DNA from: Bradyrhizobium zhanjiangense
Lineage (GTDB): Bacteria; Pseudomonadota; Alphaproteobacteria; Rhizobiales; Xanthobacteraceae
DNA length: 64,000 bases
Direction: 5' to 3'
NCBI RefSeq assembly: GCF_004114935.1
Contig: NZ_CP022221.1
Location: 6,717,001-6,781,000, forward strand
Shown here: piece after piece, positions 1 to 64,000 of the stretch
Position numbering within the stretch: position 1 is the first letter of the stretch
Layout: each line of letters opens with the position of its first letter
Program-made: the position numbers and the translations under genes
The notes under the pieces: model-generated
What the model saw: only the letters and a program-made list of their open reading frames with translations
What the model was told of the DNA's origin: nothing
Database searches by the model: none

Positions 1-537
1 CTCACGCGTCGCTTCCAGCGCGCGGCCGAAATCGGTGCGATGGATGAAGAAGTAGAGACCGGCAAAGGCGAGAATCGAAACCAGCGCGCCGATCAGCTGC
101 GGCTCCGGCAGGAAGATGCCGGCGACCGAAATAGTTTTGCCGCCGAGCCATGACTGCGGAATGCTGCGATAATCCGGCGTGAAGAAGAACTGCGCCAGGC
201 CGCGCATCACGATGGCAAGGCCAAAGGTGGAGAAGATCTGCACCATGCCGGCATTGGCCTTGGCTCGCATGGCGAAGCGTACAATGAGCAGGTAGACCAC
301 CGCTCCGAACACGAACAACGCCGCCGCAACCAATGGCGCCGACAGCAAGGGATCGATGGCGAAGAAGGCGAACAGAAAGAAGCTCGCATACATCGCGATC
401 ATCAGGAACTCGCCATGGGCGAAGTTCACGACGTCCATCAGGCCGAAGATCAGCGCGAGGCCGACCGCGATCAGTCCGTAGAGCAGGCCCATGAGCAGGC
501 CGCTCGCGAGACTCTGGATAATGGCTTGGGCTGTCAC
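1..537 (-). CDS. livH: LivH-type branched-chain amino acid ABC permease (3' end cut by window)
   Basis: This is an inner-membrane permease subunit of a branched-chain amino-acid-type (HAAT) ABC importer. The reading frame is open from a GTG at 537 to the first base of the window, giving 179 residues without a stop. It begins VTAQAIIQSLASGLLMGLLY and carries the family signature ALIFGLMDVVNFAHGEF near residues 28-44, followed by several hydrophobic membrane segments. The C-terminal half lies outside the window. The gene is downstream of, and on the same strand as, the binding-protein gene ending at 767, so the two probably form one importer; a palindromic repeat separates them. The GTG start is chosen because the family N-terminus matches from there. 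Confidence 0.9.
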   Translation of the reverse strand, partial: MTAQAIIQSLASGLLMGLLYGLIAVGLALIFGLMDVVNFAHGEFLMIAMYASFFLFAFFAIDPLLSAPLVAAALFVFGAVVYLLIVRFAMRAKANAGMVQIFSTFGLAIVMRGLAQFFFTPDYRSIPQSWLGGKTISVAGIFLPEPQLIGALVSILAFAGLYFFIHRTDFGRALEATRE

Positions 538-575
538 TGCTTTGCCTCCACCAGAAAAACGTCACGGTAGGGCTC

Positions 576-693
576 CGTCATTGCGAGGAGCTCGGGACAA
601 AATTGCGAAGCAATTTTGTGCTGATGCGACGAAGCAATCCAGATTGTCTTCGCGGATTCATTCCTGGATTGCTTCGCTTCGCTCGCAATGACG
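576..693. repeat. Palindromic intergenic repeat, CGTCATTGCGAG family (copy 1, with nested hairpin)
   Basis: The element starts CGTCATTGCGAG and ends CTCGCAATGACG, so it can fold into one long hairpin. Five other copies lie in the window near 9643, 24399, 28547, 34659 and 43314. This copy is the longest because it contains an extra inner inverted repeat (AAAATTGC / GCAATTTT) near 600-620. It fills the gap between the binding-protein gene and livH. Confidence 0.85.
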
Positions 694-766
694 GAGAATG
701 CGGTTAGCGGCTCGATCTTCTCGGCTCTCACAATGCTTGGTTCCCTGCCCCGGCGCTGCGTCCCGC

Positions 767-2011
767 TTACTTCATCGGCCAGATCGCCTCGGCGATCGCG
801 GCCTGCGGCGGGAAGATGGTGACGAACTTGCCGCCGACATATTGCAGCAGCACCGGGTCGGCGTCGTTGTTCTGGCCCGCCTCGTCGAACTTGACGCGCT
901 TCCAGGGCATGATGGTCTGCTCGCCGGGGATGTCTGTCGCCGCCAGCGCATCGCGGATCTTCTCGCCGTCGGTCGACTTGGCGCGGCTGATGGCGTCGGC
1001 GAGGATGATCAGGCCCATGAACTGGCGCGAGGTGAGGTCGTTGAAGTCCTTGCCCGACCGCGCCTTGAACATCGCGTTGATCTTGCCGACCATCGGGCGC
1101 TTCTGCGCGAGGTCGAGCGAGAAGGTGCCGCGCGAGATCACGCCTTCGAGCTTGTCACCGACGGCATCATAGAGCGCCTTCTCCGAGAAGCCGGCGTCCT
1201 GCGCCACGATCGCGTTCGGCTTGTAACCGAGCTCGGCCATGGTCTTGACCAGCAGGATGCCGTCGGTGGTGTAGCTCGAGGGCATCAGCACGTCGGCATT
1301 GGCGGTCTTGAGCTGCTGCACCTCGGCCGAGAGCGACGGCGAGTTGGCGCGATACTTGATGTCGGTGACGATCTTGTAGCCGCGCTCGCCGGCGATCTTG
1401 GCCTGGGCGTTGCCGGAATCGGTGCCGAAGATAGTGTCCTCGTGGAACAGCGATAGCGTCTCGATCTTGGTGCCCTTCTTCTTCATGGCATCGAAGAAGT
1501 CGAACATCGCGGCCGAGTACATCTCGTCATGCGGCGCGGCGCGGAAATAGTATTTCAGGCCGCGGCGATGCAGGCTCGGCGAGGAATTGTCGGCGGAGAC
1601 GAACGGGATCTGGTAGCGTTCGCAGATCTGGCTGACGGTGACGGCGACCGCGCTCTGATAGGTGCCGATGATGGCGGCGACCTTTTCCTGCGTGATCAGG
1701 CGCTCGGCCTCGGCGCGGCCCTTCTGCGGATCGGCCTGATGGTCGGCGAACACGAGGCGCACTTTTGCGCCGCCGAGGCCCGGCAGGCCCTCACCTTTCG
1801 CCAGCGGCAGGTCGAAATCGGTGTCCTTGTTGATCACCTCGAGCGCGGTCTCATAGGCCTTCTGCGCATCGACGCCCTGCTGCGCGCTGCCGCCGGAGAA
1901 CGGATAGATCACGCCGATCACGACTTCCGAAGTCTGTGCGCGCGCTGCCAGCGGCACCAGGGCGGCTGTAGCGGTAGCTCCCAACAACACGTCGCGGCGA
2001 GAGATCGTCAT
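767..2011 (-). CDS. Branched-chain amino acid-type ABC transporter substrate-binding protein (LivK-like)
   Basis: This is a periplasmic type I binding protein of 414 residues that delivers its ligand to a Liv-type permease. The N-terminus MTISRRDVLLGATATAALVP ending near ARAQ is a twin-arginine-like or Sec signal peptide. The mature part opens with EVVIGVIYPFSGG, typical of the LivK/amide-binding family, and continues with blocks such as IIGTYQSAVAVTVSQICE. A longer in-frame extension to 2083 exists, but the ATG at 2011 is preferred: it follows AGGGGA and starts the signal peptide directly. The gene lies between a DUF1445 gene and livH on the same strand. The ligand cannot be read from sequence; an amino acid, amide or small carboxylate is likely. 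Confidence 0.9.
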   Translation of the reverse strand: MTISRRDVLLGATATAALVPLAARAQTSEVVIGVIYPFSGGSAQQGVDAQKAYETALEVINKDTDFDLPLAKGEGLPGLGGAKVRLVFADHQADPQKGRAEAERLITQEKVAAIIGTYQSAVAVTVSQICERYQIPFVSADNSSPSLHRRGLKYYFRAAPHDEMYSAAMFDFFDAMKKKGTKIETLSLFHEDTIFGTDSGNAQAKIAGERGYKIVTDIKYRANSPSLSAEVQQLKTANADVLMPSSYTTDGILLVKTMAELGYKPNAIVAQDAGFSEKALYDAVGDKLEGVISRGTFSLDLAQKRPMVGKINAMFKARSGKDFNDLTSRQFMGLIILADAISRAKSTDGEKIRDALAATDIPGEQTIMPWKRVKFDEAGQNNDADPVLLQYVGGKFVTIFPPQAAIAEAIWPMK

Positions 2012-2100
2012 GGCAAAGTCCCCTGTTACTGAATTTCGGCTGATCGAATGAAGTGATTGATGGCTGCGGTAAAGCCCGAACAAGCAGCAAACGCTGCCTG

Positions 2101-2916
2101 CTAAATCACGGCCATGGTCCTGTTCTTGAGATCCGTCACCAGCATCAGGCCGGGCGAATGCGTGATCGCGAACGGCAGCTTCGCGGCGTTGATGACGGAT
2201 TGCGGCGTGACGCCACAGGCCCAGAACACCGGAATCTCATCATCGGCGACCGGCACGGGATCGCCGTAGTCGGGCTTGGCAATGTCCTTGATGCCGATCA
2301 GATGCGGATGGCCGAGATGTACCGGCGCGCCGTGCACGGCGGGATAGCGCGAGGTGATCTGCACCGCGCGGATCGCATCCGCCGGCTTGAACGGACGCAT
2401 CGACACCACCATCGGGCCGGCAAACGGTCCGGCCTCGCCGCAGGGGATGTTGGTGCGGTACATCGGCACGCGCACGTTCTTCTCGATGTGGCGGATCGGC
2501 ATTCCCTCCTCGAGCAGGGCCTCTTCGAACGAGAAGGAGCAGCCGAGCACGAAGGTGACGAGATCGTCGCGCCAATACGACGTCACGTCGGTCGGTTCGT
2601 CAACGACCTCGCCGTCGCGCCAGACGCGATAGCGCGGCACGTCGGTGCGGATGTCGAGATCGGCGCCGAGCGAAGGGATGTAAGGGCTGCCGACGTCGGA
2701 CATGCCGATGATCGGGCACGGCTTGGGATTGAGCTGGCAGAAGCGGTGAAAGGCGCTGGCATATTCCGCCGGCAGGATCGCCAGATTGCCCTGAACGAAT
2801 CCTGGGGCGACGCCGGCGGTGGAGGCGACCAGCCCGTTGCGGTAGGCGAGCCGGGCCTTGCGGCTCGGGAGCATGTCGGGCGTTTCAGTTTGCTGCGCTG
2901 CCACCAAAACAGTCAT
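2101..2916 (-). CDS. DUF1445 / YcsI-family putative hydro-lyase (D-glutamate-cyclase-like)
   Basis: This 271-residue protein belongs to the DUF1445 (YcsI) family, annotated as putative hydro-lyases and related to the C-terminal domain of animal D-glutamate cyclase. It shows family blocks such as [20 protein letters not shown] near the N-terminus, a middle segment with [20 protein letters not shown], and a C-terminal [11 protein letters not shown]. It has no signal peptide, so it should be cytoplasmic. The ATG at 2916 is chosen over an upstream start at 2961 because the upstream stretch is not family-like and runs into the promoter. It is the first gene of the minus-strand series toward the Liv transporter and is divergent from a LysR gene. 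In other bacteria the family often sits with 5-oxoproline or lactam metabolism; here that is only suggestive. Confidence 0.85.
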
Positions 2917-2967
2917 GGGATCGACCTGCCTATAAACTCGACAAAGACAAGCCAACACCAAGCGTGC

Positions 2968-2996
2968 TATAAAGTCTAATCGTCGTTTCTAATCAA
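2968..2996 (-). promoter_or_regulatory. Candidate sigma-70-type promoter for the DUF1445-liv series
   Basis: Read on the minus strand, a -35-like TTGATT (2996-2991) is followed after 17 bases by a -10-like TTTATA (2973-2968). Transcription would begin near 2961, about 45 bases before the DUF1445 start. The palindrome at 2999-3019 lies just upstream of the -35 element, a usual place for LysR-type activation. Confidence 0.5.
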
Positions 2997-2998
2997 TC

Positions 2999-3019
2999 TC
3001 GATAAATCTGATTTATCGA
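2999..3019. promoter_or_regulatory. LysR-type operator (perfect inverted repeat)
   Basis: Two nine-base arms, TCGATAAAT and ATTTATCGA, are separated by CTG. The core fits the T-N11-A layout of LysR-type binding sites. It lies between the divergent DUF1445 and LysR genes, 17 bases before the LysR start codon. It could therefore both autoregulate lysR and activate the opposite operon. Confidence 0.65.
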
Positions 3020-3036
3020 CTGGGAAAATCCTTCCA

Positions 3037-3954
3037 ATGCTGGACTTCAGGTCGATCGAGACATTCCTCTGGGTTGTGAAGCTCGGCAGCTTTCGGGGCG
3101 CTGCACAACGGCTCAACACCACCCAGCCGGCGATCTCCCAGCGCATCGCCCAGCTCGAGCGCGAGATGGGCGTGAAGCTCCTCAATCGCGATCATCGCGT
3201 CGCTTCGCCGACGCCGAGCGGCCGGCAGATGATGGTCTATGCGGAGAAGCTGATCGGCCTGCGTGCCGCGATGATGGCGGAGATCGGCGACCGCTCGGCG
3301 ATGCGCGGCGTCATGCGCCTCGGCGTCGCCGAGACCATCGTGCACACCTGGCTGCCGCGCCTGGTGAAGAGCGTGAACGAGGTCTATCCGAACCTGTCGC
3401 TGGAGATCGAGGTTGACATCACGCCGAACCTCACCGCGCGCCTGCTCGCGCAGGAGATCGAGCTTGCGTTTGTGGTGGGACCGCTGTCCGCTTCCGGCGT
3501 GCACAATCGCGTGCTCGCTGATTATCCGATCGGCTTCCTCGCAAGCCCCTCGCTCGGCCTCGGCCAGGGTCCGGTGACGCCGGCGGAGCTCGCGCGATTT
3601 CCGATCATCACCTTCCCGCGCAAGACCAAGCCTTACGAGGTCGTGCGCGAGGTGTTCGACCGGCCTGAGCTGCCGCCGATCCGGCTGCACGCCTCCGCCT
3701 CGCTGGCCACCGTCATCCACATGGCGGTCGAAGGACTCGGCATCGCCGTGATCCCCGATGCCATCGTCGAGAACGAGCTTGCCGACGGGCGGCTGCAACT
3801 GCTCGACACCGATCTCGCGATCGCGCCGCTGACCTTCACCGCGAGCTGGCTCGCCTCGCCCGACGTCGTGGCAGTCGAGCGCGTCGCTGAGCTGGCACGG
3901 CAAATTGCGCAGAGCAGCCTCACGGTTGACGCGCCCACGCTGGCGCGTCATTGA
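3037..3954 (+). CDS. LysR family transcriptional regulator
   Basis: This 305-residue protein has a LysR N-terminal winged helix-turn-helix (FLWVVKLGSFRGAAQRLNTT followed by QPAISQRIAQLERE, residues about 8-45). A periplasmic-binding-like effector domain follows from about residue 90, beginning MRGVMRLGVAETIVHTWLPR. Such regulators usually bind a pathway intermediate as coinducer. The gene is divergent from the DUF1445-liv series across a perfect palindromic operator, and is followed after 32 bases by an M20 amidohydrolase on its own strand. It may control both directions. The effector is unknown; a carbamoyl- or N-acyl-amino acid or an oxoacid would fit the neighbours. Confidence 0.93.
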   Translation: MLDFRSIETFLWVVKLGSFRGAAQRLNTTQPAISQRIAQLEREMGVKLLNRDHRVASPTPSGRQMMVYAEKLIGLRAAMMAEIGDRSAMRGVMRLGVAETIVHTWLPRLVKSVNEVYPNLSLEIEVDITPNLTARLLAQEIELAFVVGPLSASGVHNRVLADYPIGFLASPSLGLGQGPVTPAELARFPIITFPRKTKPYEVVREVFDRPELPPIRLHASASLATVIHMAVEGLGIAVIPDAIVENELADGRLQLLDTDLAIAPLTFTASWLASPDVVAVERVAELARQIAQSSLTVDAPTLARH

Positions 3955-3986
3955 AAAAGGCGCCGGACAATTGAGAGACTGACCGC

Positions 3987-5237
3987 ATGAGCCGAGCCGC
4001 CACCAACCTGCAGATCGATTCCGCCCGCCTCTGGGGCTCCATCCACGACACCGCGCAGTTCGGGGCGACGGCCAAGGGCGGCGTGCGGCGGCTGACGCTG
4101 AGCTCCGAGGACAAGCAGGTCCGCGACTGGTTCCGCAAGGCCTGCGAAGACGCGGGCCTGGAGGTGCATGTCGATGCGCTCGGCTCGATGTTCGGCCTGC
4201 GCAAGGGCCGCGACATGTCGAAGCCGCCCGTCGGCATCGGCTCGCATCTCGATACCCAGCCGACCGGCGGCAAATATGACGGCATTCTGGGTACGCTCGG
4301 CGCACTCGAAGTGATCCGCACGCTGAACGATGCCGGCATCGAAACCGAAGCGCCGATCTGCGTCGTCAACTGGACCAATGAGGAAGGCTCGCGCTTCGCG
4401 CCGGCGATGATGGCCTCTGCCGCCTATGTTGGCGACTTCACCACCGACGACATTTTGTCGCGCAAGGACGCCGAGGGCACGACCGTCGGCCAGGCGCTCG
4501 ACGGCATCGGCTATCGCGGCGACAAGCCGGTCGGTTTCCAGAAGCTCGGCTGCTTCGTCGAGTTGCACATCGAGCAGGGCCCGATCCTTGAGGCCGAAGG
4601 CAAGACCATCGGCGTGGTCGATTCCGGTCAGGGCGTGCTGTGGTACGACGGCAAGATCAGCGGCTTCGAGAGCCATGCCGGCTCGACGCCGATGCCGCTG
4701 CGGCGCGACGCGCTGGCAACGCTGTCCGAGATCGTGCTGGCGATGGAGGAGATCGCGAAAAAGCATGGACCGAACGCGGTCGGCACCATCGGCGAGGCCG
4801 TGATCGCAAACCCCTCACGCAACGTCATTCCCGGCGAGATCGCTTTCACCATGGATTGCCGCAGCGCGGATGGCGCCATCATGGACGCGCTCGATCGCGA
4901 TTTGCGCGCCGCGATTGCCGAGATCGCCGCGCGCCGCAAGGTCGAGGTCAAGATCGACCTGGTCTGGCGCAAGCCGCCGACGCATTTCGATCCCAAGCTG
5001 ATTGCGGCGGTCGAGAATGCGGCGAAGACGCTCGGCTATTCGTCTCGCCGCATCACCTCCGGAGCTGGTCACGACGCCTGCAACCTCAACACCGTCATGC
5101 CGGCGGCAATGGTGTTCGTGCCCTGCAAGGACGGCATCAGCCACAACGAGCTGGAGGACGCGACGCAGCCCGACTGCGCCGCGGGCACCAACGTTCTCAT
5201 GCATACCGTGCTGGCGATCGCCGGCGTCGCATCCTGA
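3987..5237 (+). CDS. Zn-dependent M20 amidohydrolase (N-carbamoyl-L-amino acid hydrolase / allantoate amidohydrolase family)
   Basis: This 416-residue enzyme belongs to the AmaB/HyuC/AllC branch of the M20 peptidase superfamily, which hydrolyses N-carbamoyl amino acids, ureidoglycine-type compounds or allantoate in the cytoplasm. The two-metal site is visible: His87 in GSHLDTQ, Asp98 in GKYDG, the Glu132-Glu133 pair in TNEEGSRFAP, a His in ELHIEQGP, and a C-terminal His in SGAGHDACN. A lid/dimerisation domain occupies roughly residues 215-330. The family cannot be split into carbamoylase and allantoate amidohydrolase by eye. The next gene, a hydroxyacid dehydrogenase, begins 12 bases downstream, so the two are probably co-transcribed. 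Confidence 0.9.
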   Translation: MSRAATNLQIDSARLWGSIHDTAQFGATAKGGVRRLTLSSEDKQVRDWFRKACEDAGLEVHVDALGSMFGLRKGRDMSKPPVGIGSHLDTQPTGGKYDGILGTLGALEVIRTLNDAGIETEAPICVVNWTNEEGSRFAPAMMASAAYVGDFTTDDILSRKDAEGTTVGQALDGIGYRGDKPVGFQKLGCFVELHIEQGPILEAEGKTIGVVDSGQGVLWYDGKISGFESHAGSTPMPLRRDALATLSEIVLAMEEIAKKHGPNAVGTIGEAVIANPSRNVIPGEIAFTMDCRSADGAIMDALDRDLRAAIAEIAARRKVEVKIDLVWRKPPTHFDPKLIAAVENAAKTLGYSSRRITSGAGHDACNLNTVMPAAMVFVPCKDGISHNELEDATQPDCAAGTNVLMHTVLAIAGVAS

Positions 5238-5249
5238 TCGGAGAGAGCC

Positions 5250-6161
5250 ATGCGCGGAGTTTTCGTCGACGCCAATGAAACGCTTGCCGTGATCATGGAG
5301 CGGCTGGAGAAGCCGGGCGATCCCAAGGTGCGGATCCACCGGAATCCCGACATCAAGCCCGAGCAGTACCCTGATATTCTCGACGGCGCCGAGATCGCCA
5401 TCGTCGATCACACCGCGCTGCCGACCGACGTCGCTAAGAGGTGCGCCGGGCTGAAGCACGTCGTGTTCCTCGGCACCGGCGCGCGCAGCTACATGAATCC
5501 GGAGGAACTGGCCGAACTGGGCATCTCCGTGCATCTGATCAAGGGCTACGGCGACACGGCGGTGGCGGAATCCGCGATCGCGCTGATGTGGGCCTCCGCC
5601 CGGGTCATCGCGATGATGGATCGCGAGATGCGCGGCGGCAACTGGCTGCGCGAGGACGGCATGCAGCTCACCGGCAAGACGCTCGGACTGATCGGCTTCG
5701 GCGGCATTGCCGCGGAAGTTGCACGCATTGCGTCCGGCAGCGGCATGAAGGTGATCGCCTGGAACCGCTCGCCGAAGAGCTGTCCTGGCGTGGAATTCAC
5801 CGATCTCGACACCGTGCTGGCAAGGAGCGACGTGGTGTCGCTGCATCTGCTGCTCAACGATGAGACGCGCGGCATGATCACGCGCGAGAAGATCCTTGCG
5901 ATGAAGCGTGGTGTCATCCTCATCAATACCGCCCGCGCCGCGATCGTCGACGAGGCTGCGATGATCGACGCGCTGAAGTCGGGCCACATCCGCCATGCCG
6001 GTCTCGACGTCTTCAACATCGAGCCGCTGCCCGGCGATCATCCGCTGACAAAATTGCCGAACGTGACATTGTCGGCGCATTCCGCCTTCCGCACGCCGGA
6101 GGCGAGCGAAAACCTGATTGAAGCGGCGTGGGAGCACTGCCGCCGAATCGTAAGTTCGTAG
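5250..6161 (+). CDS. D-2-hydroxyacid dehydrogenase (GhrA-like)
   Basis: This 303-residue protein is of the D-isomer-specific 2-hydroxyacid dehydrogenase family and should reduce a 2-oxoacid with NAD(P)H. The Rossmann loop reads GLIGFGGIAAEVARIA, so the last glycine of GxGxxG is alanine. The end of the second strand reads AWNRSPKSCPGV, which lacks the acidic residue that selects NAD and resembles the NADPH-binding stretch of E. coli GhrA. The catalytic Arg (INTARAAIVDEA), Glu (FNIEPLPGDHPL) and His (LSAHSAF) are present. The gene follows the amidohydrolase after 12 bases. Substrate is unknown; hydroxypyruvate/glyoxylate-type reduction or a branched oxoacid is possible. Confidence 0.87.
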   Translation: MRGVFVDANETLAVIMERLEKPGDPKVRIHRNPDIKPEQYPDILDGAEIAIVDHTALPTDVAKRCAGLKHVVFLGTGARSYMNPEELAELGISVHLIKGYGDTAVAESAIALMWASARVIAMMDREMRGGNWLREDGMQLTGKTLGLIGFGGIAAEVARIASGSGMKVIAWNRSPKSCPGVEFTDLDTVLARSDVVSLHLLLNDETRGMITREKILAMKRGVILINTARAAIVDEAAMIDALKSGHIRHAGLDVFNIEPLPGDHPLTKLPNVTLSAHSAFRTPEASENLIEAAWEHCRRIVSS

Positions 6162-6247
6162 GGTGGGTTAGCGAAGCGTAACGCACCGCTGTCTATTTCC
6201 GCTGGGGCAGAAGAGGTGGGTTACGGCTTCGCCTAACCCGCCCTACG
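6158..6247. repeat. Palindromic intergenic repeat, GTAGGGTGGGTTA family (copy 1)
   Basis: The element begins GTAGGGTGGGTTAGCG and ends CTAACCCGCCCTACG, giving a long imperfect hairpin. Its first bases contain the TAG stop codon of the upstream dehydrogenase. A second copy lies at 39925-40040. Confidence 0.75.
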
Positions 6248-6286
6248 CCCCCCCGCCGGATCGTAAGAGGATAAGAGCAATAACAA

Positions 6287-7360
6287 ATGGCCGACTATCG
6301 CACCATCAAGGCAGAGCCGCTCACCAGTGTCATCTATGCCATCGCCAAGGCCGGCGGATCCACCGATCGCGAAGCCGAGCTGGTCTCCACCAACCTCGTC
6401 GAAGCGAATCTGAAAGGCCACGACTCGCACGGCGTCGGCATGATTCCGCGCTATGCCGAGGCGGTCGCCGAGGGCGGTCTCGCCATCAACCAGCACGTCA
6501 AGATCGTGATGGACACTGGCCCCCTGCTGACCCTCGACGGCCTGACCGGCTACGGCCAGGTGATGGGTCATGAGGCGATGGAGCTCGGCGCCGAGCGCGC
6601 CAAGCGCAACGGCGTCTGCGTCGTCGGCCTCTCCAACTCGCACCATATCGGCCGCATCGGCCACTGGGCCGAGCAGTGCATCGACCACGGGCTGGTCTCG
6701 ATCCACTTCGTCAACGTGATCTCGCGCCCGATCGTGGCGCCCTGGGGCGGCAGCGATGCGCGCCACGGCACCAACCCCTTCTGCGTCGGCATCCCGCGCG
6801 CGGGCCACGAGCCGATCGTGCTCGACTTCGCCACCAGCAAGATCGCGCAGGGCAAGACCCGCGTCGCTCACAACAAGGGCGTCGCGCTCGAGCCCGGCAC
6901 CATCATCGACAACGAGGGAAAACCAACGACGAACCCGCGTTACACCGTGATCGCGCCGCACGGCGCCATCCTGCCGTTCGGCGAGCACAAGGGCTCCGGC
7001 CTCGCACTGGTGTGCGAAATCCTGGGTGGCGCGCTCTCGGGTGGCGAGGTTGTCAAGGGTCCGGCCGACGGCAAGCGCCGCGTCCTCAACGGCATGCTCT
7101 CGATCATCATCGATCCCAACAAGCTCGGCACCGGCGAGAACCTCGCTCGCGAAGTCGAGAGCTTCGTCGCCTGGCACACCGGCTCGCCACCCGCCCCCGG
7201 CGTCGACAAGGTGAAGATTGCCGGCGAGCCCGAACGCGAAATCAAGAAGCAGCGGCTGGCCGAAGGCATTCCGGTCGATCCGAACACCTGGCAGGAAATT
7301 CTGGATGCCGGGAAGCGGTTCGGGCTGGATCGGGCCGCAATCGAGAAGATCGTGGGGTAA
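6287..7360 (+). CDS. Malate/L-lactate dehydrogenase-family (LDH2/YbiC-type) oxidoreductase
   Basis: This 357-residue protein is of the LDH2/MDH2 oxidoreductase family, NAD(P)-dependent enzymes with a non-Rossmann fold acting on 2-hydroxyacids, ureidoglycolate or cyclic imino acids. The catalytic histidine motif GHDSHGVGMIPRYAEAV is near residue 45. SNSHHIGRIGHWAE, the PWGG segment and GEHKGSGLALVCEILGGALSG are also diagnostic. It is separated from the upstream hydroxyacid dehydrogenase by a palindromic repeat but runs in the same direction. Ureidoglycolate dehydrogenase would make sense beside an allantoate-type amidohydrolase, but delta1-piperideine-2-carboxylate reductase and malate dehydrogenase relatives look the same at this level. 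Confidence 0.87.
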   Translation: MADYRTIKAEPLTSVIYAIAKAGGSTDREAELVSTNLVEANLKGHDSHGVGMIPRYAEAVAEGGLAINQHVKIVMDTGPLLTLDGLTGYGQVMGHEAMELGAERAKRNGVCVVGLSNSHHIGRIGHWAEQCIDHGLVSIHFVNVISRPIVAPWGGSDARHGTNPFCVGIPRAGHEPIVLDFATSKIAQGKTRVAHNKGVALEPGTIIDNEGKPTTNPRYTVIAPHGAILPFGEHKGSGLALVCEILGGALSGGEVVKGPADGKRRVLNGMLSIIIDPNKLGTGENLAREVESFVAWHTGSPPAPGVDKVKIAGEPEREIKKQRLAEGIPVDPNTWQEILDAGKRFGLDRAAIEKIVG

Positions 7361-7403
7361 GTAATCTGCTGCGCGGGAATGGAAGAGTCATTTTCCGCGC
7401 TGC

Positions 7404-7617
7404 CCTCCCTTCTCCCCTTGTGGGAGAAGGTGGCATAGGCGGCCTTCGGCTGCCGTTCTTGGGAACGCCGATGCTTCGCATCGGCTATGGTGCCGGATGA
7501 GGGGTTCGCTCCACGAGGTGTCCTTCAAATGAGAGGCCTGTCTCCGCGGATAGAGACCCCTCACCCGGCCTCGATGCTCCGCATCGAAGCCACCCTCTCC
7601 CACAAGGGGAGAGGGTG
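7404..7617. repeat. Intergenic repeat of the CCCTCTCCC...AGGGTG family (copy 1, long form)
   Basis: This 214-base element opens with CCCTCCCTTCTCCCCTTGTG and closes with CACAAGGGGAGAGGGTG, so its ends pair. Inner segments such as GATGCTTCGCATCGG and GATGCTCCGCATCG form further small hairpins. It fills most of the gap between two convergent genes. Related elements are at 16969 and 32224. I see no gene in it. Confidence 0.75.
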
Positions 7618-7627
7618 AAGCACCGAG

Positions 7628-8701
7628 CTAGTCGACCATCTCCGCGACGGCCTTGCCGCAGGCCGCCGTGTCGGCGTTACCGCCGAGGTCCTTGGTCCGG
7701 AGCGTGCGTTCGGCGAGCGTGCGCTCGATCGCCTCGACGATCGACTTGCCGGCTTCCTTCTCGCCGAGATGTTCCAACATCATCGCGCCCGACCAGATCA
7801 TGCCGATCGGGTTGGCGATGCCCTGCCCCGCGATGTCAGGCGCCGAGCCGTGCACCGGCTCGAACACCGACGGGAAATCGCCCTCGGGATTGATGTTGCC
7901 TGACGGCGCGATGCCGATGGTGCCGGTGCAGGCGGGGCCGAGATCGGAGAGGATGTCGCCGAACAGATTCGAGCCGACCACCACGTCGAACCAGTCCGGA
8001 TGCAGCACGAAGTTCGCGGTCAGGATGTCGATGTGATACTTGTCCCACTTCACGCCCGGGAACTTCTTGGCCATCGCCTCCACGCGTTCGTCCCAATAGG
8101 GCATCGTGATGGAGATGCCGTTCGATTTCGTCGCCGACGTCAAGTGTTTCTTCGGCCGCGACTGGGCAAGCTCGAAGGCGAACTTCAGGATGCGGTCGAC
8201 GCCGATGCGGGTCATCACCGTCTGCTGCGTCACGAACTCACGGTCGGTGTCCGGGAACATGCGGCCGCCGACGGAGGAATATTCGCCTTCCGTGTTCTCG
8301 CGCACCACCCAGAAATCGATGTCGCCGGGCTTGCGGTTCGCCAGCGGCGCCGGCACGCCGGGCATCAGCCGCACCGGGCGCAGGTTCACATACTGGTCGA
8401 ACTCGCGGCGAAACTTGATCAACGAGCCCCACAGCGAGACGTGGTCCGGAATCTTGGCCGGCCAACCGACCGCACCGAAATAGATCGCATCGTGCTTGCC
8501 GATCTTTTCCTTCCAGTCATCCGGCATCATCTGGCCGTGCTTCTCGTAATAGTCCCAGGACGAAAAGTCGAAATGGTCGAATTGCAGGGACACCCCGTGC
8601 TTCTTCGCCGCCGCCTCCAGAACGCGCTGGCCCTCAGGCATCACTTCCTTGCCGATGCCGTCGCCGGGAATGACCGCGATCCGGTATTGTTTCTTGCTCA
8701 T
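7628..8701 (-). CDS. Tartrate / D-malate dehydrogenase-type decarboxylating dehydrogenase (isocitrate/isopropylmalate family)
   Basis: This 357-residue protein belongs to the beta-decarboxylating dehydrogenase family and most resembles TtuC/DmlA (tartrate dehydrogenase, D-malate dehydrogenase). It begins MSKKQYRIAVIPGDGIGKEV and has FWVVRENTEGEYSSVGGRMF and HIDILTANFVLHPDWFDVVV, with GDILSDLGPACTGTIGIAPS for metal and cofactor binding, then EPVHGSAPDIAGQGIANPIG. The ATG at 8701 is chosen because AAGGACG precedes it; a longer ORF to 8791 would run into promoter-like repeats. It is divergent from an SDR gene. The reaction would turn D-malate, tartrate or a 3-substituted malate into a 2-oxoacid plus CO2 with NAD. 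Confidence 0.9.
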   Translation of the reverse strand: MSKKQYRIAVIPGDGIGKEVMPEGQRVLEAAAKKHGVSLQFDHFDFSSWDYYEKHGQMMPDDWKEKIGKHDAIYFGAVGWPAKIPDHVSLWGSLIKFRREFDQYVNLRPVRLMPGVPAPLANRKPGDIDFWVVRENTEGEYSSVGGRMFPDTDREFVTQQTVMTRIGVDRILKFAFELAQSRPKKHLTSATKSNGISITMPYWDERVEAMAKKFPGVKWDKYHIDILTANFVLHPDWFDVVVGSNLFGDILSDLGPACTGTIGIAPSGNINPEGDFPSVFEPVHGSAPDIAGQGIANPIGMIWSGAMMLEHLGEKEAGKSIVEAIERTLAERTLRTKDLGGNADTAACGKAVAEMVD

Positions 8702-8744
8702 CGAGAACGTCCTTGATTGGTTCGGCAGCCGCCGCCTTTTGATC

Positions 8745-8793
8745 GCACTGCAATGGACCAAACGCGGCGGCAGTGCAACGCTGCACTGCAATG
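8745..8793. promoter_or_regulatory. Candidate operator region between divergent dehydrogenase and SDR genes
   Basis: The 11-base word GCACTGCAATG occurs at 8745-8755 and again at 8783-8793. A perfect inverted repeat GCAGTGCA / TGCACTGC with a four-base spacer lies at 8770-8789 and overlaps the second copy. The region separates two divergent start codons, so it is a good place for a regulator to bind. The regulator is unknown. Confidence 0.45.
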
Positions 8794-8856
8794 TTGACCA
8801 TGGCGCGACCGAGCGCCTACTGATTTGATGCTGTTCCTATCCTGCGAGTCCCCTTC

Positions 8857-9633
8857 ATGGATCTGCATCTGCGTGGCAAGCGCGTCCTGATCACGGGCGC
8901 ATCCAAGGGCATCGGCGCGGCCGCCGCCGAGGCGTTTGCCGAGGAAGGCGCGCATCTGCTGCTCGCTGCCCGCAGCGGCGAGCAGCTCAAGGCGCTGGCA
9001 GAGCGGTTGCGCTCCGCGCACCAGGTTGATGCTGCGACGAGTGCCGTCGATCTACGCCAAGCCGAGGACATCGCGCGGCTCGCCAACGAGGCTGCGGACA
9101 TCGACATCCTCGTCAACAATGCCGGTGACATCCCTGGCGGGTCCATCGACAAGATCGACGAGGCGACCTGGCGGCACGCCTGGGAATTGAAAGTGTTCGG
9201 CTACATCAACCTCACGCGGCAGATCTACGCGCAGATGAAGGCCAAGGGTGGTGGCGTGATCGTTAACGACATCGGCGCGGCGGGCGAGAAATTCGATGCC
9301 AATTACATCTGCGGCAGCGCCGGCAATGCCGCGCTGATGGCCTTCACCCGTGCGCTCGGTGGAAAAAGTCTCGCCGACAACATCCGCGTGGTCGGCATCA
9401 ATCCCGGACCTGTCGGCACCGACCGCCACGTCACCCTGCTCAAGACGCGGGCAAAGCACCAGTTCGGCGACGAGAGCCGCTACAAGGAATTCCAGAAGAG
9501 CCTGCCGCTCGGCCGCCCTGCGCATGCGCGCGAGATCGGTGATCTCATGGCGTTCCTGGCGTCGGATCGCTCGGGCTATACGTCGGGGGTGATCTACACC
9601 GTTGATGGCGGCATCAGCGCCGGGTGGGGCTAG
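8857..9633 (+). CDS. Short-chain dehydrogenase/reductase-like protein with non-canonical active site
   Basis: This 258-residue protein has an intact N-terminal SDR cofactor loop (LITGASKGIGAAAAEAFAEE), the NNAG motif (DILVNNAGDIPGG) and the C-terminal PGPVGTDR and YTSGVIYTVDGG blocks. The catalytic stretch reads NYICGSAGNAALMAFTRALG. When aligned to the usual YxxxK block, Gly153 and Asn157 replace the Tyr and Lys; a Tyr150 lies three residues earlier. I recall this altered stretch as typical of a small conserved SDR subgroup, so it is probably not a sequencing error. Activity as a normal dehydrogenase is doubtful. It is divergent from the DmlA-like gene and followed by a repeat and an amidase gene. 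Confidence 0.85.
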   Translation: MDLHLRGKRVLITGASKGIGAAAAEAFAEEGAHLLLAARSGEQLKALAERLRSAHQVDAATSAVDLRQAEDIARLANEAADIDILVNNAGDIPGGSIDKIDEATWRHAWELKVFGYINLTRQIYAQMKAKGGGVIVNDIGAAGEKFDANYICGSAGNAALMAFTRALGGKSLADNIRVVGINPGPVGTDRHVTLLKTRAKHQFGDESRYKEFQKSLPLGRPAHAREIGDLMAFLASDRSGYTSGVIYTVDGGISAGWG

Positions 9634-9642
9634 CTCTATCCC

Positions 9643-9724
9643 CGTCATTGCGAGCGAAGCGAAGCAATCCAGAAATGCCCCCGCGGTGAAAAGACTGGAT
9701 TGCTTCGCTTCGCTCGCAATGACG
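9643..9724. repeat. Palindromic intergenic repeat, CGTCATTGCGAG family (copy 2)
   Basis: The arms CGTCATTGCGAGCGAAGCG and CGCTTCGCTCGCAATGACG are perfect complements. Inner words AAGCAATCCAG and CTGGATTGCTT extend the stem. The element sits between the SDR and amidase genes and ends 30 bases before the amidase start. Confidence 0.9.
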
Positions 9725-9754
9725 GCACCAAGTACAAGCATAGGAGTAAAATAA

Positions 9755-11173
9755 TTGTCTCAAGAGCTGATCCGCGAAACCGCGTGCGCCGTCGTCGACA
9801 AATTGCGGTCTGGCGACGTCTCGCCGCTTGAACTGCTGGATGTGGTGGAGAAGCGCATCAGCGAGGTCGATGGCAGGGTCAACGCGCTGCCGACGCTGTG
9901 CTTCGATCGCGCCCGGGATAACGCCAAGGCGCTGATGCAGAAGCCGGCCGGCGCGCGCGGGCTGCTCGCGGGCCTGCCGGTGCCGATCAAGGATCTGAGC
10001 GACGTTGCGGGCGTGCTGAACACGCAGGGCTCGCCGATCTTCAAGGATAACATCCCCGCGAAATCCGACCTCATGGTCGAGAACCTCGAAGCCAATGGCG
10101 CGGTGGTCTACGCCAAGTCCAACACGCCGGAATTCGGCGCCGGCGCCAACACCTTCAACGAGGTGTTCGGTGCGACCCTCAATCCCTGGGATACTTCGAA
10201 ATCTGCGGCCGGCTCCTCCGGCGGCGCGGCAGTGGCGCTGGCCACCGGCATGGCCTGGCTCGCGCAGGGCTCCGACATGGGCGGCAGCCTGCGCAGTCCG
10301 GCAAGTTTCTGCGGCATCGTCGGCATGCGGCCGAGCATCGGCCGCGTCGCGCATACGCCCAAGGCGGGCATCGACCGCAATCTCGGCGTGCAGGGCCCGA
10401 TGGCCCGCAATGTCGAGGATCTCGCACTGCTGCTGGATGCCATGAGCGGCGACTATGCCGCCGATCCGCTGTCGCTGCCGGCGCCGCTGACTTCGTTCCT
10501 GTCGGCTGCCCAGTCCGGCAAGAAGCCGAGGCGCATCGCCTATTCGCCCGATCTCGGCATCACGCCGGTCGATCCCGAGGTCAAGGCGATCACACGCAAG
10601 GCGGCTGAACGCTTCGCCGAGGCCGCCGTCACCGTCGAGGAGGCGCATCCGGACTGGCGCGAGGCGCATGAATGCTTCCACGTGCTGCGCGCTTTCGACT
10701 TCGCGATCAGCAAGGCACAACTTCTCCGCACTAAGCGTGACCTGCTCAAGCCCGAGGTGATCTGGAACATCGAGGAAGGCCTCAAGCTCACCGTCGAGCA
10801 GTTCGAACGTGCCGAGGCCCAGCGCGTCGGCATGACAGCGCGCGCGGTCGAGTTCTTTAGGACCTACGATCTCCTGCTGGTGCCGACCACGATCGTGCCA
10901 CCCTTCCCAGTCGAAAATCGCTATGTCGCCGAATGCGCGGGCAAGCGATTTGACAATTACGTCGAATGGCTCGGCATCGTCTACGCCATCACGCTCGCAT
11001 GCTGCCCGTCACTGTCGCTGCCCTGCGGTTTCACGGCGTCAGGCCTGCCGGTCGGCGTGCAGGTGGTCGGCGCACCACGAGCGGATGCGCAAGTGATCGC
11101 AGGCGCGAAAGTGCTGGAGGATATATTGGGCCTGCGCGGCACGACACCGATCGATCCGAGGGTGAAGAATTAA
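9755..11173 (+). CDS. Amidase (amidase signature family)
   Basis: This 472-residue amidase-signature enzyme hydrolyses a carboxamide or related C-N bond in the cytoplasm. The Ser-Ser-Lys triad is visible: Lys in PVPIKDLSDVAGV, the cis-Ser in GSDMGGSLRSPASFCG, and the nucleophile region in SKSAAGSSGGAAVALATG. The start codon is a TTG at 9755; TAGGAG at 9741-9746 lies eight bases upstream and no ATG or GTG fits better. A C-terminal block (SLPCGFTASGLPVGVQVVG) is typical of the family. The natural substrate cannot be deduced. The gene is convergent with the AapM-like permease, with a repeat between them. Confidence 0.92.
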   Translation: MSQELIRETACAVVDKLRSGDVSPLELLDVVEKRISEVDGRVNALPTLCFDRARDNAKALMQKPAGARGLLAGLPVPIKDLSDVAGVLNTQGSPIFKDNIPAKSDLMVENLEANGAVVYAKSNTPEFGAGANTFNEVFGATLNPWDTSKSAAGSSGGAAVALATGMAWLAQGSDMGGSLRSPASFCGIVGMRPSIGRVAHTPKAGIDRNLGVQGPMARNVEDLALLLDAMSGDYAADPLSLPAPLTSFLSAAQSGKKPRRIAYSPDLGITPVDPEVKAITRKAAERFAEAAVTVEEAHPDWREAHECFHVLRAFDFAISKAQLLRTKRDLLKPEVIWNIEEGLKLTVEQFERAEAQRVGMTARAVEFFRTYDLLLVPTTIVPPFPVENRYVAECAGKRFDNYVEWLGIVYAITLACCPSLSLPCGFTASGLPVGVQVVGAPRADAQVIAGAKVLEDILGLRGTTPIDPRVKN

Positions 11174-11182
11174 TCTCTCGCT

Positions 11183-11324
11183 CGTGCCCCGGACGCAGCG
11201 CAGCGCCTCTTCCGCGGTGCGCTGCAGAGCCGGGGCCCACCTCGCCGAGACCTCCCGTGCATCTCCTGGGTCCCGGCTCTGCGGCGCAGCGCTGACGCGC
11301 TGCACCTTGTCCGGGACACGAGAC
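11183..11324. repeat. Palindromic intergenic repeat, GTGCCCCGGACGCAGCGCAG family
   Basis: The element opens with GTGCCCCGGACGCAGCGCAG and closes with CTTGTCCGGGACACGAGA. Complementary inner blocks GAGCCGGGGCCCA and TGGGTCCCGGCTC flank its centre. It lies between the convergent amidase and permease genes and could act as a bidirectional transcription barrier. It is the only clear copy of this family in the window. Confidence 0.75.
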
Positions 11325-11325
11325 C

Positions 11326-12432
11326 TCACCTCCCGCTCGTCGCCTCAAGACTCCGGCTGTAGCGCGACATCGCAAAGCAAAAGACAAAATAGATTGCGGC
11401 GACGAAGATATAGACCTCGACGGAAAACTGCTGCCAGGCGGGATCGATGATCGCGGTCTTCGCCGTCGTCAGCAGGTCGAAGATGCCGATGATCAGCACG
11501 AGACTGGTGTCCTTGAAGAAGGCGATGAAGGTGTTGACCAGCGGCGGGATGACGTGGCGGATCGCCTGCGGCAGGATGATCAGCCGGTTCTTGCGCCAGT
11601 AGGACAGCCCGAGCGCGTCGGCAGCCTCATACTGCCCTCGCGGCACGGCCTGAAGGCCACCGCGGATGACTTCAGCAAGATAAGCGCCCGCGAACAGGAT
11701 GATCGCGATCTGTGCGCGCAACAGCTTGTCGATGTTGAACCCACTGGGCATGAACAACGGAAACATCACGCTCGCCATGAACAAGAGGCTCACCAGCGGC
11801 ACGCCGCGGATCAGCTCGACATAGAGCACACTGAGCGAACGGATCGCCGGAAGCTTTGAACGCCTGCCGAGCGCGACAAGGATGCCGAGTGGAAAGCCGA
11901 ACGCGAGTCCAAACGTCGCCAGGATCAGCGTGACCGGCAATCCGCCCCAGCGATCCTGCGAGACGAAAGAGAGTCCCAGCACCCCGCCCCACATCAGGAC
12001 GCTGATTAATGCGAGCGCACCGATCCAGATGAAAACGAGCTCGCGCCTCCACAAGGCTCGGCGGGTCGAGAGATAGAACAGCGCGATGAACAGCACGACC
12101 GACAGCGCCGGCCGCCATTGCTCGTCGAACGGATAGGTGCCGAACAGGATGAAGCGGTACTTTTCAGGAATGACCGCCCAGCAGGCGCCGATGCCGCGCA
12201 CCGCGCGGCAAGCGCTGGAATCATTCACCGGCGTAAGCCAGACCGCACTGGCAATGCCCCATTGCACGAAGCTGATCACGCCCTTCGCGAGCACTGCCAG
12301 CAGCACGATCGTGAGGATGCCGTTCGGGATCGACGAGAACAAGTTGGCGCGCAGCCAGCGCACCATCGGATTACCAACTTGCGGGCGGCGAGCGGCCCGC
12401 GGCACGTCCGGCATATCGCTGATCGCCGTCAT
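11326..12432 (-). CDS. aapM: Polar amino acid ABC transporter permease, AapM-like
   Basis: This 368-residue permease resembles AapM/BztC of general L-amino-acid uptake systems. It has an N-terminal extension with extra membrane segments and then the His/Glu/Gln/Arg-type permease domain. The cytoplasmic EAA loop reads RGGLQAVPRGQYEAADALGL and is followed by LIILPQAIRHVIPPLVNTFI. The N-terminal insertion containing two cysteines (SACRAVRGIGACWAVIPEKY) is typical of AapM. It begins two bases after the AapQ-like gene ends, so the pair is one transcription unit. No cognate ATPase gene follows; a repeat and a convergent amidase gene come next. Confidence 0.9.
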   Translation of the reverse strand: MTAISDMPDVPRAARRPQVGNPMVRWLRANLFSSIPNGILTIVLLAVLAKGVISFVQWGIASAVWLTPVNDSSACRAVRGIGACWAVIPEKYRFILFGTYPFDEQWRPALSVVLFIALFYLSTRRALWRRELVFIWIGALALISVLMWGGVLGLSFVSQDRWGGLPVTLILATFGLAFGFPLGILVALGRRSKLPAIRSLSVLYVELIRGVPLVSLLFMASVMFPLFMPSGFNIDKLLRAQIAIILFAGAYLAEVIRGGLQAVPRGQYEAADALGLSYWRKNRLIILPQAIRHVIPPLVNTFIAFFKDTSLVLIIGIFDLLTTAKTAIIDPAWQQFSVEVYIFVAAIYFVFCFAMSRYSRSLEATSGR

Positions 12433-12434
12433 CC

Positions 12435-13622
12435 TCAGCGCTCCACCAGCGCGATGCGCGCATTATACCAGTTCATGAAGAAGCTGATGCCGAGACTGAT
12501 GGTCAGGAATACCGCCATGATCAACGCGATTGCCTCGATCGCCTGACCTGTCTGGTTCAGCGTGGTGTTCGCGATCGAGACGACATCCTGGTAGCCGATC
12601 GCGACCGCGAGCGAGGAGTTTTTTGTCAGATTGAGGTACTGGCTCGTCATCGGCGGCACGATGACGCGTAGCGCCTGCGGCAAGATGATCTGCCGTAGCA
12701 TGAAGCTGCGGCGCAGACCGAGCGCGTTGGCGGCGTCCCACTGTCCCCGCGGCACCGACTGGATGCCGCTGCGCACGATCTCGGCGATGAAGGCCGAGGT
12801 GTAGGTGACGAGTGCGATCAGCAGCGCGAAATATTCCGGCGCCAGCGTCAGCCCGCCGACGAAGTTGAAGCCGCGCAGCTGAGGCCATTCGATCCGCCAG
12901 GATACGCCGAGCAGCACAGACACCAGCGCCGGCAACGCAATCACCAGCGCAACCGCAAAGGGCCACGCTGGCCGCGGCCTGCCATCGCGCATCTGCTGCG
13001 CGACCAGCCATCGCCGGACGACATAGAACACCGCGCAACCCAGCACCGCGGTGCCGAGGACCGCGAGCTGCGGCGGGCCGAACGGGATCGCCGGCAGGAT
13101 CAAGCCGCGATTGGAGAGGAACACACCCTCGACAGGTCGCCACGCAGCGCGTGCGGCCGGCAGCGCCTGCATCAACACGTACCAGAACAGGAGCTGAAGC
13201 AGCAGCGGGATATCGCGAAGCGTCTCGACATAGACCGCGGCGAGCCGTGACAGCAGCCAGTTCGCCGACAATCGCGAAATGCCGATTAGCGTGCCCAAAA
13301 TCGTCGCGAGCACGATCCCGATCACGGCAACGCGCAAGGTGTTGGCGACCCCGACGACGAACGCCCAGAGGTAAGTGTCTCTCGGACTATAGGCGAGCAG
13401 ACTGTCGGCGATCGGCATGCCGGCCTCGCGGCCGAGGAAGGCAAAACCGGTGGTGATGCGGCGGGCCGAGAGGTTGGTGACGGTGTTGGACCAGAGGAAG
13501 GCGACGACCGCAACCGCGATGCCGACGACCAGGACCTGCCAGAACAGGCCCTTCAGCTCGCGGCGCCCGAAGGCGCCGAAGAAGCGGCGGCGCGGCGGCG
13601 GTCTCGGCGCATCTGAGGTCAC
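12435..13622 (-). CDS. aapQ: Polar amino acid ABC transporter permease, AapQ-like
   Basis: This 395-residue permease partners the AapM-like protein. Hydrophobic segments begin around residue 25, and the conserved loop RSGIQSVPRGQWDAANALGL with FMLRQIILPQALRVIVPPMT is near the C-terminus. A central segment with YVETLRDIPLLLQLLFWYVL is typical of AapQ/BztB. The GTG at 13622 is chosen because GAGAAGGATT precedes it; an open stretch continues upstream to 13811 but would cross the RpiR promoter and start codon. The gene is divergent from the RpiR regulator at 13711, separated by 88 bases holding an inverted repeat. Confidence 0.88.
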   Translation of the reverse strand: MTSDAPRPPPRRRFFGAFGRRELKGLFWQVLVVGIAVAVVAFLWSNTVTNLSARRITTGFAFLGREAGMPIADSLLAYSPRDTYLWAFVVGVANTLRVAVIGIVLATILGTLIGISRLSANWLLSRLAAVYVETLRDIPLLLQLLFWYVLMQALPAARAAWRPVEGVFLSNRGLILPAIPFGPPQLAVLGTAVLGCAVFYVVRRWLVAQQMRDGRPRPAWPFAVALVIALPALVSVLLGVSWRIEWPQLRGFNFVGGLTLAPEYFALLIALVTYTSAFIAEIVRSGIQSVPRGQWDAANALGLRRSFMLRQIILPQALRVIVPPMTSQYLNLTKNSSLAVAIGYQDVVSIANTTLNQTGQAIEAIALIMAVFLTISLGISFFMNWYNARIALVER

Positions 13623-13673
13623 GGCACAAAAATCCTTCTCAAGGGGCAGCGATTTCCGGCAGCGCACGTCAAC

Positions 13674-13702
13674 TGTTGCACCAAACTTCGATTCATGCAA
13701 CA
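13674..13702. promoter_or_regulatory. Candidate RpiR-family operator (inverted repeat)
   Basis: Seven-base arms TGTTGCA (13674-13680) and TGCAACA (13696-13702) are separated by 15 bases. They lie in the 88-base gap between the divergent aapQ-like and rpiR-like genes. The right arm is eight bases before the RpiR start codon, so autoregulation is plausible. Confidence 0.5.
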
Positions 13703-13710
13703 AATGTTTC

Positions 13711-14583
13711 ATGGCCGAGCCCGCGAAATCCTCGCCGTTGAGCGAGCTGCGTATTGCATTGCCATCGCTCCCGATGCGCTTGCAGGAGGTCGGACGCTTC
13801 GTCGCCGCCAACGACTACGACGCCACCACCCGTTCGATGCGCGATCTGGCGGCGGAAGCCGGTGCCGATCCTGCTGCATTCACGCGGCTTGCGAAGGCGA
13901 TCGGCTATTCGGGCTGGGAGGCGTTGCGCGCGGCGCTGACCGAGGCGCGGCGACCGTCGCAGACCGCGCCCTTCTCCGGCCGCGCAAGAGGCCGTCGCCA
14001 CGGGCCGAACGCCGATGTCGCGCTCGTCACCGACAAGCTCGAGGCCGAGGCCGCCGGCCTTCCGCGGATCCCGGCACACCCGATCGCAGAAGCTGCCCGC
14101 GCGCTGCACGATGCCAAGCGGATCTGGATCGCCGGCTATCGCAGCTGCCGCAGCGTCGCGGAATTGCTGAACTACGAGCTGCGACTGTTTCGGCCCGAGC
14201 AGGTCCAGTTCGTCGGTGCTTCCGGGCCCGACGACCTCGATCTCGGCGCGTTCCGGCCCGGGGAAGCCGTCATCGTCGTCGGCTTCCTACCCTACACGCA
14301 TGCAAGCGTCCGCGTCGCACAGGCGGCCTATCGCGCCGGCGCGACACTGATCGCCATCGCGGATAGCCTCTCGGCACCAATGGCCGAGGGCGCCGACCAC
14401 GTGCTGCTGTTCGAGGCGGCCTCCTCTCCGGGCTTCTTTCCTAGCCTCACGGGCGCGATTGCGATCGCGCAATCGCTCGCGGCGGTCACGTTCGCGCTCG
14501 GCGGCGTTACCGCGAAGAAGCGTCTGGAAAGTACCGAGGCGCGGCTCGCTGCGACCTCCACTTACGTCCCAGAGAAAGGTTGA
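13711..14583 (+). CDS. RpiR/MurR family transcriptional regulator (HTH plus SIS domain)
   Basis: This 290-residue regulator has an RpiR-type N-terminal helix-turn-helix (about residues 10-85, with RSMRDLAAEAGADPAAFTRL and AKAIGYSGWEALR). A SIS sugar-isomerase-fold effector domain follows from about residue 130 (DAKRIWIAGYRSCRSVAEL). The ATG at 13711 is used; an open frame further upstream is antisense to the aapQ start and not family-like. It is divergent from the two permease genes and three bases upstream of the aminotransferase gene, so it probably controls the whole amino-acid locus. SIS-domain regulators usually sense phosphosugars; here an amino acid or oxoacid ligand is inferred from context. 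Confidence 0.9.
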   Translation: MAEPAKSSPLSELRIALPSLPMRLQEVGRFVAANDYDATTRSMRDLAAEAGADPAAFTRLAKAIGYSGWEALRAALTEARRPSQTAPFSGRARGRRHGPNADVALVTDKLEAEAAGLPRIPAHPIAEAARALHDAKRIWIAGYRSCRSVAELLNYELRLFRPEQVQFVGASGPDDLDLGAFRPGEAVIVVGFLPYTHASVRVAQAAYRAGATLIAIADSLSAPMAEGADHVLLFEAASSPGFFPSLTGAIAIAQSLAAVTFALGGVTAKKRLESTEARLAATSTYVPEKG

Positions 14584-14586
14584 CCC

Positions 14587-15936
14587 ATGGCCGCTCGCAC
14601 CAGCCGCGTGCTGCACCGCTCGTTGCGCGAAACGCCGCCCAAGGCGATTGGCGGCGAAGGCGTCTATCTCTTCGCCGAGGACGGCCGGCGCATCATCGAT
14701 GCCTCCGGCGGCGCGGCGGTCTCCTGCCTCGGGCACCAGCACCCGCGCGTGATCGCGGCAATGGCGAAGCAGGCCACGACGCTTGCCTATGCTCATACGG
14801 CGTTCTTCTCCTCCGAGCCGGCCGAGGCACTGGCTGAGGTGCTGGTCGGACATGAGCCTGGCGGGCTTGCCTACGCCTATTTCGTCAGCGGCGGATCGGA
14901 GGCGATCGAGGCCAGCATCAAGCTCGCCCGGCAGTATTTCATCGAGCGCGGCGAGCCGCAGCGGCAACACTTCATCGCGCGGCGACAGAGCTATCACGGT
15001 AACACGCTCGGCGCGCTTGCCGCTGGCGGCAATGCCTGGCGGCGCGCGCCCTATGCGCCGCTGCTCTCGGCGGCATTCAGCCACGTGACGCCGGCCTTCG
15101 CCTATCACGAGAAGCGCGAGGGCGAGTCGGATGCGCAGTTCGTCGCGCGCCTTGCCGCCGAGCTCGAAGCCGAGTTTCAGCGGCTTGGCCCCGGCACCGT
15201 CGCGGCGTTCCTCGCCGAGCCCGTCGTCGGCGCCACCGCCGGCGCCGTGACTGCACCCGAGGGCTACTTCAAGGCCATGCGCGAGATCTGCGACCGCCAC
15301 GGCGCGCTGCTCATCCTCGACGAGGTCATGTGCGGCATGGGCCGCACCGGCACAACGCACGCCTGGGAGCAGGAAGGTGTCGCGCCCGACATCCAGGCCA
15401 TCGCGAAGGGTCTCGGCGGCGGCTATCAGCCGATCGGCGCGATGCTCGCGAGTGGCAAGATCGTCGACACGATCCGCGCCGGCTCCGGCGCGTTCCAGCA
15501 CGGTCACACCTATCTGGCGCATCCCCTTGCCTGCGCGGCCGCGCTCGCGGTGCAAAACGTGATCCGCGAAGATGGCCTGCTCGATCAGGTCAGGGAACGC
15601 GGACGACAACTCGAGCAACGGCTGACCGAACGCTTCGGTAATCACCGCCATGTCGGCGACATCAGGGGCCGCGGGCTGTTCTGGGCGATCGAGCTCGTCG
15701 CCGATCGCGCCAGCCGCACCTCGTTCGATCCAACGCTCAAGCTGCACCAGAAGATCAAGGCGGAGGCGCTCGCCAACGGGCTCGGCTGCTATCCCGGCGG
15801 CGGCACCGTGGACGGGGTGCGCGGCGACCACGTGCTGCTGGCGCCGCCCTATATCGCTTCCGCAGACGAGATCGATCTGATCGTCGACAGGCTCGGCACG
15901 GCCGTCGACAACGTGTTGCGTAGTGTCAATCACTGA
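14587..15936 (+). CDS. Class III (omega) aminotransferase
   Basis: This 449-residue PLP-dependent aminotransferase of fold type I class III transfers an amino group, usually from an omega-amino acid or amine, to a 2-oxoacid. YFVSGGSEAIEASIKLARQY begins the phosphate-binding region. LLILDEVMCGMGRTG holds the Asp that contacts the pyridine ring, and the PLP lysine is in QAIAKGLGGGYQPIGAML. HGHTYLAHPLACAAALAVQN completes the active site. It starts three bases after the RpiR stop codon and is followed after 12 bases by a binding-protein gene. The product probably metabolises the imported amino acid. Confidence 0.93.
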   Translation: MAARTSRVLHRSLRETPPKAIGGEGVYLFAEDGRRIIDASGGAAVSCLGHQHPRVIAAMAKQATTLAYAHTAFFSSEPAEALAEVLVGHEPGGLAYAYFVSGGSEAIEASIKLARQYFIERGEPQRQHFIARRQSYHGNTLGALAAGGNAWRRAPYAPLLSAAFSHVTPAFAYHEKREGESDAQFVARLAAELEAEFQRLGPGTVAAFLAEPVVGATAGAVTAPEGYFKAMREICDRHGALLILDEVMCGMGRTGTTHAWEQEGVAPDIQAIAKGLGGGYQPIGAMLASGKIVDTIRAGSGAFQHGHTYLAHPLACAAALAVQNVIREDGLLDQVRERGRQLEQRLTERFGNHRHVGDIRGRGLFWAIELVADRASRTSFDPTLKLHQKIKAEALANGLGCYPGGGTVDGVRGDHVLLAPPYIASADEIDLIVDRLGTAVDNVLRSVNH

Positions 15937-15948
15937 GGGGAGACTAGC

Positions 15949-16962
15949 ATGATGAGGAAAGTGGTTATCGCAGCGGGCGTGCTCGCAGCATCGACGGTCG
16001 TCGCTTCGGCCGCGACGCTCGACACGGTGAAGAGCCGCGGCACGCTGGTGTGCGGCGTCAGCGCCGGCTTTGCCGGCTTCTCCGCACCGGACTCGCAAGG
16101 CAACTACAAGGGTCTCGACGTCGACTATTGCCGCGCCCTCGCGGCCAGCGTGCTCGGTGATCCCAACAAGGTGCGTTACGTCTCGCTGACCGCGCAGAAC
16201 CGCTTCACCGCGCTGCAATCGGGCGAGATCGACGTGCTCTACCGCAACTCGACCCAGACATACTTGCGCGGCGTGACGCTGGGCCTGCGGCAAGGTCCGA
16301 TCAACTTCTACGACGGCCAGGGTTTTGTCGTGAAGAAAGACCTCGGCGTGAAGGAGCTGAAGGACCTCAAGGGCGCCACCGTCTGCGTGGCTCAAGGCAC
16401 CACGCACGAGGTCACGCTGGGTGATTACGGCCGTGCCAACGGTATCGACTGGAAGCCGCTGGTGTTCGACCGCATCGACACCATGTATCAGACCTTCTTC
16501 GGCGGCCGCTGCGATGCCATGACCCAGGATGCCTCCGCGCTGGCTGGTGCCGTGACGACCGCGGCGCCGAACCCGGCCGACTACGTCGTGCTGTCGCAGA
16601 CCATCAGCAAGGAGCCGCTCGGCCCCTTCACTCGCAACGGCGACGAGATCTGGAGCGACATCATCACCTGGCTGCATTACGGTCTGATCGAGGCCGAAGA
16701 ACTCGGCGTCACGCAAGCCAATGTCGACGAGATGGCGAAGTCGCAGACGCCTGCGATCCAGCGGCTCCTTGGTGCCTCCGGCGACCTCGGCTCGCGGCTT
16801 GGGCTCGACAACAAATGGCTGGTCACGGCGATCAAGGCCACCGGCAATTATGGCGAGATCTATGAGCGCAACGTCGGCAAGGCCAGCACGCTCAAGCTCG
16901 ATCGCGGCCTCAACGGCCTCTGGAGCAAGGGCGGCTTGATGTACGCGCTGCCGTTCAAGTAG
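15949..16962 (+). CDS. aapJ: Amino acid ABC transporter substrate-binding protein, AapJ-like
   Basis: This 337-residue periplasmic binding protein of the AapJ/BztA family has a signal peptide (MMRKVVIAAGVLAASTVVAS, cleavage near ASA-AT). The mature sequence has TLVCGVSAGFAGFSAPDSQG, and QSGEIDVLYRNSTQTYLRGV plus GGRCDAMTQDASALAGA are typical of the family. A GGGGAG ribosome site precedes the ATG. It should serve the divergent AapQ/AapM-like permeases, a split arrangement with the regulator and aminotransferase between. General L-amino-acid systems of this type accept many polar amino acids, so a specific ligand cannot be given. Confidence 0.92.
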   Translation: MMRKVVIAAGVLAASTVVASAATLDTVKSRGTLVCGVSAGFAGFSAPDSQGNYKGLDVDYCRALAASVLGDPNKVRYVSLTAQNRFTALQSGEIDVLYRNSTQTYLRGVTLGLRQGPINFYDGQGFVVKKDLGVKELKDLKGATVCVAQGTTHEVTLGDYGRANGIDWKPLVFDRIDTMYQTFFGGRCDAMTQDASALAGAVTTAAPNPADYVVLSQTISKEPLGPFTRNGDEIWSDIITWLHYGLIEAEELGVTQANVDEMAKSQTPAIQRLLGASGDLGSRLGLDNKWLVTAIKATGNYGEIYERNVGKASTLKLDRGLNGLWSKGGLMYALPFK

Positions 16963-16968
16963 ACGGTG

Positions 16969-17108
16969 CTTCACCTCTCCCCGCCTGCGGGGAGAGGTCG
17001 ACCGCGCAGCGGCCGGGTGAGGGGGAGCTTCCGCGAGTCCAACTCTCACCGTCCCCGCGGAGACTCCCCCCACCCCACCCTCTCCCCGCAAGCGGGGCGA
17101 GGGAGACG
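16969..17108. repeat. Intergenic repeat of the CCTCTCCCC...GCGAGGGAG family (copy 2)
   Basis: It opens with CTTCACCTCTCCCCGCCTGC, has an immediate hairpin CTCTCCCCGC / GCGGGGAGAG, and closes with CCCTCTCCCCGCAAGCGGGG. The element fills the gap between the aapJ-like gene and the racemase gene and ends just before the latter's start region. Confidence 0.75.
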
Positions 17109-17117
17109 AGACATCCC

Positions 17118-17756
17118 ATGCGCATCGCCCTCATCCACGCCCTCAAGCACTCCATCACGCCGATCGAAGCGGCGTTCGCGCAGGCGTGGCCCGAGGCGCG
17201 GCTGATGAACCTGCTCGATGACAGCCTGTCGGCGGATCTGGCGCGCGACGGTGCGCTCACCGACACCATGACCGAGCGCTTCCTGGCGCTCGGCGATTAC
17301 GCCGTCGCGACGGGGGCGGACGGGATCTTGTTCACCTGTTCGGCCTTCGGTCCCTGCATCGATGCGGTCGCGCGGGCGCATGCGCCGATGCCGGTGCTGA
17401 AGCCGAACGAGGCGATGATCGAACGCGCCGTGACCATGGGTAAGCGCATCGGGCTGCTCTCGACCTTCCCGCCGACCCTGGTCTCGATGCCGCCGGAATT
17501 TCCTGCGTCCGTCCAAATCGTGCCGAAACTTGCCGAGGGCGCGCTGGCCGCTCTCGACCGCGGCGACCGCGCCACGCACGACCGGCTGATTGCGGAGGCC
17601 TCGCGCGATTTGCGCGATTGCGATGTTATCGCGTTGGCCCAGTTCAGCATCGCGGCAACGGCGCCGCTGGTTGCGGAAGCCACCGGCTGCCCTGTCGTGA
17701 CGACGCCGGACAGCGCCGTCGAGAAGCTGATGAGCCTGCTGAAGGCGAAGGCTTAA
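17118..17756 (+). CDS. Aspartate/glutamate racemase superfamily protein (one catalytic Cys)
   Basis: This 212-residue protein has the Asp/Glu/hydantoin racemase superfamily fold pattern. The first catalytic cysteine is present in GILFTCSAFGPCIDAVA. At the position where two-cysteine racemases have a GCT motif, this protein reads ALAQFSIAATAPLV. It therefore keeps only one of the two acid/base cysteines and may be an isomerase, decarboxylase or deaminating enzyme rather than a racemase. It is last in the RpiR-aminotransferase-AapJ series, after a repeat. Its stop codon overlaps that of the convergent TetR gene in the tetranucleotide TTAA. Confidence 0.82.
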   Translation: MRIALIHALKHSITPIEAAFAQAWPEARLMNLLDDSLSADLARDGALTDTMTERFLALGDYAVATGADGILFTCSAFGPCIDAVARAHAPMPVLKPNEAMIERAVTMGKRIGLLSTFPPTLVSMPPEFPASVQIVPKLAEGALAALDRGDRATHDRLIAEASRDLRDCDVIALAQFSIAATAPLVAEATGCPVVTTPDSAVEKLMSLLKAKA

Positions 17757-18397
17757 GCGCCCTTCTTTTTTCGCCGAGCATCCTTGATCGCGACTGCGAG
17801 CGCGGCCTTCGTTTCGCTCACGAAATCCTGGACGAGATCCTCGCGCGTGGCATGTGCGGCCTCGCCGGTGAACAGGCCCTGCTCGGCCAGCATCACCACG
17901 CCGTGCAGCGCCGCCCAGATCTTGAGGGCCTGCCGTTCGCGCAAATAGCCGACGGCAGGCACCTCCAGGGCCTCGATCACGAGCGCAAACGTCTCGCGCG
18001 TGGCCTCATGCAGCTCGCTGCCCTTGGCGGCGCAGGACACGATGCGCGAGGCGAACATCAGGCGATAGATGCCGTTGCGGCGCAATCCGAAGTCGAGCAT
18101 TGCCTGCGCCAGCCGCGACAGCTTCGACTGCTCTGACGATTTCGCCATCGCCGCCCGAAAGGTTGCACTGAGCTGCCGGAACGCCTCCGCCGTCACCGCC
18201 GCAAGCAAGGCTTCGCGGTCGGCAAAATGCCGATATGGCGCCGGCTGCGAGACGCCGAGCTGCTTGGCCAGCGCCTTGATGCTGATCGCCTCGGCGCCGC
18301 CGCGTTCCGCTTCGCGCAGCGCGGCCTTGATCAAGGCATCGCGAAGATCGCCATGGTGGTAGGTCTTCTCGGGCTTGCGGGCGAGTTGTGAGCGCAT
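17753..18397 (-). CDS. TetR/AcrR family transcriptional regulator
   Basis: This 214-residue regulator has a TetR helix-turn-helix at the N-terminus (HGDLRDALIKAALREAERGG followed by ISIKALAKQLGVSQPAPYRHFADRE). The TetR-C effector domain of the WHG type follows, with GIYRLMFASRIVSCAAKGSE and LKIWAALHGVVMLAEQGLF. It is divergent from the ferredoxin-P450 genes, so it probably represses them and responds to the P450 substrate or a related hydrophobic compound. Two TATAAGTT-type half or full sites lie in the shared promoter region. Its last bases overlap the racemase stop codon tail to tail. Confidence 0.92.
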   Translation of the reverse strand: MRSQLARKPEKTYHHGDLRDALIKAALREAERGGAEAISIKALAKQLGVSQPAPYRHFADREALLAAVTAEAFRQLSATFRAAMAKSSEQSKLSRLAQAMLDFGLRRNGIYRLMFASRIVSCAAKGSELHEATRETFALVIEALEVPAVGYLRERQALKIWAALHGVVMLAEQGLFTGEAAHATREDLVQDFVSETKAALAVAIKDARRKKKGA

Positions 18398-18409
18398 GTC
18401 GGGGCGAGC

Positions 18410-18469
18410 CTATAAGTTTGCGCTTGACAAGGGAAGCCTACCGCGAATGTAATAGGATATAACTTATAG
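18410..18469 (+). promoter_or_regulatory. Ferredoxin-P450 promoter with candidate TetR operators
   Basis: A TTGACA at 18424-18429 is followed after 18 bases by TGTAAT (18448-18453). A palindrome TATAA-C-TTATA at 18458-18468 would cover the transcription start. A related word, CTATAAGTT at 18410-18418, lies near the divergent TetR start and is the reverse complement of AACTTATAG at 18461-18469. This arrangement fits repression of both genes by the TetR protein. Confidence 0.6.
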
Positions 18470-18529
18470 AACGAGATGAGGAAACGCGCCGCCTTCGGGC
18501 CTCGCGCGCACACGACCGAGGAAGCCGCA

Positions 18530-18739
18530 ATGACAGAGCGACTGAAGGTTCACGTCGATCCCGACAAATGCCAGGGCCACGCCCGCTGCAAGGCGCTCGC
18601 GCCGGAGCTGTTCGAGCTCGACGAATACGGCAACGCCCATGAAGCTGGAGACGGCACCGTCCCGCCGGGACTGGAAGACAAAGCCTGGCTTGCCAAGTCC
18701 AATTGTCCGGAGATCGCAATCGATGTGATCGAAGAGTAG
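18530..18739 (+). CDS. Ferredoxin, [3Fe-4S] type, P450 partner
   Basis: This 69-residue ferredoxin has three cysteines and a histidine in the pattern Cys14-x2-His17-x2-Cys20 ... Cys59-Pro. This is typical of the [3Fe-4S] or related ferredoxins that give electrons to bacterial class I P450s. The core motif reads DPDKCQGHARCKALAPELFE. The ATG at 18530 is chosen over an upstream start at 18476 because it has a GAGGAAG ribosome site and the family begins there. The P450 gene starts 56 bases downstream. A ferredoxin reductase gene is not present in the window. Confidence 0.92.
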   Translation: MTERLKVHVDPDKCQGHARCKALAPELFELDEYGNAHEAGDGTVPPGLEDKAWLAKSNCPEIAIDVIEE

Positions 18740-18795
18740 CGCGCTTTCCGCGTCGTGCGTGCCTTCAGCGAACACGAGCCCCTGGGGATTCCGAG

Positions 18796-20016
18796 ATGTC
18801 CGACGTCAGCCAACCCGCCGCTCATCCGCCCGTGACCGACTGGGTCCATGATTTCGACCACACCGATCCGCAATGGACGGACGACCCCTTCCCGATCTGG
18901 GACGAGCTGCGCGCCACAAGCCCGGTCGTGCATACAGAACGCTTCCTCGGCTGCTATCTGCCGACGACCTATGAAGCCGTGCGCGAGATCGCCAACGACA
19001 CCGAGCATTTCTCCTCCCGCCGCATCATCGTCCGCGACGTGCGCCCGGAGATCGCCAGGAATGCGGCCCCGCCGATCACCTCCGACCCGCCCGTGCACAA
19101 GCCAGCCAAGCAATTGCTGCTGCCGCCGTTCACGCCGGACGCGATGAAGAAGCTCGAGCCGAGGGTTCGCGCCATCTGCAACGAGCTGATCGACGACTTC
19201 ATCGCCGAGAAGAGCGTGGACGCCGCGGCGCGCTACACGAAGCACATTCCGGTGCGCGCGATCGCGCACATGCTCGGCATTCCCGAGAGCGACAGCGATC
19301 TTTTCGTCAACTGGATCCACATGATCCTGGAGCTCGGCATCAAGGACGAGACCAAGCTGCTCCAGGGCGTGCAGGAGATGAGCGCCTATTTCAGCGGTCA
19401 TATCGAGGCACGCAAGACGAAGCCGACCGACGACCTGATCTCCTACCTGATGAACGCCAGGGACAAGGACGGCAATCCGCTCGAGGACTCCCACGTGCTG
19501 GGCTCGCTGCGCCTGCTCTTGATCGCCGGCATCGACACCACCTGGAGCGCGATCGGTTCCTCGCTCTGGCATCTTGCGAAAATGCCCGCCGATCGCGAGC
19601 GGCTGATCGCTGAGCCCGGGTTGATTCCAACCGCAGTGGAAGAGCTGCTGCGCGCCTATTCCCCGGTGACGATGGCGCGCGAGGTGGTCAAGGACACGAC
19701 TATTTCGGGCTGCCCGGTGAAGTCGGGCAACATGGTGCTGCTATCCTTCCCCGCCGCGAACCGCGATCCCAAGATGTTTCCGGACGCTGACAAAGTCGTG
19801 ATCGACCGTCGCGAGAACCGTCACGCCGCTTTCGGCCTCGGCATCCATCGCTGCGTCGGTTCCAACCTTGCGCGCATGGAAATGCAGGTTGCGCTGGAGG
19901 AATGGCTGAAGCGGATTCCGGATTTCGCCCTCGACCCGGCAGGCACCGTAACCTGGTCGCAAGGCACGGTGAGAGGTCCCCGCCAGTTGCCATTTCTGCT
20001 TGGAAAGGCGATGTAG
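18796..20016 (+). CDS. Cytochrome P450 (class I, soluble)
   Basis: This 406-residue soluble monooxygenase has the usual bacterial P450 marks. The I-helix oxygen-binding motif is AGIDTTWSAIGSS, the ExxR motif is in AVEELLRAYSPV, and the heme-binding loop is FGLGIHRCVGSNLARME with Cys353 as iron ligand. No membrane anchor is seen. The ATG at 18796 follows GGGGA and is preferred to an upstream start at 18703 that overlaps the ferredoxin gene. Electrons would come from the adjacent ferredoxin. Substrate is unknown; the TetR regulator and downstream MHS transporter hint at a small organic acid or terpenoid-like compound. Confidence 0.95.
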   Translation: MSDVSQPAAHPPVTDWVHDFDHTDPQWTDDPFPIWDELRATSPVVHTERFLGCYLPTTYEAVREIANDTEHFSSRRIIVRDVRPEIARNAAPPITSDPPVHKPAKQLLLPPFTPDAMKKLEPRVRAICNELIDDFIAEKSVDAAARYTKHIPVRAIAHMLGIPESDSDLFVNWIHMILELGIKDETKLLQGVQEMSAYFSGHIEARKTKPTDDLISYLMNARDKDGNPLEDSHVLGSLRLLLIAGIDTTWSAIGSSLWHLAKMPADRERLIAEPGLIPTAVEELLRAYSPVTMAREVVKDTTISGCPVKSGNMVLLSFPAANRDPKMFPDADKVVIDRRENRHAAFGLGIHRCVGSNLARMEMQVALEEWLKRIPDFALDPAGTVTWSQGTVRGPRQLPFLLGKAM

Positions 20017-20049
20017 GCCTCTCCAAACAACGATACGGAGAGGCCGGAC

Positions 20050-21372
20050 GTGACAGAGCAAGCAACGAACCCGGCCTCTGCGTATTTTGACCTCGCCGAC
20101 GCCGAGCGGCGGATCAAGGCGATCTTCATCGGCTCGATCGGCAATCTCGTCGAGTGGTACGATTTCTACGCCTATACGGCGTTTGCGCTCTACTTCGCTC
20201 CCGCGTTCTTCCCTGGTAACGACCCCGTCGTCCAGCAATTGAACGTCGCCGTCGTATTCGCGGCGACCTTCCTGATGCGGCCCCTGGGCGGCTGGTTCTT
20301 CGGCTATATCGCCGACCATTTCGGCCGCCGCATCTCGCTGACGCTGTCCGTCGTGTTCATGTGCTTCGGCTCGCTGATCATCGCGCTGACGCCGACCTAT
20401 GCCACGATCGGCTTTGCGGCACCGGTGATCCTGGCACTCGCCCGCGTGATCGAGGGCTTGAGCCTCGGCGGCGAATATGGCGCCAGTGCCACTTACCTCA
20501 GCGAAGTCGCCGATCCCAAGCACCGCGGCTTCTATTCCAGCTTTCAGTACGTGACGCTGATCGGCGGCCAACTCACCGCAATCATCGTGCTGCTGCTCCT
20601 GCAAAAAGTCTTCCTCACGCCGGCGGAGCTGAAGGACTGGGGTTGGCGTATCCCCTTCGCAATCGGCGCGGCGCTTGCGATCTTCGCCGCGGTGATGCGG
20701 CGTGGCCTGCACGAGACCGAGGCGTTCGAGGAGGCCAAGAAGGTGGTGAAGCCGACCGGATCGATCACCAACCTGCTGCGTTATCCACGCGAGCTCTTGC
20801 TGGTGGTCGGCCTCACCGCCGGCGGCACCGCGGCGTTCTATACGTTCACCACCTACATGCAGACCTTCGTCAAGCTCTCGGTCGGTCTGACCGAGGACCA
20901 GACCACTTTCGTGATCTTCGGCACGTTGATCTTCGCGACCATCCTCCAGCCGATCTACGGCGCGATCTCCGACAGGATCGGACGCAAGCCGCTGCTGATC
21001 TTCTTCGGTATCGCTGGCACGCTCGCGACCGTGCCGCTGCTGATGACGCTGAAGGAGACCAAGTCGCCCTTCGTGGCGTTCATCCTGATCTGTGCCGCCT
21101 GGCTGTTCGTCGCCGGCTACACCTCGATCAATGCGGTGGTGAAGGCCGAGCTGTTCCCGACTAATGTCCGTGCGCTCGGCGTCGGTCTGCCCTATGCCAT
21201 TACGGTCTCGATCTTCGGCGGCACGGCGCCGGCGATCGCGCTCTATTTCAAGAGCATCGGGCACGAGGAGTGGTTCTATTTCTATCTTGCCAGCATCATC
21301 TGCCTGTCGCTGATCATCTATGCTACCATGCGCGACACCAAGCACGCCTCCGCAATGCATCGGCACGAGTAG
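20050..21372 (+). CDS. MFS transporter, metabolite:H+ symporter family (KgtP/ShiA-like)
   Basis: This 440-residue inner-membrane protein has about 12 hydrophobic segments and the MHS-family marks. The N-terminus reads GSIGNLVEWYDFYAYTAFAL, loop 2-3 is GYIADHFGRRISLTLSV, and helix 4 holds RVIEGLSLGGEYGASATYLS. A repeat of the loop motif occurs as GAISDRIGRKPLLIFF. Such proteins import dicarboxylates, shikimate, proline or aromatic acids with protons. Translation starts with GTG at 20050 after GGAGAGG. It lies between the P450 and a sulfite-oxidase-like gene in a co-directional run, so it may import the P450 substrate. Confidence 0.92.
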   Translation: MTEQATNPASAYFDLADAERRIKAIFIGSIGNLVEWYDFYAYTAFALYFAPAFFPGNDPVVQQLNVAVVFAATFLMRPLGGWFFGYIADHFGRRISLTLSVVFMCFGSLIIALTPTYATIGFAAPVILALARVIEGLSLGGEYGASATYLSEVADPKHRGFYSSFQYVTLIGGQLTAIIVLLLLQKVFLTPAELKDWGWRIPFAIGAALAIFAAVMRRGLHETEAFEEAKKVVKPTGSITNLLRYPRELLLVVGLTAGGTAAFYTFTTYMQTFVKLSVGLTEDQTTFVIFGTLIFATILQPIYGAISDRIGRKPLLIFFGIAGTLATVPLLMTLKETKSPFVAFILICAAWLFVAGYTSINAVVKAELFPTNVRALGVGLPYAITVSIFGGTAPAIALYFKSIGHEEWFYFYLASIICLSLIIYATMRDTKHASAMHRHE

Positions 21373-21375
21373 GCC

Positions 21376-22038
21376 ATGGCTGACGACAACGAGCCGCCCG
21401 ATAGCAAGCTGACGCGCACCAAGGAGAAATGGGCGCGCGAGGGCCGCTTCCTCACGGGCAAGATCACGCGGCCGGAGGACCAAAGGCTGCCGCCCGGCCA
21501 GCACCTCACCAAGGATTGGCCGGTGCTCGATCTCGGCGTCGTGCCGCCTGTGTCGCGCGAGCGCTGGCGGCTCGACGTCTATGGCGCGGTCGATGCCCCC
21601 GTGTTCTGGACCTTTGCCGAATTCACCGCGCAGAAACAGGCCCGCTTCACCTCCGATATCCACTGCGTGACGACTTGGTCGCGCTACGATAATGAGTGGG
21701 AAGGGCTCGCAACGCGCGAGCTGCTCGTGGCCTGCCAGCCGCGCGAGGATGCTCGCTTCGTCGTGCTGCATTCCTATGATGGCTATACCACCAATCTCGC
21801 GCTGGAAGACTTCGCCGCCGAGGACGCTTTGCTCGCCCACAGCTGGTCGGGCCAGCCGCTGTTGGCCGAGCATGGCGGCCCGGTGCGGCTGGTCGTGCCG
21901 CATCTGTATTTTTGGAAGAGTGCCAAATGGCTCCAGGCCATCGAATTCCTGACTGAGGACGCGCCGGGCTTCTGGGAAGTCCGCGGCTATCACAACCGCG
22001 GCGATCCCTGGGCCGAGCAGCGCTATTCAGGCGATTAG
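21376..22038 (+). CDS. Sulfite oxidase-like molybdopterin oxidoreductase (cytoplasmic YuiH type)
   Basis: This 220-residue protein has the oxidoreductase molybdopterin-binding domain of the sulfite oxidase family. The likely molybdenum-ligand cysteine is in FTSDIHCVTTWSRYDNEWEG. Other family blocks are GGPVRLVVPHLYFWKSAKW and the C-terminal GYHNRGDPWAEQRYSGD. No signal peptide, heme domain or dimerisation domain is seen, so it is a short stand-alone form that probably works in the cytoplasm. It starts three bases after the MHS transporter stop, so the two are translationally close. Physiological substrate is unknown. Confidence 0.88.
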   Translation: MADDNEPPDSKLTRTKEKWAREGRFLTGKITRPEDQRLPPGQHLTKDWPVLDLGVVPPVSRERWRLDVYGAVDAPVFWTFAEFTAQKQARFTSDIHCVTTWSRYDNEWEGLATRELLVACQPREDARFVVLHSYDGYTTNLALEDFAAEDALLAHSWSGQPLLAEHGGPVRLVVPHLYFWKSAKWLQAIEFLTEDAPGFWEVRGYHNRGDPWAEQRYSGD

Positions 22039-22064
22039 GTTCAACAAAGGACGGGGGAAGTCCA

Positions 22065-23288
22065 ATGCCGACGGAACGCTTTCAATTCACGGGTGAAGGC
22101 GGCCATCAGCTTTCGGCCGCGCTCGAACTGCCGGACGGTGAGCCCGCGGCTTTCGCGCTGTTCGCGCATTGCTTCACCTGCGGTAAGGATACGCTGGCCG
22201 CCAAGCGTATCTCGGTCGCGCTCGCGGCCAAGGGCATTGCAGTGCTGCGGTTCGACTTCACCGGGCTCGGCTCCAGCGAGGGCGATTTCGCCAATTCCAC
22301 CTTTTCCTCCAATGTGACCGATCTCGTGCGTGCCGCCGATCATCTGCGCGCAACGCGCAAGGCGCCGTCCGTCCTGATCGGCCATAGCCTCGGCGGTGCC
22401 GCGATCCTCGCGGCAGCAGGACAGATCCCTGAAGCCAAGGCGGTTGCGACCATCGCGGCGCCGTCCGATCCCGTCCACGTCACCGGGCTATTCAAAGAGC
22501 ACATCAATAACATCCGCGCGCAGGGCGAAGTGGAAGTCTCGCTGGCGGGCCGCCCGTTTCGGATCAGACGTGAATTCCTCGACGACATCATCGAGCATGA
22601 ATTGATGAAGGACGTCACCGGCCTGCACAAGGCGCTTCTGGTGATGCACTCCCCGGTCGACGACATCGTCGGCATCGACAATGCGACCAAGATCTTCGTG
22701 TCGGCGAAGCACTCCAAGAGCTTCGTCTCGCTCGACCACGCCGACCATCTGCTGACGGCGCCTGCTGACGCTCTCTATGCGGCCGATGTGATCGCGGCCT
22801 GGGCCAGCCGCTACATCGACACCGCAAAGCCCGCGAAGGCGATGGATCTCCCCGAGACGCCGCGCCAGGTCGTGGTGCAGGAGACCCGCAAGAGCAAGTT
22901 CAACCAGATCATCTCGGTCGGTCCGCACCGTCTGGTGGCGGACGAGCCTGTGGCTGCTGGCGGCGAGGACGCTGATCCCGGGCCCTATGATTTCCTGCTC
23001 GCAGGCCTCGGCGCCTGCACCTCCATGACCATGCGCCTCTATGCCGACCGCAAATCGTTGCCGCTCGACCGCGTCACCGTCACGCTGAAGCATTCCAAGA
23101 TCTACGCCAAGGACTGTGCGGAGTGCGAGACGCGCGAGGGCATGCTCGATCAGATCGAGCGCGACATTGCGATGGAGGGCGCGCTCGATGCCGAGCAGCG
23201 CAAGAAATTGATGGAGATTGCCGACAAGTGCCCGGTGCACCGGACCCTGACCTCCGAGATCCGCATCGTGACGAAAGCCGTGAAGTAA
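22065..23288 (+). CDS. Alpha/beta hydrolase - OsmC fusion protein
   Basis: This 407-residue protein fuses two domains. Residues about 1-250 are an alpha/beta hydrolase with the nucleophile elbow VLIGHSLGGAAILAA, acidic residue in MHSPVDDIVGIDN and His in SLDHADHLL. Residues about 270-407 are an OsmC/Ohr-type domain with the two redox cysteines in GLGACTSMTMRLYADRK and ADKCPVHRTL. OsmC proteins reduce organic or fatty-acid hydroperoxides in the cytoplasm. The hydrolase may supply or process an ester substrate. It is last in the run that begins with the ferredoxin and ends one base before the convergent YeeE-type gene. Confidence 0.93.
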   Translation: MPTERFQFTGEGGHQLSAALELPDGEPAAFALFAHCFTCGKDTLAAKRISVALAAKGIAVLRFDFTGLGSSEGDFANSTFSSNVTDLVRAADHLRATRKAPSVLIGHSLGGAAILAAAGQIPEAKAVATIAAPSDPVHVTGLFKEHINNIRAQGEVEVSLAGRPFRIRREFLDDIIEHELMKDVTGLHKALLVMHSPVDDIVGIDNATKIFVSAKHSKSFVSLDHADHLLTAPADALYAADVIAAWASRYIDTAKPAKAMDLPETPRQVVVQETRKSKFNQIISVGPHRLVADEPVAAGGEDADPGPYDFLLAGLGACTSMTMRLYADRKSLPLDRVTVTLKHSKIYAKDCAECETREGMLDQIERDIAMEGALDAEQRKKLMEIADKCPVHRTLTSEIRIVTKAVK

Positions 23289-23289
23289 T

Positions 23290-24369
23290 TCAAGCGGCCG
23301 GCGAACCTGCCCCGGTTGCCGCCTCGAAGGGTTGAACGCGCAACGCACCGCGCAGGCCTGCCGTCGTGCCGAGCAGGATGCCGGTGACCGCGACGAATGA
23401 GCCCAGCGCCAGCGTCGACATGCCGGTGAGTCCCTGCCCGATCGAGCAGCCGAACGCCATCACGCCGCCGATTCCCATCAGCGCGGCGCCGCCGGCCGAA
23501 CGCAGCATGTGTCGGGGCGAGGAATAGCCTTCGAGATGGAAACGACCTGTGGCGAGCGCGGTGACCAGGCTCCCCGCAAAAACGCCAGCAACCGTCGCGA
23601 TGCCGAAATTGAGTGTCAGGCCAGTCGAGAGCATGGCGTATTGCAGGCTATCGGCGATCGGCGCGATGAAGGTGAGCGAAGTCACCGGCACCGGATTGAA
23701 ATCGTCGGCGCCGAGAGAGCCGGTGACAAACCAGCCGGCGGCGACGAGCAGGCCGACGACGACGCCCGCGGCGATCTGGCCCGGCGAGCGACGAAATGCC
23801 GGATGCGCGAATGCAAACAGGATCAGCCCGACGACAAGCGCGGCAGCGGCCAGCGCGCGCGAAAGAGCTTCAGCCGGGCCAAGCGTTGCCAGCAGCGCCG
23901 GCAGCGAATTGGCGTTGACGGTGGTTTGCGAAGCCTGAACCAGCGCGATACGCGCCGGTGCAATCAGGCCCTTGAGCGTCATCTGCGCGGCGATGGCAAG
24001 CACGATCACGACGACGAAGGAACGCAGATTGCCGCGGCCGAGCAGCACCAACGCCCGCGAGCCACAGCCATTCGACAGCACCATGCCATAGCCGAACAGC
24101 AGGCCGCCGAGGAATAGCGCTGGCACCGAAAACGTCTGTTGCAGATAGATCGACTTGCCGAGATCGACCGTGCCGCTGCCCGCCAGCAATTGGCTGGCGG
24201 CAATCGCAACGGCAACCGCCAGCGCATAGGTGCGCACCAGCCGCCCGTCGCCCTTAGCCAGAAAACCACGCATGCTGCTCATCAGGCAGAAGCCGCTGAG
24301 CAGGCCGACGGCGCCGTAGATCAGGCCAATGACGAGGCCGGCGAGGATGACGAGTTGCGTGGATTCCAT
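23290..24369 (-). CDS. YeeE/YedE family transporter (thiosulfate uptake-like)
   Basis: This 359-residue inner-membrane protein has two repeated halves, each with a conserved cysteine motif. One is in GMVLSNGCGSRALVLLGRGN and the other in GVMAFGCSIGQGLTGMSTLA. These resemble the cysteines that relay sulfur in TsuA/YeeE thiosulfate transporters. About ten hydrophobic segments are visible. It is convergent with the hydrolase-OsmC gene. Sulfur-species uptake is a family-based inference; some YedE relatives have other roles such as selenium metabolism. Confidence 0.88.
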   Translation of the reverse strand: MESTQLVILAGLVIGLIYGAVGLLSGFCLMSSMRGFLAKGDGRLVRTYALAVAVAIAASQLLAGSGTVDLGKSIYLQQTFSVPALFLGGLLFGYGMVLSNGCGSRALVLLGRGNLRSFVVVIVLAIAAQMTLKGLIAPARIALVQASQTTVNANSLPALLATLGPAEALSRALAAAALVVGLILFAFAHPAFRRSPGQIAAGVVVGLLVAAGWFVTGSLGADDFNPVPVTSLTFIAPIADSLQYAMLSTGLTLNFGIATVAGVFAGSLVTALATGRFHLEGYSSPRHMLRSAGGAALMGIGGVMAFGCSIGQGLTGMSTLALGSFVAVTGILLGTTAGLRGALRVQPFEAATGAGSPAA

Positions 24370-24398
24370 CGGTTGTTCTCAGAACTCTCGCCAATCTC

Positions 24399-24478
24399 CG
24401 TCATTGCGAGCCAGCGAAGCAATCTAGTCTGTCTCCGCGGGTGCATTTCCGGCTTGCTTCGCTGCGCTCGCAATGACG
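24399..24478. repeat. Palindromic intergenic repeat, CGTCATTGCGAG family (copy 3)
   Basis: The ends CGTCATTGCGAG and CTCGCAATGACG pair, and the inner GCGAAGCAATC and GCTTGCTTCGC blocks are partly degenerate. It lies between the oxidoreductase gene that ends at 24488 and the YeeE-type gene that starts at 24369, both on the minus strand. Confidence 0.85.
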
Positions 24479-24487
24479 GTGTGTGTG

Positions 24488-25492
24488 TTACGGCTTCAGG
24501 ATCACTCGGTCGCGCGACGACCCAGCGACAGCGACATAAGCATCTCTGGCGCGCTCCAGCGGATAGACCGCGCTCGCCTTGATCGGGAACGGTTTCAGAT
24601 GCCCGCTTGCGAAGCCCGGGCCGAGATCACGAAGCACCGCACCGGTCGCAACCGACGAAAGGCCGAGCGTGTCGATACCGACGTAGGTGTGCTGGCCACG
24701 GTAAAACTCGAGAATGTTGAACTGCACGATGCGGTCGATCGCGGCGATCAGGATCTGGCGGCCGCGCAGGGCAAGTGACTTGTGCGCCGCCTGGAAATAG
24801 GGATCGCCGACCGTGTTGAAGACGATGTCCGCGCCTTTGCCGCCGGTCAAATCGCGCACGCGCGTGGCGACATCGGTCGTGGAAGCATCGATCACCTCGA
24901 GCGACGCGTTGGTGTGGCCTTCATAGGCCTCCGCTTTGCGCACCACGCCGATCACGCGCGCGCCCTGCCAAGTCGCGATCTGCACGGCGGCCTGGCCGAC
25001 CTTGCCGTTGACGCCGAAGACCAGAACGGTGTCGCCGGGCTTTGGAATGCCGGCGCGACGAAAGCCTTCCATGGCCGTGACGAAGGGCACGCCGATGCCG
25101 GCAGCTTCCTCCCAGGGCACCGTCTTCGGCTTCTCCACCACGGCATCGGCTTCGACCACGAGATGGGTTGCATGAGTGCCGTCGCGGCGGATGCCGAGAT
25201 CGCCGGAGGAGCCGAACACCTCGCGCCCGATCGTCCCGGCCGGCCCGTCGATCACCACGCCGGCGTAGTCACGGCCGGGCGTACGCGGGAAGACGGCATA
25301 AGGCATCAACCCCGTTGCAGCCTTGACGTCGGATGGATTGACGGCAGCGGCCCTCACCTCGATCAGGAGATCGTTCGGACCGCGCGTGAGCGTCTGAGGC
25401 TCGATCACCGGCGCAAGTGCCGCGGCGTTCTCGGCCTTGGCATTGAGGCGGACGCAGCGCGCTTCGACGGTTTTGGTATCGGCTGGCGACAT
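24488..25492 (-). CDS. Zinc-independent medium-chain dehydrogenase / quinone oxidoreductase-like protein
   Basis: This 334-residue protein is of the MDR superfamily near the NADPH:quinone reductase branch. The N-terminal GroES-like domain has VRAAAVNPSDVKAATGLMPY and PGRDYAGVVIDG. The cofactor domain has DTVLVFGVNGKVGQAAVQIA, with an AxxGxxG-like loop (GVNGKVG). The catalytic zinc ligands of alcohol dehydrogenases are absent. It uses NADPH to reduce enones, quinones or similar compounds. It lies downstream of paaK on the same strand with a 64-base gap, so it may be co-transcribed with the phenylacetate genes, though it is not a known Paa component. Confidence 0.87.
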   Translation of the reverse strand: MSPADTKTVEARCVRLNAKAENAAALAPVIEPQTLTRGPNDLLIEVRAAAVNPSDVKAATGLMPYAVFPRTPGRDYAGVVIDGPAGTIGREVFGSSGDLGIRRDGTHATHLVVEADAVVEKPKTVPWEEAAGIGVPFVTAMEGFRRAGIPKPGDTVLVFGVNGKVGQAAVQIATWQGARVIGVVRKAEAYEGHTNASLEVIDASTTDVATRVRDLTGGKGADIVFNTVGDPYFQAAHKSLALRGRQILIAAIDRIVQFNILEFYRGQHTYVGIDTLGLSSVATGAVLRDLGPGFASGHLKPFPIKASAVYPLERARDAYVAVAGSSRDRVILKP

Positions 25493-25556
25493 CGAAAGAC
25501 CCGTGATTTCTTGCGGGCCTTGTCGCCTTTGGGGCCGGTCAAGTCAATCCGTCAAG

Positions 25557-26888
25557 TCAGTCCTTGGGCCGCTTGTCGTAGAGCCGCTTGGCCTTGCCGA
25601 GCGAGCGCTCCAGCGTGGCCGGCGCGACCACCTGAACCTTGGAGCTGATCCCGATTGTGTTCTTGATGTGGGTCGATACCCTGTCGGCGTGATCGACGAG
25701 ACCGCGACCGTCCCAGCTTTCGGGACGCGCTTCGGCGATGATCGTCAGCTCGTCCATGCGGCCTTCGCGGGTGAGTTCCAGGATGAAGTGGCCGCCGCAC
25801 CAATCGGTCGCGAGCAACACCTCCTCGATCTGGGTCGGGAACAGATTGACCCCGCGCAGGATGATCATGTCATCCGAGCGCCCTGTCACCTTCTCCATGC
25901 GCCGCATGCCCGGCCGCGCCGTGCCCGGCAACAGCCGCGTCAGGTCGCGGGTGCGATAGCGGATCACCGGAAACGCCTCTTTGGTCAGCGAGGTGAAGAC
26001 CAATTCGCCCTTCTCGCCGTCCGGCAGCACCGCACCCGTTTCAGGGTCGATCACTTCGGGGTAGAAATGGTCCTCCCAAATATGGAGCCCGTCCTTGGTC
26101 TCGATGCATTCCTGCGCCACGCCGGGGCCGATCACCTCGGAGAGACCATAGATGTCGGTCGCATCCATGTCGAAGGCGTCCTCGATCTCGCCGCGCATGG
26201 CATTGGTCCAGGGCTCAGCGCCGAAGATGCCGACCTTGAGCGAGCATTGGCGCGGATCGAGCTTCTGACGCTTGAACTCGTCGAGGATCGCCAGCATGTA
26301 GCTCGGCGTCACCGTGATGATGTCGGGCCGGAAATCGTTGATGAGCTGTACCTGCCGTTCGGTCATGCCGCCGGAGATCGGCACCACGGTGCAACCGAGC
26401 TTCTCGGCGCCGTAATGCACGCCGAGGCCACCGGTGAAGAGACCATATCCATAAGCATTGTGGATGATCATGCCGGTGCGGCCGCCGGCGGCGCGGATCG
26501 AGCGCGCCATCACGTTGGACCACGTGTCGATGTCGGCCTGCGTATAGCCCACGACGATCGGCTTACCCGTCGTGCCGGAGGAGGCATGCACGCGCACCAG
26601 TTTTTCACGCGGCACGGCGAACATGTTGAAAGGATAATTGTCGCGGAGATCCGTCTTCACGGTAAACGGGAATTTTGCGAGATCCGCGAGCTCGCGAAAA
26701 TCAGACGGATGCACGCCGGCCTTGTCGAAGGCCTTGCAGTAATGCGCGACGTTGTCATAGGCGTGCTTCAGCGACCAAGCCAGCCGCCGCTTTTGCAGCG
26801 CCATGATCTCGTCGCGCGAGGCGCGCTCCTGCGCGTCCATCTCGGCGCTATAGGTGTTGCCACCTTCCTTGCGTCTCGTCAGAGCCAT
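25557..26888 (-). CDS. paaK: Phenylacetate-CoA ligase
   Basis: This 443-residue AMP-forming ligase activates phenylacetate to phenylacetyl-CoA, the entry step of the Paa pathway. The P-loop-like ATP motif is VRVHASSGTTGKPIVVGYTQ. GLSEVIGPGVAQECIETKDG is the aromatic-binding and adenylate region, and the C-terminal domain has VTGRSDDMIILRGVNLFPTQ, typical of PaaK. The catalytic C-terminal Lys is probably in SLGKAKRLYDKR. It follows paaI on the same strand after 42 bases and is the last clear paa gene of the cluster. Confidence 0.96.
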   Translation of the reverse strand: MALTRRKEGGNTYSAEMDAQERASRDEIMALQKRRLAWSLKHAYDNVAHYCKAFDKAGVHPSDFRELADLAKFPFTVKTDLRDNYPFNMFAVPREKLVRVHASSGTTGKPIVVGYTQADIDTWSNVMARSIRAAGGRTGMIIHNAYGYGLFTGGLGVHYGAEKLGCTVVPISGGMTERQVQLINDFRPDIITVTPSYMLAILDEFKRQKLDPRQCSLKVGIFGAEPWTNAMRGEIEDAFDMDATDIYGLSEVIGPGVAQECIETKDGLHIWEDHFYPEVIDPETGAVLPDGEKGELVFTSLTKEAFPVIRYRTRDLTRLLPGTARPGMRRMEKVTGRSDDMIILRGVNLFPTQIEEVLLATDWCGGHFILELTREGRMDELTIIAEARPESWDGRGLVDHADRVSTHIKNTIGISSKVQVVAPATLERSLGKAKRLYDKRPKD

Positions 26889-26930
26889 CCTCGTTTCCCC
26901 ACATTGTCGTTTGTTCTTTTCTTTGGTCTC

Positions 26931-27380
26931 TTATTGATCCTGCGCCGGCAGCCACGTGCCGGGAATGACACGCGAATGCCCGCGGAATTCCGCGATGACG
27001 ATGTCGCCTACAGTGACACGCACGTCGTAGATTCCGGAGCGGCCGCCACGGGTGATCTCTCTTGCCATCGCAATCAGGCGATCGCCAAGCTTGCCCGGCC
27101 TGATGAAAGTGATCTGCCCCTGCGCCGCGACGACGCGCTCATTGTGCGAGTTGCAGGCAAATGCGAAAGCGGAATCGGCGAGCGTGAAGATGAAGCCGCC
27201 ATGGGCGATACGCTGGCCATTGACCATGTCCGGCCGCACCAACATCGCCAGCGTCGCAAAGCCCGGGCCGATCTCGACGATCTCCATGCCGAGTCCCTTG
27301 GAGGCATCGTCCTCCGCCCACATTGCATCGGCGCAGGCCCGCGCGATATCCTCGGGCGACAAGGTGGCTTTGACGTTCAC
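26931..27380 (-). CDS. paaI: Phenylacetic acid degradation hotdog thioesterase
   Basis: This 149-residue hotdog-fold thioesterase of the PaaI type hydrolyses stray phenylacetyl-CoA or ring-hydroxylated CoA esters to recover CoA. The family block is NGQRIAHGGFIFTLADSAFA, containing the conserved HGG and the Asp of the active site, followed by ACNSHNERVVAAQGQITFIR. The start is a GTG at 27380 preceded by GGGAGAAA. It lies between paaE and paaK on the same strand, which supports the pathway assignment. Confidence 0.94.
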   Translation of the reverse strand: MNVKATLSPEDIARACADAMWAEDDASKGLGMEIVEIGPGFATLAMLVRPDMVNGQRIAHGGFIFTLADSAFAFACNSHNERVVAAQGQITFIRPGKLGDRLIAMAREITRGGRSGIYDVRVTVGDIVIAEFRGHSRVIPGTWLPAQDQ

Positions 27381-27435
27381 GCGTTTCTCCCGGGCAAGTG
27401 TCTATCCATCATGCTCTGCTGCTTGGCCAAAACTG

Positions 27436-28518
27436 TCAAACGTGGTCGTAATCGACCACGACCCGCTCCGACGACGGCTTTGCCTGACAGGTCAGGATAA
27501 AGCCGGCCTTCAGCTCCCAGGGTTCCAGCGAGTAGTTGATGTCCATCGGCGCCTCGCCCTCGACCAGCTTGGCGCGGCAGGTCGAGCACATGCCGCCCTT
27601 GCAGGCGAAGGGCAGATCGACGCCGGCGCGCAGCGCGGCATCGAGGATCGCCTCGTCCTCGGCAACAGGCACGTCGCGGCGCTTGCCGTCAATGATGAGG
27701 GATGCGACCGCCTTCGGCGGCGCGTCGGGCGCAACGGCTTTCTTCGGCCGCGGCTTGCCGCCGAATTCGGAGACGAAGCGCTCGACATGGATCCCCTCTT
27801 CCGCAATCCCGAGGTCGCGGCAGGTCGCCTCGACGTCCTCGCTCATGCCTGATGGACCGCAGATGAAGACATGATCGACGCTTTCCGCCGGCACCAGTGA
27901 ACGCAAGAGCACCCTCACCTTGTCGCCGTCGAGCCGGCCATGCAGGATCGGAATATCCTGTTCCTCGCCGGAGATGACGTGGAAGATCGAAAGGCGGTCG
28001 ATGAAGCGGTCCTTCAGCTCCTCCAGCTCTTCGAGAAACATGATGTTGTCGGTAGCGCGGTTGCCGTAGAACAGAAAGAAGCGGCTGTCGGGCTCGCGCA
28101 CGAGCGTGCCCTTCACAATCGAGAGAATGGGCGTGATGCCGGAGCCCGCGGCAAAGCCGACATGAATGCGCCCGGCCTCCGCCGGTGGGACCAGGCCGAA
28201 GCGCCCCGTCGGTGTCATCACATCGAGCTCGTCACCGCATTTCAGCTCGTCCGCCGCCCAGTTCGAAAACGCGCCGCCGTCGACCTTCTTCACGGCGATG
28301 CGGATCTCGCCGTCGTCGGGTCCGGAACAGATGGAATAGGAACGGCGCACTTCTTCGCCATCGAGTGTCGTGCGGAGTGTCAGGTACTGGCCGGGCGTGA
28401 AGGCATAATCACTGGCGAGTTCGCCGGGAATGGCGAAGGTCATCGAGATAGCGTCCGAGGCCTCACGGCGGAGGTCGTTGACGGCCAAGCGATGGAAGCG
28501 CGGTGCGGCTGCTGACAT
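27436..28518 (-). CDS. paaE: 1,2-phenylacetyl-CoA epoxidase reductase subunit E
   Basis: This 360-residue reductase passes electrons from NADPH through FAD and a plant-type [2Fe-2S] cluster to the PaaABC oxygenase. The FAD motif is in VRRSYSICSGPDDG. The nucleotide-binding region has GFAAGSGITPILSIVKGTL and the C-terminal CGPSGMSEDVE. The ferredoxin domain at the C-terminus shows ACKGGMCSTCRAKL and a last Cys in FILTCQAKP. It is separated from paaD by a palindromic repeat but is co-directional. Length and domain order match known PaaE. Confidence 0.96.
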   Translation of the reverse strand: MSAAAPRFHRLAVNDLRREASDAISMTFAIPGELASDYAFTPGQYLTLRTTLDGEEVRRSYSICSGPDDGEIRIAVKKVDGGAFSNWAADELKCGDELDVMTPTGRFGLVPPAEAGRIHVGFAAGSGITPILSIVKGTLVREPDSRFFLFYGNRATDNIMFLEELEELKDRFIDRLSIFHVISGEEQDIPILHGRLDGDKVRVLLRSLVPAESVDHVFICGPSGMSEDVEATCRDLGIAEEGIHVERFVSEFGGKPRPKKAVAPDAPPKAVASLIIDGKRRDVPVAEDEAILDAALRAGVDLPFACKGGMCSTCRAKLVEGEAPMDINYSLEPWELKAGFILTCQAKPSSERVVVDYDHV

Positions 28519-28546
28519 CAGAGATACCCTACACTAGTCTCACCGC

Positions 28547-28626
28547 CGTCATTGCGAGCGCAGCGAAGCAATCCAGAGTCCCACCGCGGAGATAGTCTGG
28601 ATTGCTTCGCTGCGCTCGCAATGACG
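28547..28626. repeat. Palindromic intergenic repeat, CGTCATTGCGAG family (copy 4), inside the paa operon
   Basis: The ends CGTCATTGCGAGCGCAGCG and CGCTGCGCTCGCAATGACG are perfect complements, with AAGCAATCCAGA / TCTGGATTGCTT inside. It sits between paaD and paaE, in a run of genes that should be one transcript. It could modulate mRNA stability. Confidence 0.9.
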
Positions 28627-28649
28627 ATGAGGTTGGCATCGCACGTTTC

Positions 28650-29153
28650 TCAATGACACTTGAAATAATCGAAGGGTTCGCGGCAGGCCTTGCAGCGCCA
28701 GAGCGCCTTGCAGGAGGTCGAGCCGAATTCGGACAAGAGTTCGGTCTTGTCAGAGCCGCATTGCGGACACGCGACGGCCTGTCCGCCGAATAGGGCGCGG
28801 CGCGAGCTTGAGGCCTGCGGCGGCGCGATGCCGTAGGCGCGCAGCTTCCGGCGGCCCTCCTCGCTCATCCAGTCGGTGGTCCAGGCCGGCGACAACACCG
28901 TGCGCACCTCCGGACGACGGAAGCCGGCGCGCTCCAGTGCAAGCTCGATTTCGAGTGCGATCATGTTCATGGCCGGGCAGCCCGAATAGGTCGGTGTGAT
29001 CGCGACCTCGACGCGATCGCCGTCCAGAATGACGTCACGGAGCACGCCGAGATCGGCGATGGTCAGCACCGGAATCTCGGGATCGACCACGCTCGCAGCA
29101 GCATCCCAGGCCCGCTGGCGTAGCGCGCTATCGCGTTCCAGCACCGTCACCAT
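28650..29153 (-). CDS. paaD: 1,2-phenylacetyl-CoA epoxidase subunit D (maturation factor)
   Basis: This 167-residue protein has the MIP18/DUF59-type domain (SVVDPEIPVLTIADLGVLRD, TYSGCPAMNMIALEIELAL). A C-terminal cysteine-rich tail follows with CPQCGSD, SCKALWRCKACREPF and a final Cys. PaaD helps assemble the metal or Fe-S centres of the epoxidase rather than catalysing the reaction. Its start overlaps the end of paaC by seven bases, a sign of translational coupling. Confidence 0.95.
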   Translation of the reverse strand: MVTVLERDSALRQRAWDAAASVVDPEIPVLTIADLGVLRDVILDGDRVEVAITPTYSGCPAMNMIALEIELALERAGFRRPEVRTVLSPAWTTDWMSEEGRRKLRAYGIAPPQASSSRRALFGGQAVACPQCGSDKTELLSEFGSTSCKALWRCKACREPFDYFKCH

Positions 29154-29923
29154 GTCGACCCCGGGAAGGTGCGCTGCATCGATTGCAGCTCGGACAGGAG
29201 ATGGCCGAGATGCTCGCTGTGCCGGCCAGAGCGACCACCCTGCTGCATCCAGTCGTTCTGCGGCAGCTCAAGTGTCGCCTCTCTGACGATATCAGACAAC
29301 GTCGTCAACCAACGATCGCGCAAGCTCGCCGGATCGATGGCAATATCGGCATGGATCAGGGCGCGCTCGGCTTCGTCCACGGCAAACATCTCACCGGTGA
29401 ACGCCCAGAGATGATCGATCGCGGCCTGCGCCCGGGCGCTGCTTTCGTCCGTGCCGTCGCCGAGCCGGATGATCCACTCCGAGGCATGGCGCAGATGATA
29501 GGCGCTCTCTTTCTCCGACTTGGCCGCAATGGCGGCAAGCGTCGTATCGCGCGAGGTCATCATCGCGCGCCAATAGAGGTCGGCGAAGGCGGAATAGAAG
29601 AACTGCCGCACCAGCGTCTGGGCGAAATCGCCGTTCGGCTGTTCGACCAGCAGTAGGTTACGGTATTGCCTGACGTCGCGCAGATAAGCGAGTTTGTCCT
29701 CGTCGTTGTCGTTGCTTTCGACCTTGGCGGCGTAAGTGTAGAGCTCGCGCGCCTGGCCGATCAGGTCGAGCGCGATGTTGGACAGCGCCATATCCTCTTC
29801 CAACATCGGCGCGTGCCCGCACCATTCCGACAACCGGTGGCCGAGGATCAGCGCGTCGTCGGCGCGGCGCAGCGCGTACAGCACCAGCGGCGTTTCGGAG
29901 ACCTGGATGTTGGCGGCTGGCAT
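29147..29923 (-). CDS. paaC: 1,2-phenylacetyl-CoA epoxidase structural subunit C
   Basis: This 258-residue ferritin-like subunit pairs with PaaA in the epoxidase core. Family blocks are LILGHRLSEWCGHAPMLEED, LDLIGQARELYTYAA and SEKESAYHLRHASEWIIRLG. PaaC keeps the fold but lacks the working di-iron site of PaaA. The ATG at 29923 overlaps the paaB stop codon as TGATG; a GTG one codon upstream at 29926 is an alternative. The short overlaps with paaB and paaD show tight co-translation. Confidence 0.95.
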   Translation of the reverse strand: MPAANIQVSETPLVLYALRRADDALILGHRLSEWCGHAPMLEEDMALSNIALDLIGQARELYTYAAKVESNDNDEDKLAYLRDVRQYRNLLLVEQPNGDFAQTLVRQFFYSAFADLYWRAMMTSRDTTLAAIAAKSEKESAYHLRHASEWIIRLGDGTDESSARAQAAIDHLWAFTGEMFAVDEAERALIHADIAIDPASLRDRWLTTLSDIVREATLELPQNDWMQQGGRSGRHSEHLGHLLSELQSMQRTFPGSTW

Positions 29924-30210
29924 CACATGTGCCCCACTTCTTCGGGCACCTCATAAAAGGTCGGGTGCCGATAGATCTTCGACTCCGCCGGTTCGAACAT
30001 CATGCCCTTGTCGGCCGGATCGCTCGCGGTGATCGCTGTGGACGGCACGACCCAGATCGACAGGCCCTCGCCGCGGCGGGTGTAGATGTCGCGGGCAGCC
30101 TGCAGCGCCATCGTCGCGTCGCTCGCATGCAGCGAGCCGACATGCTTGTGCGCAAGCCCGTTGCGGCTGCGAATGAAGACTTCCCACAGCGGCGTGTTCG
30201 GCGTGGCCAT
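29923..30210 (-). CDS. paaB: 1,2-phenylacetyl-CoA epoxidase subunit B
   Basis: This 95-residue small subunit bridges PaaAC heterodimers in the epoxidase. The N-terminus [20 protein letters not shown] and the segment [20 protein letters not shown] match the family, as does the C-terminal [19 protein letters not shown]. The ATG at 30210 is preferred over an upstream start inside paaA. It begins ten bases after paaA ends and overlaps the start of paaC. Confidence 0.95.
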
Positions 30211-30220
30211 CGTGATCTCC

Positions 30221-31213
30221 CTATTCCGCGGCTTGTGCGGTGTGACGCTGCGCGCGCTTTGCCGCGTAAGCGGCTGCCGCCTCACGCACCCAGGCGCCGT
30301 CCTCGTGTGCCTTGCGGCGCGCGGCCATGCGATCGCGATTGCACGGGCCGTTGCCGGCGAGCACCTGCTTGAATTCGGTCCAGTCAATCTCGCTGTAGCG
30401 CCAGTGCCCGTCCACATCCTGCGTCATGGCTGGATCGGGAATGGTGAGGCCGAGATATTGTGCCTGTGGCACGGTGGCATCGACGAACTTCTGGCGCAGC
30501 TCGTCATTGGAGAAACGCTTGATCTTCCACTTCGTCGAGGTGTCGCTGTGCTGGCTCGTCGCATCCGGCGGGCCGAACATCATCAGCACCGGCCACCACC
30601 AGCGGTTCAACGCATCCTGCGCCATTGCCTTCTGTTCGTCGGAGCCGCGGCACAGCGTCAGCATGATCTCGTAGCCCTGGCGCTGGTGAAAGGATTCCTC
30701 CTTGCAGACGCGGATCATCGCGCGCGCATAGGGGCCATAGGAGCAACGGCACAGTGGGATCTGGTTCATGATCGCGGCGCCGTCGACCAGCCAGCCGATG
30801 GTGCCGATGTCGGCCCAGGTCAGCGTCGGATAATTGAAGATCGAGGAGTATTTGGCTTTCCCCGCCAGCATGGCGTCGACTAGCTCTTCGCGCGAGGTCC
30901 CTAACGTCTCGGCGGCGGCATAGAGATAGAGCCCGTGGCCGCATTCGTCCTGCACCTTGGCGAGCAGCGCGGCCTTGCGGCGCAGCGTCGGCGCGCGGGT
31001 GATCCAGTTGCCCTCCGGCAGCATGCCGACGATCTCGGAATGGGCGTGCTGGGAGATCTGGCGGGTGAGCGTCTTGCGGTAGGCCGCCGGCATCCAGTCG
31101 TTCGGCTCGATGCGCTCCTCGGCATCGATGCGGGCCTGGAATTGCGCAGCTCTGGCCGCGTCCTCAAGACCGCGATCGTCGGTCTCGGCCGTGTTCAGCG
31201 CCTGCGTGTACAT
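30221..31213 (-). CDS. paaA: 1,2-phenylacetyl-CoA epoxidase catalytic subunit A
   Basis: This 330-residue di-iron oxygenase subunit forms the ring 1,2-epoxide of phenylacetyl-CoA. The ferritin-like iron ligands are visible as Glu in [20 protein letters not shown] and in [15 protein letters not shown]. The ATG at 31213 has GGGAGG six bases upstream; a GTG at 31219 would touch that ribosome site directly and is less likely. It is the first structural gene after paaX, with a promoter and a probable PaaX operator in front of it. Confidence 0.96.
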
Positions 31214-31240
31214 GCGCACCCTCCCGATTTGTTGGGAGAA

Positions 31241-31283
31241 AATATATAACAGAATTTAGTTCATGCAAGATATTTCTGTAACA
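31241..31283 (-). promoter_or_regulatory. paaA promoter with candidate PaaX operator
   Basis: On the minus strand, TTGCAT (31268-31263) and TATATT (31246-31241) are spaced by 16 bases. An inverted repeat flanks and overlaps them: on the plus strand TATAACAGAA at 31245-31254 and TTCTGTAACA at 31274-31283, with eight of ten arm positions complementary. The region is AT-rich compared with its surroundings. Binding of PaaX here would block the promoter until phenylacetyl-CoA is present. Confidence 0.6.
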
Positions 31284-31289
31284 TATAGA

Positions 31290-32156
31290 TCAGGCGCCGA
31301 ACCTCCGTTCCAGAAGCTTCCGCGCCGCCGGCAAGGGTCCCCTCTCGTTGGTTCCATGGCTGTCGAGCCATTGTTCCGACGGAGCCAGCAGTGCGCGATA
31401 GATCTCGCCACAAAGCGCACGCGCTGCCCTGCCCGGCCAATCCGCCGGCAACAGGCTTTCGGGCAACAGCGGATCGCGCAGCACGACGCGGCGGTAATAG
31501 TGGATCAGGAGGATGCGCGCGGTGAAGGCGTCAGCCTCGGATAAATCCGTGCCGCGCGCGATCGCGGCACGGAGCGGCTCGAACGTCTTCATGAATTTCA
31601 AATAGGCATCCGCGGTGCGGTCCAGCGGCCAGCTCGCGCTGAGCAAGCGGCGGCCGCTGTCATCCTCCGCCGAGACTTCGAGACGGATCGCGCCCACGGC
31701 CTCGTCGGGCACCGGTACGCCCGACGGCGCGACCCATACGCCCGGCAGCGGAGTGCCGAAGCCGGCATTGCGGAGCGCTTCGCGCGAGGCGTCGCGGTCC
31801 TCGCCGTTGCCGATCAGGAGCAGCTCGAAGCGCCCGGTCCAGTCGGACGGCGGCGGATCGTAGATGTGGCGCGTCGCGGCCTCGAAGGTCTGGCGCCCCT
31901 TTTCGGCCAGCCGGTAGAAGCTGTTGCGGCCGACCTTTTCACGCGTCAGCCAGCCATCGGCCGCAAGGCGCGACATCGCGGTGCGCACCACGCCGCTGTC
32001 GATGTCGAGGCTTTCGAAGAACTCCAACAGCGTGCCGAGCCACACCACACCGCCGCGCGGCACGATGGCGTCACCGAACACGGTGATGACGATGGAGCCG
32101 GTGCGCGACGGCTCGCGCTTGAGCTGGTCGATGATGCGGGACAACGGATGCGCCAT
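31290..32156 (-). CDS. paaX: Phenylacetic acid degradation operon repressor
   Basis: This 288-residue repressor is of the PaaX family, which senses phenylacetyl-CoA. The N-terminal winged helix is in GTLLEFFESLDIDSGVVRTA and MSRLAADGWLTREKVGRNSF, and the C-terminal PaaX_C domain has ILLIHYYRRVVLRDPLLP. The ATG at 32156 (MAHPLSRIIDQLK) is chosen over an upstream in-frame start at 32192. It precedes paaABCDE on the same strand with 76 bases between, where the operator lies. Confidence 0.94.
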   Translation of the reverse strand: MAHPLSRIIDQLKREPSRTGSIVITVFGDAIVPRGGVVWLGTLLEFFESLDIDSGVVRTAMSRLAADGWLTREKVGRNSFYRLAEKGRQTFEAATRHIYDPPPSDWTGRFELLLIGNGEDRDASREALRNAGFGTPLPGVWVAPSGVPVPDEAVGAIRLEVSAEDDSGRRLLSASWPLDRTADAYLKFMKTFEPLRAAIARGTDLSEADAFTARILLIHYYRRVVLRDPLLPESLLPADWPGRAARALCGEIYRALLAPSEQWLDSHGTNERGPLPAARKLLERRFGA

Positions 32157-32223
32157 GCGCGAGGCATAGCGCGTTTGGTGCGGGCGCGACAATGGACGGG
32201 AGCGACGAGGCGAGAGCCAGGCT

Positions 32224-32374
32224 CGATCCTTCGAGACGGCGCTTCCTCTTCTCCCTCTCCCCGTTCTTACGGGGAGAGGGTTGGGGTGAGGGGCTGTATC
32301 AGCAAACTCAGTAGCAGACGGACTCGCGGAGATTCCCCCTCACCCGCCACGCTTCGCGTGTCGGCCTCCGAAGG
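32224..32374. repeat. Intergenic repeat, mosaic of ATCCTTCGAGACG and CTCTCCCC families
   Basis: It opens with GATCCTTCGAGACGGCGC, the same word that marks the element near 61230. It then has the hairpin CCCTCTCCCCGTTCTTACGG with its complement CCGTAAGAACGGGGAGAGGG folding on itself, and ends with CCCCCTCACCCGCCACGC. It fills the 225-base gap between paaX and the downstream hydrolase gene. I see no gene in it. Confidence 0.65.
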
Positions 32375-32381
32375 AAGCGAT

Positions 32382-33152
32382 CTACCTGTGCGGATCGGGA
32401 TAGGCGAGGCTCCGCCAGCCGCTGCGATCGAACGGCCGCCACTGGCCTTCTTTCTGCGCGAGGCGGTCGGCGACCGCATAGACCACGGCGGGATGATGAC
32501 CCATGCCGCAATGGCTGCTTTCGACCTCGATGCTCTCGGTCTGCGCTCCCGATTTCTCCATGCAGCCCTGCCAGGCGCAGACGCCGTCGGTGCGGCTGAA
32601 GATGGCGGTGGTCGGCACCGGCGGCGGGAGGGCGAGCTCGCCGCCGAAACGCGGATCGACCTCGTCGGCCTTGCGCCCGCTCGCCCATTCATAGACGCGC
32701 CAGGCATTGGTCGAGCGCGGATTGCCGGCAAAGGGACTGCCGAGCGTGATCACCTGGCGTACGCGCTCCGGCATCATCTTGGCGAGCTGGCGCGCATAGA
32801 GGCCACCGAGGCTCCAGCCGACCAGGCTGATCTTGCGGCCATGGCTGTCGCTGAGCTCCTGGACCAGATCGACCATCGCGTGCTGGACGCCGGGGCGCAG
32901 GCCGTAGTTGCGACCCTGGCGCCAGCCGCTCACCGCATAGCCCTTGCTGGTCAGAAACGCGCGCAGCGCGCGCGTGGACGCATCGGAGGCCACGAGGCCT
33001 GGCAGCACTAGCACCGGATGCCCATCGCCGCGGGGCGCAAGGCTCAGCAGTGGCAGCGCGCCGAGGAAGGCGCCGAACTCATGGATCGCACGCCCCTCCA
33101 GAAACATCAGGGTGCGGGACGGCGGACGCAGCGTCTGGGCAGTTGCGGTCAT
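32382..33152 (-). CDS. Alpha/beta hydrolase, lipase/acyltransferase-like (paralog A)
   Basis: This 256-residue alpha/beta hydrolase has the nucleophile elbow SLVGWSLGGLYARQLA, an acidic residue probably in FSRTDGVCAWQG and a His in ESSHCGMGHHPAVVYAVADR. No signal peptide is seen. A protein of the same subgroup is encoded at 46009-46809, sharing RGDGHPVL, GWSLGG, VTLGSPFA and AVADRLAQ. The ATG at 33152 follows AGGGGAAA. Family members of this type are found near PHA and lipid genes; the substrate is unknown, and an ester of a hydroxy- or fatty acid is a guess. Confidence 0.85.
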   Translation of the reverse strand: MTATAQTLRPPSRTLMFLEGRAIHEFGAFLGALPLLSLAPRGDGHPVLVLPGLVASDASTRALRAFLTSKGYAVSGWRQGRNYGLRPGVQHAMVDLVQELSDSHGRKISLVGWSLGGLYARQLAKMMPERVRQVITLGSPFAGNPRSTNAWRVYEWASGRKADEVDPRFGGELALPPPVPTTAIFSRTDGVCAWQGCMEKSGAQTESIEVESSHCGMGHHPAVVYAVADRLAQKEGQWRPFDRSGWRSLAYPDPHR

Positions 33153-33354
33153 CAATGTTTCCCCTGGGACGAATTCCTGGAAAGGCCGCCGGCTGCGATG
33201 CCGGCAAACGGGCGTGAATTCCAATACGCCGGCTTCTTGATCGTTCCGCAGCGCAACATGAATCAGCTAGGCGGCCGGTTCCCGACATTCAAGCGGGAGA
33301 GACGCAAGGCGACAATAGGCCCGCACGTTAATGCTAATGGCCGTGACGCAAAAG

Positions 33355-34641
33355 TCACAGCAATCGGAGCAGGAATTCTACGGAGTAGAGCGCAAGTCCC
33401 GCGAGGCCGCCGATCAGCGAACCGTTGAAGCGGATGTATTGCAGGTCGCGGCCGATGTTGATTTCGATCAGCGAAATCAACTGCGTCATATTCCACGCCT
33501 TGACCTGGTCGGAGATGAAAGTCGAGACACCGCCCTTCTGATCGGCGACGACGCTGCGCAGCACGGTCACCAGGCCCTTGTTGATCTCCCCGCGCAGTTC
33601 GGCATCGCCGGCGAGCGCTTCGCCCGCCGCGACGAACATGCCGGCGAGATGATGCTGGAGCACTTGCGTCTCGCCGCTTGCGCTGCGCTCGATGAAGGAG
33701 CGCGTGTTGGCCCAGACGGTGCGGGCGAGATCGGCAAGCTCCGGCCGCGCCAGCAGATCGCGCTTCAGGCCGTCGATGCGGTCGATATAGGCTCGGTCGG
33801 TGCCGAGCTGGTCGACGAAGTTCAACACCATGCGATCGAACTCGCCGCGGAACGGATGTTTGGGGTCGCTGCGCACTTCATTGAAGAAAGCGGTGGCAGA
33901 CGCCATGATCTTGTTCACCAGAAACTTGTCGGCGCGATAGAGCCGCAGCAACGTCGGCAATTCCGCGCGCACCTTCTCGCGGATCATCGCCATCGTCTCC
34001 TTCTGATTCAGCGTGTCGTGCATCACGCGCAGGAGATCGTCGAACAGAATCTGGTGCCGCCCTTCCGCCACGAAGCCGCGCAGCGTGCCGGCCGCAAGCG
34101 GTGCAAGATCGATCGCCTGGAGCTGGGAGGACATGCGGCGGATGATGAAGGTCATCAGGCCCGAGCTTTCCGTCGCTGAGAACGCCTCCGGCAGCAGGCG
34201 GAGCGCAAAGCGCGCGAGATCGTCGCTGCGCTTGCGATCACGCAGCCAGTCGGCAACGAAGGAGCCGAAATCGATTTCCTTCAATTTGGCCTCGACGGGA
34301 GCGGTCTCGAGGAAATGCACCTGGATGAATTCGCCGAGTTTGTCGGCGATGCGGGCCTGGTTGCTCTGGATGATCGCGGTATGCGGGATCGGCAGGCCGA
34401 GCGGCCGTTTGAAGAGCGCGACCACGGCATACCAGTCGGCGAGCCCGCCGATGGTCGCGGCTTCCGCGAAGGCCGCGATGAAGCCGAACACGGGATGCAC
34501 GTTCAGCAGGAGTTTTGCGACAGTGAACAGAGCGAGTGTCGAGGCCAACACCAGCGTCGCCAGCGCTTTCACGCGCCGTAGCTCCGCCGCGCGTTCGGCG
34601 TCACCGGGGGTGTCGAAGAGATAGGTGCCTGATGAACCCAT
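33355..34641 (-). CDS. DUF445 family membrane protein
   Basis: This 428-residue protein belongs to DUF445 (YjiN-like), widespread inner-membrane proteins of unknown function. Two hydrophobic segments near residues 28-65 frame the conserved block FAEAATIGGLADWYAVVALF, followed by KRPLGLPIPHTAIIQSNQ. A long, mostly helical region occupies the middle, and the last 25 residues (NGSLIGGLAGLALYSVEFLL) form another membrane segment. It is co-directional with the phasin gene but separated from it by a terminator and a repeat, so it is probably its own unit. Confidence 0.88.
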   Translation of the reverse strand: MGSSGTYLFDTPGDAERAAELRRVKALATLVLASTLALFTVAKLLLNVHPVFGFIAAFAEAATIGGLADWYAVVALFKRPLGLPIPHTAIIQSNQARIADKLGEFIQVHFLETAPVEAKLKEIDFGSFVADWLRDRKRSDDLARFALRLLPEAFSATESSGLMTFIIRRMSSQLQAIDLAPLAAGTLRGFVAEGRHQILFDDLLRVMHDTLNQKETMAMIREKVRAELPTLLRLYRADKFLVNKIMASATAFFNEVRSDPKHPFRGEFDRMVLNFVDQLGTDRAYIDRIDGLKRDLLARPELADLARTVWANTRSFIERSASGETQVLQHHLAGMFVAAGEALAGDAELRGEINKGLVTVLRSVVADQKGGVSTFISDQVKAWNMTQLISLIEINIGRDLQYIRFNGSLIGGLAGLALYSVEFLLRLL

Positions 34642-34658
34642 GACTGCATCACCCTACC

Positions 34659-34745
34659 CGTCATTGCGAGCGAAGCGAAGCAATCCAGAATCTTTCCGCA
34701 GAGAGACTCTGGATTGCTTCGTCGCAAGGGCTCCTCGCAACGACG
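34659..34745. repeat. Palindromic intergenic repeat, CGTCATTGCGAG family (copy 5, one arm degenerate)
   Basis: The left end CGTCATTGCGAGCGAAGCG is perfect. The right end reads CAAGGGCTCCTCGCAACGACG, so it carries an insertion and one base change. Inner AGAATC...TCTGGATTGCTT still pairs with the left half. It lies between the DUF445 start and the phasin terminator. Confidence 0.85.
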
Positions 34746-34757
34746 ACTGCGGCAGCG

Positions 34758-34785
34758 CAAAACAAAGGCCCGCCGAAGCGGGCCT
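34758..34785 (-). terminator. Rho-independent terminator of the phasin gene
   Basis: On the minus strand an eight-base GC stem AGGCCCGC / GCGGGCCT closes a TTCG tetraloop and is followed by TTGTTTTG. It begins 29 bases after the phasin stop codon. The stable tetraloop and T-rich tail are classic, so phasin transcription should end here. Confidence 0.8.
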
Positions 34786-34813
34786 CAAATTCAGTTTGTC
34801 GTCGGGCGCCGTA

Positions 34814-35269
34814 TCACGCGGTCTTGTTGTAGACCTTGGCGAAATTGTCCTGAGCGGACTTCGCGCCGTTGGCTGCGAGCTTGCCGAGATAGTCGGCGGT
34901 CGCCTTGGCACGCGAGACGAACACTTCACCGCGGGCGCGGAGCAGGCTCGACTGGATCTCGACGGCCTCGCTGACCGACTTGGCGGACGCGAGCTTGTCG
35001 ATGCCCGAGAAGAACGCCTCGGCGTCCTCATAGATCGCCTGCTGGATGTTGCGGCTGATCTTGCCGGCCTCGGCGACGGATTCGGTCACCGCGTTCTCGA
35101 CGGCGGCGGTCACCCGCTCGGAGCCGGCGAAAGCTTCGGCAGCACGGTCCTTGGCGGTATTGGCGGTCTTCTTGACGAACTCGCGGGCGGCCTCGGGAAC
35201 TTCCAGATTCTGGATGTTCTTGAAAGCGTCCTTGAAGCCCTCGAAAGCGGTGTTGGTTTCAGTGGTCAT
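34814..35269 (-). CDS. Phasin (PHA granule-associated protein)
   Basis: This 151-residue protein is of the phasin family that coats polyhydroxyalkanoate granules. It is almost entirely predicted amphipathic helix, with blocks GFKDAFKNIQNLEVPEAARE, AAIEDAEA-type spacing and LLRARGEVFVSRAKATADYL. The ATG at 35269 follows GGAGAGA; an upstream open stretch is promoter, not protein. A strong terminator follows it. The class III PHA synthase genes phaE and phaC lie 0.8-2.3 kb upstream on the same strand, which supports the role. The symbol phaP is likely but several phasin paralogs usually exist. Confidence 0.9.
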   Translation of the reverse strand: MTTETNTAFEGFKDAFKNIQNLEVPEAAREFVKKTANTAKDRAAEAFAGSERVTAAVENAVTESVAEAGKISRNIQQAIYEDAEAFFSGIDKLASAKSVSEAVEIQSSLLRARGEVFVSRAKATADYLGKLAANGAKSAQDNFAKVYNKTA

Positions 35270-35337
35270 GGGGTTCTCTCCATCCTCATTGGTCTGAGCT
35301 ATGGGCTCACCCCGTCCGCATCGGCCCGGGGCACGGC

Positions 35338-35380
35338 TTATATGGCATAGTGAATTGTGCGATGCAATATTCGTATTGCA
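35338..35380 (-). promoter_or_regulatory. Phasin promoter with palindromic TGC/GCA operator
   Basis: On the minus strand a -35-like TTGCAT (35367-35362) is followed after 17-18 bases by CATATA/ATATAA (35344-35338). The perfect inverted repeat TGCAATA-TTCG-TATTGCA at 35363-35380 overlaps the -35. A second small palindrome TCACGA / TCGTGA lies at 35389-35402. PhaR-type regulators of phasin genes are known to bind TGC- and GCA-rich sequence, so PhaR is the natural candidate. Confidence 0.55.
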
Positions 35381-35484
35381 CTGCGATATCACGAAATCGT
35401 GAAAAGCCTTAACAAAAGGCGCCACACTGCCCTAGTTGGAGGCCGTCTCGGACAAATTAGGTCCGTACCGGAGCGATCTTCGCC

Positions 35485-36078
35485 TTAGTGCTGGACCGCG
35501 CCTGGCAATCCATAGGCCTCCATCTGAGCCTGAACCTGCGCGATGTTGTGCCCCAGCACGACAATGTCATGGGTCTTGCCGTCGATATCCCGCACGTGGT
35601 CGCGCAGCAGCGCCTCGGCCTTGAAGCCGAGGCCTTCGAACAGGGCGACCGCCGCCTGCTGGTCGACCGTCATCTGCACCGAGAGCTTTTCCAGGCCAGC
35701 ACCGAGTGCAAGTGCAAAGGTCTCCTGTGAGAGCGCCTTCCCCACACCCTGCCCGCGCACGTCGGGCGAGACCACCATGCGGATCTCGCCGACATGAGGC
35801 GACCAGGAATGCGGATCGCGCACCAGCGTGCCGCAGCCAACGACCTTGCCGTCCCTCACCGCGAGCAGGCTCGTGATCGCGCCGCGCTCGATCTCCTTGA
35901 CCCAGGCGGAGAGCACCTTCGGCTCACTGATATTGCGTGGCAGGAACAACAGATCGTGGGACGGAAGACCTTGGCCGAAGGCGAGCACCGCGGCTTCGTC
36001 TCCAGGCGACATCAGGCGGATCTCGATATCACCAGCATCGGTCTTGGTGTGACGCGGATAGGAACGCTGCTCACTCAT
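35485..36078 (-). CDS. GNAT family N-acetyltransferase
   Basis: This 197-residue protein has one GNAT domain. The acetyl-CoA binding motif A reads VVSPDVRGQGVGKALSQETF (R/QxxGxG/A type), and a motif B-like segment is VDQQAAVALFEGLGFKAEAL. The substrate is not evident. Its ATG at 36078 overlaps the phaC stop codon as ATGA, so translation is coupled to PHA synthase. This raises the possibility that it modifies a protein of the PHA granule, but housekeeping acetyltransferases also occur in such places. Confidence 0.87.
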   Translation of the reverse strand: MSEQRSYPRHTKTDAGDIEIRLMSPGDEAAVLAFGQGLPSHDLLFLPRNISEPKVLSAWVKEIERGAITSLLAVRDGKVVGCGTLVRDPHSWSPHVGEIRMVVSPDVRGQGVGKALSQETFALALGAGLEKLSVQMTVDQQAAVALFEGLGFKAEALLRDHVRDIDGKTHDIVVLGHNIAQVQAQMEAYGLPGAVQH

Positions 36079-37157
36079 GTCGATCTCTTTCCCAGCCAGG
36101 AGTCCAGTTTCGGCCACAGCCGCTTCACCGCGTTGGCACCGGCGACGAGGGAGACGTGGCCGCCCTTCAACATCACCTCTTCCTTGTCCTCGGAGCCGAT
36201 CTTCGCGATCAGGTGCTTTGCGGCGTCATAAGGCACGATGTGATCGTGCTCGGCGACAGCGTGCAGGATCGGCACCTTGATGTTTTCGAGCTTCGCCGCG
36301 CGGCCGGCGACCGACATGGTGTCGTTGAACAGCTTGTTGTCCCACATCAGGTCCTTGGTGATGGTGCGGAAATACTCGCCCGCCAGCGGCAGCGTGTCGG
36401 TCGCCCAACGGTCGAACATGCGGTAAGACTTGACGAACTCGTCGTTCCAGATGTTTTCCCAAAGCTGGATCTGGCTAACAGTGCGCGAGGCCGGGCGCAG
36501 CATCTCGAACGAAGACAAGATCATCTCCGGCGGCACATTGCCGACGCTGTCGACGAGATGGTCGACATCGAAATAGCGGCGGTCGGAGAAATTCGAGAAC
36601 AGCTTCATCTCGCGGAAGTCGATCGGCGTGGTGAAGCAGATCAGATTCTTCATCGGCCCGTCCTTGTGGATCGAGCCGTAGAGCAGCGACAGCACGCCAC
36701 CGAAGCAATAGCCGATGATGGAAACGTCCTGCTCGCCGGAATCCTGCTGGACGCGACGGACGCAATCCGGGATGAAGTCGAGGACGTAGTCCTCCATCCG
36801 CAGGCTCTTCTCCTCCGGCCGCGGTGCGGTCCAGTCCAGCATGTAAACGTCGTAACCGCGCTTGAGCAGGAACTCGATGAAGCTCTGGCCGGGGACGAGG
36901 TCGAGAATGTAGCCGCGATTGGTCGTCGCCATCACGATCAGCACCGGGATGCGGTAGATCTCGTCCGACATCGGCCGGTAGTGGTAGAGGCTCATCGTGC
37001 CGCGCGAATGCAGCACGTCCTTCGGTGTCGAGCCGAGCGTGGGGCCGGAGGTCGAGAAATATTCGACACCCTTGATGCTGCGCTGGATCGCGCGCTGCAC
37101 CTCGGTCTGGATGCGCTCCGGGATAGATGCGAAATCAAGTCCCGTCGGCGCATTCAT
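36075..37157 (-). CDS. phaC: Class III poly(3-hydroxyalkanoate) synthase subunit PhaC
   Basis: This 360-residue catalytic subunit polymerises hydroxyacyl-CoA to PHA at the granule surface. The lipase-like box is IIGYCFGGVLSLLYG with nucleophile Cys151, followed by Asp in HAVAEHDHIVPYDAAKHL and His in MLKGGHVSLVAGANAVKRLW. The length of about 360 residues is that of class III (PhaC plus PhaE) rather than class I enzymes of about 600. It overlaps both neighbours by ATGA: with phaE upstream and the GNAT gene downstream. Confidence 0.93.
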   Translation of the reverse strand: MNAPTGLDFASIPERIQTEVQRAIQRSIKGVEYFSTSGPTLGSTPKDVLHSRGTMSLYHYRPMSDEIYRIPVLIVMATTNRGYILDLVPGQSFIEFLLKRGYDVYMLDWTAPRPEEKSLRMEDYVLDFIPDCVRRVQQDSGEQDVSIIGYCFGGVLSLLYGSIHKDGPMKNLICFTTPIDFREMKLFSNFSDRRYFDVDHLVDSVGNVPPEMILSSFEMLRPASRTVSQIQLWENIWNDEFVKSYRMFDRWATDTLPLAGEYFRTITKDLMWDNKLFNDTMSVAGRAAKLENIKVPILHAVAEHDHIVPYDAAKHLIAKIGSEDKEEVMLKGGHVSLVAGANAVKRLWPKLDSWLGKRST

Positions 37158-37537
37158 TTCTGCTCTCCGTTTTCGGAGGGCGGACGCTTCGTCCGCGGCG
37201 GCCGTGGCGTCCCATCGGAGCCTTGCGAGATGCCCGAACTCGCCGCCATTTGGCTCAGCATCGACTTCATCTCGCCGAGCTGGGCTTCAATGGACTGGAG
37301 CCGCTCCGCAAGACCCGTGACCTGCTCCCGGCTCGGCAGGTTCATTGCGACGAGGTATTTCTCCACGAGCTCGCCGATCTGCTTCTGAGCACCTGCAGCA
37401 ACTCCTCCCGCACGGTTCATCGCCTGTGAAAACTCGGGCGATGACATGGCCTGGTTGGCGAAGGAGTTGAACCCCTTCTCCATCTCGCCCACCATCTTCT
37501 GCCACACGGCGACGGGGTCGTTGATCTTGTCGGTCAT
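37154..37537 (-). CDS. phaE: PHA synthase subunit E-like protein (PhaE)
   Basis: This 127-residue protein is helical, with a C-terminal Pro- and basic-rich tail. The segment PSREQVTGLAERLQSIEAQL matches the C-terminal part of class III synthase PhaE subunits, which activate PhaC. It is shorter than many PhaE proteins. The ATG at 37537 follows a strong TGGAGGA site; an upstream ATG at 37585 (MAKKKGIEALDIW) lacks one and would add 16 residues. Its stop overlaps the phaC start as ATGA. Confidence 0.82.
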   Translation of the reverse strand: MTDKINDPVAVWQKMVGEMEKGFNSFANQAMSSPEFSQAMNRAGGVAAGAQKQIGELVEKYLVAMNLPSREQVTGLAERLQSIEAQLGEMKSMLSQMAASSGISQGSDGTPRPPRTKRPPSENGEQK

Positions 37538-37695
37538 CGGCGTCCTCCAGATGTCGAGAGCTTCGATGCCCTTCTTTTTGGCCATACCACACCGTTGCGA
37601 GGGGCCGGTCAACCGGCAAGCGGCCCGCACACGCGGCTTCTTTGCCGCGGGAAACCGTGCAATACAACATTGGTCAGCAGCAAGGGATCGCGACC

Positions 37696-38610
37696 GTGAC
37701 CGTCCATCAGCCGCCCCAGACCGTACGCGCCAACGGCATCGACATCTGCTACGAAATCTTCGGCAACGACAATGCCGAGCCGCTGCTGCTGATCATGGGG
37801 CTCGGGGCGCAGATGATCCATTGGGACGATGCGTTCTGCGAGCAGCTCGCCGCGCGCGGCTTTCGCGTGATCCGCTTCGATAATCGCGATATCGGCAAGT
37901 CGAGCCATCTGACTGGCGGCAAGCGGCTGACGCCGCTCGAGCTGTTGAAGCTGCGCTTCCTCAGGATTCCCGTGGCAGCGACCTACAAGCTGATCGACAT
38001 GGCCAGGGACACGGTCGGGCTGATGGATGCGCTCGGCATCAAGTCGGCGCATCTGGTCGGCGCCTCGATGGGCGGCATGATCGCGCAGGAAGTGACGCTG
38101 TCGTTCCCCGAGCGCGTGCGTTCGCTGACCTCGATCATGTCAACGACAGGCAATCCGCGCGTGCCGCCGCCGACACGCGAGGCGGCCGCCATGCTGATGG
38201 CGCCGCCGCCGCGCAGCAAGGAGGAATTCATGGTCCGTTTCGGCCAGACCTGGAAGGTGCTGCGTGTCGGGCATTTTCCCGAGGAGGAAGCGCTCGACCC
38301 TGGTCGTGCCGAGCGGGTGTTCGCGCGCGGACTCAATCCGGCCGGCGTTGGCCGGCAGCTCCGCGCCGTGCTCGCCTCCGGCAGCCGCAAGGAACGGCTG
38401 CATGGCGTGAAGACGCCGACGCTGGTCATTCATGGCACCGTCGATCCCCTGGTCCATCCCGAGGGTGGCAAGGACACGGCAGAGTCAATTCCGGGCGCAA
38501 AGCTATTGATGATCGAAGGCATGGGCCACGCGTTGCCTATGCGGTTCTGGCCGGAGATCATCGGCGCGATCGACAAGCACGCGCATGGCGCGGCGGCGCA
38601 GGCGGCGTAG
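37696..38610 (+). CDS. Alpha/beta hydrolase
   Basis: This 304-residue alpha/beta hydrolase has an oxyanion region near LLLIMGLGAQMIHW, the nucleophile elbow AHLVGASMGGMIAQEVTLSF (GxSxG with Ser), an Asp in VIHGTVDPLVHPEGG and a His in IEGMGHALP. The start is uncertain. A GTG at 37696 has AAGGGAT upstream and is used here; a TTG at 37642 would add 18 residues. It is divergent from the phaE-phaC operon. Esterase, lactonase or peptidase activity cannot be separated by eye. Confidence 0.87.
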   Translation: MTVHQPPQTVRANGIDICYEIFGNDNAEPLLLIMGLGAQMIHWDDAFCEQLAARGFRVIRFDNRDIGKSSHLTGGKRLTPLELLKLRFLRIPVAATYKLIDMARDTVGLMDALGIKSAHLVGASMGGMIAQEVTLSFPERVRSLTSIMSTTGNPRVPPPTREAAAMLMAPPPRSKEEFMVRFGQTWKVLRVGHFPEEEALDPGRAERVFARGLNPAGVGRQLRAVLASGSRKERLHGVKTPTLVIHGTVDPLVHPEGGKDTAESIPGAKLLMIEGMGHALPMRFWPEIIGAIDKHAHGAAAQAA

Positions 38611-38727
38611 ACCGCGTCTCCTTACGGTGACCATGTGAGCGGCTGGTTACTCTCTTAACGAAAGCCGGCACGGAAGCTATACAGGCCTTCCTCAATCGCA
38701 AAGAGGCTGCGGCCTCTCGGAGCTCAC

Positions 38728-39192
38728 ATGCATTCGATCGTCCGACCAGGCGCAATGATCACTGCTGCAATTCTCATGCTCTCGCTCGCCAGTAGCGCTG
38801 CGATGGCCGGTAGCGCGCAAGAAGAAGCCAATCGCAAAACCGTGCTAGCCTTCTACGAGAAGGGGCTCAATCAGAAGGACGCTGATGCGGCCCTCACCCA
38901 TGTCGGCGACCGCTACGTCCAGCACAATCCAAACGCGGCCGATGGCCCGGATGGCTTCCGAAAATTCATCGGCTTCCTGCGCGAAAAGTTTCCGAACTCG
39001 CATAGCGAGATCAAGCGCAGCTTCGTGAATGGCGACTTTGTGATCCTCCACGTTCACTCCGTTCGCGAGCCCGGCAGCAAGGGGCGCGCGATAGTGGATA
39101 TCTTCAAGCTCGAAAACGGCAAGATCGTCGAACACTGGGACGTCGTTCAGGACATTCCTGAAAATCCCGCAAACAACAACACGATGTTCTGA
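38728..39192 (+). CDS. Secreted SnoaL-like / NTF2-fold protein
   Basis: This 154-residue protein has a signal peptide (MITAAILMLSLASSAAMAGS region, cleavage near AMA-GS). A SnoaL-like domain follows, with ANRKTVLAFYEKGLNQKDAD, HVGDRYVQHNPNAADGPDGF and KIVEHWDVVQDIPE. The family includes polyketide cyclases and many proteins of unknown role. The periplasmic location and isolated position (a gap of about 120 bases on the left) give no pathway. I see no conserved catalytic set that would fix a reaction. Confidence 0.85.
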   Translation: MHSIVRPGAMITAAILMLSLASSAAMAGSAQEEANRKTVLAFYEKGLNQKDADAALTHVGDRYVQHNPNAADGPDGFRKFIGFLREKFPNSHSEIKRSFVNGDFVILHVHSVREPGSKGRAIVDIFKLENGKIVEHWDVVQDIPENPANNNTMF

Positions 39193-39221
39193 CGGATAGA
39201 ACCGGCGCTGCGGATACGGGC

Positions 39222-39896
39222 CTAGCGCTTCCGCGCGATCCAAATCACGTGGCGCGCGCCGCCGCCCCTGCCGGTGGCGCGGACGTTGACTTCGTTGACG
39301 TCGAAGCCGGCACGGCCGAGGCGTTTGGTGAAGGCGGGGTTGGGTCCTGAAGACCAGACAGCGAGCACGCCGCCAGGCCGCAGCGCCGTCTTCGCCGCCG
39401 TGAGCCCGCTCACGTCGTAGAGCGCATCATTGCCCTTCCGGGTCAGCCCTTCCGGCCCGTTGTCGACGTCGAGGAGAATGGCGTCGAAGACGGAACGCTG
39501 CGCCCGGATGATCTCGCCAACGTCGGTCTCCCGGATGCTCACCCTGGGATCATCGAGGCTGTCGCCGAAGACCTGCGCCATCGGGCCGCGTGCCCAGGCC
39601 ACCACCGCAGACACGAGTTCGGCGACCACGACCTTCGCGTCGCTTCCGAGCACGGCAAGCGCCGCACGCAGCGTAAAGCCCATGCCGAGGCCGCCGATGA
39701 GGACGACGGGCTTTAAGACATTCTCGATCTGCTTTGCCGCCAGCGTCGCGAGCGCCACCTCCGAGCCCGACAAGCGGCTGTTCATCAGCTCGTTGCTGCC
39801 GAGCTTGATGGAGAACTCCTTGCCGCGCCGCATCAGGCGCAGCTCACCGTCGGAACCCGGGATTTGCGCGGTGTCGATCTTTTCCCAGGGAATCAT
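39222..39896 (-). CDS. Spermidine synthase-like methyltransferase-fold protein
   Basis: This 224-residue protein has the spermidine/spermine synthase fold. The nucleotide-binding loop is VVLIGGLGMGFTLRAALAVL. A second-strand acidic residue is in VVVAELVSAVVAWARG, and the active-site-like FDAILLDVDNGPEGLTRKGN follows. True spermidine synthases have different C-terminal substrate residues, so this may be a related class I methyltransferase or aminopropyltransferase. It is convergent with the SnoaL-like gene and followed by no obvious partner. Confidence 0.82.
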   Translation of the reverse strand: MIPWEKIDTAQIPGSDGELRLMRRGKEFSIKLGSNELMNSRLSGSEVALATLAAKQIENVLKPVVLIGGLGMGFTLRAALAVLGSDAKVVVAELVSAVVAWARGPMAQVFGDSLDDPRVSIRETDVGEIIRAQRSVFDAILLDVDNGPEGLTRKGNDALYDVSGLTAAKTALRPGGVLAVWSSGPNPAFTKRLGRAGFDVNEVNVRATGRGGGARHVIWIARKR

Positions 39897-39924
39897 GGGA
39901 GAGCTTTAGCACGATCGGAAATCG

Positions 39925-40040
39925 GTAGGGTGGGTTAGCCGAAGGTGTAACCCACCACTTCCGTATCCGCGGTAAGAGACCTTGATGGGTTACACCCAGC
40001 GAACTGCGCTTCGCGCGTTCGCAAGGCTAACCTACCCTAC
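39925..40040. repeat. Palindromic intergenic repeat, GTAGGGTGGGTTA family (copy 2)
   Basis: It starts GTAGGGTGGGTTAGCC and ends GGCTAACCTACCCTAC, which pair. Inner segments GTGTAACCCACCA and TGGGTTACACC pair as well. It lies between the P450-reductase stop and the spermidine-synthase-like start, both on the minus strand. Confidence 0.75.
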
Positions 40041-40049
40041 AATCTCGCC

Positions 40050-43000
40050 CTATCCGCCCGCCCAGACGTCCAGCACATAGCGGTTCTTCGCACCCATCTC
40101 CTCGATCCAGCGTGCGCTGGCCGCGGCATCGTTGCCGCTCTTCTCGCGGTGGATCGCGACGAGCGCTGCCTTCACGTCGGGCTCCATCTTACCGCCGTCG
40201 CCGCAGACGTAGATGATGGCGCCCTGCCCGATCAGGGGCCAGACCTTGTCCTTCTGCGCGGCAAGTACGTGCTGCACATAGGTCTTGGGTCCATCCGCGC
40301 GCGAGAACGCCGTGAAGAGCTCGGCGATGCCGCTTGCCGCCAGCGCCTTCAATTCGTCCGCATAGAGAAAGTCCTGGTCGGGGTGGCGGCAGCCGAAGAA
40401 CAGCATTGCGGGACCGAGCGTGGCCCCCTTCGCCTTGCGCGCGGCGCGCTCCTGAAGGAAGCCGCGGAATGGGGCAAGTCCCGTGCCCGGCCCGATCATG
40501 ATGATCGGCACGGATGAATCATCGGGAAGCCGGAAACCGGCCTTGGTCTCGCGCACGGTCGCATAGATCGCATCGCCCGCGCGACGGTTGGCGAGATAGT
40601 TCGAGCAGATGCCTTTGTAGGTGCCGCTACCGGAGGCTGCCGGACCTTCGACCACGCCGACGGTGACGCTGCATCGCGCCGGGTCGACCGACGGCGAGGA
40701 CGAGATCGAGTAGTAGCGCGGCGCCAGGAGCGAGAGCATTTCCAGATAGACGTGGAAGGGCAGTTCGCAGGCCGGATATTCGAGCAGCAGGTCGAACACC
40801 GATTTGCGCCTGGCCAAAATCTCGGTGCGGTAGCGCTCGAGCGTTTCAGGCTCCTCGCCAACGAACCCCAGCAATTTCGGCTTGGTGACCGGGCAGCGGG
40901 TGTGCTCGGCCATGATCTGGATCTGCTTGCGCGTCGCGATCTGCTGCAGCTCGACGAATTCGCTGAGCAGACGGCCGACCGACACGGCCTCGCCGACCGG
41001 CAATTGCGCACGGCGGCCTTCGGCCACCTGAAGCCTGATCTGATCGGCCGGCAGGAAGCCGAAGCGGCGGGCGACCGAATCCACCAGTGTCGGGTCGTTG
41101 CGCGGAACGACGCTCAAATGGTCGCCGACGCGATAGGTGACGTTGGACGGCAGTTGCACCTCGATGTGGCGTGTCGAACGCTCCGATGGATTGGCCCCGC
41201 TCCTGTTCTGAAGCTCATCATTGACCAGCACCTTCATCGCCACCGCGCCGCCCTGGGCGACGATGGTGTTGACGGCAGTCACCGCCACCGGCTCGATCGC
41301 GTAAAGCGGATCGTCCTCCGCGGTGCGGGTGAAATTCCAGTCGATGCCGAATTCCTTGGTCGCGACCTGGGCAGCCGCCGGGAACCATTTCTGGAATTGA
41401 CCGTCGAGATCGCTGCGCGCATCGCCTTCGCCGCGCGGGAAGACGGCGCGCCCGCCATGCGCCGACAATTGCTCGTCGATGAAGCGCGGCACCGACTGAT
41501 AGGTCGCAGCCCAATCGCTATTGCCGCAGCCGAACACGGCGTAGCGCACATTGGCAAAGGCATCCGTCGGCAAGTCACCGCCGAGCCATTTGACGAACTG
41601 CGTCGCATTGTCAGGCGCCGCGCCGTTATAGGAGGCGCAGATGATCAGCACGCCGCCTTCCTGCGGCAGCTTGCCGACGTAATCGTCGAGCGGGCCAAGG
41701 TGAACGGCAAAGCCGTTGATCTCGGCGAGATCAGCCATACGCGTCGCCAGCTCCTCGGCGGTGCCGAGATTGGACCCGTACAGCACCAGCATCGGCGTGT
41801 TGTGGCCCGGCCGCGCGGTCGGCTGGCGCGGCGCCCTCGGTGCCGAGGCCACAGCCGCGATGGGCCCGCCGTAAGCACCGCGCTCGCGATCGGCGCGTGG
41901 GCGCACCTTGATCTTGAAGCCTTCCGGCTTCATCGTCAGCGTTTCCTTGAGGTGCATCTGATAGCGCTGGTGATCGATCAGCTTGAAGCGCTGCAGGATC
42001 ATGCCGAGCGCAAGCGCAGCCTCGTGCATGGCAAAGCCGCGGCCGATGCAAGCGCGCTGGCCGTTGCCGAACGGCTTCCAGGCATTGATCGGCCGCTTCG
42101 CTTCCGCTTCGCGGCTGAAATTCTCGGGATCGAACGCATCCGGGTTCGGTCCCCAGACGCTGGGATCGCGATGCAACGCCGTCACCAGGATGGTGGTGAA
42201 GGTGCCCTTCCTGAGCTTGTACTTGCCGCCGCCGATGGTCTCGTCGTTGAGCGGCGAGATACCATAGGCCGGCGCCGGCGGCCACAGCCGCAGCGCCTCC
42301 TTCAGAATCTGCGTGATGTAGGTGAGCTGCGTCACCTGCTGATAGGTCGGCTTCGCATTGACGTCGGGGCCGAAGACGCGGTCGACCTCATCATAGGCCT
42401 TCTTGAGGATGTCCGGATGCTTGAGCAGTGCATAGAGCGTGTAGGACAACAGGCCGCTGGTGGTCTCGTGGCCCGCGATCAGGAAAGTGTTGATCTGGTA
42501 GCGAATGTTGACGTCATCGAGCTGCTCGCCGGTCGCGCGGTCGACGCCGGTCATCATCGCGGCCAGCATGTCCTTCTTGTCGTCGATCCCGTCCGCACTC
42601 TTGCGGCGTTCTGCGATGATCTCGTCGACCATCTTGTTCATGAAGGCGACGTCTTCGGCCAAGGTCTTGCGCCGCTTCTGCATCCAGAGCTGCTCGAACG
42701 GCAAGCCGCGCGTCATCATGATGGTTTCGAGCGAGCGCACCAGCGACTCGACGAAGGGGTGGTAGTCGCGCCGGTAGAACGAGTTGAAGCGATAATCGAA
42801 GCCACACAGGCCGATCGTATCAAGCGTCAATGCGGTCATATCGTGGACGACGTCGATCTCGTCGTCGGCGTTGAGCCGCTCCCATTTGTGGACGAGTTGC
42901 TCGGCGATATCGACCATGCTCGGATGATAGGACTGCATGGCGCGGTTGCCGAACGGTTGGAGCAGAATGTTGTGCGCCTTGCTCCAGTTCGGCTCCTTGG

Positions 43001-43286
43001 TATCGGCCGTGAACAGGCCGTCGCCGCCGACCGCACGCACACGCCGCAGCGCGCCGCGCACCGTCTTGTCGAAGCGCTTCTCGTTGGAGAGCTCGTCGAC
43101 GAGATCATGGCCGGAGACAACGACGATCGGCGAGCCCATCATGTCGAGCCAGAAGATCGGACCGAGCTCCTTGGCGAGCCGCGTCAGGTGCTGCACGGGG
43201 GCGGCCGAATCCAACGACAACATGTTGCCGACCACCGGCTTGGTCGGCGGATGCGGGATCGGGTCCAGTCGGTTCTTGGATGACAT
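40050..43286 (-). CDS. Self-sufficient cytochrome P450 / NADPH-P450 reductase fusion (CYP102/BM3 type)
   Basis: This 1078-residue single polypeptide hydroxylates fatty acids or similar long-chain substrates with NADPH and oxygen. The heme domain (about 1-470) has the I-helix FLIAGHETTSGLLSYTLYAL, the ExxR motif in ILKEALRLWPPAPAYG and the heme loop PFGNGQRACIGRGFAMHE with Cys413. The flavodoxin domain begins at LVLYGSNLGTAEELATRMAD, the FAD region has RYYSISSSPSVDP, and the NADPH region has IGPGTGLAPFRGFLQERAAR. The ATG at 43286 is used; upstream open frame runs into a repeat. It lies downstream of an acyltransferase/hydrolase operon. Confidence 0.96.
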   Translation of the reverse strand: MSSKNRLDPIPHPPTKPVVGNMLSLDSAAPVQHLTRLAKELGPIFWLDMMGSPIVVVSGHDLVDELSNEKRFDKTVRGALRRVRAVGGDGLFTADTKEPNWSKAHNILLQPFGNRAMQSYHPSMVDIAEQLVHKWERLNADDEIDVVHDMTALTLDTIGLCGFDYRFNSFYRRDYHPFVESLVRSLETIMMTRGLPFEQLWMQKRRKTLAEDVAFMNKMVDEIIAERRKSADGIDDKKDMLAAMMTGVDRATGEQLDDVNIRYQINTFLIAGHETTSGLLSYTLYALLKHPDILKKAYDEVDRVFGPDVNAKPTYQQVTQLTYITQILKEALRLWPPAPAYGISPLNDETIGGGKYKLRKGTFTTILVTALHRDPSVWGPNPDAFDPENFSREAEAKRPINAWKPFGNGQRACIGRGFAMHEAALALGMILQRFKLIDHQRYQMHLKETLTMKPEGFKIKVRPRADRERGAYGGPIAAVASAPRAPRQPTARPGHNTPMLVLYGSNLGTAEELATRMADLAEINGFAVHLGPLDDYVGKLPQEGGVLIICASYNGAAPDNATQFVKWLGGDLPTDAFANVRYAVFGCGNSDWAATYQSVPRFIDEQLSAHGGRAVFPRGEGDARSDLDGQFQKWFPAAAQVATKEFGIDWNFTRTAEDDPLYAIEPVAVTAVNTIVAQGGAVAMKVLVNDELQNRSGANPSERSTRHIEVQLPSNVTYRVGDHLSVVPRNDPTLVDSVARRFGFLPADQIRLQVAEGRRAQLPVGEAVSVGRLLSEFVELQQIATRKQIQIMAEHTRCPVTKPKLLGFVGEEPETLERYRTEILARRKSVFDLLLEYPACELPFHVYLEMLSLLAPRYYSISSSPSVDPARCSVTVGVVEGPAASGSGTYKGICSNYLANRRAGDAIYATVRETKAGFRLPDDSSVPIIMIGPGTGLAPFRGFLQERAARKAKGATLGPAMLFFGCRHPDQDFLYADELKALAASGIAELFTAFSRADGPKTYVQHVLAAQKDKVWPLIGQGAIIYVCGDGGKMEPDVKAALVAIHREKSGNDAAASARWIEEMGAKNRYVLDVWAGG

Positions 43287-43313
43287 GAAAAGCGCTTCCC
43301 CCTCAGTAACCCT

Positions 43314-43401
43314 CGTCATTGCGAGGAGCTCTTGCGACGAAGCAATCCAGAGTCTCTCCGCGGACACATTCCTGGATTGCTTCGCTTCGCTCGCAATGAC
43401 G
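43314..43401. repeat. Palindromic intergenic repeat, CGTCATTGCGAG family (copy 6)
   Basis: It starts CGTCATTGCGAGGAGCTC and ends CGCTTCGCTCGCAATGACG. The left arm carries the same GAGGAGCTC variant seen in copy 1. It lies between the epoxide-hydrolase-like gene and the P450 fusion gene, both on the minus strand. Confidence 0.88.
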
Positions 43402-43403
43402 AC

Positions 43404-44399
43404 CTAGCCAAACCTCCTTCTACGCCATTCGATCAGTTTGGCGCTGACCTCCTCCGGCTTCTCCTGCTGCGTCCAATGGCCGCTGTCCGTGACGAGATAC
43501 TTTTCGAGATCGGGAATCAGCTTGTCCATGCCATCAGCGGAGGATGGCGGCAACACCGCGTCATTCTCGGCCATGATCATCATCGACGGCACGCGGACCG
43601 TATGATCGAGCCCTTCGGCACGCGTCCAGTTGCGCGACATGTTGCGGTACCAGTTGATGCCGCCGGTGAAGCCGGTTCTGGTGAAGGCATCGACGAAGAC
43701 TCTCTTCTCTTCCGGCGACAGGATCGGCGTACGCGGATCGTGCTTCGCGTCATAGCCGGCAATCATCTGCGGAAATGCCAGATTGAGCCGCGGCGAAGCG
43801 CCGACACCGGCAACCACCTCCTCCGGCGGCGCGTCGGCCGGGCGCGGCACCGGCTTACGCATGAACGCATCGAAGGTCTGTTCGACACGGCTGCCGAAAA
43901 TCCTGTCCGGCTCGCGCGCCGGATCCTGGAACTGCACGATGTACATCTTCTCGCCGAAGCGTGCACGCAACAGCTCGATCGGATCGGCCCAGGCGCGATT
44001 GGTGTGGGGCGTGTTGATGCCGACCACGCCGGCGACCCGGTCGATGTGCCGCAACGGCATCTGCCAGACGACGAAGCCGCCCCAGTCGTGACCGACGAAG
44101 ATCGCCTTGTCGATCTGCAGATGATCAAGCAGTCCGACGAGATCGCCGGTCAGGTTCTCGATGTCGTAGGCCTCGACCGGCTCGGGCCGGTCGGTCGCAC
44201 CGTAGCCGCGCTGGTCCGGCGCGATCACGCGGATGCCGGCCTCGCTCAACGCCTTGATCTGGTGGCGCCAGGAGAAGGCGAGCTCGGGCCAGCCGTGGCA
44301 CAGCACCATCGGCGGCTTGTCATCGGCCGGGCCAGCCTCGTAATAGCCCATGCGGATTCCGTTCGTCGTCGCGAACTTGAGCGGTGGCATTTCAATCAT
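43404..44399 (-). CDS. Alpha/beta hydrolase, epoxide hydrolase-like
   Basis: This 331-residue protein has the epoxide-hydrolase pattern. The oxyanion motif is VLCHGWPELAFSWRHQIKAL, and the nucleophile Asp is in FVGHDWGGFVVWQ. The acid is in MIMAENDAVLPPSS, and His is in DSGHWTQQEKPEEVSA. A Tyr in GGINWYRNMSRNW is in the cap position. The ATG at 44399 follows AGGAAGG. It begins ten bases after the WS/DGAT gene, so they are one unit. Together with the downstream P450 it could open epoxides formed from fatty acids, which is inference. Confidence 0.9.
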   Translation of the reverse strand: MIEMPPLKFATTNGIRMGYYEAGPADDKPPMVLCHGWPELAFSWRHQIKALSEAGIRVIAPDQRGYGATDRPEPVEAYDIENLTGDLVGLLDHLQIDKAIFVGHDWGGFVVWQMPLRHIDRVAGVVGINTPHTNRAWADPIELLRARFGEKMYIVQFQDPAREPDRIFGSRVEQTFDAFMRKPVPRPADAPPEEVVAGVGASPRLNLAFPQMIAGYDAKHDPRTPILSPEEKRVFVDAFTRTGFTGGINWYRNMSRNWTRAEGLDHTVRVPSMMIMAENDAVLPPSSADGMDKLIPDLEKYLVTDSGHWTQQEKPEEVSAKLIEWRRRRFG

Positions 44400-44409
44400 G
44401 GCGACCTTC

Positions 44410-45960
44410 CTACTCGGCAGCGCTCTTGACGTCGGCCGCGGGCGGCACATAGGCCGCTTCCAGTGCGGCGAACTCTTCCGGCAGCATGTCGCACATCACC
44501 TGTACATGCGGAATGATATTGGCGCCAACGATGAAGCCGAAATCGAGCTGGTCCCGATAGCTCTGCACGGTGATGTTGAGCGCCTGCCCATGCGTCGCGA
44601 TCGACACCGGGAAGATGTGCAGCAGCTCGGCCCCTGCGGCATAGAGCGTCTGCCGCGGTCCCGGCACGTTGGACACCGTGATGTTGGCGGCCGGCGGCAG
44701 CACGTCCGACAGATTGGAGCGGCTGTAGAGCAGCGCCAGGATCTGCACCATGATCGGTGCGCCCAGCATCGAGATATTGGAGACCTGCGGCATCAGTGCC
44801 CGCAGCGGATGCGACATCTCCTTGGACTTGGTCGATTGCGCGATGATCGCTTCGAGCCGCGCCTTTGGATCGGCGATGTTGGTCGCGATCGAGCAGATCA
44901 TGCCGAACACCTGGTTGTTGGCCTCGGTGTTGCCCTCCTCGCGCAGCGAGATCGGCACGGCAGCCGTGAGGGATTTCGCCGGCAGCGTGCCATATTGCTG
45001 CAGATAGCGGCGGACCACGCCTGAGGCGAGCGCCAGCACCACGTCGTTGAGCTTGCCGCCGGCCTGCTTGGCTAGCGCCTTCGCCCGTGAAAGTGAAATC
45101 GATACGCCGGCGAAGCTGCGCTCCGACGAGATGGTCTTGTTGAGCATGGTCGGCGGCGACACCATGCTGGCGAGGCTCTCGCGCGACTTCGGGTCGGCGA
45201 CCTTGCCGAGCACGTCGGAGACGCTCTTGAGCACGGTCGGGATGTTACCGGCAAAGCGAACCGCGCTCTCGATCTGGTACATCGCGTTGTCGAACAGGAT
45301 CGAGCCGATGTCGCTCTTGCCGGTGCGCGGCAATTGCAGGTTCTTCGCGGCCGCCGACGCATCGAGCGGCTGGCTGAAGAGCTGCTGATAGGAATCGAGC
45401 AGGTTGGCGGCGATGTCGCGCGGCTCCTGTCCGGGCTTGGCTCCTGCCGTCGGAGGATCGACCTTCCGCGGAATCGGCGAGATGTCGTAGATCATGTTGG
45501 TCAGGGCCGCACCGGCGCCGCCGTCGATGGCGGCGTGGTGCATCTTGGAATAAAGCCCGACCTCGTTGTCCTTCATACCCTCGAACACGTAGAACTCCCA
45601 GAGCGGACGGGCCCGGTTCAGGAGCTTGGCATGCATCCAGCCGACAATGCGTTCGAGCGTGGCGCGGTCGCGTGGCTGCGGCAGGCTGGCGCGGAAAATG
45701 TGGCGGTCGATGTCGAACTGGTCGTCCTCGACCCAGGAGGGATGATCGATGTCGAGCGGCGCCTTCTCCAGCCGCGCCTTCAGGATCGGCGCGATGTGCA
45801 GGCGCGAGACGATCATCGCCTTGAAGTCTTCGAAGAAGTCGCCCTTGTAATCGTCGGGTAGGCGAAAGATCGCCATGCTGCCGACATGCATCGGCATTTC
45901 CGGCGTTTCCAGATAGAGAAACGACGCGTCCAGCGACGACAGCTTCTTCCCGTCAGCCAT
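44410..45960 (-). CDS. Wax ester synthase / diacylglycerol acyltransferase (WS/DGAT family)
   Basis: This 516-residue bifunctional-type acyltransferase joins acyl-CoA to a long-chain alcohol or diacylglycerol at the membrane. The catalytic HHxxxDG motif reads SKMHHAAIDGGAGAALTNM near residue 140. The N-terminal block SSLDASFLYLETPEMPMHVG and the C-terminal NITVSNVPGPRQTLYAAGAE are diagnostic. A GGGAGGGA ribosome site precedes the ATG. It is in an operon with DUF6489, an alpha/beta hydrolase and an epoxide-hydrolase-like gene. Storage wax or triacylglycerol synthesis is likely. Confidence 0.93.
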   Translation of the reverse strand: MADGKKLSSLDASFLYLETPEMPMHVGSMAIFRLPDDYKGDFFEDFKAMIVSRLHIAPILKARLEKAPLDIDHPSWVEDDQFDIDRHIFRASLPQPRDRATLERIVGWMHAKLLNRARPLWEFYVFEGMKDNEVGLYSKMHHAAIDGGAGAALTNMIYDISPIPRKVDPPTAGAKPGQEPRDIAANLLDSYQQLFSQPLDASAAAKNLQLPRTGKSDIGSILFDNAMYQIESAVRFAGNIPTVLKSVSDVLGKVADPKSRESLASMVSPPTMLNKTISSERSFAGVSISLSRAKALAKQAGGKLNDVVLALASGVVRRYLQQYGTLPAKSLTAAVPISLREEGNTEANNQVFGMICSIATNIADPKARLEAIIAQSTKSKEMSHPLRALMPQVSNISMLGAPIMVQILALLYSRSNLSDVLPPAANITVSNVPGPRQTLYAAGAELLHIFPVSIATHGQALNITVQSYRDQLDFGFIVGANIIPHVQVMCDMLPEEFAALEAAYVPPAADVKSAAE

Positions 45961-46008
45961 AGTTCCCTCCCGCAGGATTTCGACGGGCGCCTTGGTCGGC
46001 GCTTCTCG

Positions 46009-46809
46009 TCAGGCCGATACTGCCTGTTCCGGCGGGGCATATGCAATGGCAAACGGCCCGGCCCGGTCAAATGGCCAGAATTCTCCCTCCGGTTGTGCCA
46101 GGCGGTCCGCCACGGCCCATAGCGCCGCGGGGTTGACCCCGAGCCCGATATGGCTCGCCAGGTGCACCTCGATGTTTTCGGCACGGTCGGAAGGACGCAG
46201 CAGACAGGTCCGCCAGTTCACGACACCGTCGGCGCGCGAATAGATCGAGCTCGTGGGCACCGGCAGATCGCCGGCGATCGCCTCGCGCTGTTCGGCAAAA
46301 TCCTCGACCCGCTCGCCGGACAGCGCCTCGTATAGCCGCGTGGCGTTGGTCGCCCGCACGTCGTTAGCAAAAGGGCTACCGAGCGTGACGACATAGCGGA
46401 CCATTTCCGGCGCCTGAAGTGCGAGATCACGGGCATAGACGCCGCCGAGGCTCCATCCGACCAGGCTGACCTTGCGTCCGGACGCGGCATGGATTTCGCC
46501 CAGACGAACGCGCAAGGCGTCCCGCATCCGTCCGAGCCCGCCGAGATTGCGGCCCATCCGCCAGGCATGTGCCTCGTAACCGAGCTCGCTGAGATAGCGC
46601 CGCATCGGCGCCATCGAGAGATCGCTGGCGAGGAAGCCCGGCAGCGCCAGCACCGGATGGCCGTCGCCCCTTGGTGCGCGCATCAGCAGCGGTGACAGCA
46701 GCAGGCTCGCATTGAGTTCGAACAGGCCCCGCGCCTCGGCAAGCAGCAGTCCGACACCCGGCGGACGAAGCCGGCCTGGATCCAGCGTCCCGTCCGGCCC
46801 TGACGACAC
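46009..46809 (-). CDS. Alpha/beta hydrolase, lipase/acyltransferase-like (paralog B)
   Basis: This 266-residue hydrolase is a paralog of the protein encoded at 32382-33152. The nucleophile elbow is SLVGWSLGGVYARDLALQAP. VVTLGSPFANDVRATNATRL, SRADGVVNWRTCLL and HIGLGVNPAALWAVADRLAQ are also shared in form. It starts with a GTG whose first base is the last base of the DUF6489 stop codon (TAGTG), so it is translationally coupled. The context with WS/DGAT suggests a lipid ester or acyl-transfer substrate. Confidence 0.87.
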   Translation of the reverse strand: MSSGPDGTLDPGRLRPPGVGLLLAEARGLFELNASLLLSPLLMRAPRGDGHPVLALPGFLASDLSMAPMRRYLSELGYEAHAWRMGRNLGGLGRMRDALRVRLGEIHAASGRKVSLVGWSLGGVYARDLALQAPEMVRYVVTLGSPFANDVRATNATRLYEALSGERVEDFAEQREAIAGDLPVPTSSIYSRADGVVNWRTCLLRPSDRAENIEVHLASHIGLGVNPAALWAVADRLAQPEGEFWPFDRAGPFAIAYAPPEQAVSA

Positions 46810-47066
46810 TATTTCTTCTTGTCGCTACTGCGCGTGCCGCCGAGGCCGGCCATCGCGACGAACATGTCCTGAAACCGCTCGGCGAGCTTGGGATCGTATG
46901 TAAACCAGCTCTGAACCAACGATTCGGGCGAGACCTTGTCGATGTTGCTCAAGACCTGCTGCTGTAGCTTGTCCATCACCGCCGTCTGCATCGGCGACAC
47001 GTCGGGCAATCCAAAGAATTGGCGGGCCTCGAGGGGGGTGCAGTCGATTTCGATGTTAACTTTCAT
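46809..47066 (-). CDS. Small DUF6489-like protein
   Basis: This 84-to-85-residue protein begins MKVNIEIDCTPLEARQFFGL and continues PDVSPMQTAVMDKLQQQVL, a pattern I recognise from DUF6489 proteins of alphaproteobacteria. It is probably cytoplasmic and helical, with a lysine-rich C-terminal tail. An excellent AGGAGG site sits just before its ATG at 47066; a longer frame to 47186 lacks one. It heads the operon with the hydrolase and WS/DGAT genes. Its function is unknown; neighbours hint at lipid or granule association. Confidence 0.78.
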   Translation of the reverse strand: MKVNIEIDCTPLEARQFFGLPDVSPMQTAVMDKLQQQVLSNIDKVSPESLVQSWFTYDPKLAERFQDMFVAMAGLGGTRSSDKKK

Positions 47067-47346
47067 ATCCCCTCCTGATGAGATTCGAGCGGCCTGCCGC
47101 CAGTATCGCCGCGAGTTGTGGTGCGACGCAAGCGACCTGAGGGGAAGCTGCGGCGACCGGCTTTCGCAATCGACGGGAATGGTCAATCAAATTGTCCGGC
47201 GCGACCGCAGCGGACGGCTGAAACGAAGAGGGCCGCCAGGGCCCATCTCCATCGTTCCGGAGGACTTCACAGGGCGAAAGTCGGATGTCGTTTGCGCGCC
47301 AGCCTCCCCTAGATTGCCGGGCAGCATTGCTGCACAGCGGTGCAAC
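47067..47346. other. Divergent intergenic region upstream of the sigma-54 promoters
   Basis: The gap between the DUF6489 gene and the oligopeptide-binding gene (47067-47464) is the longest gene-free stretch of the window. I see no credible small gene in it. It holds two short palindromes near its right end: GCAGCA-T-TGCTGC (47321-47333) and TGCAC-AGCG-GTGCA (47331-47344). A clear NifA site (TGT-N10-ACA) or canonical NtrC site was not found by eye. Confidence 0.5.
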
Positions 47347-47378
47347 TTGGCGCGTTCCTTGCTGGAATGGCGCTTGCA
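47347..47378 (+). promoter_or_regulatory. Two tandem sigma-54 (RpoN) promoter cores
   Basis: The first core, TTGGCGCGTTCCTTGCT at 47347-47363, fits the YTGGCACGRNNNTTGCW consensus with a GG dinucleotide and a GC dinucleotide ten bases apart. The second, CTGGAATGGCGCTTGCA at 47362-47378, has the same GG-N10-GC spacing but a weaker -24 block. Transcription would start near 47374 or 47389 and lead into the oligopeptide-binding gene at 47465. Confidence 0.72.
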
Positions 47379-47464
47379 CGGGTCGTGAACTCTGGGCAAC
47401 ATGGATCGATCGGCCCCGCCGAACAATCAAAAATGACGGTCGGGGCGAGTGGAGAGGGTCAAGA

Positions 47465-49063
47465 ATGTCAGTCGGACGAAGTTTGTTTGCGGCGACGCTC
47501 GCCGGTGCGCTTGCGTTGGCGGTCTCGCCGGCGTCGAGCCAGACGCTGCGCTACGCCAACCAGGGTGAGCTCAAGTCGCTCGATCCCTACACGCTGAACG
47601 AGTCGACCACCAGCGCGCATCTCGGTCATGTCTATGAGGGCCTGGTCGCCCGCGGCAAGGACCTGAAGATCGTCCCGGCGCTCGCCGAAAGCTGGGAGAC
47701 GCCGGAACCGACACGCTGGCGTTTTCACCTGCGCAAGGGCGTGAAATTCCACAATGGCGACCCCTTCACCGCTGACGACGTGGTGTTCTCGGCCGAGCGC
47801 GTACGAGCAAAAGGCTCGAATTTCCAGAGCCGCGTTCCCGCCGATGCCAAGGTCGTCAAGGTCGACGATTACACCGTCGATTTCATCCTGACCTCGCCCA
47901 ATCCGATCCTGACGGCGCTGTGGGCGACCTGGTACATCATGGACAAGAAATGGGCAGAGGCGAACGATGCGGTGGCACCGACGCCAGCGGCCGCCACGAC
48001 TCCGAGCTATGCGTCGCTCCATGAAAACGGCACCGGTCCGTTCGTCATCGAAAGCCATCAGCCGGGCGTGAAGACCGTCTTCAAGGTCAACCCGAACTGG
48101 TGGCGCAAGCCGGAACATAATCTGAAGGAGATCATCTTTACGCCGATCGCCAACCCCGCCACCCGTGTTGCGGCGCTGTTGTCGGGCGAAGTCGACGTGA
48201 TCGAGCCGGTACCGGTGCAGGACATCGAGCGCGTCAAAGCGAGCCCCAACGCCACGGTGCTGACGGGACCTGAGCTCCGCACCATCTTCGTCGGCATGGA
48301 TCAGGCGCGCGACGAGCTCCTGTATTCCAACGTCAAGGGCAAGAACCCGTTCAAGGACGTTCGCGTCCGTGAAGCCGTCTACCGGGCGATCGATGTCGAC
48401 CTGATCAAGAACCGCGTCATGCGCGGGCTGTCCACGCCGTCCGCATTGATGGTCGCACCGGAGATCTATCCGTCGAAGGGCTTCACCCGGCCGAAATTCG
48501 ATCCCGACGCCGCCAAGAAGCTCCTTGCCGACGCCGGCTATGCCGACGGTTTCGAGGTGACGATGGACTGCCCGAACGATCGCTACGTCAATGACGCCGC
48601 GATCTGTCAGGCCATCGTCGGCATGCTCGCCCGCATCAACATCAAGGTGGATCTTCTGGCGCAGCCCAAGGCCCAATATTTCGCCAAGGTGCTCAAGCCC
48701 GGCGGCTACAAGACCTCGCTGTTCATGCTGGGCTGGACCCCGGATACGCTCGATTCCCAGAACGTGCTGCACGACATCATGGGTTGCCGGGACGATCCCA
48801 AGGATCCCAACCGCGGCGAAGCCAATCTCGCCGGCTATTGCAACAAGCAGTTCGACGAGCTCGCCGACAAGGTTCTCGTGGAATCCGACACGGCCAAGCG
48901 CGATCTCCTGATCAAGCAGGCCTTCGAGCTCTCGATGAAGGACTGGGCCTATATCCCGCTGCACCAGCAGGCGCTCGCCTGGGGCGTGTCGAAGAAGGTG
49001 AAGCTGACCCAGCGTGCGGACAACATGGTCATGCTCTACTGGGCGACCAAGCAGGAAGAGTAA
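47465..49063 (+). CDS. ABC transporter substrate-binding protein, family 5 (DppA/OppA type), transporter 1
   Basis: This 532-residue periplasmic protein binds peptides or similar ligands. The signal peptide is MSVGRSLFAATLAGALALAV with cleavage near ASS-QT. Family blocks include LRYANQGELKSLDPYTLNES, FHLRKGVKFHNGDPFTADDV and NPFKDVRVREAVYRAIDVDL. GGAGAGGG precedes the ATG at 47465; longer in-frame starts upstream lie in the promoter. It is the first gene after the sigma-54 cores and is followed by permeases and ATPases of the same system. A strong hairpin follows the stop codon. Confidence 0.95.
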   Translation: MSVGRSLFAATLAGALALAVSPASSQTLRYANQGELKSLDPYTLNESTTSAHLGHVYEGLVARGKDLKIVPALAESWETPEPTRWRFHLRKGVKFHNGDPFTADDVVFSAERVRAKGSNFQSRVPADAKVVKVDDYTVDFILTSPNPILTALWATWYIMDKKWAEANDAVAPTPAAATTPSYASLHENGTGPFVIESHQPGVKTVFKVNPNWWRKPEHNLKEIIFTPIANPATRVAALLSGEVDVIEPVPVQDIERVKASPNATVLTGPELRTIFVGMDQARDELLYSNVKGKNPFKDVRVREAVYRAIDVDLIKNRVMRGLSTPSALMVAPEIYPSKGFTRPKFDPDAAKKLLADAGYADGFEVTMDCPNDRYVNDAAICQAIVGMLARINIKVDLLAQPKAQYFAKVLKPGGYKTSLFMLGWTPDTLDSQNVLHDIMGCRDDPKDPNRGEANLAGYCNKQFDELADKVLVESDTAKRDLLIKQAFELSMKDWAYIPLHQQALAWGVSKKVKLTQRADNMVMLYWATKQEE

Positions 49064-49079
49064 GCGTCGACAAGTTGTG

Positions 49080-49109
49080 AAGTCCCGGAAGCCTTGGCTT
49101 CCGGGACTT
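49080..49109 (+). promoter_or_regulatory. Intercistronic hairpin after the binding-protein gene
   Basis: AAGTCCCGGAAGCC and GGCTTCCGGGACTT pair perfectly over 14 bases around TT. There is no run of T after it, so it is not a classical terminator. Such hairpins often protect binding-protein mRNA and reduce read-through to permease genes. Confidence 0.7.
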
Positions 49110-49164
49110 GCCGTTTCGGGTTAACGCAATGATGCGTGCTGCTGAAGAGATGTGAAAGGAACAG

Positions 49165-50145
49165 ATGCTCGCTTTCACACTGCGCCGGGCCATCCAGGCC
49201 ATCGGTGTCATGATCGCCGTCGGGATCATCGCGTTCTCGATGTTCCGCTTCGCCGGCGATCCCGTAAACCAGATGGTCGGGATGGACACGTCGGGCGCTG
49301 AACGCGCCGCGATCCGCAAATCGCTCGGCCTCGACGACCCCGTTCTCGTGCAGTTTGGCCGCTATATCGGCAACGCCGCGCAGTTCAAATTCGGCGTGTC
49401 CTATCAGTTCCGCCTCCCCGTCAACAATCTGCTGATGGAGCGGATGCCCGCGACGCTGGAGCTCGCGATCTGTGCCACCATCTTCGCGATGGTCAGCGGC
49501 ATCCTGATGGGCGTCTATTCGGCGCTGCGCCGTGACAGCTGGCTCGCGCACATATTTCAAGCCGTCTCGCTGATCGGCATCTCGCTGCCGACCTTCCTGA
49601 TCGGCATTCTCATGATCTACCTGTTTTCGGTGACGCTCGGCTGGTTGCCTTCGTTCGGGCGAGGCGACGTCGTGCATATCGGCTGGTGGACGACTGGCCT
49701 TCTGACGTTGTCGGGCTTGAAAGCGTTGATCATGCCCGCGATCACACTTGGCCTGTTCCAGATGACGCTGATCATGCGCCTCGTGCGCGCGGAGATGCTG
49801 GAAGTGATGCGGACGGACTACATCCGCTTCGCCCGTGCGCGCGGACTGACCACGCGGGCGATCCATTTCGGTCACGCGCTGCGCAACACGCTGGTTCCTG
49901 TCATCACCGTGGCAGGCCTGCAATTTGGCTCGGTCATTGCCTTCGCAATCATCACCGAGACCGTGTTCCAGTGGCCGGGCATGGGGCTCCTGTTCGTGCA
50001 GGCCGTTCAGAACGTCGATATCCCGATCATGGCGGCCTACCTGATGATGGTCTCCCTGATCTTCGTCACCATCAATCTCGTGGTTGATATCCTCTACACC
50101 ATCGTCGATCCGCGGCTGCGCTCGACGGTCAGCCGGGCGCACTGA
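49165..50145 (+). CDS. Oligopeptide ABC permease, DppB/OppB type, transporter 1
   Basis: This 326-residue inner-membrane permease has six hydrophobic segments. It begins MLAFTLRRAIQAIGVMIAVG, typical of DppB-type subunits. The periplasmic insertion contains ERAAIRKSLGLDDPVLVQFG, and the ATPase-contact loop is in MLEVMRTDYIRFARARGLTT. The C-terminus (DILYTIVDPRLRS) matches the family. AAAGGAAC precedes the start. The next permease begins one base after its stop codon. Confidence 0.95.
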   Translation: MLAFTLRRAIQAIGVMIAVGIIAFSMFRFAGDPVNQMVGMDTSGAERAAIRKSLGLDDPVLVQFGRYIGNAAQFKFGVSYQFRLPVNNLLMERMPATLELAICATIFAMVSGILMGVYSALRRDSWLAHIFQAVSLIGISLPTFLIGILMIYLFSVTLGWLPSFGRGDVVHIGWWTTGLLTLSGLKALIMPAITLGLFQMTLIMRLVRAEMLEVMRTDYIRFARARGLTTRAIHFGHALRNTLVPVITVAGLQFGSVIAFAIITETVFQWPGMGLLFVQAVQNVDIPIMAAYLMMVSLIFVTINLVVDILYTIVDPRLRSTVSRAH

Positions 50146-50146
50146 C

Positions 50147-51109
50147 ATGAGTGAGGCCGTCGTTCCGCATAGTGTCGAGAAGCGCGCCGCGGCCGCACCT
50201 GGCTGGTTCAGGCGCGCGCTCGACAGCGACCTGTTCTATTCGTTCCGCCGCTCCAAGATCACCATGATCGCTGCGGGGGTAACGCTTCTGTTCTTCCTGC
50301 TCGCGATCTTCGCCTCGGTGCTGTCGGTGCAGAATCCATTCGATCCGGCGCAGCTTCAGTTGATGAATTCTCGCATCTCGCCGCTCTGGACCGCCGACGG
50401 TCAGAGCCCGTTCCTGCTCGGCACCGACGAGCAGGGACGTGACGTGCTGTCCGCGATCCTCTACGGCCTGCGCATTTCGCTGCTCGTCGGCGTCCTCGGC
50501 GTGGTCTTGTCTGGCGTACTCGGCATCCTGCTCGGGCTGACGGCGGGTTATTTCGGCGGCGCAGTGGATGGATTGATCATGCGCATCGCCGACGTGCAGC
50601 TTTCTTTCCCGGCCATCCTGATTGCACTCTTGATCAACGGCATCGCTAAATCGGTCTTTGGCAACAAGCTCGACGAGATGAGCATGTTGGCGGTTCTGGT
50701 CTTCGCGATCGGCCTGAGTTTTTGGGTGCAGTACGCGCGCACTGTGCGTGGCTCGGTCCTGGTCGAGAAGAACAAGGATTATGTCGCAGCAGCGCAATTG
50801 ATCGGCCTGCCCGCCCCCGTGATCATGCTACGCCACGTGTTGCCGAACACCACGGGACCGATCCTCGTGATCGCTACCATCAATCTCGCGCTCGCCATCA
50901 TCACCGAGGCAACACTGTCGTTCCTCGGCTCGGGCATGCCCGAAACCATGCCGTCGCTCGGCACGCTGATCCGCATCGGCAACGGCTATCTGTTCGCAGG
51001 CGAATGGTGGATCGTCGCCTTTCCAGGGCTCGCGCTCGCGGCGCTGATTCTGTCGATCAATCTGCTTGGCGACTGGCTGCGCGACGCGCTCAATCCAAAA
51101 CTTCGATGA
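50147..51109 (+). CDS. Oligopeptide ABC permease, DppC/OppC type, transporter 1
   Basis: This 320-residue permease pairs with the preceding DppB-type protein. It has an N-terminal OppC_N segment (SKITMIAAGVTLLFFLLAIF) and the typical LLGTDEQGRDVLSAILYGLR. The contact loop is in KNKDYVAAAQLIGLPAPVIM, and the C-terminus has LAALILSINLLGDWLRDALN. The ATG at 50147 is one base past the previous stop. An upstream in-frame start at 50084 would overlap the DppB-type gene and is rejected. Confidence 0.95.
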   Translation: MSEAVVPHSVEKRAAAAPGWFRRALDSDLFYSFRRSKITMIAAGVTLLFFLLAIFASVLSVQNPFDPAQLQLMNSRISPLWTADGQSPFLLGTDEQGRDVLSAILYGLRISLLVGVLGVVLSGVLGILLGLTAGYFGGAVDGLIMRIADVQLSFPAILIALLINGIAKSVFGNKLDEMSMLAVLVFAIGLSFWVQYARTVRGSVLVEKNKDYVAAAQLIGLPAPVIMLRHVLPNTTGPILVIATINLALAIITEATLSFLGSGMPETMPSLGTLIRIGNGYLFAGEWWIVAFPGLALAALILSINLLGDWLRDALNPKLR

Positions 51110-51122
51110 GTATGCCTCGCCC

Positions 51123-52109
51123 ATGACCGAACCCGTTCTCTCCGTGCGCAACCTCCAGGTCGAGTTCGCCTCCCGCCGCGGCACGCTGCGCGCCATCGAC
51201 GGCGTCTCCTTCGACATCGCCAAGGGCGAGGTGCTCGGCGTGGTCGGCGAATCCGGCGCCGGCAAGTCCGTCACCGGTCTCTCGGTGATCGGCCTGATCG
51301 ATCCGCCCGGCCGCATCGCCGGCGGCGAGATTCATCTCGCGGGCCTGCGAATCGACAATCTGCCACCTGAGGAGATGCGCCGCATCCGGGGCAAGCGCAT
51401 CGGCATGATCTTCCAGGATCCCCTCACCTCGCTCAATCCGCTCTACCGGGTCGGCGACCAGATCGTGGAGACGATCCGGACCCACCTCAATCTCTCCGAA
51501 CAAGCGGCGCGCCGCCGCGCCATCGATCTCTTGGCCGAAGTCGGCATTCCCGCGCCGGAAAAGCGCATCGACGGCTATCCCCACGAATTCTCCGGCGGCA
51601 TGCGCCAGCGCGTGGTGATTGCGCTGGCGATCTGCGCCGAGCCGGAACTGATCATCGCAGACGAGCCAACCACCGCGCTCGATGTCTCCGTGCAGGCGCA
51701 GATCATCTCCCTGATCAAACGGCTCGGGCGCGACCACGGCACCGCCGTGATGCTGGTGACCCACGACATGGGCGTGATCGCGGAGACGTCGGACCGGGTC
51801 GCGGTGATGTATGCCGGCCGCATCGCCGAGATCGGTCCGGTGCAGGATGTCGTGAAGAATCCGCTGCACCCCTACGCCAGGGGGCTGATGGGCGCGATCC
51901 CGACGCTGGCCGGAGACGACAAGCGTCTCGTGCAGATTCCCGGCTCCATGCCGCGCCTGTCGGCGATTCCGCCGGGTTGCTCGTTCAATCCGCGCTGCGC
52001 CTTCGCCTTCGACCGCTGCCGGGTGGAACGGCCGGAGCCGCTCCCACGTGGCGCGCAGTCGGTTGCCTGCCACCTCTATGACAATGTGCCGGCGGAGAGC
52101 GCGGCATGA
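51123..52109 (+). CDS. Oligopeptide ABC ATPase, DppD/OppD type, transporter 1
   Basis: This 328-residue ATPase powers transporter 1. Walker A is GVVGESGAGKSVTGLSV, the signature is EFSGGMRQRVVIALAIC, and Walker B is ELIIADEPTTALDVSVQAQI. The OppD C-terminal extension has three or four cysteines (GCSFNPRCAFAFDRCRVERP), the usual place for a [4Fe-4S]-like motif. The ATG at 51123 is 13 bases after the permease stop. Its end overlaps the OppF-type gene by ATGA. Confidence 0.95.
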   Translation: MTEPVLSVRNLQVEFASRRGTLRAIDGVSFDIAKGEVLGVVGESGAGKSVTGLSVIGLIDPPGRIAGGEIHLAGLRIDNLPPEEMRRIRGKRIGMIFQDPLTSLNPLYRVGDQIVETIRTHLNLSEQAARRRAIDLLAEVGIPAPEKRIDGYPHEFSGGMRQRVVIALAICAEPELIIADEPTTALDVSVQAQIISLIKRLGRDHGTAVMLVTHDMGVIAETSDRVAVMYAGRIAEIGPVQDVVKNPLHPYARGLMGAIPTLAGDDKRLVQIPGSMPRLSAIPPGCSFNPRCAFAFDRCRVERPEPLPRGAQSVACHLYDNVPAESAA

Positions 52110-53095
52110 GCGTTCCCTTCGTCCAGGCTACAAATCTACGCCGCGTCTTCGACGTCTCGAAGCCATGGCTCAATCGCGTGCTCGAAGGTGGGCATCTCGA
52201 ATACCTCAAGGCGGTCGATCACGTTAGCTTCGAGATCAGGAAGGGCGAGACGTTCGCCCTGGTCGGCGAATCCGGTTCCGGCAAGACCACGGTGGCGCGC
52301 ATGGTCGTCGGCCTGTTGCCGCCGAGTTCTGGCGATGTGCTGATCGACGGCGTGTCGATGACCGATCCGCGACAGGCGTCGGCGCGGCGGAAGCTACGCC
52401 GCCGCATCCAGATGATCTTCCAGGACCCCTATGCCAGCCTGAACCCTCGCTTCCGGGTCGACGCCATCATCTCCGAGCCGATCCGCGCCTTCGACCTGAT
52501 CCAGGGTGAGCGCGACATCCAGGCTCGCGTCGGCGAGCTGCTCAGCCTCGTCGGCCTGCACCCCGACGACAGGCTGAAATTTCCGCACGAGTTCTCCGGC
52601 GGCCAGCGCCAGCGCATCGCGATCGCGCGCGCGCTCGCATCGGACGCCGAGTTCATCGTCTGCGACGAGCCGACCTCGGCCCTCGACGTCTCCGTGCAGG
52701 CCCAGATCCTGAATCTGATGCGCGATCTCCAGGACAAGTTCGGCCTGACCTACATGTTCATCAGCCACAACCTCGCCGTGGTCCGCCACATGGCGAGCCG
52801 GGTCGGCGTGATGTATCTCGGCCGCATCGTCGAGATCGCGGAAGGACGCGAGCTGTTCGCCCGTCCGCGCATGCCCTACACCAAGATGCTGCTGGGTGCC
52901 GTGCCAGATCTCGCCATGAGCGGCCGCCAGCGCGTTCCGGTGAAAGGCGAGATCCCGAACCCGATCCATCCCCCCTCCGGCTGCGCCTTCAACCCGCGCT
53001 GTCCGCTGGCGTTCGATCTCTGTCGCAAGGACACGCCGGAGCTGATCGACGGCGTCGCCTGCCACGCGGTCAACACCGCGCCAGTCCCGGCGTGA
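52106..53095 (+). CDS. Oligopeptide ABC ATPase, DppF/OppF type, transporter 1
   Basis: This 329-residue ATPase is the second nucleotide-binding subunit of transporter 1. Walker A is LVGESGSGKTTVARMVVGL, the signature is [17 protein letters not shown], and Walker B is EFIVCDEPTSALDVSVQAQI. The C-terminal oligopeptide region has GCAFNPRCPLAFDLCRKD. It overlaps the preceding ATPase gene by four bases (ATGA). It completes a five-component system: binding protein, two permeases, two ATPases. Confidence 0.95.
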   Translation: MSVPFVQATNLRRVFDVSKPWLNRVLEGGHLEYLKAVDHVSFEIRKGETFALVGESGSGKTTVARMVVGLLPPSSGDVLIDGVSMTDPRQASARRKLRRRIQMIFQDPYASLNPRFRVDAIISEPIRAFDLIQGERDIQARVGELLSLVGLHPDDRLKFPHEFSGGQRQRIAIARALASDAEFIVCDEPTSALDVSVQAQILNLMRDLQDKFGLTYMFISHNLAVVRHMASRVGVMYLGRIVEIAEGRELFARPRMPYTKMLLGAVPDLAMSGRQRVPVKGEIPNPIHPPSGCAFNPRCPLAFDLCRKDTPELIDGVACHAVNTAPVPA

Positions 53096-53176
53096 CGCGC
53101 GCGTGCCATGCAGCCTGCGCATTTGGCGGCGGCGTGGCCCTGTGATCAATTGCGCGCGTCGCAAATGAGGTAGCCC

Positions 53177-54982
53177 ATGACCAGCAAAATCAATCCCGAT
53201 CCGTTCACGACGAGGCCGGAGATCGAAGGCACCTTCGGGGTCGTCGCCACCACGCATTGGATTGCGACCGCCGTTGGCATGGGCATCCTGGAGAAGGGCG
53301 GCAACGCCTTCGACGCCGGTGTCGCCACCGCCTTCACGCTCCAGGTGGTCGAGCCGCATCTGAACGGCCCCGGCGGCGACGTGCCTGTCATCGTCCATGA
53401 CGTCAAGCGCGGGCGCACCGAAGTGATCTGCGGTCAAGGCCCGGCACCGGCACGCGCCACCATCGCGCACTACAAGAGCGAAGGCCTCGACATGGTGCCC
53501 GGCACCGGTCTGCTCGCCGCCTGCGTTCCCGGCACCTTCGAATCCTGGATGATGCTGCTGCGCGACTACGGCACAATGCGTGTGCGCGATGTGCTGGAGC
53601 CCGCGATCTCCTATGCGCGTGACGGCTATCCGCTGGTCGAGCGCGCCTGCGCCACGATCCAGACGGTCGAGCAGCTGTTCCGCAAGCATTGGCCGACCTC
53701 GGCCGCTGTCTACCTGCCGAATGGCGAGGTGCCGAGGCCCGGAACGCTGTTCACCAACAAGACGCTGGCTGCGACCTATACCCGCATTCTCAGCGAGGCC
53801 GAGAGCGGCGGCGGCGGCCGCGACGCCGAGATCGAGCGCGCGCGAAAAGCCTGGTCGCAAGGTTTCGTTGCGGAAGCCATCGACAAATTCTGCCGCACCC
53901 AGGAGGTCATGGACGTTAGCGGTTCGCCGCATCGCGGCGTCCTCTCGGCCGACGACATGGCACGCTGGCAGCCGACGATCGAGGCGCCGCTCACTTACGA
54001 TTACGGTCGCTACACCGTCTGCAAGGCCGGTGTCTGGAGCCAGGGCCCGGTTACGCTCCAGCAGCTCGCTCTTTTGAAAGGCTTTGCGCTCGACGGGCTC
54101 GATCCGACCGGGCCGGAGTTCATCCATCTCCAGATCGAATGCGCCAAGCTGGCATTCGCCGACCGCGAAAAGTTCTACGGCGATCCCAAATTCAACGAGA
54201 TCCCGATCACGACGTTGCTGTCGGATGCCTATAACGACGAGCGCCGCAAGCTCGTCACCGAAAGGGCCTCGCTCGACTTCCGCCCCGGCTCGGTCGAGGG
54301 CTTTGGCGGCGTGGTCAAGCTTCGCCGCGCCGAGGGCCAGCGCGAGGCGGTCGGCGCGCTCGGTGCCGGCGAACCGACCGTGGGGCGCTTCGGCGAAGTG
54401 CACGGCGACACCGTGCATTTCGACATCATCGACAAGGCCGGCAACATGGTGTCCTCGACGCCGTCGGGCGGCTGGCTGCAATCCTCGCCGATCATTCCCG
54501 AGCTCGGCTTCTGTCTCGGCAGCCGCGCACAGATGTTCTGGCTCGAGGAGGACCATCCCGCGGCGCTCGCGCCGGGCAAGCGGCCGCGCACCACGCTGTC
54601 GCCGACCATGGCGCTGCGCGATGGCGAGCCGTATCTCGCCTGGGGCTCGCCCGGCGGCGACCAGCAGGACCAGTGGATCACGCAGTTCTTCCTGCGCCAC
54701 GTCCATTGCAACCTCAATCTCCAGGAGGCGATCGACGCGCCGGCCTGGCACTCCGAACACTTCCCGATCTCGTTCTGGCCGCGCACCGCGCGCCCGGGCG
54801 TGCTCGTGGTCGAGAACCGCGTGCCGAAGGCCACGATCGAGAACCTTCGCGAGCGCGGGCACATCGTCGAGGTCGGTCCCGACTGGTCGGAAGGCCGCCT
54901 CACCGCAGCCTCGCGCGTCGGCGTGCGCCGGCGCGCTGCCGCAAATCCCCGCGGCATGCAGGGCTACGCCGTAGGACGCTGA
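53177..54982 (+). CDS. Gamma-glutamyltransferase-family protein, apparently cytoplasmic
   Basis: This 601-residue protein is of the GGT family of Ntn hydrolases, which cut gamma-glutamyl or related amide bonds after self-cleavage. The likely nucleophile and cleavage site is Thr412 in GEVHGDTVHFDIIDKAGNMV, giving a large part of about 411 and a small part of 190 residues. Other blocks are LEKGGNAFDAGVATAFTLQV, PGGDVPVIV and SPTMALRDGEPYLAWGSPGG. No signal peptide is seen (MTSKINPDPFTTRPEIEGTF), unlike classic periplasmic GGT. GAGG lies just before the ATG. It is between two complete peptide transporters. Confidence 0.92.
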   Translation: MTSKINPDPFTTRPEIEGTFGVVATTHWIATAVGMGILEKGGNAFDAGVATAFTLQVVEPHLNGPGGDVPVIVHDVKRGRTEVICGQGPAPARATIAHYKSEGLDMVPGTGLLAACVPGTFESWMMLLRDYGTMRVRDVLEPAISYARDGYPLVERACATIQTVEQLFRKHWPTSAAVYLPNGEVPRPGTLFTNKTLAATYTRILSEAESGGGGRDAEIERARKAWSQGFVAEAIDKFCRTQEVMDVSGSPHRGVLSADDMARWQPTIEAPLTYDYGRYTVCKAGVWSQGPVTLQQLALLKGFALDGLDPTGPEFIHLQIECAKLAFADREKFYGDPKFNEIPITTLLSDAYNDERRKLVTERASLDFRPGSVEGFGGVVKLRRAEGQREAVGALGAGEPTVGRFGEVHGDTVHFDIIDKAGNMVSSTPSGGWLQSSPIIPELGFCLGSRAQMFWLEEDHPAALAPGKRPRTTLSPTMALRDGEPYLAWGSPGGDQQDQWITQFFLRHVHCNLNLQEAIDAPAWHSEHFPISFWPRTARPGVLVVENRVPKATIENLRERGHIVEVGPDWSEGRLTAASRVGVRRRAAANPRGMQGYAVGR

Positions 54983-54992
54983 TGGGCAGAAA

Positions 54993-55699
54993 ATGACCTG
55001 GTCGATCATCGCGCGAGATCCTGCCACCGGCCAGTTCGGCATTGCCGTTGCGACGCGTTTCTTCGCCGTGGGCGCGCGTGTCCCGTACATTGCCGCTGGA
55101 CTCGGGGCAATCGCCACACAGGCCTTGGTCAATCCCTATTACGGCATCGACGGCGTCAAGCTGCTGCGCGAAGGCCTCAATGCACACGACGTGCTTGCCG
55201 CGCTGATTGCTGCCGACGACGGCCGCGAAAGCCGCCAGATCCACATCATGGACGCGAGCGGCGAGATCGCCGCGCATACCGGGCGCGATTGTATCGACTG
55301 GTGCGGACACATCGCGGGCAGCGGCTTCTCCATCGCCGGCAACATGCTTGCGGGCGCCGACGTGCTCGACGAGACCGCAAAGACCTACATCGCCAATGAT
55401 AGCCTGCCCTTCCCGCGCCGTCTGCTCGCGGCGATGTGCGCCGGCGAAGCCGCCGGCGGTGACAAGCGGGGCAAGCAGTCGGCGGCGCTGCTGATCCATG
55501 GCGAGGAGGAATGGCCTGCGTTGGACATTCGCGCTGACGATCATCCCGATCCGCTCGGGGAGCTCGAACGACTCGAGCAGGTCAGCCACGAGCTCTGGGT
55601 GCACTTCCGCGCCTCCATGCCGACACGGCAGAACCCGGCCGGCAACACCGATCGCAGCGTCATCGACGCCAGCATCAAAGCAGCCCGCGCAAGACAGTC

Positions 55700-55703
<4 letters not shown>
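54993..55703 (+). CDS. DUF1028 family protein (putative Ntn-type hydrolase)
   Basis: This 236-residue protein belongs to DUF1028, a family placed in the Ntn-hydrolase fold. The N-terminus is MTWSIIARDPATGQFGIAVA, followed by TRFFAVGARVPYIAAGLGAI. After removal of Met the Thr2 would be the N-terminal residue and could act as nucleophile; this is inference. A C-terminal part holds ALLIHGEEEWPALDIRADDH, typical of the family. It begins ten bases after the GGT-like gene and overlaps the next ATPase gene by ATGA. The reaction is not established. Confidence 0.9.
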
Positions 55704-56688
<985 letters not shown>

Positions 56689-56689
<1 letters not shown>

Positions 56690-57795
56690 TGGCACTGCTC
56701 GAGGTCGAAGGCCTGGTCAAGCATTTCGTGGCCGAACGCTCGCTGTTCGGCCGCGCTCGGGCGCATGTCAAGGCCGTCGATGGCGTCTCCTTCTCGGTCG
56801 AAGCCGGCAAGACGCTGGCCCTGGTCGGCGAGTCCGGTTGCGGCAAATCCACCGTCAGCCGTCTGGTGCTGCGGCTGATCGAGCCGGATGCGGGTACGGT
56901 ACGCTTTGACGGCCGTGATCTTCTCTCCCTGGACGCCAATGCACTCCGCGCCTTCCGCCGCGAAGCCCAAATCATCTTCCAGGACCCCTACGCCTCGCTC
57001 AATCCGCGCATGACCGTCGGCCAGATCCTGACCGAGCCGCTGGCGCTGCACGATCTGGTACCGCCGAAGCAACGGCGCGAGCGCGTCGTGGAGCTGCTGC
57101 GGCTGGTCGGGTTGGAGCCGCGGCTGGCGCAGCGCTATCCGCATGAATTCTCCGGCGGTCAGCGCCAGCGCATTGCCATCGCCCGCGCGCTCGCGGTCGA
57201 GCCGAAGCTGATCATCTGCGACGAGCCGGTCTCGGCGCTGGACGTCTCGATCCGCTCGCAGATCCTCAACCTTCTGCGCGAGCTCCAGGATCGGCTCGGC
57301 CTCGCCTACATCTTCGTCTCGCATGACCTCGCTGTGGTCAAGCACATCGCCGACCACGTGGCGGTGATGAATCTCGGCCAGATCGTCGAGACCGCGGAGG
57401 CCGACGCGCTCTTCGCAGCACCGCGACATCCCTACAGCCGGGCGCTGTTGTCCGCGATCCCCCTGCCACAGCCGAAAGCGAAGCGAACGACGGTCCTATT
57501 GGCAGGCGAGATCCCGAGCGCGCTCAATCCGCCGTCCGGCTGCCGCTTCCACACCCGCTGCCCCTTCGTTATCGAGCGCTGTCGCACCGAGGCGCCGGAG
57601 CTCGTGGCCGACCGCGCGGGCCACGCCGCCGCCTGTCACCGCGTAGGCGAGCTGCCGTCTGCCGACGCCATCCTGCCGGCGGCCGGCGGGTTTTCGCCAG
57701 CACTTGCAAAATTGGTCGCGGCCTTCAGCCAAAAGACGGAAGGCACAGCCGTCTCCGGGGTTGGTATACAAGACACCGCGCCCACAACGACGTAG
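56689..57795 (+). CDS. Oligopeptide ABC ATPase, DppF/OppF type, transporter 2
   Basis: This 368-residue ATPase pairs with the preceding subunit. Walker A is [19 protein letters not shown], the signature is [17 protein letters not shown], and Walker B is [20 protein letters not shown]. After the usual oligopeptide region ([20 protein letters not shown]) it carries about 40 extra residues with no clear motif, longer than the transporter 1 counterpart. The ATG at 56689 overlaps the previous stop; a GTG one codon upstream is an alternative. The next gene starts 22 bases later. Confidence 0.93.
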
Positions 57796-57817
57796 CCGAA
57801 GCAATAGGGATTGTCCG

Positions 57818-59326
57818 ATGAAGATGTTTCGCCTGGCCGCAACGGCCACCGCCTTCCTGCTGTCGGTCGTAACAGCGCAAGCCCAAACCACGCTGCGCAT
57901 CGGTCTTGCCGAGGACCCCGACATCCTCGATCCATCGATGGCACGCACCTATGTCGGCCGCATCGTGTTCTCCGCGTTCTGCGACAAGCTGTTCGACATC
58001 GACGAGAAGCTCAACATCGTGCCCCAGCTCGCGCTGTCCAGCGAAACGGCCGATGATGGCAAAGCGCTCGTCATCAAGCTCCGCCCTGGCGTGAAATTCC
58101 ACGACGGCGAGCCGTTCGATGCCGAGGCCGCCAAGTTCTCGCTGGAGCGCCACCTGACCTTCCCGGGTTCCTTCCGCAAGCCAGAGCTGGCCTCGGTCGA
58201 CCACATCGACGTCGTCGATCCCCTCACCATCAAGCTGGTGCTGAAGTCGCCGTTCTCGCCGCTGCTCGCCCAGCTCACCGATCGTGCCGGCATGATGGTG
58301 TCGCCGAAGGCGGCGAAGGAAGCCGGCGATAAGTTCGGCCTGCGTCCGGTCTGCGCGGGTCCTTACAAATTCGTCGAGCGCGTGCAGCAGGACCGCATCG
58401 TGTTCGAGAAGTTCGCCGACTATTGGAACAAGAACAACGTCTTTATCGACCGCATCGTGTTCCAGCCGATCGTCGATGCCACGGTGCGGCTCGCGAACCT
58501 GAAGTCCGGCGGACTCGACCTGATCGAGCGCGTGCTCGCCACCGACCTCAAGGAGGTTCGCGCGGATTCGCGGCTGAAGGTCGCGACCGCCATCGAGCTC
58601 GGCTATCAGGGGGTCACCCTCAACATCGGCAAGGACAAGGCCAAGGGGCCGCTCAGCCAGTCCGCCAAGGTGCGACAGGCGCTCGATCTCGCCATCGACC
58701 GCGAGGCGATCAACCAGGTCGTGTTCAACGGCGAGTTTCAGGTTGGCAATCAATGGGTCAATCCTGATCATCCCTATTATCAGAAATCCCTTCCAGTCCG
58801 TCCCCGCAATGTCGAGAAAGCCAAGGCGCTGCTGAAGGAAGCCGGCGTGACGCCGCCAGTCAGCGTCGATTTCCTGGTGCCAAAGGGCGCCGAGACGGAG
58901 ACGCCGGCGCAGGTGATCCAGTCCATGGCGGCCGAAGCCGGCTTCGATATGAAGATCCGCCTCACCGAATTCGCGACCGGACTGAAGCAGGCCGAGGCCG
59001 GCGACTACCAGGCCTACATGCTCGCCTGGAGCGGCCGCGTCGATCCCGACGGCAACACCTACGTCTTCCTGCACAGCGGCGCGCCGCAGAACTACGGCGC
59101 GTGGAACAATGCACAGGCTGACAAGGCGCTGGAGGATGCGCGAGCGGTGACCGATCCCGCCAAGCGCAAGGCCAGTTACGAAGCTCTGGCGAAACTGGTC
59201 CAGGAGGAAGAGCCCCTCCTTTACATCTATCATCGCCGCATCATCATCGCGCACACGACCAAGCTCGAAGGTTACAGGCAGATGCCCGACGGCCTCGTGC
59301 GCGTGGTCGGTCTCAAGCTGAAGTGA
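57818..59326 (+). CDS. ABC transporter substrate-binding protein, family 5, transporter 2
   Basis: This 502-residue periplasmic binding protein has a signal peptide (MKMFRLAATATAFLLSVVTA, cleavage near AQA-QT). Family blocks include TTLRIGLAEDPDILDPSMAR, IKLRPGVKFHDGEPFDAEAA and KVRQALDLAIDREAINQVVF. The ATG at 57818 is chosen because it starts the signal peptide; an upstream start at 57704 lies inside the ATPase gene. In transporter 2 the binding protein follows the ATPases rather than leading, the reverse of transporter 1. Confidence 0.94.
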   Translation: MKMFRLAATATAFLLSVVTAQAQTTLRIGLAEDPDILDPSMARTYVGRIVFSAFCDKLFDIDEKLNIVPQLALSSETADDGKALVIKLRPGVKFHDGEPFDAEAAKFSLERHLTFPGSFRKPELASVDHIDVVDPLTIKLVLKSPFSPLLAQLTDRAGMMVSPKAAKEAGDKFGLRPVCAGPYKFVERVQQDRIVFEKFADYWNKNNVFIDRIVFQPIVDATVRLANLKSGGLDLIERVLATDLKEVRADSRLKVATAIELGYQGVTLNIGKDKAKGPLSQSAKVRQALDLAIDREAINQVVFNGEFQVGNQWVNPDHPYYQKSLPVRPRNVEKAKALLKEAGVTPPVSVDFLVPKGAETETPAQVIQSMAAEAGFDMKIRLTEFATGLKQAEAGDYQAYMLAWSGRVDPDGNTYVFLHSGAPQNYGAWNNAQADKALEDARAVTDPAKRKASYEALAKLVQEEEPLLYIYHRRIIIAHTTKLEGYRQMPDGLVRVVGLKLK

Positions 59327-59336
59327 CGCCGAAGGG

Positions 59337-60278
59337 ATGCTGAACTTCCTCGCCCGCCGCCTTGTGCAGATCGTGCCGACGCTGTTCTTCGTGTCGGTGC
59401 TGATCTTCTCGCTGCAACAATTGCTGCCGGGCGATCCCGCGCTGGTGATGGCGGGCGAAGAGCGCGATCCTGCGGTGATCGAGCAGATCCGGCATCAGTA
59501 CCGGCTCGATCAGCCGGTTCCCGTGCAGTATGCCTACTGGATCAAGGGCGTCCTGTCGGGCGACTTTGGCGAGTCGCTGCGCAACAAGATGCCGGTGCGC
59601 GAGCTGATCGCGCAGAAGCTGCCGGTGACGCTACAGCTCGGCTCGATGGCGATCCTGATCGCGTTCTGCATCGGCATTCCCGCCGGCATCGTCGCGGCCG
59701 TGAAGAAAGGCACCGCCTGGGACTACGGCGCCAATTTCTTCGCGCTGTGGGGCATCTCCACGCCGAATTTCTGGCTCGGCATCATGTTGATCTTCCTGTT
59801 CTCGATCGAGCTCGGCTGGCTGCCGGCCTCGGGCTATGTGCCGCTCACCGAAAACTGGCGCGCGAGCCTGGCGGCCACCATCATGCCCGCCTTCGTGCTC
59901 GGCAATGCGATTGCCGCGATCCTGATGCGTCATACCCGCAGCGCCATGCTCCAGGTGCTGGAGAGCGACTATGTCCGTACTGCGCGCGCCAAGGGACTGT
60001 CGGAACGCTCGGTCATCCTCAAGCACGCGATGCGTAACGCACTGACGCCCATCATCACGCTCGGCGCGCTCGAGCTCGGCACACTCTTGTCGGGTGCGGT
60101 GCTGACCGAACAAATCTTCTCCATCCCCGGCTTCGGCAAGCTGATCGTGGATGCCGTGTTCAACCGCGACTATGCGGTCGTGCAGGGCGTGGTGCTGGTG
60201 ACGGCCACGGTCTACATCACGCTGAATCTCATTGCGGACGTCGCTTATATCCTCGTCAATCCGCGGCTACGGGGCTAG
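59337..60278 (+). CDS. Oligopeptide ABC permease, DppB/OppB type, transporter 2
   Basis: This 313-residue permease begins MLNFLARRLVQIVPTLFFVS. It has the periplasmic block IRHQYRLDQPVPVQYAYWIK, the contact loop in MLQVLESDYVRTARAKGLSE and the C-terminal VAYILVNPRLRG. AAGGG sits directly before the ATG, an unusually close ribosome site. It is ten bases downstream of the binding-protein stop and five bases before the next permease start, so all belong to one unit. Confidence 0.94.
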   Translation: MLNFLARRLVQIVPTLFFVSVLIFSLQQLLPGDPALVMAGEERDPAVIEQIRHQYRLDQPVPVQYAYWIKGVLSGDFGESLRNKMPVRELIAQKLPVTLQLGSMAILIAFCIGIPAGIVAAVKKGTAWDYGANFFALWGISTPNFWLGIMLIFLFSIELGWLPASGYVPLTENWRASLAATIMPAFVLGNAIAAILMRHTRSAMLQVLESDYVRTARAKGLSERSVILKHAMRNALTPIITLGALELGTLLSGAVLTEQIFSIPGFGKLIVDAVFNRDYAVVQGVVLVTATVYITLNLIADVAYILVNPRLRG

Positions 60279-60282
60279 TGCC

Positions 60283-61167
60283 ATGACTGACACGGCGCTC
60301 GCCAGTCCCGTCACGCAAGCTCACGAGCCGGACAGCCCGGCACGCCGCGCCCGGCGGCGTCTGTTCAGGCGCAAGGCCGCTGTGTTTGGCCTCATCGTGA
60401 TCATCGCGTTCATCCTTCTTGCGGTGCTTGCACCGGTCGTCGTTCCCTATGATCCCGTCGCGACGAGCTGGAGCCTGGTGCGCAAGCCGCCGACCGCCGC
60501 GCACTGGTTCGGCACCGACGAGCTCGGCCGCGACATCCTGAGCCGCGTCATCTACGGCGCGCGAGCCTCGCTGCTTGCAGGCTTGATCTCGGTCGCGATC
60601 GCGCTCGGCATCGGCCTGCCGCTGGGCCTCCTCGCCGGCTATCGCGGCGGCTTCGCCGATGCGCTGATCAGCCGGATCACCGACGCAATGCTCGCCTGCC
60701 CGTTCCTGATCCTGGCGATTGCGCTGGCGGCATTCCTCGGTCCGAGCCTCGGCAATGCCATGATCGCGATCGGCATCTCCGCAACCCCGATCTTCATCCG
60801 CCTGACCCGCGGCCAGGTGCTGAGCGTCAAGGCCGAGGACTATGTCGAGGCCGCGCGGGCACTCGGCAATCCACCGTGGCGGATCGCGTTCTCGCATATC
60901 CTGCCGAACATCCTGCCGGCGCTGCTGGTGCAGGCGACACTGTCGATCGCGGCGGCCATCATCGCCGAAGCGGCGTTGTCCTTCCTCGGCCTCGGCCAGC
61001 AGCCGCCGGCACCGTCATGGGGCAGCATGCTCAATGCCGCACAGCGCTTCCTGACCCAGGCGCCCTGGATGGCGATCTGGCCGGGGCTTGCGATCTTTCT
61101 GGTGGTGCTGTCGCTGAACCTGCTCGGCGACGGCCTGCGCGACGCACTCGACCCGCGCCAGCGCTAG
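60283..61167 (+). CDS. Oligopeptide ABC permease, DppC/OppC type, transporter 2
   Basis: This 294-residue permease has an OppC_N-type first helix (RKAAVFGLIVIIAFILLAVL), the block FGTDELGRDILSRVIYGARA, the contact loop in VKAEDYVEAARALGNPPWRI and the end FLVVLSLNLLGDGLRDALDP. It completes transporter 2: two ATPases, binding protein and two permeases. A repeat element follows, then convergent signalling genes, which marks the end of the 14-kb run. The ATG at 60283 is used; an earlier in-frame start overlaps the previous gene. Confidence 0.95.
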   Translation: MTDTALASPVTQAHEPDSPARRARRRLFRRKAAVFGLIVIIAFILLAVLAPVVVPYDPVATSWSLVRKPPTAAHWFGTDELGRDILSRVIYGARASLLAGLISVAIALGIGLPLGLLAGYRGGFADALISRITDAMLACPFLILAIALAAFLGPSLGNAMIAIGISATPIFIRLTRGQVLSVKAEDYVEAARALGNPPWRIAFSHILPNILPALLVQATLSIAAAIIAEAALSFLGLGQQPPAPSWGSMLNAAQRFLTQAPWMAIWPGLAIFLVVLSLNLLGDGLRDALDPRQR

Positions 61168-61173
61168 CTGTCC

Positions 61174-61270
61174 CTCATGGTGATACGCGCGTCTCGAATC
61201 ATGAAGGCCCGACTGTCACCTGTAGCCATCCTTCGAGACGCGGCCTAACGGCCGGTCCTCAAGATGAGGA
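61174..61270. repeat. Intergenic repeat of the CATCCTTCGAGACGC family
   Basis: It contains GCGCGTCTCGAATCATGAAG and CATCCTTCGAGACGCGG, which are partly complementary, with CTCATGGTG and CTCAAGATGAG at the ends. It lies between the convergent transporter 2 permease and the 248-residue gene and fills the whole 105-base gap. The core word ATCCTTCGAGACG recurs near 32225. Confidence 0.65.
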
Positions 61271-61272
61271 TC

Positions 61273-62019
61273 TTAAATGACGATCTCCCGCATCACGCGG
61301 CGGCAATCCATCTCATATTCGAGATCGACCACGGGAGGCCGGGCAAAATGCCAGGTCAGGCCGGAGCGCAGCGCGCCGCGACGGACCAGCTCGTCGACCA
61401 GCGCGTGGTGGAAGTCGTGCACCGAATAGGCCTGCACGCCGGTGGTGTCCTTCCAGCCGAAGCCAAAGGTTGCCATCCGATTCTCCATCTGCGAAGTCGT
61501 GGTGAAGCGCACCTTCTCCCGCAGCCCTTCCGGGCTGAGATCGCGGTAGCGCACCGTGCGCTCGACATAGGTGCCGCTGCCCTCACGTGCCTCGGCGCCA
61601 CCGGCGATCACGAAGCTCGGCGCTGTCGAGCGGGTTGGGCGCGTGAAGGAGAACGCGTAGAATGACGGCTCGGACGGAGGATCGATCTCGGGGCAGACAT
61701 TGCTGCGTGCCACCGGATTGGTGGTGCCGTCGAAGATGCCCCATTCCGACAGTGTCTTCACATAGTGCAGGTTGAACGCCCGAAAGCCTTCCTCGCTGAA
61801 AGCCGCCGGCGAGCGCAATTCGCAGGCACAGAATGCCGTCAACGGCCGCCCGGCCTCCTGGATGAACTTCGCCGCCAGCGCAAATCCTTCCGCAAGCGGC
61901 ACCAGGCGGTCGAACCGGACGCGCTCGATCTCGTAGCCGTCATCTGCGGCGGCACCCGCCGAGTACTGGAACACGGACGGAATGAAACGATAATTGCCGG
62001 CAGAGAACTCACGAATCAT
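61273..62019 (-). CDS. Uncharacterised protein of 248 residues (possibly CnbZ-like deaminase family)
   Basis: I do not firmly recognise this protein. It begins MIREFSAGNYRFIPSVFQYS and has blocks PLAEGFALAAKFIQEAGRPL, TAFCACELRSPAAFSEEGFR and HYVKTLSEWGIFDGTTNPVA. It resembles proteins annotated as 2-amino-5-chloromuconate deaminase (CnbZ)-like, but that memory is weak and no catalytic residues can be named. No signal peptide is seen. TAGGAG precedes the ATG. It starts nine bases after the receiver-cyclase gene ends on the same strand, so it is probably co-transcribed with the signalling genes. Confidence 0.7.
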   Translation of the reverse strand: MIREFSAGNYRFIPSVFQYSAGAAADDGYEIERVRFDRLVPLAEGFALAAKFIQEAGRPLTAFCACELRSPAAFSEEGFRAFNLHYVKTLSEWGIFDGTTNPVARSNVCPEIDPPSEPSFYAFSFTRPTRSTAPSFVIAGGAEAREGSGTYVERTVRYRDLSPEGLREKVRFTTTSQMENRMATFGFGWKDTTGVQAYSVHDFHHALVDELVRRGALRSGLTWHFARPPVVDLEYEMDCRRVMREIVI

Positions 62020-62028
62020 GACGGACTC

Positions 62029-63279
62029 CTATTCCAGTTGCATGCGAATGCCCTTGGCGCCGTTGAGCAGGCGTCTTAGGTGAAAGCCGGCCAGGGGATC
62101 ATCGGCGTGCATGCCGACCAGCGCAGCAAAGGCCGGCATAGCGGCGGCATCGCCGGCCTCCATCTTGGCGAAAGCCTCCGAATATAGTGCCGTCTCAGGC
62201 GCTTCGAATTTGGCCTGCGGCAGCGGTTCGAACGCGCGCAGCGGCTCGCTGCGTCCGCGCAGCATCAGCTCGCCTATGGGGCGGCCTTGAAAGTTTTCGG
62301 CCGACTTGGCGACGCTGGCGCTGACGCAAATGCGCGTTCCCAGATGCTTGTTGGCAGCCTCCAGCCGCGCCGCGATATTGATGGTGTCGCCGTAGGCGGT
62401 GTAGTCGAAGAAGCGATTGCCGCCGAAATTGCCGACCAGCGCCGGGCCCGCATGCACGCCAATCCGCGTGGTCCCGAAATTCACGCCTCTCGCCCTCCAA
62501 CGCGCCGAGAAGTCCTCCGCCCAGGCATCGAGATCGTGGGCGCAGGCGACCGCACGCGTCGCATAATCCGGCTGGTCCCCCGGCGCGTTGAAGAGCACCT
62601 GAATCGCATCGCCGATGATTTTCGTGACCGTCCCCTCATGCGCGAAGACGATCTCGGTCATGCCGCCGACATACTCATTGAGGAGCTCGCCGAGCATCTG
62701 GGGCGCCGCGCTCTCCACCAGCGACGTGAAGCCGGTGATGTCGGTGAAGATGGTCGCGACCTCGCGCCACTGCACGTCCATGCCGTCGCCGGCGACCTCC
62801 GCCGCCAGGCGCCTGGCGATCTCCGGCGAGAAGAAGCGCGACAGCGACGCATGGGCGCGCTCGGCCTCCAGCTGGCGCCGCCGCACCTCGCGCAGCATCT
62901 CGACGTGGCGAATGGTTTTATCGATCGTGGCTTCCAGGTCGGCGAAATCGATCGGCTTGGTCAGGAAGTCGAATGCGCCGCGGTTCATGGCGGTACGGAT
63001 GTTGCTCATGTCGCCATAGGCGGAGACGATGATGGTCGACTTCTTGTCCTCGGCCTCCTGGAGCTTCGCGAGCAGAGACAGTCCGTCCATCCTGGGCATG
63101 TTGATGTCGGAGACCACCATATCGACATGCGGATTCTGCTCGAGCGATTGCAGCGCCTCGAGGCCGTCGCGCGCGAACATGATATCGATGCGCCCCTCCC
63201 GGATCTGCCTGCGGAATTTTTGCAGGATCAGCGCCTCGAGGTCCGGCTCGTCATCGACGAAGAGGATGGTCGCAGTCAT
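62029..63279 (-). CDS. Response regulator with class III adenylate cyclase output
   Basis: This 416-residue protein joins a receiver domain to a nucleotide cyclase. The receiver has the acidic pair Asp9-Asp10, phosphoacceptor Asp58 in [12 protein letters not shown] and Lys108 in [12 protein letters not shown] helical linker spans about 115-165. The cyclase domain has metal ligands Asp180 ([13 protein letters not shown]) and Asp224 ([13 protein letters not shown]). The purine-selecting Lys220 and Asp in [15 protein letters not shown] point to ATP, so the product should be cAMP. It overlaps the small response regulator gene by ATGA. About 110 C-terminal residues follow the cyclase core. Confidence 0.94.
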
Positions 63280-63665
63280 GCGGCTTGCTCGAGCCTCGTA
63301 TCGATCTCCTGCCGCAGCAGCGCAAAGTCGATCGGCTTGGTCAGGAGCCCGACGGCGCCGCGCTCGATCGCCTTGCGGCGCGTTTCGGCGTCGCCATAGG
63401 CAGTGATCATGATGACGGGAACGTCCGGATGCGCGGCACGTACCTTCGGCAGCATGTCGAGCCCGCTCATGCCGGGCATGTTGATGTCCGAGAGAATCAG
63501 GATCAGCGAGGGATCGCGAACCTCGGCGGCGCGCTTGAGTGCATCGGGCGCAGAGGACGCAAATTCCATCTGGAAGCGTCCCGCGCGCAGCTCCCGCCGG
63601 AACTGCTGCCGGAACAGCGCCTCGACGTCGGGCTCGTCATCGACGACCAGGATGTAAACGTTCAA
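63276..63665 (-). CDS. Single-domain response regulator
   Basis: This 129-residue protein is a lone receiver domain with acidic pair Asp9-Asp10, phosphoacceptor Asp60 in [18 protein letters not shown] and Lys near the end in [12 protein letters not shown]. It resembles the receiver of the cyclase encoded next to it, so the two may share a kinase. Its start is a TTG whose TG are the first bases of the upstream kinase stop codon (TTGA), and its end overlaps the cyclase start by ATGA. It may act as a phosphate relay or sink. Confidence 0.92.
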
Positions 63666-64000
63666 GTCTCGTCTCCAGTAGTTCCGCCTGCCGCCATCGT
63701 GCGCGGCAGCGTGATGATGAATTCGGTGAATACACCGGGCTCGGTGTTCACGTCGATCGTGCCGCCGTGCTGCTTCACGACGATGTCATGGCTCATGGAA
63801 AGGCCGAGCCCGGTGCCCTCGCCGGCCGGCTTGGTGGTGAAGAAGGGATTGAACATCTTCTGCTTCACCTCGGGCGGAATCCCGGTACCGTTGTCGCGGA
63901 TCCGGATCTCGACCCTGTCGGCGAGGTTCTTCGTTGCCGCGCGCAAGGCCGGCTCGAACGCCTCGCCCGCGCTCTCCTTGCGCTTGGCAGTGGCATAGAA
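63662..64000 (-). CDS. Sensor histidine kinase, C-terminal part (5' end outside window)
   Basis: The frame is open from the last base of the window to a stop at 63662, giving 112 residues of the C-terminal catalytic domain. The ATP-binding G1 box is RIRDNGTGIPPEVKQKMFNP and the F and G2 boxes are PFFTTKPAGEGTGLGLSMSH. The N box, the phosphoacceptor His and the sensor domain lie beyond the window. It overlaps the response regulator start by TTGA, so kinase, regulator and receiver-cyclase form one signalling operon. Confidence 0.93.
   Translation of the reverse strand, partial: FYATAKRKESAGEAFEPALRAATKNLADRVEIRIRDNGTGIPPEVKQKMFNPFFTTKPAGEGTGLGLSMSHDIVVKQHGGTIDVNTEPGVFTEFIITLPRTMAAGGTTGDET

Follow-up and report, generated by a model that had tools for sequence, protein, structure and literature searches.

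What would a bacterium import through, and cut behind, two peptide-type ABC transporters whose genes enclose a gamma-glutamyltransferase (GGT)-like protein and a DUF1028 protein? This arrangement occurs in Bradyrhizobium zhanjiangense, in the 64,000-nucleotide stretch of contig NZ_CP022221.1 analysed here (the window). An earlier note, made from the letters alone, had described twelve co-directional genes and read them as one dedicated system that imports and then cuts amide or gamma-glutamyl compounds. The gene order holds: all 12 genes lie on the + strand in the order described, and each has Pfam or NCBIfam support (positions are those of the window):

47465-49063, + strand: A1, transporter 1 binding protein (SBP_bac_5, with signal peptide; profile match)
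49165-50145, + strand: B1, permease of transporter 1 (profile match)
about 50147-51109, + strand: C1, permease of transporter 1 (profile match)
about 51123-52109, + strand: D1, ATPase of transporter 1 (profile match)
52106-53095, + strand: F1, ATPase of transporter 1 (profile match)
53177-54982, + strand: GGT-like protein, putative LmbA2991-type Ntn hydrolase (G_glu_transpept, Pfam 399 bits)
54410..54412, + strand: codon for T412, the predicted nucleophile (aligned with T391 of E. coli GGT and T421 of LmbA2991)
54993-55703, + strand: DUF1028 Ntn hydrolase (Pfam 252 bits)
55700-56689, + strand: D2, transporter 2 ATPase (shares ATGA with DUF1028, 55700-55703)
56689-57795, + strand: F2, transporter 2 ATPase (shares TGATG with D2, 56687-56691)
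about 57818-59326, + strand: A2, transporter 2 binding protein (SBP_bac_5; site of the DppA Asp reads WSGR)
59337-60278, + strand: B2, permease of transporter 2 (profile match)
about 60283-61167, + strand: C2, permease of transporter 2 (alternative TTG start at 60232 possible)

Both overlaps are those that the earlier note had pointed out. A1 probably starts at 47465 rather than 47347, its signal peptide being judged by eye. The widest intergenic gaps are 101 bp after A1 and 81 bp ahead of the GGT-like gene, and terminator-like matches (8 in the region vs 7.9 in shuffles) and promoter-like matches (3 vs 2.2) are at chance level. Each transporter has all five parts of a family-5 (Opp/Dpp/Gsi) peptide importer. 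Among the matches listed for the nine proteins tested, no NCBIfam equivalog cut-off was reached; F2 lies above one subfamily cut-off (NF008453).

The GGT-like protein retains the marks of the GGT fold, namely the Thr nucleophile and the Gly-Gly backbone hole at the positions of E. coli T391 and G483-G484 (PF01019, 399 bits), and its relatives are annotated as gamma-glutamyltransferase family. It does not reach the TIGR00066 cut-off (278.6 of 357.85) and is 28% identical to E. coli GGT. Its best PDB match is 6j3a, with 56% identity over its full length (579 aligned columns). A literature search on the code 6J3A found no paper; we infer that the entry is LmbA2991 of Streptomyces, because its size (617 residues), its D420-T421 pair and the stretch TCHLDVVDRW fit the enzyme of 420+197 aa reported in the accessible part of PMC5519988. 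In a tree rooted on its two canonical GGTs, the branch parting these from the remaining sequences has 99% support and the window protein falls on the LmbA2991 side rather than the GGT side, with a long-branch warning for L050_10, L062_03, L230_11 and EcGGT.

The pocket residues point the same way. In E. coli GGT the glutamate is contacted by R114, S462 and S463 at the alpha-carboxylate and by the side-chain set N411, Q430 and D433 at the alpha-amine (PMC6769717, in its accessible part, with which that of PMC3940202 agrees). In the window protein R114/N411/Q430/D433/S462/S463 are replaced by Q/G/R/M/T/T, identically to 6j3a, and none of the six glutamate-holding side chains is kept. Q, G, R, M and T463 are common to 52 of 55 GGT-type rows, the three exceptions being remote, and Asp precedes the Thr in all 52. 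With the same Asp-Thr processing site and Q-G-R-M-T-T signature as LmbA2991, the protein is, judged by its pocket, an LmbA2991-type Ntn hydrolase and not a gamma-glutamyl enzyme; it is predicted to cleave itself between D411 and T412, leaving T412 as nucleophile. We therefore rejected the gamma-glutamyl chemistry of the earlier note on the pocket residues. Since HpxW and LmbA-type chemistry would both give an oxalyl-enzyme, membership of the HpxW/oxamate amidohydrolase group was considered; PDB 5hft, presumably HpxW, is only a remote match (3e-23). For Ant6 and LmbA2991, the accessible text of PMC5519988 reports cleavage of the C-C bond of a 2-oxo side chain, in the LmbA2991 group via a likely oxalyl-Thr intermediate.

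Closest to the main line of the earlier note is an importer of glutathione or gamma-glutamyl peptides that works with a cytoplasmic GGT, as GisABCD-Ggt does in Staphylococcus aureus. As far as the accessible part of PMC10355420 goes, that system has the same architecture: a cytoplasmic Ggt is encoded together with an ABC importer, compounds are taken up whole, and Ggt then splits GSH and GSSG within the cell. The window likewise joins an ABC importer and a GGT-fold protein in one cluster, and the earlier note was right, as far as can be judged by eye, that this protein has no visible signal peptide. Among NCBIfam models, GsiB also matches A2 best, at a score far under its cut-off (197.6 of 594 bits), and it likewise matches A1 best (139.4 bits). 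However, the glutamate contacts are replaced throughout, LmbA and Ant6 are stated to be without gamma-glutamyl activity (PMC6085292), a canonical GGT with the pocket R/N/E/D/S/S is encoded elsewhere in the same genome, and A2 does not have the Asp of DppA (below). We regard glutathione import as very improbable here. The window also differs from GisABCD-Ggt in having two transporters and, besides the GGT-fold protein, a DUF1028 enzyme, and we do not file it as a member, given the replaced pocket residues, although it may work alike.

The second enzyme matches the DUF1028 profile PF06267 over its full length (251.6 bits vs a cut-off of 26.2). Thr is found at position 2 in 80 of the 81 rows having a residue there, the window protein included, and is predicted to act as nucleophile at the mature N-terminus. 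R81, G97, N117 and R143 are invariant, and Q82 is present in 88/89 rows. Two Ntn hydrolases thus do lie between the importers, as the earlier note had proposed, and both are of the Thr type (DUF1028 T2 and GGT-like T412). The only solved DUF1028 relative found by sequence, 2imh (SPO2555), is of the same family as the window protein, with a full-length match and Thr at position 2. Searching the literature on DUF1028/PF06267 gave nothing relevant except a 2022 review covering SPO2555/2IMH, which in its accessible part calls the protein an uncharacterised Ntn-hydrolase fold without peer-reviewed data (PMC9140057).

What the importers carry was considered through their binding proteins. A substrate call by overall similarity was dropped, as the top PDB relatives of A1 and A2 (among them 5u4o, YliB/GsiB, AgaA and DppA) have scores too similar to settle the matter. 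In DppA, an Asp holds the alpha-amine of the peptide. In A2 this site is the Arg of a WSGR motif. Outside the main Bradyrhizobium set the motif is found in 37/37 clustered rows, and inside that set in 85/86, where the remaining row is gapped; every clustered row with letters at the site has Arg. In A1 the aligned site is Asp (GWTPD) in the window. Across loci it is Asp in 35/42 of type I, Ser in 35/36 of type II and mostly Gly or Ser elsewhere; PDB 8z1y has WTGD there and its variant 8z1z WTGR. A TauE/SafE gene was dropped as a sulfur clue, being present in only 4/40 transporter-2-linked loci.

Comparison of loci also revealed that A1 and A2 each occur as two alleles across Bradyrhizobium, and that these are combined independently:

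47460..50900, no strand assigned: block A1-B1-C1, two divergent alleles in Bradyrhizobium (comparison of loci)
57400..59350, no strand assigned: block of the F2 3' end and A2, two divergent alleles in Bradyrhizobium (comparison of loci)

Which of these genes belong together is seen from their neighbourhoods. The earlier note had named an adjacency unique to this strain as grounds for refutation. The adjacency is not unique: the complete 12-gene order is present in 78 of 80 Bradyrhizobium-type loci, these being the best 80 of 267 confirmed loci and hence close relatives; of the two exceptions, L196 stops at a contig end and L146 is without transporter 2. Beyond the genus, among the loci counted, the adjacency extends to transporter 2 and not to transporter 1. 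Among 31 same-clade DUF1028 loci outside Bradyrhizobium, 25 adjoin transporter 2 and 23 adjoin a GGT-like gene, and plasmid loci outside the genus also link both enzymes to a family-5 importer; more distant DUF1028 loci have a GGT-like neighbour in 0/62 cases. The conserved cassette is the GGT-like gene, DUF1028 and transporter 2, with transporter 1 separate. Its composition varies: the GGT-like gene and transporter 2 occur without DUF1028 in 10/58 loci, DUF1028 and transporter 2 occur without a close GGT-like gene in L038, L047, L049 and L050, and the two ATPase genes are absent from eight cassettes (L048, L051, L053-L058).

The notion of two transporters forming one dedicated system is not supported as the earlier note stated it, since transporter 1 occupies separate loci in other genera and lies beside the cassette in 0/31 related loci outside Bradyrhizobium. 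Transporter 1 might then be a mere neighbour, a general dipeptide or oligopeptide importer beside which the cassette landed by chance in a Bradyrhizobium ancestor. Consistent with this, an M20 peptidase gene is close to it in 13 of the 18 fetched loci L235-L252, genome G236 (L235) has it without the cassette and with some of the upstream neighbours seen in Bradyrhizobium, and nine called genes part it from the cassette in G216 (L234). On the other hand, the adjacency is retained in nearly all of the close loci, and the 81-bp gap between F1 and the GGT-like gene contains no terminator-like match. In addition, L146 keeps transporter 1 with both enzymes and L233 keeps it with the GGT-like gene, in genomes with no A2 relative at E <= 1e-60 anywhere, hinting that transporter 1 and the enzymes share a task. 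Chance neighbourhood is a plausible account of transporter 1, if not the one we favour.

Alternatively, the enzymes could salvage or repair an internal metabolite, the transporters being linked to them through common regulation only. The natural role of LmbA2991 itself is stated as unclear (PMC5519988, accessible part). Across the phylum, 19 LmbA-type loci lie outside the usual Bradyrhizobium arrangement (18 sampled plus L065), and 12 of them are not beside transporter 2. As only 7/19 have transporter 2 and 4/19 have DUF1028, the LmbA-type enzyme has other partners, and these include MFS, TctC-type and other ABC transporters. Yet coupling to several unrelated kinds of importer, Opp-type among them, speaks against a purely internal role, as do the GntR/FCD regulators found in 23/40 transporter-2-linked loci vs 1/18 others. 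One such locus, in Nonomuraea (Actinomycetota), reads GntR/FCD - A2B2C2D2F2 - LmbA-type - TauE. We consider internal salvage or repair improbable.

On balance we lean towards a catabolic import-and-cleave cassette in which transporter 2 imports, two Thr-type Ntn hydrolases cut in the cytoplasm, and transporter 1 probably feeds in related compounds. The other partners of the LmbA-type enzyme, the varying make-up of the cassette and the restriction of transporter 1 to Bradyrhizobium cassettes among the loci counted weigh against this reading. Transporter 2 (D2-F2-A2-B2-C2) would take up a small carboxylated compound lacking a free peptide-type alpha-amine, perhaps an amine-poor amide or 2-oxo compound. 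Inside the cell, the LmbA2991-type enzyme, once cleaved between D411 and T412, would attack the carbonyl of an amide or 2-oxo acid and might thereby form an oxalyl-Thr intermediate, and the DUF1028 enzyme would use T2 after removal of Met. Transporter 1 would be a separate dipeptide/oligopeptide-type importer directly behind which the Bradyrhizobium cassette became fixed, probably supplying related compounds to the same two enzymes. We infer this direction of flow, and any substrate that the enzymes share, from the gene content, its conservation and the residues described above.

A wider and doubtful extension would be a catabolic system spanning phyla, with an Opp-type importer supplying an oxalyl-releasing, C-C-cleaving LmbA2991-type hydrolase and a DUF1028 hydrolase; in Bradyrhizobium, each binding protein would have two alleles that differ in the ligands they prefer and are shuffled among strains. 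If true, this oxalyl-releasing cassette would be the first physiological role for the LmbA2991-type and DUF1028 families. Whereas LmbA and Ant6 take part in making antibiotics, the gene in the window is tied to an importer and a DUF1028 gene. A 'gamma-glutamyltransferase' annotation beside such an importer may well not mean glutathione activity. The conserved linkage of the two enzymes with a single importer merges two open questions into that of what A2 binds, and the cluster thereby offers a route to the functions of two little-understood enzyme families.

We found the twelve co-directional genes described in the earlier note to be present as claimed, each with a family match, and the reported overlaps (ATGA, TGATG) are confirmed in the sequence; the twelve-gene observation stands. 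The source genome is one 9.34-Mb contig, with the window at 6717001-6781000, and the genes fall into four blocks.

47465-53095 (+), transporter 1: A1 (binding protein), B1 and C1 (permeases), D1 and F1 (ATPases)
53177-54982 (+), GGT-like, a gene for an LmbA2991-type Ntn hydrolase
54993-55703 (+), DUF1028 gene
55700-61167 (+), transporter 2: D2 and F2 (ATPases), A2 (binding protein), B2 and C2 (permeases)

The complete order recurs in 78 of 80 loci, these being the best 80 of 267 confirmed in a scan of named genomes; the two exceptions are L196, which stops at a contig end, and L146, which is without transporter 2. DUF1028 identity between the window and the named Bradyrhizobium loci is 88-96%, on which we assign the window to this genus. 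The full Bradyrhizobium locus, 89-97% identical per protein, is also present in a record titled Frankia sp. RB7 (L205), whose Frankia name or assembly is probably wrong. A genome search found DUF1028 once in the source genome, and PF01019 gave five hit segments in four places.

Places of PF01019 in the source genome
the window gene
449341
7470138
7754772-7756118, a pair of segments

A structure search with the GGT-like protein returned 6j3a/6j3i as top match (E about 1e-196); 2nlz, which bears the name cephalosporin acylase, followed at 1.6e-51, and the top-scoring other GGT was 4y23 (7.8e-51). At 617 residues, the 6j3a chain contains D420-T421, and its small subunit begins TCHLDVVDRW. We infer that it is LmbA2991 of Streptomyces lincolnensis, because chain length, processing site and small-subunit start match the values in the accessible text of PMC5519988 (420 + 197 residues, D420/T421, ‘TCHLDVVDRW’). 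Identity of the window protein is 56% to 6j3a (579 columns), 28% to Escherichia coli GGT and 29% to the canonical GGT of its own genome. E. coli GGT contacts the carboxylate of bound glutamate through R114, S462 and S463 and its amine through N411, Q430 and D433 (excerpts of PMC6769717); at these positions the window protein carries Q, T, T and G, R, M, identical to 6j3a. In an alignment of 55 GGT-type rows, which includes the window and 6j3a, counts one gene as both L046 and L234, and leaves out the genome's two further paralogues (L254, L256, L257), 52 rows share Q, G, R, M, T463 and the Asp preceding Thr; position 462 is T in 41 of them and S in 11. The three exceptions (L050_10, L062_03, L230_11) are remote sequences, and the genome's canonical GGT (L253) has R/N/E/D/S/S at the six positions. 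We therefore rejected the gamma-glutamyl reading proposed in the earlier note, as all six glutamate-contact residues of the E. coli set are replaced. Gamma-glutamyl transfer and hydrolysis activity is absent from LmbA and Ant6 (PMC6085292). For Ant6 and LmbA2991, passages of PMC5519988 describe C-C cleavage with a likely oxalyl-Thr intermediate, and there the authors call the role of LmbA2991 itself unclear.

An order-wide search gave a DUF1028 match in 127 of 297 genomes, and neighbours were counted at 100 loci (the strongest matches, then a subset of weaker ones). All seven other Bradyrhizobium loci have GGT-like and transporter 2, and six have transporter 1. At 31 loci outside Bradyrhizobium (DUF1028 identity at least about 52%; transporter 2 scored by permease B2 at 55% or more), transporter 2 occurs in 25 and GGT-like in 23, and transporter 1 stands beside the cassette in none. 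Among 62 more distant DUF1028 loci, any Opp-type permease pair is found at 9 and GGT-like at none. On these counts, GGT-like, DUF1028 and transporter 2 are a conserved unit, the cassette. It is also carried on annotated plasmids of Tritonibacter, Rhizobium, Sulfitobacter, Qingshengfaniella and Loktanella. GGT-like and transporter 2 occur without DUF1028 in Haematobacter, Phyllobacterium, Pseudochrobactrum and Paracoccus, and a Comamonadaceae plasmid has DUF1028 and transporter 2 without GGT-like. In eight of ten cassettes of the genus labelled g22 (L048, L051, L053-L058), neither ATPase gene is present between DUF1028 and A2; the importer there must therefore borrow ATPases or encode them elsewhere.

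Transporter 1 also occurs as a separate unit. Of the 297 genomes searched in the order, 116 have A1 relatives (E <= 1e-90). Among 20 regions taken, the 18 that lie outside Bradyrhizobium (L235-L252) carry A1-B1-C1 at cassette-free loci, accompanied in most by D1 or D1-F1 and in 13 by a nearby M20 peptidase gene (Pfam scan, one member per M20 cluster). In L235, from another genus of the family (G236), transporter 1 partly shares the Bradyrhizobium upstream neighbours, some rearranged, and the downstream neighbours differ. Nine called genes separate transporter 1 from the cassette in L234 (G216). L233 (G270) keeps transporter 1 and GGT-like and has lost DUF1028 and transporter 2; L146 is missing transporter 2 alone. 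No A2 relative at E <= 1e-60 occurs anywhere in the genomes of L146 or L233, one is present in G216, and the order-wide search gave no DUF1028 match in G270. We read this as a cassette that settled behind transporter 1 in the lineage of Bradyrhizobium and later suffered losses. That transporter 1 can serve the enzymes is hinted at by the two loss strains, though these may equally record a recent loss with no function. The idea of import followed by cleavage holds up for transporter 2 and is a possibility for transporter 1.

The binding proteins bear on what is imported. E. coli DppA reads WTGD in 8z1y and WTGR in the variant 8z1z, and we take the Asp of this motif to hold the peptide amine. 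All clustered A2 rows that have letters at the Asp position read Arg, namely 85 of the 86 rows of the main Bradyrhizobium set (the remaining row is gapped) and 37/37 elsewhere, actinomycete L220 included. This argues against ordinary free-amine peptides as ligands of transporter 2. Among 79 Bradyrhizobium sequences (the window and 78 loci within L140-L219), A1-B1-C1 forms two classes (43 and 36 by A1; identity about 81% versus about 95%), with one A1 type I sequence falling with type II in B1 and C1. A2 and the end of F2 likewise form two (36 and 43; about 75% versus about 94%). Allele edges, determined on 20 of these 78 loci, lie near 47460 and 50900 and near 57400 and 59350, respectively; D1, F1, GGT-like, D2 and B2 show a unimodal distribution or weak structure. 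The A1 and A2 classes are independent (counts 21, 22, 15, 21; Fisher p 0.65). On a tree of D1, F1, GGT-like, D2 and B2, which is a tree of the same locus and no species tree, 18 changes are required for the A1 class (19-32 in 200 shuffles) and 4 for the A2 class (20-32), though B2, as A2's neighbour, may draw the tree towards the A2 classes. These counts point to frequent exchange of A1-B1-C1 and rare exchange of A2. A1 type I reads Asp at the DppA-Asp site in 35 of 42 loci (Ala in 4, Gly in 3), and type II reads Ser there in 35 of 36 loci (Gly in 1), so the two classes may differ in ligand.

A phylum-wide search found LmbA-type enzymes (E <= 1e-130) at 29 places in 28 of 398 genomes. Ten are the usual Bradyrhizobium loci (G641 among them); the other 19 (18 loci including L261, plus L065) have transporter 2 in 7 and DUF1028 in 4. 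The LmbA-type enzyme is not tied to transporter 2, which is missing from the one locus inspected in each of Streptomyces and Embleya. A Nonomuraea record has the order GntR/FCD - A2 B2 C2 D2 F2 - LmbA-type - TauE, a gene set close to that of Alphaproteobacteria. In a mixed and biased set of 58 LmbA-type loci, transporter 2 occurs at 40, together with DUF1028 at 30 of these; a GntR/FCD gene is nearby in 23 of the 40 versus 1 of the 18 others, a tally that missed the Nonomuraea regulator found by Pfam. TauE is near in 4 of the 40. A TauE/SafE-type anion exporter gene lies at most 4.5 kb from GGT-like in L034, L035, L220 and L228, in two phyla, and perhaps exports a small anionic product. In the Bradyrhizobium genome G216, locus L261 (G216:C1:1432500-1452400) holds a further LmbA2991-type gene; it is 85% identical and lies apart from the cassette, close to another Opp-type transporter.

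The sole solved DUF1028 relative by sequence search is 2imh. According to the review PMC9140057 this is SPO2555, placed by SCOPe in a seventh Ntn-hydrolase subfamily with a Thr nucleophile; the review describes it as uncharacterised, without peer-reviewed data, and doubts the separate subfamily. T2 is present in 80 of 89 DUF1028 rows (8 gaps, 1 Gly), and R81, G97, N117 and R143 are invariant. Distant DUF1028 genes frequently sit with an HpaB-type monooxygenase, a ~170-aa partner, RidA, an unassigned 315-aa protein and an M20 peptidase (named families from one scanned member per cluster), a setting that likewise suggests amide or imine breakdown. The recurrent HpaB-type/RidA/M20 set in L105-L138 perhaps serves oxidative N-heterocycle breakdown.

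GisABCD-Ggt of Staphylococcus aureus is functionally the closest known system; PMC10355420 describes it as pairing an ABC importer with a cytoplasmic Ggt for the cleavage of GSH and GSSG. Compared with it, the window locus is a variant with another enzyme type and a DUF1028 enzyme, to which a second importer has been added in the genus Bradyrhizobium.
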